From IMG/VR virus record IMGVR_UViG_3300034102_000237, positions 1 to 22,233 of that record: DNA of 22,233 nucleotides. The stretch is one strand, 5' to 3'. The position numbers were made by a program, and so were the translations under genes. Shown here piece after piece: positions 1 through 22,233 of this stretch. The notes under the pieces were generated by a model, which worked only from the letters and a program-made list of their open reading frames with translations, ran no database searches and had not been told where the DNA came from. This DNA is from a virus. Each line of letters starts with the position of its first letter. Position 1 is the first letter of the stretch.

Positions 1-699
1 ACTATCAAGTAAGTTTGAAATTTTCCCTGTTAAGGTTTCAGATATAACTGCCATAGATCCAGATACACCCTCAGCATTACCTAGAGATGTAACATAGTTT
101 CTAATAGCCTCAGATGATTTATCAACTGTGGTTTGAACGCCTTTAAAGGTAAATATCACCTTATCCCCAGCATCTTGGGCCCTTACACCAAACTCTTTTA
201 ACCTTTCAAATTCGCCTGTTTGCGCATCTAATATTGCCTCAGCTAATTGATCAAATGATTTACCGGTACTAGATGCTAAATCTCCTAGTTTTCGCATCTC
301 ATCACCAGTAGGCTTAAATCCTTGGTTCGCTAACTTTACAAATGATGCAGTTAATTCTTGAACGCTAAATGGAGTTTTAGCAGCAAAATCTTCTATTTCT
401 TTTAGTTTTAATTTTGCTAAAGCATTAGATCCTAAAGTATTGCCTAAAACCGCACCAAACTTTTCAAACTCAGCCGTTACTGCTAAAACCTCTTTGCCAA
501 AACTAATAAAAGCACCTACACTAAATGCTCCTGCAAAAGCAAGACCTGCGGTTTTAAATGCACTACTAGCAGTTGATGAAAAACTTTTTAAATCTGTTTC
601 AGCACCATTAGTAAAGCCTTTTAATTTTTTTTGCGCACCCTTTAAATCTTTATCTAATTGCCCTAAAGGTGCGCCAATAGGTATCTCAATTCCTTGCAT
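1..699 (-). CDS. Tail tape measure protein, N-terminal part (runs off left edge)
   Basis: Open from an ATG at 699 to base 1 with no stop, giving the first 233 residues of a longer protein. It starts with MQGIEIPIG, has a basic helical stretch near residues 17-27 (DKDLKGAQKKLKGF), then a small-residue hydrophobic segment near 48-66 (AGLAFAGAFSVGAF), followed by long alpha-helical sequence containing EFERLKEFGVRAQDAGDKV. This order is typical of phage tape measure proteins, which set tail length and are chaperoned by the gene just upstream. The ATG overlaps the end of the frameshifted chaperone ORF by 14 bases, the usual arrangement for these genes. Position after the major tail protein and chaperone is the strongest argument. 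Only the N-terminus is visible, so total length and any C-terminal peptidase or lysozyme domain are unknown. Confidence 0.88.
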   Translation of the reverse strand, partial: MQGIEIPIGAPLGQLDKDLKGAQKKLKGFTNGAETDLKSFSSTASSAFKTAGLAFAGAFSVGAFISFGKEVLAVTAEFEKFGAVLGNTLGSNALAKLKLKEIEDFAAKTPFSVQELTASFVKLANQGFKPTGDEMRKLGDLASSTGKSFDQLAEAILDAQTGEFERLKEFGVRAQDAGDKVIFTFKGVQTTVDKSSEAIRNYVTSLGNAEGVSGSMAVISETLTGKISNLLDS

Positions 700-979
700 C
701 TTCTAAGTATTTAAGCATCGCCTTATTCATTTGTTCTTTAATTATATCCATGTCTGCTATCTCATCATTTTCATAGATAAAAGCCATGAACTTTTTAAAG
801 CTTGGCATTCCTTTATTAACATGTACTCTCATGCCATTCCATGTTGCCCATCCTATGCGCTCCCAGTCCTTTTTTTCTTTATTAAAAAAGCCTTGACATT
901 TAAGAATATATTGATTCCATGTCAAGGCGTAAAAGTCATCAGGCATCAAACCGAGTTCTCCAAAAGCAAAAGTCAACAC
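686..979 (-). CDS. Tail assembly chaperone, second half (lambda gpT-like), expressed by -1 frameshift
   Basis: This 97-residue frame begins at a GTG at 979, but the same frame stays open upstream to the A9 run at 1011-1019 inside the preceding gene. Reading through a -1 shift there adds K-Q-T-G-K-L-N-W-N-K-D before V-L-T-F-A-F-G-E-L-G-L. The resulting fusion has 112 residues from the upstream gene, 11 linking residues and these 97, about 220 in total. The tryptophan, the ELGLMPDDF stretch and the LTWNQY stretch fit the part of tail chaperones that binds the tape measure protein. I infer that the GTG is not the real start and that this region is made only as a fusion, as in lambda G/GT. It is followed, with overlap, by the tape measure gene. 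Confidence 0.85.
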   Translation of the reverse strand: MLTFAFGELGLMPDDFYALTWNQYILKCQGFFNKEKKDWERIGWATWNGMRVHVNKGMPSFKKFMAFIYENDEIADMDIIKEQMNKAMLKYLEDARN

Positions 980-993
980 ATCTTTATTCCAAT

Positions 994-1347
994 TTAACTT
1001 TCCTGTTTGCTTTTTTTTTGCTCGGTTACCTCTGTGTTTAAACCTAACACTCTAAATACTTCTTTAGAAACTGTCAGGATAAACTCACCCCCTGAGCCTC
1101 CAGAGTTATCAATCCAATCGTGAACATCAAACTCTGTGAAGTCTACGATCTCGCCTTTCTTTAGTATAGGGTAAGCCGATGCATGATAAATAAATACTCT
1201 GAGGAATGGCAGTAATTGCTTACCTAACAAATCTGATAAATCAGTTACCGATGCATCAAAGTGAGTAAGCGTATGCTCCAAAGCGTAATTGCCAAAGAAC
1301 ATCTGCCTGTCGACCTCACTTATTTTGTACGTTAAATGTCCCTCCAT
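994..1347 (-). CDS. Tail assembly chaperone, first half (lambda gpG-like)
   Basis: 117 residues, short form of the tail assembly chaperone. It starts at an ATG at 1347 directly after the stop of the major tail protein gene. The sequence (MEGHLTYKISEVDRQ, then helical stretches with DLLGKQLLPFLRVFIYHA) resembles small alpha-helical chaperones in overall character rather than in a specific motif. The identification rests on position, size and the A9 slippery run seven residues before its stop, which connects it to the 686-979 frame. The short form is expected in excess over the fusion; together they coat the tape measure protein during tail tube assembly. Confidence 0.8.
   Translation of the reverse strand: MEGHLTYKISEVDRQMFFGNYALEHTLTHFDASVTDLSDLLGKQLLPFLRVFIYHASAYPILKKGEIVDFTEFDVHDWIDNSGGSGGEFILTVSKEVFRVLGLNTEVTEQKKSKQES
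1010..1020 (-). other. Programmed -1 ribosomal frameshift site (A9 run)
   Basis: On the minus strand the 0-frame reads CAA AAA AAA AGC near the end of the chaperone gene. It contains the classical slippery pattern A AAA AAA in the correct phase. A one-base backward slip lets the ribosome pass the stop at 994-996 and join the 686-979 frame with no intervening stop. Location between the major tail protein and tape measure genes is where this conserved frameshift is found in siphoviruses. The shift direction is deduced from the reading frames; the efficiency cannot be seen. Confidence 0.85.
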
Positions 1348-1818
1348 TTAGTAACCAGGATATGGATCAGTTGTGGTAATATCGCCATCGCCTAACAGAG
1401 TGCCAGTAAAGGTAATGAAATCACCCTCTGCGCCTGTAATCTCTAAAGCACTAAAGTAAGCATAGCCATACTGCGCACTAAAGTTAGGTTCTTCTGTGCC
1501 ATCTGTTTTAAGTAACGCCACTTGAAACTCGGTTAAAGTCTTTGCTCTTGCAATAATTGATATACGATCCCATGATGCTTTAGCGTTATCACCACCAGCA
1601 CCTGACGTATCTGTAAAAACACCCTCAAAAGGTATCTCAAAAGAATAGGTTGTCGGTTTGCGTCTGGTCACTCCAGGATCGCATTTGGTTACTGTTTCTG
1701 CGAAATCCCAGCTTTCGGAAATTCCGTTTGATGTTAAACACGCTACAGGTTTCCAAGCGCCGCCTGTCCTGATATATAGCATGAATAAACTGCCTGAATA
1801 AAATTGCTCGTCTGCCAT
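1348..1818 (-). CDS. Major tail (tube) protein
   Basis: 156 residues, probably the tail tube subunit. The N-terminal half contains LFMLYI, an SESWDFAETVTKCDPGVTRRK stretch and YSFEIPFEGVF. The C-terminal half, with SAQYGYAYFSALEITG and FITFTGTLLGDGDITT, is beta-rich and ends in the G-x-L-x-G-D-G-x-I/P-T-T pattern seen in many TP901-1-type tube proteins. The length and the position, after the tail completion protein and before the chaperone, match the family. It forms hexameric rings stacked around the tape measure protein. Spacing to the upstream gene is two bases, so the two are probably cotranslated. Confidence 0.85.
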   Translation of the reverse strand: MADEQFYSGSLFMLYIRTGGAWKPVACLTSNGISESWDFAETVTKCDPGVTRRKPTTYSFEIPFEGVFTDTSGAGGDNAKASWDRISIIARAKTLTEFQVALLKTDGTEEPNFSAQYGYAYFSALEITGAEGDFITFTGTLLGDGDITTTDPYPGY

Positions 1819-1820
1819 TT

Positions 1821-2243
1821 TTAGTTTCTATTTAATTTGTGTTGAAAAGTTAATATGTATTGAAATATGTTTTCTGTTTCTGTTTCTAGTATCACTTCAT
1901 TTGTTAATAGTTGTAAGGTTTCAACATTTATAAAGTTACTTAAAGTTAAGTTAGTAACCTGTATTCTGTTTTGTATCTCTTCACTAATTACCATTGCAAA
2001 ACTTAAATCGCCATTACCATTTGGATATTTAGTGACTATCTGCACGTTTATTGTGCAAAGATACCAATATCCGCACTTTGTCTGCTCTTGCAATCTAGTT
2101 TGGCTTGATAAAATTACATATTTAGCCGGTACATTCTTTAAAGGTGCTGATTTACTGTATACTGGAATAGTAACGCTACCGACTATTAAATTGGCTAGAG
2201 CGCTCTTATATGCATTCAGTATTGATAAATTAGCATCTTTCAT
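1821..2243 (-). CDS. Tail completion / tail terminator-like protein (DUF3168-type)
   Basis: 140 residues. The pattern of an N-terminal helix (SILNAYKSALANLIVG), a central strand with VPVYS-like sequence (TIPVYSKSAPLKNVPAKYVIL), a region with CTINVQIVTKYPNG, and a C-terminal strand (ENIFQYILTFQHKLN) fits the DUF3168/gp17 family of proteins that cap the tail end. Known members bind the last tail tube ring and join it to the head. Its position between the gp10-like protein and the major tail protein supports this. No catalytic motif is expected. The family call is by architecture and position, not by an alignment. Confidence 0.75.
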   Translation of the reverse strand: MKDANLSILNAYKSALANLIVGSVTIPVYSKSAPLKNVPAKYVILSSQTRLQEQTKCGYWYLCTINVQIVTKYPNGNGDLSFAMVISEEIQNRIQVTNLTLSNFINVETLQLLTNEVILETETENIFQYILTFQHKLNRN

Positions 2244-2256
2244 TTCTCAAATGTAA

Positions 2257-2706
2257 TTATTTTTTTGCATTATATTTTCGTGTCTGAACTTCCAATACTT
2301 TTCTTAAAGTTTTGGGATATTGTTGGATGCCCTCTAAGTAGCTAGGAATAAAAAAAGGCTTAGCCGGATAATTTCTTATCCTTATTCCTTTGCCCTTGAA
2401 AGGTGCAGCCATGTCTGAAAAGCCATTTGGTATAATAACTCCGCTTCCCGTTCCAAACTCAACATAAGCAGCATAAGGAGCGTTAGCAAAAAAGAATGAT
2501 CTATTAAAACCTACTCTAGCAGTTGTTTTTCCTATTGACTGTCTTAACTGACCTAGATCAACAACTACTCTTAACTGCGCTTGAGTAACCATGCCCTGCG
2601 TAGTTTCATTAGTCACCGCAACCGCTGTCCTATTAGCATCTTGACCAAACGAATCAATCTGAGATAAAAGTTTAGAGATGTTTATTTTAGACGCCATTAT
2701 TATCAT
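2257..2706 (-). CDS. HK97 gp10-like head-tail joining protein
   Basis: About 149 residues from the ATG at 2706; an ATG at 2697, giving MASKINISKLLSQI, is an equally good or better start. The features match HK97 gp10-type proteins: an N-terminal helical segment, VTNETTQGMVTQAQLRVVVDLGQLRQSI, then APYAAYVEFGTGSG, where the YAAYVEFGTG motif is the hallmark of the family, followed by PAKPFFIPSYLEG near the end. These proteins sit at the neck or tail end of siphophage virions. The gene overlaps the upstream head-closure gene by up to 20 bases, which favours translational coupling. Confidence 0.88.
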   Translation of the reverse strand: MIIMASKINISKLLSQIDSFGQDANRTAVAVTNETTQGMVTQAQLRVVVDLGQLRQSIGKTTARVGFNRSFFFANAPYAAYVEFGTGSGVIIPNGFSDMAAPFKGKGIRIRNYPAKPFFIPSYLEGIQQYPKTLRKVLEVQTRKYNAKK

Positions 2707-3025
2707 CCGTTACAGATGCCAGTATCTCATAAAAACGAAACGTGTCATCTACATTCCTAATTGAATGAATAGTGAAAAAATTTAACTCGTAAAGGATTCG
2801 CATGTCCTTTGTAGGTGCAAAGTCTTTTCTATACCGTATTGTAAACCTAAAGACTTGATTTATGACCTGTTCTTGCGCTTGTAACTGTCTATTGCCATCG
2901 TATGGCTTTATGTTTGACCATGTAGCCAATACAGGCACAAACGTAATCACGTAATCCTGATAGGCATTTTCAACTGAGCTGAACGTGCCAAATGTAATTC
3001 TTTTGTCTAATCTGCCCGGATTCAT
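2687..3025 (-). CDS. Head closure / head-tail adaptor protein (SPP1 gp16-like)
   Basis: 112 residues starting MNPGRLDKRITFGTF, a typical N-terminus of the SPP1 gp16 / phage head-tail adaptor family (x-G-x-L-x-x-R-I-x-x). It continues with VLATWSNIKPYDGNR and EQVINQVFRFTIRYR, corresponding to the usual W-a-x-I-x-P-x-x-G and FxIRYR segments. The protein would close the connector channel after packaging and bind the tail. Its ATG shares the A of the upstream stop codon (TAATG at 3027-3023), so translation is likely coupled to the gp6-like gene. Confidence 0.88.
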   Translation of the reverse strand: MNPGRLDKRITFGTFSSVENAYQDYVITFVPVLATWSNIKPYDGNRQLQAQEQVINQVFRFTIRYRKDFAPTKDMRILYELNFFTIHSIRNVDDTFRFYEILASVTDDNNGV

Positions 3026-3525
3026 TAGAATAAAGTTATGCGTCTATATGGTGAAAGCAAAAGAGTTGCAATCGTAGGCATACCCACAACTGGATTATCC
3101 CTGTTCTCGTAATAAAAAGTTATCATTTCTTTTATTGCAGTTTCAATATCGTCTGGCACATCAGATCCGCCCTCATAATTCCATCCATAACCAGCGACAT
3201 AAGTAACTGTGTTAAATCCCGGCGCTCCGGATATTACTTCTGTGTAGCCTTGCGTTTCGATTGTTTCAAATGTCAAGTCATCCATATCAGGATTCTTAAC
3301 AGACTCAACCGCAATCAAAGGATATTCATATATTTTTAGCGCACCTGTTGCTGGAGTTATTGCAGTTAATTGCCTTTGCCATAATACTTGCAAAGTAAAC
3401 TGTTCAGCTTGATTTACCGCAGATTTTATTAATGATGTTATTAAGCCATCTTCGATTGTGTAATCTAGGTCTAATCTCAGGTACATCTTCGCATCCGCTA
3501 GGCTCACTACATTTAACTGGTTCAT
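3025..3525 (-). CDS. Head-tail connector protein (HK97 gp6-like)
   Basis: 166 residues. The N-terminus (VSLADAKMYLRLDLDYTIEDGLITSLI) is the characteristic start of gp6/Phage_connector family proteins: a V-[ST]-L-x-x-A-K-x-[HY]-L-R-x-D helix followed by acidic residues and LI..LI. It also has YEYPLIAVESV and ends with helical sequence containing IETAIKEMITFYYENRDNP. It forms a ring under the portal and starts the neck. It is the first structural gene after the glycosyltransferase cassette, 8997 to 3525 being a gap in the usual capsid-to-connector order. A different-frame ORF (3404-3571) overlaps its first 122 bases. Confidence 0.9.
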   Translation of the reverse strand: MNQLNVVSLADAKMYLRLDLDYTIEDGLITSLIKSAVNQAEQFTLQVLWQRQLTAITPATGALKIYEYPLIAVESVKNPDMDDLTFETIETQGYTEVISGAPGFNTVTYVAGYGWNYEGGSDVPDDIETAIKEMITFYYENRDNPVVGMPTIATLLLSPYRRITLF

Positions 3526-3571
3526 TCTGTTTAGGTTTAAAGGGTTGTTTTAAATACTCTTTTTTTTCCAT
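3404..3571 (-). CDS. Possible small protein overlapping the connector gene start
   Basis: A 55-residue ORF starts MEKKEYLKQPFKPKQNEP, and its ATG shares one base with the stop of the preceding glycosyltransferase (TAATG at 3573-3569). The same junction type links other genes in this operon. It continues in another frame through the first 122 bases of the connector gene and ends at a TGA at 3404-3406. It fills the otherwise empty 45 bases between the two genes. It is lysine-rich at the start and has a CSEPSGC segment, but no family I recognise. The overlap with a well-supported gene argues against it. It could be a coupling ORF that brings ribosomes to the connector start. Confidence 0.3.
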   Translation of the reverse strand: MEKKEYLKQPFKPKQNEPVKCSEPSGCEDVPEIRPRLHNRRWLNNIINKICGKSS

Positions 3572-4515
3572 TACGATAATGCTAAATTACATATTTTATT
3601 TAACCAATTTTCAAACTTGGGTAATTCCTCCGCAGGATCTAATTGTTTTGCCCTCTCTAAAGGCGTTTTCTTAGTCTGGATTGTATCAATGTTAGAAATA
3701 GCATCTATCCAACCATCTATATCGTTTCTCTTGACAAATATCCCTGCATCTCCAAGACTATCTCTGAATCCAAGTATATCAGATGCAATGACAGGAATAT
3801 TGCAACAGAGAGCCTCTATTTGAGCCATTCCGTAACTCTCATACTCGCTTGGCGCAATAAGTACCTTTGTCATGGCTAAATATTTGCGAACATCATCAAT
3901 TAAAGGTACATATTTTATATTCCTGACTTTTTCGTCTTTTATCTGATGATAGTAGCCACCTTGCACCGCCATAAATTTAACTTTAGGCATTCGCTTTGCA
4001 ATCTCTATTAATATCTGACCGCCTTTGTTTTCGTTATGGTTTATCAAAGTGACATATTCTGCATTTATTCTATCTGTAGAATAATCTCGGTAATCTATTG
4101 GCGCATACAAAGTATAGGTTTCCTGATTGTAATTTAACTCTCGCTTTGTGTTCTCGCAGTTATAAACTGTATAAGTATTATGTCTAATGTTAACCTGCGG
4201 ATAGCCTACGTTATTATGAGCAAAGTTTATAACCTTTTTAGGGTTTAGCCTTTGTTTATTCATGGCATAATAAGTGCCTGATAGTTGGCAGAACACCAAA
4301 TCTGCCCAGTCCCATAAATCATTATGACATTGCTTGTAATTGTCTTTAGCCTTGTAAACTTGTATGCCCTCAAAACTGTAATTCTCAGGACATCTAGTAA
4401 CTGCTTTAACCTCATGACCTTTGCTCATTAGATAAGTTACAACCCGATGCAAATAAATTTCAGATCCTGCCCTTTGGTGAGGTAAGTAAATGCCTGGACT
4501 TAGTAAGATGTTCAT
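3571..4515 (-). CDS. GT-B glycosyltransferase, family GT4-like
   Basis: 314 residues with the two-domain GT-B layout. The N-terminal domain begins MNILLSPGIYLPHQRAGSE and has SKGHEVKAVTR, the usual 'sees a long loop, then G-G-[AS]-E' nucleotide-sugar fold start. The C-terminal donor-binding domain includes NHNENKGGQILIEIAKRMP near 159-177, VKFMAVQGG, and SEYESYGMAQIEALCCNIPVIAS near 223-245, where E226 and E234 form the E-x7-E motif. DAGIFVKRND follows near 257-265. It would transfer a sugar from an activated nucleotide donor; donor and acceptor cannot be read from sequence. There is no signal peptide, so it acts in the cytoplasm. It is the last gene of the cassette and overlaps the previous gene by four bases. 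Confidence 0.9.
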   Translation of the reverse strand: MNILLSPGIYLPHQRAGSEIYLHRVVTYLMSKGHEVKAVTRCPENYSFEGIQVYKAKDNYKQCHNDLWDWADLVFCQLSGTYYAMNKQRLNPKKVINFAHNNVGYPQVNIRHNTYTVYNCENTKRELNYNQETYTLYAPIDYRDYSTDRINAEYVTLINHNENKGGQILIEIAKRMPKVKFMAVQGGYYHQIKDEKVRNIKYVPLIDDVRKYLAMTKVLIAPSEYESYGMAQIEALCCNIPVIASDILGFRDSLGDAGIFVKRNDIDGWIDAISNIDTIQTKKTPLERAKQLDPAEELPKFENWLNKICNLALS

Positions 4516-5117
4516 GTTACAGGAATAAACAGATATGGTCTTTGTATCTTTAATGTTCTGCCATCGTAATTATGCAGGTCGCTTCTATGATAGTGTATAG
4601 CTTGTATTCTTGTAGCTGGATTATAAAGCGCATAACCTGCACTATGTAACTCATAAGCAATCCGATTATCACAACCCGGTATGCCTAAATAAAAGTCACA
4701 GAAATTAACATTGCGCATCTTGCCCTTAAATATCCAGACATCTTGACTAAAGCGCTCATTATGTAACTTTAAACCTCCTATCTTATCATCCCACCTGCTT
4801 AACGCTATGCATTGCCGTTCATTTAAAGTCAACTGGCTAAGCGTATGGTTAAAATAAATATCTGTATTTGCAACCATTGATATATCATCCCTGCTTGTGA
4901 CTGTTCTGTCAATCAGATTAAAAAAGTCTCTATATGTTGGTCGCTGAAATGGTATAATTACTAATTTGTCAGAATTTGGCAACTCAACAAAACCATCTAC
5001 AAAAAGATAAATTTTATTTATATGAGGATTCTCTATGTTTTTATTTAAGCAGTAGATTAATTCCTTTTGCCTGATTGCGCTTTTATCGGTATAAATTGAA
5101 GTAAATAAATTAATCAT
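4512..5117 (-). CDS. GT-A-like glycosyltransferase-family protein
   Basis: 201 residues. Residues 81-89 (MVANTDIYF) have the N-T-D-I-Y-F form of a DxD-type metal and nucleotide-sugar site. Further conserved-looking blocks are IALSRWD at 104-110, SQDVWIFKG at 124-132, GIPGCDNRIAYEL at 145-157 with GYALYNPA, and AIHYHRSD at 173-180. This combination resembles a group of small uncharacterised GT-A-like proteins found in surface-glycan gene clusters, but I cannot name a family with certainty. It overlaps the methyltransferase gene upstream by eight bases and the GT4-like gene downstream by four. No membrane segment is seen. Confidence 0.65.
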   Translation of the reverse strand: MINLFTSIYTDKSAIRQKELIYCLNKNIENPHINKIYLFVDGFVELPNSDKLVIIPFQRPTYRDFFNLIDRTVTSRDDISMVANTDIYFNHTLSQLTLNERQCIALSRWDDKIGGLKLHNERFSQDVWIFKGKMRNVNFCDFYLGIPGCDNRIAYELHSAGYALYNPATRIQAIHYHRSDLHNYDGRTLKIQRPYLFIPVT

Positions 5118-5664
5118 AAATAGCTATGCCTGTACCTGTATGATGTCCTATATGTGTTAAATCGTATTTTTCGTTCTTTAATCCATTCCAGAAATTACTA
5201 ATTTCATTGTTTAAATAAATGTCATCAAACATGACTAAGCCTTTGTAATTAATCTTTAGCAAATGATCAGCAAACTTTTGCTCAAACTCGCCGTCATGAT
5301 AAGTATCTAGCATTATAAAAGGACTTGCAATCTCATACTTTAAAACATCGCCTTTTATAAATTTTATGTTAGGTATTTTAATTTCCGCTATCTCTGGCTG
5401 ATGCTCAATGTCATAACTGATAACTTTATTCTTTTTGTTAAATGACAAAGCTATGGCAGAGCTTCCCTGATAACTTCCAATGTCTAGCAAAGTAACTCCG
5501 TTATATAAAGTGCTTATATAAGCTAGTAATCTGTAATGCTCAAGTCCTGCATCCATGTAAAACCACCCTTTAGGAAATCCTAGATCATCCGTACTCTTTA
5601 GATACTTAGACAGATTGATTGCATTTAACTGCTCTGCCGTAACTTTTAATATTTTATCAATCAT
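5110..5664 (-). CDS. Class I SAM-dependent methyltransferase
   Basis: 184 residues. Motif I is LLDIGSYQGSSA at 59-70. It is followed by the motif II acidic residue in ISYDI (82-86), a KGDV at 104-107, MLDTYHDGEFE at 118-128, and a post-motif strand GLVMFDDIY at 142-150. This is the layout of the Methyltransf_24 type and of small O-methyltransferases common in glycan clusters. The D-x-x-H-D and F-D-D residues could bind a metal. Its placement among five sugar-transfer genes suggests it methylates a sugar or the glycan end rather than DNA; this is inference. There is no DNA methyltransferase motif IV (N/DPPY). Confidence 0.85.
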   Translation of the reverse strand: MIDKILKVTAEQLNAINLSKYLKSTDDLGFPKGWFYMDAGLEHYRLLAYISTLYNGVTLLDIGSYQGSSAIALSFNKKNKVISYDIEHQPEIAEIKIPNIKFIKGDVLKYEIASPFIMLDTYHDGEFEQKFADHLLKINYKGLVMFDDIYLNNEISNFWNGLKNEKYDLTHIGHHTGTGIAIYD

Positions 5665-6223
5665 ATTGATTTAGTAAAAGGTTATAATTTTTATGATACT
5701 TATCTATGGCGTGATAACCTACTGAGCCATATTCAAACTCTGTTTCAACGGCAAACTTATTGCAGGTTGCCTTATCGGGTAATTTATAACCTAGCTCACG
5801 CATCTTATTAGTAAAGTAAATATCTTCATTCCCATGTACTGCCATTCCTTTATACCGATGCTTTGAGCAAATCTCATACATTAGCTTAGGATTTCTAATG
5901 CTTAAACCTCCATTCATGCAGCCTGGTATATTTTTAATCCACGATCCTATAAAGTCCCATTCTAAAAACTCCTCAATGCCATCTTTTAATAATCCAGAAT
6001 CATGCTGAAATATTAGCACTCGATCATACCGGCATCCCTGCCAGAAAGATGGATTTGTCAAGACTGCATTGTAATCCTTGGCAGACTTTAAAGAATAGAT
6101 ACCTCCAGCATAGGGCGGTTGAATGTGAAAGATATCCCATGACTTAGGTATAAACCTTTTATGTCTTGCGATTGCTTCCTGAGCCACATCTTCTCGGTCA
6201 TCTATAATTATAGCTGCATTCAT
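5657..6223 (-). CDS. DUF5672-like putative glycosyltransferase
   Basis: 188 residues. Blocks seen are VLIFQHDSGLL at 69-79, the acidic-plus-G sequence WDFIGSWI at 89-96, GCMNGGLSIRN at 101-111, HGNEDIYFTNK at 130-140 and the late GSVGYHAIDKYHK at 166-178. The series Q-x-D, D-[FY]-[IV]-G, N-G-G-[LF]-S-[LI]-R, E-D-[IV]-[FY]-F and G-x-H is how I recognise the DUF5672 family. Members are GT-A-like and sit in glycosylation clusters, with Q-H-D as the likely metal-binding triad. It overlaps both neighbours (4 and 8 bases), so it is expressed with them. Confidence 0.8.
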   Translation of the reverse strand: MNAAIIIDDREDVAQEAIARHKRFIPKSWDIFHIQPPYAGGIYSLKSAKDYNAVLTNPSFWQGCRYDRVLIFQHDSGLLKDGIEEFLEWDFIGSWIKNIPGCMNGGLSIRNPKLMYEICSKHRYKGMAVHGNEDIYFTNKMRELGYKLPDKATCNKFAVETEFEYGSVGYHAIDKYHKNYNLLLNQYD

Positions 6224-6969
6224 ACTAATACCTTGTTATAATTATGATGACTCTTTAAATAGCTAGGCAATACTGATTTATCAAACTTTACAGGATTCCA
6301 CAAGTTAAACGCTACACAATGCACATCGCCAAATTGGCTATTAGGTTTCCATTTATAGTAAATATCATTTAACCAGTCTTTTCTAACTTCGTGAGCATGA
6401 CCGAAAACATTATACTTGTATCTCATAATCGGCTCTGGCTGACAGGTGCTAAAATGAAAGATAGTCTGTTTTAAGTTTAAATCCTGAGTATGTTCTTTTC
6501 TATGCAAATTCTCTAATCGTATCGGTCTGAATCCATCATAACATGCATAGTTAAATGAACGCCAAAAGTTTATAAAGCCATCAATGCCATAAAACCTATG
6601 TACGCCCCAGTAAGCATATTCAAAAGAGGCTTGTAACTCATCGGATTTATAAACCTCATCCGAATCTACTGTCAAAACCAAATCATAACCCTCAGAGTAT
6701 TTATACTTGACAGATCTATGGTCATTTTCTGCCCCATATCTGTCTGCTCTGTCCCAGATTAATTTATCTTTTAATACATCCTGACAAATGCTAAATATAT
6801 AACCCTCTGAATCTGGGCATCTTAATAGCGTTCCATGACCTTGCGATGGCATCATACTATAAGCAATTACCATTTTATCTACATGATCTACAACCGACAT
6901 AAGAGCCTCACGCAAGTAATCACCTGCATAGTGAATAGTCATAAAACCTAAAACTTTAATTTTGCTCAT
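6220..6969 (-). CDS. GT-A (GT2-like) glycosyltransferase
   Basis: 249 residues. The N-terminus IKVLGFMTIHYAGDYLREALMSVVDHVDKMVIAYS has the strand-helix start typical of glycosyltransferases of the GT2 type. LVLTVDSDEVYK at 97-108 has the D-x-D-E metal and donor-binding motif. Later segments (PIRLENLHRKEHT, KQTIFHFSTCQP, HAHEVRKDW) contain histidines that could complete the metal site. It lacks transmembrane segments, unlike many GT2 synthases, so it is probably cytoplasmic. Overlap of four bases with the DUF5672-like gene and 14 with the upstream 135-residue gene indicates coupled translation. Donor sugar unknown. Confidence 0.8.
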   Translation of the reverse strand: MSKIKVLGFMTIHYAGDYLREALMSVVDHVDKMVIAYSMMPSQGHGTLLRCPDSEGYIFSICQDVLKDKLIWDRADRYGAENDHRSVKYKYSEGYDLVLTVDSDEVYKSDELQASFEYAYWGVHRFYGIDGFINFWRSFNYACYDGFRPIRLENLHRKEHTQDLNLKQTIFHFSTCQPEPIMRYKYNVFGHAHEVRKDWLNDIYYKWKPNSQFGDVHCVAFNLWNPVKFDKSVLPSYLKSHHNYNKVLV

Positions 6970-7363
6970 ATTCTAATTCTTTACCAGTTAATGCAAAATA
7001 TAGGTTTTGAAGTTGGTGAACGTATTGCAATAAATTATATTTTATACGATTTAAATTACCAACATTAAAATCACCGTACCAAAAATCTACTCTGCCATTT
7101 TTGTAAAACTGAAAAGCAAAAGATCTTGGATAAATACCATCTTTAAAATATCTGTTCCAATTCCCATGTTTATTATTTTCAAAACCAAACTTTAATAACC
7201 ATTCTTCGGTTAGTAAGATAGGATCTAATTCTAACTTCTCTAAATGAAATTGATAAATACCAGTAGCTAATATTTGAGTAAATCCATTAACAGTTTTATA
7301 CTGGGCATTTTTGTCTTTAACAAAATTCCCAATTCTTAACTCACTTGCTTTCATATATACCAA
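6956..7363 (-). CDS. Small Bacteroidota phage-type protein (unknown function)
   Basis: About 135 residues from the ATG at 7363; the more likely start is the ATG at 7354, giving MKASELRIGNFVKD. The recognisable parts are the MKASELRIGN start, LTEEWLLKFGFE in the middle and YVHQLQNLYFALTGKELEY at the end. This arrangement is one I know from many small uncharacterised proteins in Bacteroidota genomes and their phages and mobile elements. No function is established to my knowledge. It lies between two glycosyltransferase genes and is AT-richer than the capsid gene: two 60-base lines counted within it hold 15 and 17 G+C, against 26 in a line of the capsid gene. It may be a late insertion into the cassette. 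Confidence 0.85.
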   Translation of the reverse strand: MVYMKASELRIGNFVKDKNAQYKTVNGFTQILATGIYQFHLEKLELDPILLTEEWLLKFGFENNKHGNWNRYFKDGIYPRSFAFQFYKNGRVDFWYGDFNVGNLNRIKYNLLQYVHQLQNLYFALTGKELEYEQN

Positions 7364-8255
7364 TTAAATTCTTTACCATGTTATCAAATGTATAATTAGC
7401 CTTGACAAACTCATTGCCTTGCTTTGCTATTAAATCCCGTTCCTCTTTATGGTCATCCAAATAATATCTTAGCAATACCATTAAATCATATAAACTATTC
7501 CATGTCCTAACGTGAACATGATCTATAAAAGGCATATTTGGATAAGCCTTGCATAAACAGAACGCACCAGAGCCTAATATTCTGTAAATCCTATCAGAGC
7601 TATAAGAATCTTCGTCATAATGGCTCAGGTTAATAGCTATCTTTGTAGCTCTATATGCTTTTGATTCCTCTGCCTGTGAATGATTATAGTTACCGGCTAC
7701 GTTAAACCAGTTATTTCCGTAAACGCCGTACTTATCGCCAAAGTGTTTATGTAGCATCGTATTCATGTCTATTCGTAATCTGCTTAAAGGAAATTTATCG
7801 CCTCCGTAATTATTACCAAAAAAAGAAATCTCTCTGCAATTACCTATATCGCCGTCTGGCTTATATATCTCAGGATCGTAACCTATCTCTAAATATCCGC
7901 CGTTCGCTACGTTTGCCACATCTCGCATATTAGAAAACAAAGTCTTGTCAATGTAAGGAGCCATCTGTATCATCCATGCAGGAGTTTCATTTCGTATATC
8001 GCCGTTCCAATTACAAATCCATGCGCCTGTTTCACGCATAGCTTTAACTGTTTCAATATGTATAATGTTAGGTGATTGAATCTGCATAAAGATGATATCG
8101 GGCCTAAACTCTCTGGCAATCCTCACCGCCTCTTGGTTTACATCTTTTACGCCTGTTGATAGTTCGATGTAATCATCACAATTTGCAATAAAGGCTTTAC
8201 GTGCCGAATCATTAGGAGGTGGCGCAACCATTAATCCTAAATGGAAAATTCTCAT
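7341..8255 (-). CDS. GT-B glycosyltransferase, CgeB / Glyco_trans_1_2-like
   Basis: 304 residues. The N-terminal half carries MRIFHLGLM, REFRPDIIFMQIQS at 48-61 and a strand-rich domain with GAWICNWNGDIRN. A block KIAINLSHYDEDSYSSDRIYRILGSGAFCLC spans 205-235, followed by a Y-P, and is the signature of CgeB-type donor-binding domains: N-[LI]-x, then S-x-R-x-[FY]-[EI]-x-L-x-x-G-[AG]-x-x-L. The C-terminus has YYLDDHKEERDLIAKQGNEFV and YTFDNM, also family-typical. It would transfer a sugar from a nucleotide donor in the cytoplasm. It is the first glycosyltransferase of the cassette and starts within the stop of the 58-residue gene (ATGA). Confidence 0.88.
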   Translation of the reverse strand: MRIFHLGLMVAPPPNDSARKAFIANCDDYIELSTGVKDVNQEAVRIAREFRPDIIFMQIQSPNIIHIETVKAMRETGAWICNWNGDIRNETPAWMIQMAPYIDKTLFSNMRDVANVANGGYLEIGYDPEIYKPDGDIGNCREISFFGNNYGGDKFPLSRLRIDMNTMLHKHFGDKYGVYGNNWFNVAGNYNHSQAEESKAYRATKIAINLSHYDEDSYSSDRIYRILGSGAFCLCKAYPNMPFIDHVHVRTWNSLYDLMVLLRYYLDDHKEERDLIAKQGNEFVKANYTFDNMVKNLIGIYESK

Positions 8256-8428
8256 ATTTTACGGATGTTATCCCAATCTCTCAGGAACTCTAATATTGAT
8301 GGGTAATTTATACGACCTGCTCCGCACTTTCTGCGCACATGAATCCAACCATTTATAACGCCAATACAGATTTTATACTCTTCATTCTTGTATAGTCCTG
8401 CTTCACCGATAAAGTTGGCTTTAAACAT
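8252..8428 (-). CDS. Small protein of unknown function
   Basis: A 58-residue ORF. Its ATG (8428-8426) shares one base with the stop of the ribbon-helix-helix gene (TAATG) and its TGA overlaps the ATG of the CgeB-like glycosyltransferase (ATGA). Tight coupling on both sides is the main evidence that it is real. It begins MFKANFIGEAGLYKNEEY and ends in FLRDWDNIRKI, with a short strand-rich middle (CIGVINGWIHVRRKCGAG). I recognise no family. There are two cysteines and a basic patch, but no membrane segment. Confidence 0.65.
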   Translation of the reverse strand: MFKANFIGEAGLYKNEEYKICIGVINGWIHVRRKCGAGRINYPSILEFLRDWDNIRKI

Positions 8429-8559
8429 TATTTGATTAATTTTAATCCATCCTCAATAAGCAATACTGTCATAGCGGATTTAGACCGCTTTTCTTTTTTA
8501 GTTAGCTTGATAATTTTTTCATAGACATCATCAGGCATTATTACTGTGATTCGTTTCAT
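8428..8559 (-). CDS. Ribbon-helix-helix (CopG/Arc-like) DNA-binding protein
   Basis: A 43-residue protein. The sequence KRITVIMPDDVYEKIIKLTK is the classic RHH start: a short beta strand with alternating residues (R-I-T-V), then helix A after P-D-D. Helix B follows with SKSAMTVLLIEDGLKLIK. RHH proteins act as dimers that place the strand pair in the DNA major groove and often bind cooperatively to tandem sites 10 to 12 bp apart. Two TTTACCAC repeats 10 bp apart lie upstream (8913-8930), overlapping the promoter candidate. I infer autoregulation of the cassette. Its start follows the stop of the 114-residue gene with no gap. Confidence 0.85.
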   Translation of the reverse strand: MKRITVIMPDDVYEKIIKLTKKEKRSKSAMTVLLIEDGLKLIK

Positions 8560-8904
8560 TTAGTGATAAATTATGTCTAAAAAATTAATCATAGCCTTGT
8601 AATTTAAAAAGCAATAGATTAAAAATGTTTGAGTTTTTGGATTTAATGCCGTTTCACTTGATTCCCAATATTCCATTACAAGAGCTTGCAAGTTAAAAAT
8701 ATCTGAAGGCCCTATTATAGAAACAGGGTTGTGAGATATTTCAGTATTATTGTCTTGATTAATAACTAAAAAAAAATTATAATCCTTATTTAATAATCTT
8801 GTAATACCGTCAACTATTTCATAGCTTTCAATAACATCTAATTCTTCTAGTTCTCCATCAATCCGCTCCTTAGTTATCTTACACTTTATATTTTTTGTTT
8901 TCAT
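8560..8904 (-). CDS. Unknown protein, first gene of the accessory unit
   Basis: 114 residues starting MKTKNIKCKITKERIDG and ending in LDIIYH. It is lysine-rich at the N-terminus, acidic in the middle and hydrophobic near the end (TFLIYCFLNYKAMINFLDI), possibly a helix. No family is recognised. It is the first gene after the terminator and candidate promoter, and is directly followed by the RHH gene with no gap, which resembles a regulator-partner pair such as a toxin-antitoxin or co-repressor unit. That comparison is only inference. The codon makeup is notably AT-rich compared with the capsid gene. Confidence 0.6.
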   Translation of the reverse strand: MKTKNIKCKITKERIDGELEELDVIESYEIVDGITRLLNKDYNFFLVINQDNNTEISHNPVSIIGPSDIFNLQALVMEYWESSETALNPKTQTFLIYCFLNYKAMINFLDIIYH

Positions 8905-8908
8905 TCTG

Positions 8909-8939
8909 CTAATTTACCACTATTTACCACAATTCCAAA
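8909..8939 (-). promoter_or_regulatory. Candidate Bacteroidota-type promoter for the accessory cassette
   Basis: On the minus strand a TTTG (8939-8936) lies 19 bases ahead of TAAATTAG (8916-8909). The Bacteroidota consensus is TTTG, 19 bases, TAnnTTTG; the -7 element differs in one position and the spacing is exact. It lies after the terminator and before the ATG of the 114-residue gene at 8904. A start near 8905-8900 would give a leaderless or nearly leaderless message, which is unusual. The pattern could be chance in AT-rich DNA. Confidence 0.5.
8913..8930. promoter_or_regulatory. Tandem 10-bp repeat, candidate operator
   Basis: TTTACCAC occurs at 8913-8920 and again at 8923-8930, with a 10-bp repeat period, so both face the same side of the helix. 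It covers the spacer and part of the -7 element of the candidate promoter. The arrangement fits cooperative binding by the RHH protein encoded two genes downstream. Only two copies are present and no palindrome is evident. Confidence 0.5.
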
Positions 8940-8945
8940 TAAAAC

Positions 8946-8973
8946 AAAAAAAACCTGCCGATTTCTCGACAGG
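8946..8973 (-). terminator. Intrinsic terminator after the capsid gene
   Basis: Minus-strand sequence CCTGTCGA, loop GAAA, TCGGCAGG (8973 to 8954) forms an 8-bp stem with one G-U pair and a four-base loop. It is followed by eight U residues (8953-8946), a further base, then more U. It sits 24 to 51 bases after the capsid stop at 8997-8999. This is a textbook rho-independent terminator and separates the head operon from the accessory cassette. Confidence 0.9.
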
Positions 8974-8996
8974 CTTCCCCATAAACACTAAAAAAG

Positions 8997-10199
8997 TTAG
9001 CTTGGATTAGCATTAAGTGAACCAGTCACAAATGCATCAGTATAGTAGATAGGTAAAGCAATTCTACCTTCAACACGAACTGTAATCTTGTTCTCACGAA
9101 CGTTAGTACCATCTTCCTCAAAGAATCTTACAATAGGATTCTCACGTACAAATAGCTGCGCACCTTTTGCCCAGTCTCCAACGATGTACTTAGAATCACT
9201 CATTGCAGTAGACTTAAAGATAGGAACTCCAGAGATAAACAACTGACCATTTACAAGATCAACTGCAACTCCACCTGGAAGGGTGTAGTCATTAGTAGTT
9301 CCTCTAGTAAGCATTAAAGCATAAAACTGCTCTGGACTTAACAAGATACCATTTGCAGAGTGGTTATTGCTTTCAACTTGTGCAATTGAATCTAGCAACT
9401 TCTCAACTTGAATAGTACGAAATCCTGAGTAAGCCTCAGCGTTAGTAATTAAACCACCTAGCTGCGGAGATACACCAGTCCCATTCAATAGCTGATTATC
9501 TTCTGCATCTAAATATTGCTCTAACAAGCGGCTTTGAAGATAAGAACGCATAGCTGAGATATCATCTAAAGCCTTGCGAGTAATCCGCAAGAATCCTGCG
9601 ATAAACTCACTTGGTGCAACCTCTTCTGTCAAATCGTAATCAATCTGTGATTTTGTTCCAGAGTTATCTAAGAACGGAGATACCGATCCCTCTGATCCTG
9701 TCTCTTGAAGATAGTGAATTGCAGAGGTAGTCATAACTCCAGTAGGAAGTAAGGATCTGATGTGCAACTTACGTGGCGCAGCAGGAATGATACCTGGTAG
9801 CATCTGCACGTTTGCAGCAGCAAGATCAGTAATGTTAGCTAATGACATATCGCCAACTGTCTTTAATTCCATTGCAAACTGCTTGATCTCTTTTCTACGG
9901 AATTTCTCCAAATTATCAGAGTTCTCATCCATAGCAGTAGCAAATGCTTGATTGAAAGAAATTGGGTTTGCTTCTTTAGCATCCATTTTTATTCTGTTAG
10001 CTTGTGATTGCGCTTCTAACAATGCTTTGTCCATTGCATCAATTCTAACAGATGTAGATTTTTGCAATTCCTCTAGCTTTAAATCAGCTGCCTTTGTAGC
10101 TTCGCTGATAGCGTTTGCGATGATAGTCTTTGCTTCATCTAATGTTTTGGCTTTGTTTGCATCTAGCAACTCCTGAGCCTTTAATTCTAAATTGTCCAT
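8997..10199 (-). CDS. Major capsid protein, HK97 fold
   Basis: 400 residues. The first 80 to 110 residues are helical and charged (SEATKAADLKLEELQKS and similar), like the HK97 delta scaffold domain that the prohead protease removes. The mature part starts around the ISFNQAF to DMSLANIT region. Family features include PGIIPAAPRKLHIRSLLP, the E-loop region IHYLQETG, ITRKALDDISAMRSYLQSRLLEQYLDAEDNQLLNGTG as two stretches, LLSPEQFYALMLTRG and YIVGDWAKGAQLFVREN. It is encoded directly after the protease, three bases apart, the HK97 order. The visible terminator follows. It is the likely most abundant virion protein and therefore a possible acceptor for the glycosyltransferase cassette. Confidence 0.95.
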   Translation of the reverse strand: MDNLELKAQELLDANKAKTLDEAKTIIANAISEATKAADLKLEELQKSTSVRIDAMDKALLEAQSQANRIKMDAKEANPISFNQAFATAMDENSDNLEKFRRKEIKQFAMELKTVGDMSLANITDLAAANVQMLPGIIPAAPRKLHIRSLLPTGVMTTSAIHYLQETGSEGSVSPFLDNSGTKSQIDYDLTEEVAPSEFIAGFLRITRKALDDISAMRSYLQSRLLEQYLDAEDNQLLNGTGVSPQLGGLITNAEAYSGFRTIQVEKLLDSIAQVESNNHSANGILLSPEQFYALMLTRGTTNDYTLPGGVAVDLVNGQLFISGVPIFKSTAMSDSKYIVGDWAKGAQLFVRENPIVRFFEEDGTNVRENKITVRVEGRIALPIYYTDAFVTGSLNANPS

Positions 10200-10201
10200 T
10201 T

Positions 10202-10909
10202 CTAATTTTTTAAGACGTTAATTAAACTTGTTAATATATTCGGCTCATCAGTTTTAGGAGTGGATTTGACCGGCTCTTTACCTAATAGTGAATTTTTTCC
10301 TAAATTGAAAGCCTCTAATTGGAACTGCTTTAATGCAATTTCCAATCTGCCGAAGCCTTCATCCGTTAAGCTACCATCTTTTAGTAACTTAATCATTTTA
10401 CCAATCTGGTCATTAATCTCTGCCATTGTCAAGGACTTGAATCCTGTAAATGGAGTATTTGGATTAGCTCCTAGAGTTACATTTGATCCCTCGTATAACT
10501 TAATCTCTTTAATCATTCTCATTCCTGTCTGCTGATCATAGTCTGACTTAATCGTACTAAACCCAATGGAATGCTGAACAACAATACCCTCTGCATAAAG
10601 AATCATTGCATCCTTTCCGTAGCTTGTAGGTGCAATCTTACTTTCAAAGTAAATACCTTTCTCCTGCGCCTCTAAAACCATTGGTTTACCATGCGGTTGT
10701 GCGTAGTTATGCTGATTTAAAAAGAATATCTCATTTGATCCCATCGGGCCGCGTTCTGCAATTGTCTTTGTCGCTGCGCCTGGCATTATAATATCATCAT
10801 CATAATCCATATTCCCAAAACTCGCAAAGTAACCGGTAACAGTCATCCTTTCGGGATCCATGTCCTTAATCTCGGCTTTATAGTTTTTGTATTCCAATAA
10901 TCCTTTCAT
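10202..10909 (-). CDS. HK97-family prohead protease (S78)
   Basis: 235 residues. The N-terminal VTGYFASFGNMDYDDDIIMPGA is the family-typical G-[YV]-[AF]-[AS]-x-F-x-x-x-D-x-x-x-D-[IV]-[IV]-x-P-G-A segment. The catalytic histidine lies in FLNQHNYAQPHGKP, about H67, and the nucleophile in VVQHSIGFS, about S114. Downstream are LYEGSNVTLGANPNTPF, also conserved, and a helical C-terminal tail that is probably the scaffold-like region. It cuts the capsid delta domain during prohead maturation. It starts 24 bases after the minor head gene and ends next to the capsid gene. Confidence 0.93.
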   Translation of the reverse strand: MKGLLEYKNYKAEIKDMDPERMTVTGYFASFGNMDYDDDIIMPGAATKTIAERGPMGSNEIFFLNQHNYAQPHGKPMVLEAQEKGIYFESKIAPTSYGKDAMILYAEGIVVQHSIGFSTIKSDYDQQTGMRMIKEIKLYEGSNVTLGANPNTPFTGFKSLTMAEINDQIGKMIKLLKDGSLTDEGFGRLEIALKQFQLEAFNLGKNSLLGKEPVKSTPKTDEPNILTSLINVLKN

Positions 10910-10933
10910 AATTGAAAATTTTATGTAAATATA

Positions 10934-12064
10934 CTATTCATTATCTATTTCTTTTAATTTTCTTATCGCCCATTCAACTCCTGCCGTACCACCCCATGCA
11001 TCCCACATTAAACCACCGCAACCCTCTGAATATGGAACATCTGCATGTTGTTGATGTCTTTTAAAAGATGCCATTCTAGCGATTGTATCTCTAGACAAAG
11101 GTTCTCTGTTTGCTAACTGTCTAGCTCTAGCTTTGCCCACAGGCGTTCCACATTCGCCCCATCCGTTTGATTCAACCCATTTTAAGGCTCTTTTTGCGTT
11201 ATTAGTTGCTGCCTGTGGGTAGTCAGTATATGTTTTAGCTTTTCTCATATAGGCTGGCGTTCTCGGTTTTAGTATCGGCAATCCATCTGCATCCTTTATC
11301 GCTTCGGTTGCCATTACACATCTGCAATTAACAACCTCAGCTGCAGGTGCGCCAACCTCACCCGGATACATCATTGGAACGCCACCAACTATAAAAGGCT
11401 GATTTATGGCTATTCTATCTTGCGTCATTAGCAAATGACTTCGCCTTGTGCGCTTATCCTTTGTGTTTATCCAAAACTTTTGCACCTCGTAATCAGAACT
11501 CTCAGCACCCATGTTAATCCCAAAGTTTGCGGTTTTTGTTGACTCGGTTCTTGCAATAACCAAAGACCTTGCTCTGTTATATGCAGGATCGTTTAATGTT
11601 TCTTGAAATAATTTAGCCTGATCTCGTCTGGACAAATTTTGTCCTAAAATATTAGATAATAAGTTATTAATAATATTCTTTGTTGTATCATCAATACCCT
11701 GAACTGTAGTGCCACCAACAAGCCTAAAGAAATTCACCATCTCTTCATACCATGCAGCATTAAAGAAATCTATTATAAAATCCTTTTTGGTTTTAGGTAC
11801 TGAGTTTCTAATCCAGTCATAGGAAAATGTCGCAGCTGATACGCCAACCTTTGTGTAAATCTTTTCTAATCCAGAATATAAAGGTTTTTGCTGAACTAAG
11901 AACTGAATGTATAATTCGATATTATCAAACGTATCCTCATTGACAAAGTCAGCAACTGCACCTGTCTGATCATCTAGTGCCTTCTTAATAATAGGATAAG
12001 CATAAGCCTCATACTCCTTATGTAGCTTTAAATATGTTTTATGATATTTAACACTACTTGCCAT
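10934..12064 (-). CDS. MuF-like minor head protein with extra C-terminal domain
   Basis: 376 residues. The middle (about 163-250) has ARSLVIARTESTKTANFG, KFWINTKDKRTRRSHLLM and GEVGAPAAEVVNCRCV, the order of the phage Mu F / SPP1 gp7 head morphogenesis family, ending in the usual N-C-R-C. The C-terminal part (about 282-376) is a separate domain: YPQAATNNAKRALKW, ECGTPVGKARARQLANREPLS, TIARMASFKRH and CGGLMWDAWGGTAGVEWA. I know this domain as a recurrent tail on phage head proteins, without a settled function. The protein would be injected or portal-associated. The gene overlaps the portal gene by 11 bases. Confidence 0.9.
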   Translation of the reverse strand: MASSVKYHKTYLKLHKEYEAYAYPIIKKALDDQTGAVADFVNEDTFDNIELYIQFLVQQKPLYSGLEKIYTKVGVSAATFSYDWIRNSVPKTKKDFIIDFFNAAWYEEMVNFFRLVGGTTVQGIDDTTKNIINNLLSNILGQNLSRRDQAKLFQETLNDPAYNRARSLVIARTESTKTANFGINMGAESSDYEVQKFWINTKDKRTRRSHLLMTQDRIAINQPFIVGGVPMMYPGEVGAPAAEVVNCRCVMATEAIKDADGLPILKPRTPAYMRKAKTYTDYPQAATNNAKRALKWVESNGWGECGTPVGKARARQLANREPLSRDTIARMASFKRHQQHADVPYSEGCGGLMWDAWGGTAGVEWAIRKLKEIDNE

Positions 12065-13511
12065 TTATTGTAGCATTGTTATACGCCGCATCTAAAGACA
12101 ATTCCTCAATCGGAACTAGATTAGCCGGTACGTAAATATTACCCATCTCTTTAGTGCTAATCTTATCATACCCTTGAGCAATACGCTTTTCATCAGGCGT
12201 TATCCAATAGGACTGATTTAGCCATGCAGTTAGCTTTGCCATGTCCTCTTGCATCTCCGGATAACTACTAAAATCAAAATCAAAATAGTATTTTTTACCG
12301 TAGGCTTTAGCGTAAGGTTCGCACACAAACTTATTTATTGCATCTCTGATCTTGCGAGATAGGGGAGCGGTTGCGTTATAAATTAACTGCTTAGAGGCCC
12401 AACCCATATTATTGTCAGTTGATGCAGATTCGCTACCTGAGAACTGAATAGGCACGTGAAACGCTGCATATATCTTTTTAGTGTCTATGTTTAGCGATTC
12501 GATTAACTGCAAATCAGTTGATGGCATTCCTATCTGTGTCCATTTCAAAGGCCCTGAACTTGGAAATATACGATCCATTAAAGTTTCGCCGCGCTTTGCT
12601 TCTACAAACTTTTCTTTCAGCACATTCATTTGGTCTTTAGTCAAACTTGCACCCGGGCCATCTGGTGAGATAAAACCATAAGCGCCACCATTTCTGATCT
12701 GCTTTAGCAATTCGTTATCACCCTCATTCTCTTTTAGTACGTTTCTGTAAATAGCTTTGATTGGTGATTGTCCATATAGTTGCGCACCGGTCAAAGTAAA
12801 GTCAGGATTAAAGGATTTGAAATGAACAACTTGGTGAGCTGGTATAGGAACTTCGGTCATATAAACCGATCGCATTTGATAACCTTTAACTGGCTCAAAC
12901 ATTCCGCCAGAGATAATCTCAATAAACTGACTAGGCAAAGAATACAACTGAGACCATATTTGTTTTTCGGTCATTGCAGGATCCTTACCATTTCCAAAGA
13001 TATATCCATCGCCTGTACATAAGAAGAACCCTGCTAGATCAGTCATCCACTCCTCATACGTTTGCTGAGGATTAGGCTTTGCTAATAAGTCTAGAATAGG
13101 ATTGTTTTCTACTTGATTAAACATCTGCTCTTTAAGTTGCAAAGTCCGCATCTTAGCGGTTGCGCCCTCTGCCATTGACATATTCTGAAAAACCTTTAGA
13201 TCCTTTTTAGTTACGCCCTCTTTAACTTCGTATAGGCAATAAGCGCATTCAGCTATCTTCTTAGATATAATATCAATGCAAGTATATATGTCGGCGTTTT
13301 TCTTAAATCCTTCGTCTACAAACTTTACCTTGTCTTCAAAATCAACTATTACCTGATTATTGCCAATCCAGCCAAAAACATTTTGGTTATAAAGGTTTGC
13401 GGTTATCTGTTGTTGAAGTCCTGGCATTAACGCCTGTAACTGAGTAGTAGCTGCCTTTTCTATATCAGCTTTGAATATCTTAGAAAATACGCCCATGTTA
13501 ATTCCAATCAA
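12054..13511 (-). CDS. Portal protein, HK97 family
   Basis: 485 residues from the ATG at 13511, but the likely start is the ATG at 13496, giving MGVFSKIFKADIEK, the usual N-terminal form of HK97 portals. The ATG at 13496 follows the terminase stop by one base. Diagnostic segments are KNADIYTCIDIISKKIAECAYCLYE, LLAKPNPQQTYEEW, GDGYIFG, VVHFKSFNPDF, YGQSPIKAIYRNV, NGGAYGFISPDG, and EESLN-like IESLNIDTKKIYAAFHVPIQ. It forms the dodecameric ring through which DNA enters and leaves the head and docks the terminase. Confidence 0.95.
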   Translation of the reverse strand: MIGINMGVFSKIFKADIEKAATTQLQALMPGLQQQITANLYNQNVFGWIGNNQVIVDFEDKVKFVDEGFKKNADIYTCIDIISKKIAECAYCLYEVKEGVTKKDLKVFQNMSMAEGATAKMRTLQLKEQMFNQVENNPILDLLAKPNPQQTYEEWMTDLAGFFLCTGDGYIFGNGKDPAMTEKQIWSQLYSLPSQFIEIISGGMFEPVKGYQMRSVYMTEVPIPAHQVVHFKSFNPDFTLTGAQLYGQSPIKAIYRNVLKENEGDNELLKQIRNGGAYGFISPDGPGASLTKDQMNVLKEKFVEAKRGETLMDRIFPSSGPLKWTQIGMPSTDLQLIESLNIDTKKIYAAFHVPIQFSGSESASTDNNMGWASKQLIYNATAPLSRKIRDAINKFVCEPYAKAYGKKYYFDFDFSSYPEMQEDMAKLTAWLNQSYWITPDEKRIAQGYDKISTKEMGNIYVPANLVPIEELSLDAAYNNATINGK

Positions 13512-14664
13512 ATGAATATTCTTGTTTAATTTTAGATGCTAACTTATTTAAAGCCACGTAACGCAACGGATCTATTAAGTGATTAAAAGAATCAATAGGC
13601 TCATTCAGCATCCTGCCTGTTTTATCTTTTTTCCAAATATAGCTAAATAATTCCTTTTTAAAATTATGACTATTTGCGGTAACATTTATCTTATATCTTT
13701 TAAGGATGTCAATGCCTTGCTTGATACTATCAGGCCCTTTCATCGCGCCATGTATGTTAAAACCTTCCGCATAGATTTCCTGTATTGACTTAGGCTCTGC
13801 GCTATCTGCTATAATCTCCTGATCTTCCGTAACTCCAAATTCTCGCAGCTTACGACAAATATCCATGTTAGTTAGCCTAGTCTCATAACACATCTCATTC
13901 ACCCATAACTCGCCGCCTGACTTGTAAACCTCTATTATGCCAGTCGGATCATTCGTAAAACCAAAGTCAATTGCAAATGCAATCAAATCCGCATCCTCTG
14001 GGATCCGTTCACAAATGGCCCAGTTCCTAAAGATAACGCCCTCAATCTTGCCAGTCAAACCTCTGGCATATACTCGCCATAGTTCTAAGTCCAAGTCTTT
14101 TATCGCTTCGATTCTATCATGATCTTGATCTGATAGGAATGGATTATGCCTGTGATCTGAGATAATTAGCTTAGTATCTGGCTGACCAATTAGCTTAGTA
14201 TGCGCCCAGAACTCATTAGTCGGGTTGTAGTCTATGTAGATTTGGTTCTTAGTTCTAATAGCTAACTGCCAGTAGATCTGATAGCTTATACCGTTAGCCT
14301 CATTTACGAAAAGATAGTCACGTTTACCATTCTTAGCGGACTGCTCATTTTCAAAAGAAACAAACTCAATCAATGAGCCATTCTTAAAATAGATAATTCT
14401 TTCGGTTCTATTCCAGAATTTTAATTGGGATTGTAAATATTTGTTATCTGCAAAGATATTCTCTGCATCCCGGTATGCACCCTTGCGCAAGTTTGGCAAT
14501 GATTCACCGGCAACTGTGATGACTGACCTCTGCTCGGTTACTGCTTTATAGAATAGCAGTTGCATGATAGAGTAGGTCTTGCTGGAAGATGTGCCGCCTT
14601 GATTTATTAAAACCTTTTCCTTGTAATTATAATTTTTATAAAAGACAGGTGAGCATTTAAACAT
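13498..14664 (-). CDS. Terminase large subunit (ATPase and nuclease)
   Basis: 388 residues. Walker A is GGTSSSKT at 23-30, Walker B is DYLFVNEAN at 116-124, and the coupling region follows. The C-terminal RNase H-like nuclease has DFGFTNDPTG at 233-242, IADSAEP at 285-291 and FNHLIDPLRY at 360-369, giving acidic residues D233, D287 and D365. The order matches PBSX/Terminase_3-type large subunits. It packages DNA through the portal in an ATP-driven reaction and cuts the concatemer. The gene overlaps the small terminase gene by eight bases. Confidence 0.95.
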   Translation of the reverse strand: MFKCSPVFYKNYNYKEKVLINQGGTSSSKTYSIMQLLFYKAVTEQRSVITVAGESLPNLRKGAYRDAENIFADNKYLQSQLKFWNRTERIIYFKNGSLIEFVSFENEQSAKNGKRDYLFVNEANGISYQIYWQLAIRTKNQIYIDYNPTNEFWAHTKLIGQPDTKLIISDHRHNPFLSDQDHDRIEAIKDLDLELWRVYARGLTGKIEGVIFRNWAICERIPEDADLIAFAIDFGFTNDPTGIIEVYKSGGELWVNEMCYETRLTNMDICRKLREFGVTEDQEIIADSAEPKSIQEIYAEGFNIHGAMKGPDSIKQGIDILKRYKINVTANSHNFKKELFSYIWKKDKTGRMLNEPIDSFNHLIDPLRYVALNKLASKIKQEYSFDWN

Positions 14665-14947
14665 CCTCTATATCATTTTCATTGTTAGCTATCGGCGGAG
14701 CAGTATTATAGATGACTGGAGCAGGGATGCTTAGCAACAAGTCGCCATCTACCGAAACCTCTTGCTTTGGTTTGCTCCATCTGTATTCCATAAACATTTT
14801 AAGAGCTGCCATATCGCCCTCCTCTAACTTATCATTTAGCAATTTTAACGCCAGATCATCCATTGGTGATAATCTTTCAATTAAAGCTATCTCATCAGAT
14901 TTACGTTTTCTACCTGCATTTTCTCTAGATCCGCCTCTGTTTTCCAT
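14657..14947 (-). CDS. Terminase small subunit-like DNA-binding protein
   Basis: 96 residues. The N-terminus has GGSRENAGRKRKSDE, the basic G-G-x-R-x-x-A-G-R-[KP] motif common to small terminases and related phage DNA-binding proteins. A helical part with LSPMDDLALKLLNDKLEEGDMAALKMFMEYRWSKPKQ follows, and the tail is acidic and proline-rich. It would recognise the packaging site and hand DNA to the large subunit, whose gene overlaps it by eight bases. The assignment relies on motif plus position. Confidence 0.85.
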   Translation of the reverse strand: MENRGGSRENAGRKRKSDEIALIERLSPMDDLALKLLNDKLEEGDMAALKMFMEYRWSKPKQEVSVDGDLLLSIPAPVIYNTAPPIANNENDIEDV

Positions 14948-14972
14948 TTTGAAATATTTTGATTATTCAAAT

Positions 14973-14980
14973 CAAAGTTA
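14973..14980 (-). promoter_or_regulatory. Candidate -7 element upstream of the terminase genes
   Basis: Minus strand TAACTTTG (14980-14973) matches the Bacteroidota TAnnTTTG element exactly and lies 26 bases before the ATG of the small terminase gene. The -33 element at 19 bases spacing is only ATTA, a weak match to TTTG. The 69-base gap is otherwise AT-rich with nothing else evident. A late operon promoter is plausible but unproven. Confidence 0.4.
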
Positions 14981-15016
14981 CAAAAATCTGATAACTTCCT
15001 AATTTTTGTAAATGGA

Positions 15017-15238
15017 TCATTTAAACAACCTTATCAAGTCCTGAATATCCTCCATTGTTTTGGCGTTTGTTGTAATCCATTCATCGCAAAATTTAATTTC
15101 AAGGATATTATTTACGTAGAAATTAATACTAAACTTTTCATCGGTGTAAGTGTAATCATTAAATACTCTATCTTCTGGATAAGATGTATCTACAAATCCC
15201 ATCTCAATTAATGCTTCTGGTGTAATTGGTGTTTTCAT
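15017..15238 (-). CDS. Small protein of unknown function
   Basis: 73 residues starting MKTPITPEALIEMGFVD and ending MEDIQDLIRLFK. The layout, an L-x-x-x-G-F helix near the start, strands in the middle (NFYVNNILEIKFCDEW) and a closing Q-[DN]-L-[IY]-x-L-F helix, recalls the 135-residue protein at 6956-7363, with its LLKFGF and LQNLYFALTG parts. I regard the two as possibly related but would not name a function. It overlaps the 62-residue gene by four bases (ATGA), so it is cotranslated with it. Confidence 0.75.
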   Translation of the reverse strand: MKTPITPEALIEMGFVDTSYPEDRVFNDYTYTDEKFSINFYVNNILEIKFCDEWITTNAKTMEDIQDLIRLFK

Positions 15239-15423
15239 AGTTTTCTAATTTTGGTGTAATCATTATTAAATTCACAATCATTCAAAGTATCTATCCGTTG
15301 TTTGATGCAGCGGATGAATAGGGCGCGGCGTTCCTCACTAACCTTAGTAAGTTCGTAAATATCTCCCGGTTGAAGTCTATCAATAATTTGCCAAGCGCGA
15401 GATAGGTTTTCGTCTGTTTCCAT
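15235..15423 (-). CDS. Small protein of unknown function
   Basis: 62 residues beginning METDENLSRAWQIIDRLQPGDIYEL. It looks helical, with a basic C-terminal half (RRALFIRCIKQR, TKIRKL). No family is recognised. The start codon at 15423-15421 directly abuts the TTAATAGG repeat array, so its expression is likely controlled by whatever binds those repeats. It is the first gene of the small pair upstream of the terminase operon. Confidence 0.7.
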   Translation of the reverse strand: METDENLSRAWQIIDRLQPGDIYELTKVSEERRALFIRCIKQRIDTLNDCEFNNDYTKIRKL

Positions 15424-15424
15424 C

Positions 15425-15646
15425 TTAATAGGTTAATAGGATAGTTAATAGGATAAAATTTATTATCCTATTAAGATTTTTCTGTGTTGTTGATAGCTTA
15501 AAGTACATATTTATATAATCTTAATAGGTTAATAGGATATATTTATATAATTAATGTTTCTGTATAAATGTATGATGTATTTTTTTGTTGCTATGTTGTA
15601 GAAATAAACTAACTAACTTTTACCTATTAACCTATTAACCTATTAA
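15425..15646. repeat. Array of TTAATAGG repeats in both orientations (candidate origin or operator)
   Basis: Nine copies of the 8-mer TTAATAGG or its complement CCTATTAA occur within 222 bases. Direct copies lie at 15425, 15433, 15445, 15521 and 15529; inverted copies at 15467, 15623, 15631 and 15639. Adjacent copies in pairs or triples make 16- and 24-base blocks. Between blocks is very AT-rich DNA with a 13-bp direct repeat (ATATTTATATAAT at 15507-15519 and 15539-15551). The block fills the gap between the primase-helicase and the 62-residue gene. Iterons next to an AT-rich stretch and a primase gene recall replication origins; a transcription operator is the alternative. Confidence 0.8.
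15445..15474. repeat. Palindrome built from two TTAATAGGATAA arms
   Basis: TTAATAGGATAA (15445-15456) is followed after six bases by its exact complement TTATCCTATTAA (15463-15474). The arms contain one repeat unit plus GATAA-type extensions. It is a good dimeric protein site. It is not followed by a U run on the minus strand, so it does not look like a terminator for the minus-strand genes. Confidence 0.75.
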
Positions 15647-15648
15647 GG

Positions 15649-17814
15649 TTAGAACTCAAAATCCTGACTTTCAATACTTTGCGAGTTTAACCGGATAAGC
15701 TCGTACCTATTAAGAATTACCCCATTTATTGATTTTGACTTAGATTTTCCAAAAAGTTTAGTTAATTCCATTCCGAATTTTCTTATTGAATGTATTTTTT
15801 GTTTAGTATTTGCTTCAATAAAGTCTTTAATTTCTGTAGCCGTCATCCATTCAGTATACCCACCATGATCAGAGGATTTAAAGAATTTTAGTATCAATTC
15901 GCGTTCAAAAGCTATGCTCTGAAAGTCCTTTCCAACCCCATCAAGAAGCGCAAGTTCATCATTTGATAATTGCCATTCTTCACCTGATTCGTAGGCTCTA
16001 TAAGCCTCCATAAAGAGTTCATCTTTATCAATCGAATTGTATAACTCGTGATCTATGCTAAGCACGTCGACAGGAAGGATCCTGGTATTCCCGGTGGGAT
16101 CGTTTATAATTTCAGGATCATTTGAAGTTCCGCAAAGAACGGCCAATCGTTTAAAATCTTCGTTTGATCTGGCATAAGGTGCGCGTAATGAAAAGATAGA
16201 TTTTGATGTTAGTTCCTTAAATCGTTTCTCATCTTGCTTAGATTTACCTCCCATTTCATCATCCATTACGATTAGCTTTTGGCACATAAGAATATCATCA
16301 TCTTTTCCCGCATCAAGTTTACTTTCTGCGTAGTATTTTTTTAGTTCATTAGGAAGCAACCTTCTAAACCATTCGGTTTTACCAGAATTTTGTCCACCAA
16401 CTAAGGATAAAACAGAGCGAACAGGTGCGCCTTTGTATGCAGCGATTAAAGAAATTAACCATTTGCGAACAAATATTTCCTTCATTTCTGTATTGGATCG
16501 GATGCACTTTGCCAAGTCTGTAATATTTCCTACTGATTTTCGGTGCAAATTTTTATCAATGTATTCCGTTATTGGATTGTATTCGATAATAAAATCGCTA
16601 AAAATATAAGATTCAACTAAATCCTTTGTAATATCCTTTGTATTAAAAAACATTCTTGCACGTAGGTAAATAGAATTTATTCTTTCGCGCCTGACCTCGT
16701 TATTTTTCTCCTCAATTATGCGCGTGATGGAATTTACTTTCATCGGATGATTTTGTTTCATCCATTGCGTTAATGCTTGTATTAAATGATCGGGATCTCC
16801 CGATGCGGATTTTATCGAAATGTCATCCCGGTTAAAAACTTCGCTAACTAATTTATCAGCTTGTTTTTCATCAACTCCCGTAATTTGCTCAATCTGCTTT
16901 TTTACTTCTTCCTTAGTTTGCCCGGCACGTTTGCCAAGTGTTGCCACTTGTACGGCTTTCTTTTGACTTTCCGGAGCATGTATCCCAACTTGCTTAAGCA
17001 TCCAGTAGAAAGTACCGGCAGTTATACCAGAATTTTTACCTTTTAGACAGATAGTAAATTGCTTATCTGCATGGCGCGAATCGTATTTTTCAGATACTGA
17101 GCAAAGCGCGTGAAAATATTCTCTGCCTTGTTCTTGGAATCCTTGCGCAAGTGCAAATCCTAATTTTAAATATGAATCGTAATCTGGTGCAAGGTTATGG
17201 CCCAAGTTTACACACTCCTGCACCATTTCAGCGACTTGTGAGCCATCCACTACAATAGGCAATGATTTGCTTACATACTTTTTTTCTGTAAGCGTACGCG
17301 CAATCTTTGACCTCTCATTTGTTATGAGTTCCGGATCGTATGAAACAAATCTAAGCGATGCCACGTTTTGCGGTGCGGAATCAATTACAATACCAAAGTG
17401 CTGAAAGTAATAGTTGCGCAACCAGTTAAAAGATTCTTTATGCTTTTCGGAATTTATCTTAACTACTATGGCAAGTCCACCTCCGGATGCGGACTTAAAT
17501 AAAGAGTAGGTATAAGGATCCGTGATCAATGCAGATTTATCGGAAAAATGATCAATATCAATCTGAATGAACCCGGAATGAGAAATCAACAATTCTGCTT
17601 TTCGTTCAGTAAATATTCCAGAAATTGTAACGGCTGGTAATTGCTTTTTTAGCGCATCCCGATTTGTTTTATCCTGCTCAGTTCTTATACGTTCAATCTG
17701 GAATTTATACTTGCCAGACTTAACGTAATGAAGAAATTCTAAAATAGATATTTTAGCATCTGAAATATGGGGTTTGCCTTTTTCGGGCAGCGAATTAAAT
17801 AGCGAAATATCCAT
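15649..17814 (-). CDS. Primase-helicase (BT4734/VirE-type)
   Basis: 721 residues. The N-terminal part (about 55-165) has LPAVTISG, GFIQIDIDHF at 81-90 (D-x-D), SGGGLAIVVKI at 110-120 and ASLRFVSYDPEL at 152-163, matching the BT4734/VirE_N primase-like domain. A PriCT-like region follows near 210-290 (YLKLGFALAQGF, GTFYWMLKQVG). The C-terminal VirE/SF3-like ATPase has Walker A GGQNSGKTEW near 470-480, LIVMDDEMGG, LAVLCGTSNDPEI and GNTRILPVDV. It would prime and unwind phage DNA at the origin. The ATG at 17814 has a strong SD (AGGAGGG, 17832-17826), rare in this window, inside a structured leader. It ends beside the TTAATAGG array. Confidence 0.92.
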   Translation of the reverse strand: MDISLFNSLPEKGKPHISDAKISILEFLHYVKSGKYKFQIERIRTEQDKTNRDALKKQLPAVTISGIFTERKAELLISHSGFIQIDIDHFSDKSALITDPYTYSLFKSASGGGLAIVVKINSEKHKESFNWLRNYYFQHFGIVIDSAPQNVASLRFVSYDPELITNERSKIARTLTEKKYVSKSLPIVVDGSQVAEMVQECVNLGHNLAPDYDSYLKLGFALAQGFQEQGREYFHALCSVSEKYDSRHADKQFTICLKGKNSGITAGTFYWMLKQVGIHAPESQKKAVQVATLGKRAGQTKEEVKKQIEQITGVDEKQADKLVSEVFNRDDISIKSASGDPDHLIQALTQWMKQNHPMKVNSITRIIEEKNNEVRRERINSIYLRARMFFNTKDITKDLVESYIFSDFIIEYNPITEYIDKNLHRKSVGNITDLAKCIRSNTEMKEIFVRKWLISLIAAYKGAPVRSVLSLVGGQNSGKTEWFRRLLPNELKKYYAESKLDAGKDDDILMCQKLIVMDDEMGGKSKQDEKRFKELTSKSIFSLRAPYARSNEDFKRLAVLCGTSNDPEIINDPTGNTRILPVDVLSIDHELYNSIDKDELFMEAYRAYESGEEWQLSNDELALLDGVGKDFQSIAFERELILKFFKSSDHGGYTEWMTATEIKDFIEANTKQKIHSIRKFGMELTKLFGKSKSKSINGVILNRYELIRLNSQSIESQDFEF

Positions 17815-17816
17815 AA

Positions 17817-17909
17817 TTAAAAGAACCCTCCTGAACCAAAGAAGTCGCTACAACGCCCCCATCGAATGACAGGTAAAAGGAACAGGAGGGAAATTTTAAA
17901 TATTTTCAT
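17817..17909 (-). CDS. Possible 30-residue leader peptide of the primase gene
   Basis: An ORF from the ATG at 17909 (MKIFKISLLFLLPVI) to a TAA at 17817-17819, two bases before the primase ATG. The N-terminal half resembles a short hydrophobic segment after a basic start; the end is glycine- and phenylalanine-rich. The primase Shine-Dalgarno site and the sequence complementary to it both lie within its codons, so translating it would open or close that structure. No SD of its own is seen. It may be non-coding. Confidence 0.3.
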   Translation of the reverse strand: MKIFKISLLFLLPVIRWGRCSDFFGSGGFF

Positions 17910-17926
17910 GACGTTGTAGCTAACGT
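17826..17926 (-). promoter_or_regulatory. Structured leader of the primase gene with interleaved inverted repeats
   Basis: On the minus strand, GCTACAACG (17920-17912) pairs exactly with CGTTGTAGC (17855-17847), 9 bp. CCCTCCTG (17890-17883) pairs exactly with CAGGAGGG (17833-17826), 8 bp. The order is B, A, B', A', so both stems together would form a pseudoknot. The second stem hides the primase SD. A third, competing hairpin, ACGTT-AGCTAC-AACGT (17926-17911), uses part of the first arm. This looks like a switch that controls primase translation. No known riboswitch class is recognised. Confidence 0.6.
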
Positions 17927-17933
17927 AAATTTA

Positions 17934-18395
17934 CTAATTTTTTAAATACTCCTCAAACTTTCTTATAGCTTCCTCGAGGCCTTCCGCAAAGCAAACCGAC
18001 CAGCCTAAACCCCTGAGAAACTCATGCATCTCTGCTTGTTCCTGCACGTGCTTTTGGCTTGATAGACTGCCATCTTTTAAGAAAGTACCAGAGTCCAGGC
18101 GTTTCATTTCAATCATTAATCCGCAATAATCGCCGCATCTATGATAAATCTGAATATCCGGCCACGCTCTGTAAGGATCAATAATCAGCTTAATATTCTG
18201 CATCTGTGGCGATAGTTTCCCGGCTGACTGAATATCTGATCGGAATCGAATATCAGGATGTTGCAGCTTTAGCCACTTGCACAGAGCAAGTTGGGCCGCC
18301 CATTCATGCTGAATCTTTGGCTTGTATGCCTTGTGGGATTTGTATTGGCTTAGGGGGTTGGTGTGGTCTATTTTCTTTTGTCCTGCGTTTGCCAT
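17934..18395 (-). CDS. VRR-NUC-type PD-(D/E)xK nuclease
   Basis: 153 residues. The likely active site is RAWPDIQIYHR at 76-86 (D80), then GLMIEMKR at 92-99 (E96 and K98), followed by QEQAEMHEFLRGLGWSVCFAEGLEEA at 118-143 as two segments. PD, then E-x-K, then a Q-x-x-x-x-x-x-[FL]-x-x-x-G helix is the VRR-NUC layout. In phages such proteins act as Holliday-junction or flap nucleases in replication and recombination; the specific substrate is inferred. It overlaps the 76-residue gene by 28 bases and precedes the primase leader. Confidence 0.88.
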   Translation of the reverse strand: MANAGQKKIDHTNPLSQYKSHKAYKPKIQHEWAAQLALCKWLKLQHPDIRFRSDIQSAGKLSPQMQNIKLIIDPYRAWPDIQIYHRCGDYCGLMIEMKRLDSGTFLKDGSLSSQKHVQEQAEMHEFLRGLGWSVCFAEGLEEAIRKFEEYLKN

Positions 18396-18598
18396 TCTTT
18401 CTGCATTAATTTTACTTTTTCCTCAATATCCGCCCTTTGCTCTGGGTATTTTTTCCAAAAGAACCTTTCCCTTGCTAATCTGTAATTTCGCAAGAAATCA
18501 GGTTCTTTGTACGGCTTTGGCTTTGCTTTGTAGGTTTGAACTTTTGGGTGTTCAATTGCATCGCCCAGGCCGTTGGTTTTAATTAGTTTGCGAGACAT
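18368..18598 (-). CDS. Small basic protein of unknown function
   Basis: 76 residues, lysine- and arginine-rich, starting MSRKLIKTNGLGDAIEHPKV and ending in VKLMQKEWQTQDKRK. A central stretch RNYRLARERFFWKKYP looks helical and aromatic. It may bind nucleic acid, given its charge and its place between a DNA methyltransferase and a nuclease, but there is no recognisable domain. Its ATG shares one base with the methyltransferase stop (TAATG). Confidence 0.7.
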   Translation of the reverse strand: MSRKLIKTNGLGDAIEHPKVQTYKAKPKPYKEPDFLRNYRLARERFFWKKYPEQRADIEEKVKLMQKEWQTQDKRK

Positions 18599-19605
18599 TA
18601 AAATAAGGTTTCTGCTTTGTGATTATCAAATCTACTTTTAACTACTTTCATGTTTTGTATAGCTTGTTTATAGTAACTGTCTTTTAATTCAATACCTATT
18701 GCTTTTCTACCCATTGATACCGGACTATAAACCTCACTACCTACTCCCATAAATGGCGTTAAAACTATTTCGCCTGGATTAGAATATAATTCAACTAATC
18801 TATCAATTACATCAAGCTGCAAAGGGTGAACGTGTTTTTCGTCGTCATCTTCTTTGCTATCCCTAAAAGGCAATACATTATCAATTCGAATATCATCCCA
18901 AACAGATGAAGCGTAACGTTGCCAGATATAATGATTAAGCTTTGTAATTTTATCATGTTCATTAATCAAATTTAATCTTTGCCATAGCTGATCTTCATTT
19001 AGGTTAGAATCATTTGCATTATTCCATGCTCTTAAAATGTTTGGTAAAATAGGTGTTTCCCCAGCATAATGATTAATACCAAAGGGATGAACTACCGGAA
19101 CTTTGTTTTCGCCTTTTTTAGTAAATACTAAAACATAATCTGGCATTGCAGTAAAGCATTTTGTGCTATCTTCTACAATAAATTTATGCATTAAAGATTG
19201 AACCATTGTTCTCATTCTGACCTTTAAAGGTTCTTTCCAAATGGTTATGCGGTTACGATATTCAAATCCGTATTTTTCATGTAATTTAATTACCTCGTGT
19301 GGAAAATCCCAAAGTCTGCAAGTATTATCAAATACATCGGTAACATGCACCGCTGATATTCTGCCGGGTTTTGTTACCCTTGCAATTTCACTAATTAGAA
19401 ATTCGTACTGATCTAAAAATTGCTCTTTACTTTCACAATTTGAAAAGTCATTTTCAGAACTTGAATAATTATAAAGTCCTGCAAATGGAGGACTATAAAC
19501 CGATAAATCTATTGATTCATTTGCAAGTGTAGGCATTACAAGCATACAATCAGAATTATAGATTGCATAATTTTCTGTTATTATTTGGTCTTTTACGGTA
19601 CTCAT
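18598..19605 (-). CDS. DNA N6-adenine or N4-cytosine methyltransferase, beta-like order
   Basis: 335 residues. The catalytic motif IV is SVYSPPFAGLY, about 35-45, where S-P-P-F is of the type seen in N4-cytosine and some N6-adenine enzymes. The SAM-binding motif I is at the C-terminal end, TPFMGVGSE at about 283-291, with KAIGIEL at 301-307 as motif II. Catalytic motif before the SAM motif is the beta-class order. It methylates DNA after base recognition; the target site cannot be read. It overlaps the upstream helicase by four bases, and no restriction nuclease is present in the window. Self-protection of phage DNA is the natural role, by inference. Confidence 0.9.
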   Translation of the reverse strand: MSTVKDQIITENYAIYNSDCMLVMPTLANESIDLSVYSPPFAGLYNYSSSENDFSNCESKEQFLDQYEFLISEIARVTKPGRISAVHVTDVFDNTCRLWDFPHEVIKLHEKYGFEYRNRITIWKEPLKVRMRTMVQSLMHKFIVEDSTKCFTAMPDYVLVFTKKGENKVPVVHPFGINHYAGETPILPNILRAWNNANDSNLNEDQLWQRLNLINEHDKITKLNHYIWQRYASSVWDDIRIDNVLPFRDSKEDDDEKHVHPLQLDVIDRLVELYSNPGEIVLTPFMGVGSEVYSPVSMGRKAIGIELKDSYYKQAIQNMKVVKSRFDNHKAETLF

Positions 19606-20969
19606 AAGAAGTTAGGTTTTATTACTGGTTTATTAAATTCTTTAATTTTGTTTGTAAATACTCCGTTCACGTTTTCAGTTAGATTTTTATGCAATTCGAT
19701 TGCCTTTTGTGTTTTCTGTTCAATAGCTTCTAATACTCTTGTTTGACCATCTGAGATAACTAAATCAATATTGACCGGGTTCTTTTGGCCAAATCTCCAA
19801 AACCTACGAATAGCCTGATAATATTGCTCATAACTCCAGGTCGGAAAAAATACAGAATGATTGCAATGTTGCCAATTTAACCCCATTGATGTCATTTTAG
19901 CTTTAGTAATTAATCGCTTTATTTCACCATTTGCAAAAGCTAATAAAATTTCTTCTTTTCGGTCAATAGTTTGAGATCCGATTATTTCAACTGCATCCTT
20001 ATCCATTGATTTAAGATAACCGCTTTCAAGATTAGTGTTGCACCAATAGACAGAGGTTTTACCCTCGGCTAATTCAATAGCCTTTTCGCACCTTTTTATT
20101 TCAGTTTGCTTTTGTTCGTGCCTTACCTCTGTCATTGATTTAGCCATCGGGGTAAACATTTGTATTTGACCATTAATGTCAATTAGTGACTGATTTTTTA
20201 CAAAGTGCTTTTGAGTAATCAATTCCGGTAAAATATAATCCTTATCAGAAAAGCCTAAATCGGATGGCATCTTTGCCATTATTGACCATTGATTAACCCA
20301 TGAAAAAAAATCCTTTTCGGCATGAGGTTTTAAATAGAATTTTTCTCCAATATTCCGGTTATTACTATCTACGCTATTTTGATTGTTCTTAAAAAACTTT
20401 CCAAGCATATCCATATAACCCATATAACCTAAAACCTCAGAACTTGTACCTAATTCAATAAAATCATTAGGGGAAGGCGTTGCAGTTGACAAAAACCGAT
20501 AAGGCGTTTTCTTAATAAATGCAGTTACCTCAGCTTTAATTTTACCCTCAAAATTTTTCAATATTGAACTTTCATCAAGAATAACACATTCAAAGTCTTT
20601 TGTATCAAAATAATGTAACCGCTCATAATTGCAAATGACTATTTTTTTAGTAAACTTTCCATCCTTGCAATATTCAATATCATCAATCCCAATTTTATCG
20701 GCTTCAATTAAAAACTGAAAAGCTACTGCCAAAGGTGTTAAAATTAATACCCTTTTATTGGTATGTAAAATAATGTTGTTTGCAATAGCTAACTGAATTA
20801 AAGTCTTACCAAGTCCAGTATCAAGAAAACAAGCTACGCGACCTTTTCGTATTGCTTTTTTAATTACGTGTTTCTGAAAGTCAAAAGCAATATCTGGAGT
20901 GTATTTTGCTTCAAAACCAAATTCTCCGTAGCTATGCTTTTTTTGCGCTATAAAATCTTCGTATGTCAT
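19602..20969 (-). CDS. SF2 (SNF2-like) helicase
   Basis: 455 residues. Motif Q/I: DFQKHVIKKAIRKG leads into the Walker A FLDTGLGKT at 48-56. Motif Ia is LILTPLAVAFQF, motif II VILDESS at 129-135, motif III STATPSP at 161-167, and motif VI QAIRRFWRFGQKNPV at 385-399. The Q-x-x-x-R-x-x-R-x-G-Q form of motif VI is the SNF2/DEAD-like phage helicase type. It uses ATP to move on DNA or remodel DNA-protein complexes. The adjoining methyltransferase, linked by an ATGA overlap, is a recurrent phage pairing. Confidence 0.92.
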   Translation of the reverse strand: MTYEDFIAQKKHSYGEFGFEAKYTPDIAFDFQKHVIKKAIRKGRVACFLDTGLGKTLIQLAIANNIILHTNKRVLILTPLAVAFQFLIEADKIGIDDIEYCKDGKFTKKIVICNYERLHYFDTKDFECVILDESSILKNFEGKIKAEVTAFIKKTPYRFLSTATPSPNDFIELGTSSEVLGYMGYMDMLGKFFKNNQNSVDSNNRNIGEKFYLKPHAEKDFFSWVNQWSIMAKMPSDLGFSDKDYILPELITQKHFVKNQSLIDINGQIQMFTPMAKSMTEVRHEQKQTEIKRCEKAIELAEGKTSVYWCNTNLESGYLKSMDKDAVEIIGSQTIDRKEEILLAFANGEIKRLITKAKMTSMGLNWQHCNHSVFFPTWSYEQYYQAIRRFWRFGQKNPVNIDLVISDGQTRVLEAIEQKTQKAIELHKNLTENVNGVFTNKIKEFNKPVIKPNFL

Positions 20970-21079
20970 AAGTCATAATAATTTAAAATTGCTTCACAAA
21001 TATCCTCAATCTTGTACTTCATCAATGATCTCTTTCTAAAAAAGTCCATCAATATTCGGTGATGTAGGTGATTAAACAT
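20966..21079 (-). CDS. Small ORF between the HTH gene and the helicase
   Basis: 37 codons from the ATG at 21079, starting MFNHLHHRILMDFFRKRSL and ending in YYDL. It overlaps the HTH gene stop by eight bases and ends with a TGA that overlaps the helicase ATG (ATGA at 20969-20966). It fills an otherwise empty 102-base gap, with couplings typical of this operon. A shorter start is MKYKIEDICEAILNYYDL. No family is recognised, and a chance ORF remains possible. Confidence 0.4.
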   Translation of the reverse strand: MFNHLHHRILMDFFRKRSLMKYKIEDICEAILNYYDL

Positions 21080-21326
21080 TGGATTTTAAGGTTAAGATTA
21101 TTGGGTTATCTAATTTTTTGTAAAACCAGTATTTTGTCATCCAATCAGCAACGGTTGACATTGGTAAGTTAAGCAATCTGCCAGCTTCGGTAGGAGGTAT
21201 ATTATTACCAATGCAATACTCTAATGCTAAACCTATGACTTCTTTTGTATGTCGAGTGCCGTATCGTTTACCCCTGCCAGAGATATTCAATGGCAGGGAG
21301 GATTGGTTAAAAGGGGAGATCATCAT
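21072..21326 (-). CDS. Small helix-turn-helix protein
   Basis: 84 residues, the start being uncertain since the ATGs at 21326 and 21323 lie inside the last codons of the preceding gene. The core is GTRHTKEVIGLALEYCIGNN, then PPTEAGRLLNLPMSTVADWMTKYWF. The A-x-x-L-x-[LV]-[PS]-x-S-T-V-x-x-W segment is a clear helix-turn-helix, like resolvase, terminase or transposase-type HTHs. The N-terminus is polar, with an S-G-R-G-K-R segment. It could be a DNA-binding accessory or regulatory protein of the replication genes. Function not determined. Confidence 0.7.
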   Translation of the reverse strand: MMISPFNQSSLPLNISGRGKRYGTRHTKEVIGLALEYCIGNNIPPTEAGRLLNLPMSTVADWMTKYWFYKKLDNPIILTLKSNV

Positions 21327-21597
21327 CCTTTGCTTTTGGTGTTTGTGCTGATTGAGGTTTTACCCCATCAGGCATTTTTGCATTTCCGAAATAAACCTTT
21401 TCATCAGTCGCATCCTTTTTAGAATTTAGCTGCAATGATAGAATGTTCCCATATTGATCAGGTTGATCGTTCATCCATACTGCAATGTTAGCGTAGACTT
21501 TGCCGTTCTTTTCAGACTTGTTAAATGCGGAGTGCCCAGCTTTGTAAGCATCTGCGAGATCGCTCAAACATATTGAGCCTTGCATTGGTTTTCCCAT
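21307..21597 (-). CDS. Small SSB-like protein with DDDLPF tail
   Basis: 96 residues. The C-terminus KAKDDDLPF matches the acidic, phenylalanine-ending tip that single-stranded DNA-binding proteins use to recruit partners. The main part (GSICLSDLADAYKAGHSAF, GKVYANIAVWMNDQPDQYGN, LSLQLNSKK) is short and beta-rich, with NIAVWMND and a Q-N-L-like strand that suit a small OB fold. It sits just downstream of the exonuclease and upstream of the helicase, the usual place for a recombination or replication SSB. A true OB fold is inferred; the tail is directly seen. Confidence 0.7.
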   Translation of the reverse strand: MGKPMQGSICLSDLADAYKAGHSAFNKSEKNGKVYANIAVWMNDQPDQYGNILSLQLNSKKDATDEKVYFGNAKMPDGVKPQSAQTPKAKDDDLPF

Positions 21598-22233
21598 TAG
21601 ATTGAATTTAGTATGAGGTTTAAATATTGCGTTGATTTGTTAATTTTATCCTGAGCAAGTTCAATGTCTTGCAGTACGTTTGCACGTTCTAAACGAATCC
21701 GCTTGAATTGATATTTGCCCGGATACTCGGGATGATAAGATATAAAATCGAACCACTTGCGTTCGGTAATAATCATGTAACCAATAATTTGCCAGTAGCA
21801 CTCTTTATAATCCGCTTTTAGATCAGTTGTAAGCGAGTGAACCAAATGCGCAGTAATTGTATAGGGGCATTTGATTTCAATGCCTCCTGCCTCATCTACC
21901 AAGCCATCAGGCGAACCGCCGAAGTTCTCACCATGCGGAATGTAACCCGATTGCGTAACTTTGGTTTGAAACACTTCCTCGTAAATACCAATAGCGATAG
22001 GTTCATGCATTACGCCCCAATCGGTGTACTTGCTTGTAAAATCTTCTTTGGCTGGTTTGCCAGTTAGCTTTTCAGCAATGCACTCCATCACATAAGTAAT
22101 TGCGCCATCCGATAATTTGCCAGCTTCCTTATCGGCTTTTGCTTTTGGTTCGGTCATTAGTCTGTGCAGTTGACTGCAAGAGAAACGCCCCATACGTGAC
22201 TTTAGCCATTCAGGGGTACGTTGGTTTTCGTTT
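21597..22233 (-). CDS. YqaJ-type exonuclease, N-terminus beyond right edge
   Basis: The reading frame is open to the window edge. Beyond the ATG at 22193 the frame codes NENQRTPEWLKSRMGRFSCS, and the Q-R-[TS]-x-E-W-L-x-x-R-x-G-x-[IF]-[ST]-[AC]-S pattern is the canonical YqaJ N-terminal motif. The ATG at 22193 is therefore internal and the gene is partial here. Further motifs are GGSPDGLVDEAGGIEIKCP, where S-P-D-G and E-I-K form the PD-(D/E)xK active site, and YWQIIGYMII, which matches the Q-x-Q/Q-x-x-G region. It is a lambda exo-like 5'-3' exonuclease for recombination. It overlaps the SSB-like gene by one base. Confidence 0.93.
   Translation of the reverse strand, partial: NENQRTPEWLKSRMGRFSCSQLHRLMTEPKAKADKEAGKLSDGAITYVMECIAEKLTGKPAKEDFTSKYTDWGVMHEPIAIGIYEEVFQTKVTQSGYIPHGENFGGSPDGLVDEAGGIEIKCPYTITAHLVHSLTTDLKADYKECYWQIIGYMIITERKWFDFISYHPEYPGKYQFKRIRLERANVLQDIELAQDKINKSTQYLNLILNSI

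Follow-up and report, generated by a model that had tools for sequence, protein, structure and literature searches.

The window analyzed here, a stretch of 22,233 nucleotides from the viral record IMGVR_UViG_3300034102_000237, probably belongs to a small phage with a Bacteroidota host. It has the gene order of the HK97-type head module of Caudoviricetes, namely terminase, portal, protease, HK97 capsid and connector. Between the gene for the HK97-fold major capsid protein (8997..10199; PF05065, 4.9e-24; phrog_10) and that for the gp6-like head-tail connector (3025..3525; PF05135, 1.2e-7; phrog_40), both on the minus strand like all features located below, lies a block of enzyme genes, and these matches at both borders bear out the flanks assigned to it in a preliminary description of this DNA. 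By the annotation of the window, the genes for the head protease, MuF, portal and terminase are found on the capsid side of the block, and those for Phage_HCP, HK97-gp10, the tail tube and the tape measure (the last with a match below the cut-off) on the connector side. The block itself (3571-8255) is filled by seven same-strand open reading frames with consecutive overlaps of 4, 8, 8, 4, 14 and 23 bases, the dense packing that had been described. These specify two GT-B glycosyltransferases (GTs), two proteins with GT-A-like models, a DUF5672 protein, a methyltransferase and a phrog_10066 protein. All seven remain in the unit as it was first proposed, but a conserved 58-amino-acid frame (8252..8428) had been overlooked. 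As this frame is conserved in an alignment of 20 relatives and overlaps the first GT-B gene by 4 bases, we assign it to the cassette unit as its first gene; a Pfam search with it gave no match.

Directly 3' of the capsid gene is a terminator-like hairpin followed by a T-run (8947..8980; 15 pairs, MFE -16.7). Hairpins of -12 kcal/mol or lower follow the capsid gene in 46 of 47 unique sequences from the window's clade and also in 43 of 45 from cassette-free relatives; dinucleotide shuffles reached this value in 1/188 and 2/180 cases, respectively. Two further small frames lie between the hairpin and the cassette: one of 114 residues (8560..8904), an accessory gene with no Pfam and no significant PHROG match, which recurs in three of the collected loci, L005, L006 and L008, whose capsids are identical, and one of 43 residues (8428..8559) that looks ribbon-helix-helix-like as judged by eye.

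Core enzymes and the variable slot

The core of the cassette consists of five enzymes, of which the two GT-B proteins are identified by Pfam matches over the cut-off. The first, GTB1 (7341..8255), matches PF13524 (5.3e-13), and the GT4-type enzyme encoded last before the connector (3571..4515) matches PF13692 (3.4e-16), PF00534 (2.6e-14) and phrog_26352 (2.8e-40); a strict expression for the E-x7-E pattern is matched by just 21 of 33 GT4 proteins. GTA1 (6220..6969) and GTA2 (4512..5117) match no Pfam family, and in an HMM search of solved structures GTA1 had matches at E 0.3 or worse and GTA2 none. They were assigned by fold: their AlphaFold models, of moderate confidence (mean pLDDT 58 in each), match GT-A and nucleotidyltransferase folds, more clearly in the case of GTA1, so that the earlier label "GT-A-like" is retained in this qualified sense. 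The best Foldseek match of GTA1 is SunS (6.3e-4), with VIA Z values of 7.6-9.0 against nucleotidyltransferases and GT-A enzymes; the best VIA Z of GTA2, 7.6 to the fucosyltransferase WrtF, falls in the range of common arrangements. GTA1 carries a V-D-S-D-E motif of the DxD type, seen in 57/58 sequences, and GTA2 an N-[AT]-D-[IV] motif, seen in 34/38. The fifth core protein (5657..6223; PF18922, 3.2e-26) is a DUF5672 protein with a Q-x-D-[ST] motif preserved in all 51 sequences, and we infer that it is probably a glycosyltransferase. None of the eight cassette proteins has a predicted membrane segment, the highest 19-residue Kyte-Doolittle mean being 1.35.

Two further genes complete the block. 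That for the phrog_10066 protein (6956..7363; 3.2e-23) is accessory: GTB1 is followed directly by GTA1 in 53/63 loci. The other, which occupies a slot after DUF5672 (5110..5664), codes for a class I methyltransferase. The earlier identities of the GT-B and DUF5672 proteins held up; that of this methyltransferase is backed by a weak FtsJ match below the cut-off (1.2e-3), together with a D-[IV]-G-x3-G motif found in 27/27 sequences; it is probably a sugar O-methyltransferase. It is present in 24 of the 45 loci that span the slot. Across the window's lineage (lineage A), the slot contains this methyltransferase, a hexapeptide acyltransferase (Hexapep), a GP88-type gene, once an extra GT-B, or nothing; for that extra GT-B, in locus L164, no other relative was found in viral_contigs. 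Other genes met at the insertion site encode a PAPS reductase, a DNA methyltransferase, a GIY-YIG endonuclease and GP88.

Phyletic patterns, selection and a second lineage

The preliminary description had the capsid and connector genes adjacent in all close relatives, which is contradicted by the loci we collected: GT genes are present at this site in 70/70 resolvable loci with capsids 59-100% identical, and adjacency (median gap 95 bp) appears in more distant relatives with capsids of 41-53% identity (69 loci). Left out of these counts are 14/80 loci whose sequence stops too close to the capsid gene for a decision and, in the distant set, 5/74 lacking one border. Thus the comparison of presence and absence at this site, a check that had been proposed beforehand, places the block in close relatives and not in more distant ones. 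The five core enzymes occur in the order GTB1, GTA1, DUF5672, GTA2, GT4 in all 31 loci spanning both ends. In one locus (L050) the reading frame of GTB1 is broken in two; in another (L078), counted among the 70 and not as canonical order, a GTB1 fragment is inverted at the contig end, probably through an assembly join. In the capsid tree, carriers and non-carriers of the block fall on two sides of one branch, with a support of 98 in a quick tree that carried a long-branch warning and 98/96 in a more careful one. The latter was built without phi17:1, phi10:1, 11b and L086-L088 and thinned to 49 rows; L085 and L092 were kept and the warning persisted. The capsid C-terminus also differs by clade, ending in NPS or TPS in 69/70 carrier rows and being mostly GDFGNVA-like in the 74 others; since this is a single phylogenetic contrast, we do not count it as evidence on the acceptor.

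Purifying selection acts on the cassette: dN/dS medians are 0.057-0.107 for the GT genes (GTB1 0.082, GTA1 0.063, GT4 0.057), within the 0.039-0.237 of the structural genes. Taken with the fixed order in 31/31 loci, these values indicate that the block is more than a chance assemblage. Distances of the cassette genes across 27 loci correlate with those of the capsid at r 0.46-0.71 and with those of the connector and HCP at r 0.79-0.97; when fewer loci (14) were compared, r was 0.69-0.82 for the capsid and 0.89-0.97 for the portal gene, which lies beyond the capsid as seen from the cassette. The capsid and protease therefore seem to have been swapped while the remaining genes, the cassette among them, stayed linked, and this counts against a close co-evolution of cassette and capsid.

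Homologs of four core enzymes recur in a distinct set of metagenomic phages (lineage B; L181-L205), in the order GTA2-GTB1-GTA1-DUF5672, between the MuF-type and portal genes. Identities between the window and L181 are 42% for GTA2, 42% for GTB1, 54% for GTA1 and 38% for DUF5672. As in the window, the enzymes are encoded among virion genes and the same relative place after DUF5672 is variable, here holding an FkbM methyltransferase or a Hexapep protein; such a slot in both lineages matches the expectation for glycan tailoring. Unlike in the window, GTA2 comes first, the GTs precede the portal gene, extra Glyco_transf_25 and methyltransferase genes are present, and neither a GT4 homolog nor a detectable homolog of the window's capsid or connector was found. 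Both lineages share the Phage_portal family and a homologous MuF (33-47% over 100-171 residues), which adjoins the GT genes in lineage B, and on this ground they are not fully independent.

Comparable phage systems

A functional precedent comes from mycobacteriophages. Virion glycosylation is reported for Che8, Corndog and Myrna (Freeman et al. 2023, via PMC12363180, PMC12619734 and PMC11256854), tailed phages that, like the one studied here, encode GTs; according to PMC12363180 and PMC12619734, these modify the capsid and tail tube proteins. The precedent invoked in the preliminary description is thus real as to glycosylation of virions by phage GTs, but a Che8 relative is described as having its GT genes toward the 3' end rather than next to structural genes. 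The window differs in that five GT-type enzymes, together with a slot whose tailoring gene varies, are encoded between the capsid and connector genes of what are presumably Bacteroidota phages; if our reading is right, its cassette would be a larger, modular version of the known virion glycosylation.

Among named phages, the best-scoring capsid relatives are those of Cellulophaga phages phi17:1 and phi18:1 (32%). The head module of phi17:1 has genes for a GT and for a Methyltransf_24 protein between MuF and protease, and PMC11946311 likewise places the phi18:1 GT within the structural module. These phages differ from the window in the slot used, in a single GT of the TOD1_MUCI70 family and in adjacent capsid and connector genes, and a profile search within 9 kb recovered no cassette core enzyme. 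A 53-bp blastn match to Cellulophaga phage phi19:3 lies within a short hypothetical gene that shows nothing GT-like, and we set it aside as chance. In tblastn searches of 50,697 phage records, GTA1 and GTB1 matched none, and GT4 matched three, two of them Streptomyces phage TurkishDelight. The gp20 of this phage is related to the final enzyme of the cassette, is likewise of GT4 type and is also encoded between the capsid and major tail genes; unlike the cassette, it is a single GT gene of about 678 amino acids in an actinophage, at 25% identity. No relatives of GTA1 were found in genome_contigs. Among the matches listed from the open-licence literature searched, none describes such a cassette, and a search within PMC13033339, PMC13252515 and PMC12494034 turned up nothing on virion GTs.

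Possible products of the cassette

A common reading of phage GTs is modification of the host surface, in which LPS, capsule or surface glycans are altered late, blocking superinfection or the sticking of progeny to debris. A 'Gratiaviridae' GT near portal and capsid genes (PMC8008677) and the GTs of pelagimyophages (PMC7029224) were interpreted in this way. A GTA2 relative in the cyanophage Synechococcus phage S-SKS1 (35% identical), moreover, adjoins an annotated nucleotide-sugar epimerase. Serotype-converting (gtr-like) cassettes of temperate phages combine an integral-membrane GT with a flippase. In contrast, the eight proteins tested here stay at or below a Kyte-Doolittle mean of 1.35, and Phage_integrase was found in 0/10 contigs of each lineage (the ten searched per lineage may be incomplete), giving no sign of lysogenic conversion. 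As the genes also sit among morphogenesis genes in two lineages, we regard modification of the host surface as unlikely. An arguably weaker candidate is hypermodification of DNA, in which the GTs would decorate a modified base in the phage DNA with a glycan and the slot enzymes would methylate or acylate that glycan. Multi-GT pathways of this kind are known (by its title, Pyle et al. 2024), and some contigs do contain candidate partners: a Tet_JBP oxygenase (PF12851) over the cut-off in 2/10 of lineage B and, outside the cassette, a phrog_854 'glucosyltransferase' in 2/10 of lineage A. The pathway would, however, require an enzyme for hydroxymethylated bases, of the thymidylate-synthase family or TET/JBP, and in these possibly incomplete contigs the former (PF00303) was found in 0/10 of either lineage and Tet_JBP over the cut-off in 0/10 of lineage A. 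The two lineage-B hits are the sole positive control of the Tet_JBP search, the family having no match in any of the 14 control genomes; a 14-bit match inside an 832-residue frame of the lineage-A contig G006 is below the cut-off and was treated as chance. Further, four of the six lineage-B contigs read whole keep the GT core while no TET-like gene was found in them, and the cassette keeps company with late head genes rather than replication genes, leaving a DNA glycan quite improbable.

It could also be argued that the genes are host-derived morons with separate uses and no common product, accumulated at a permissive site after a terminator. The unrelated genes noted above at the same site and the presence of the hairpin in loci without the insertion fit such a view. 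Against this, five enzymes stay together and in order while other genes come and go, four homologs co-occur again in lineage B, and the genes are under purifying selection, so that we consider it very improbable. Instead, the cassette probably makes a short, decorated glycan, assembled in the cytoplasm on a putative virion-protein acceptor. This reading gains support from the fixed position between capsid and neck genes throughout the clade and the homologs among structural genes of the other lineage, from the alternation of methyl- and acyltransferases in one slot and the absence of membrane segments, and from the lack, in ten contigs, of integrase, thymidylate-synthase-family and (in lineage A) over-cut-off TET-type genes. 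Virion glycosylation, already favored in the preliminary description, is thus better supported by position, recurrence and slot than before, even as the argument that close relatives have capsid and connector side by side proved wrong. The acceptor is probably a capsid or tail tube protein; since the capsid fits the cassette distances less well than the connector and HCP, naming the capsid itself is a guess.

We envisage that the cassette would be expressed late, yielding soluble enzymes that use host nucleotide sugars; the epimerase family was found in 0/10 contigs (possibly incomplete), so that the sugar donors would have to come from the host. In the cytoplasm, one GT would attach the first sugar to an abundant virion protein, at Ser/Thr or another side chain; the remaining GTs would lengthen this sugar into a short oligosaccharide, which would then be methylated or acylated by the slot enzyme. 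The post-capsid hairpin may let capsid mRNA far outnumber cassette mRNA, which would fit the respective amounts of structural and catalytic proteins. The benefit could lie in a particle surface masked or altered with respect to lectins, grazers, host glycan-binding proteins and sticking to debris, with slot swaps yielding new glycan types. More tentatively, we suggest that this might be a portable virion-glycan cassette present in at least two distant lineages, in which the constant set of GTs would make one shared oligosaccharide on the particle and the slot would exchange methyl-, acyl- and glycosyltransferases, switching the 'glycotype' by recombination. Were this true, such switching would be to phages what serotype variation of the O-antigen is to bacteria.

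If virion glycosylation is the right reading, a phage of perhaps 33 kb, as estimated from contigs of 25-35 kb, devotes about one-seventh of its genome to a sugar coat for its particle. Virion glycosylation would then extend outside the mycobacteriophages for which the papers cited above report it, the variable slot would suggest diversifying pressure on the particle glycans of environmental phages, and the cassette would serve as a marker for glycosylated virions in metagenomes.

Composition of the cassette

The window, a complete IMG/VR record of 22,233 bases, is probably a fragment of a siphovirus-type phage, with its terminase, portal, MuF, protease, HK97 capsid, connector, head-completion, tail-tube and tape-measure genes all on the same strand. 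A BT4734-like N-terminal domain family and relatives among Cellulophaga phages and a Chitinophaga locus point to a Bacteroidota host. At 18598-20969, an N6_N4-type DNA methyltransferase adjoins an ORF that is helicase-like by eye. The seven overlapping ORFs placed by the preliminary description between the capsid (8997-10199) and the gp6-like connector (3025-3525) are present, and a 58-aa gene (8252-8428) is an additional member of the unit. The core comprises GTB1 (7341-8255), GTA1 (6220-6969), a DUF5672 gene (5657-6223), GTA2 (4512-5117) and GT4 (3571-4515). Two of the cassette ORFs match GT-B glycosyltransferases above the Pfam cut-off; the other family-matched ORFs are DUF5672, a class I methyltransferase (5110-5664; a weak match) and phrog_10066.

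The window proteins GTA1 and GTA2, labeled “GT-A-like”, have no match to any Pfam family. Their AlphaFold models have a mean pLDDT of 58 each, with good confidence in the first half only. Foldseek ranks SunS, a protein S-glycosyltransferase, together with KfiA and SpsA as the closest structures to GTA1 (best E 6.3e-4); by VIA-align, GTA1 reaches Z 7.6-9.0, slightly exceeding the range that the tool labels common, against nucleotidyltransferases of the IspD type and GT-A enzymes, ThuS and WrtF among them. The match of GTA2 is weaker (best VIA-align Z 7.6). Both models fit an NDP-sugar-binding GT-A-type fold, and the proteins are on this basis putative enzymes.

A clade-wide block behind a terminator-like hairpin

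Capsid homologs were taken regardless of the cassette (the best 80 of 112, plus a second set of 79 loci, with one in common). The earlier statement that close relatives have capsid and connector adjacent is refuted: 70 loci with capsids 59-100% identical to that of the window over the part present (66 from the first set and four from the second) carry cassette glycosyltransferase genes, and no locus in this range with sufficient sequence lacks them, 14 of the 80 in the first set stopping too early to judge. GTB1 comes next after the capsid, on the same strand, in 69 of the 70 carriers; in the last, a GTB1 piece is inverted at the contig end (L078:6827-7378), probably through an assembly join. 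Elsewhere, GTB1 is broken into two frames (L050:3519-4429). The core order capsid-GTB1-GTA1-DUF5672-GTA2-GT4-connector is exact in 30 of the 31 loci with both borders, and the 31st (L164) has the same core, its slot following DUF5672 being filled by a hexapeptide protein along with a second GT-B. The cassette is a trait of the window’s entire clade.

Adjacency was found only in more distant relatives, and the preliminary comparison was thus made at the wrong depth of kinship. In 69 loci with capsids 41-53% identical to the window’s (the two highest values coming from short capsid pieces), capsid and connector are adjacent, with a median gap of 95 bp (five at 574-802 bp) against 4049-5940 bp (median 4891) in cassette loci, and profile searches of their available DNA found no cassette glycosyltransferase. 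The cassette is likewise absent from this site in phi17:1, phi10:1, 11b and the Chitinophaga eiseniae locus. Carriers occupy one side of a branch in the capsid tree (support 98 in a quick tree and 98/96 in a careful one of 49 thinned rows, both with long-branch warnings), which on this tree suggests a single gain or loss of the cassette.

Directly 3’ of the capsid gene lies a terminator-like hairpin (8947-8980, minus strand). By a single criterion of -12 kcal/mol or lower, such hairpins occur in 46/47 unique sequences of the window’s clade and 43/45 cassette-free ones, as against 1/188 and 2/180 shuffled controls, respectively. After other genes, they number 0/140 over five genes in the clade and, in the cassette-free group, 4/58 (connector), 0/42 (protease) and 0/62 (tube). 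Hence, the cassette sits behind a capsid terminator that is present without it too, and which would keep enzyme mRNA lower than capsid mRNA.

Slot variation and a second phage lineage

Across 45 loci of the window’s clade (lineage A), the slot between DUF5672 and GTA2 holds a methyltransferase in 24, no ORF in 15, a GP88-type protein in three and a hexapeptide acyltransferase-type protein in three, one of the last with an additional GT-B (one GP88-type and two hexapeptide members only were run against Pfam). Other insertions are phrog_10066 or GIY-YIG after GTB1, an N6_N4 methyltransferase between GTA2 and GT4, and, in several relatives, PAPS-reductase-like genes that separate the capsid from the 58-aa gene (L022:1283-2107, the only one run against Pfam; L002:3212-3961; L011:11291-11995; L071:1114-1836; L070:10058-10840). 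One contig (G003; loci L174 and L175) carries one cassette allele at its start (GTA2 91%) and another at its end (GTB1 66%), and is either recombinant or assembled from a mixture, the genome being circularly permuted and about 34 kb long.

Scanning with a distant GTA1 led to a different phage lineage (lineage B), in which no homolog of the window’s capsid or connector was detected. The two share a MuF homolog (33-47% over 100-171 residues), and the lineage-B portal is of the window’s Pfam family (PF04860, phrog_11226); lineage B also encodes tail-type proteins and one virion structural protein. Here, GTA2, GTB1, GTA1 and DUF5672 (42, 42, 54 and 38% identity between the window and locus L181) follow in that order in the MuF-portal interval, succeeded by methyltransferase and Glyco_transf_25 genes. 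After DUF5672, 11 of 19 lineage-B loci have nothing extra (one of these also without the usual methyltransferase), three an FkbM methyltransferase, two a 250-aa protein of unknown type, and one each a hexapeptide protein, a GIY-YIG protein and the locus end. Thus, homologous glycan enzymes are kept among virion genes in two distant lineages, with tailoring enzymes varying at the same relative place. This recurrence, together with the slot variation, is the strongest argument that the glycan would be made for the particle.

Candidate acceptors and rival readings

Median dN/dS is 0.057 for GT4, 0.063 for GTA1 and GTA2, 0.082 for GTB1, 0.107 for DUF5672 and 0.105 for the methyltransferase, with the capsid at 0.089 and other structural genes at 0.039 to 0.237. 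Over 27 loci with all eight genes, distances of GTB1, GTA1, GTA2 and GT4 correlate at 0.93-0.95 with the connector and 0.46-0.57 with the capsid (DUF5672: 0.79 and 0.71). In a 14-locus, twelve-gene set, correlations with the cassette are 0.69-0.82 for the capsid, 0.55-0.67 for the protease and 0.89-0.97 for the portal, which lies beyond both. As the portal fits better than either, the capsid-protease pair seems to be what was swapped within an otherwise linked set of genes. In several phages, capsids that are 92% identical go with cassette enzymes of only about 60-80% identity. These distance data argue against the capsid as a closely fitted acceptor and are compatible with a generic acceptor or one in the tail or neck.

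Protein glycosylation is reported for Che8, Corndog and Myrna, with Che8 gp110 and Corndog gp38 termed essential for capsid glycosylation (PMC12363180); the capsid and tail-tube proteins are stated to carry their glycans C-terminally (PMC12619734), and a glycan shield is described (PMC11256854). The actinophage TurkishDelight of Streptomyces has a GT4-type relative, gp20 (L168:10918-12954), between its capsid and major tail genes. For a glycosyltransferase near the head genes of another family, host-capsule modification was preferred (PMC8008677), and a phi18:1 structural-module methyltransferase was counted as a DNA methyltransferase (PMC11946311). The phi17:1 “DNA methylase” (L082:5274-6946) lies between MuF and protease, matches Methyltransf_24 and adjoins a TOD1_MUCI70 glycosyltransferase; this match and neighbor make a sugar methyltransferase at least as likely as a DNA methyltransferase.

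Eight cassette proteins have no membrane segments. In surveyed contigs of 23-37 kb, which may be incomplete, an integrase and a thymidylate-synthase family gene were each found in 0/10 of either lineage, and Tet_JBP exceeded the cut-off in 0/10 lineage-A contigs, 2/10 lineage-B contigs and 0/14 control genomes. A Tet_JBP-type oxygenase adjoins an FkbM methyltransferase in lineage-B contigs G015 and G018 (L207:454-1956 and L208); Tet_JBP was not found in four of six lineage-B contigs read whole, all six of which keep the core. A phrog_854 “glucosyltransferase” lies outside the cassette in 2/10 lineage-A contigs (L175:4580-5233; G009:7108-7662). No epimerase family was found in the 10 lineage-A contigs, so sugar donors would come from the host. 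The gene block is confirmed as observed, and its reading as virion glycosylation is partly supported, strengthened by the second lineage and the slot: the cassette is probably a variant of phage virion glycosylation, in which these putative enzymes would place a glycan on the particle.
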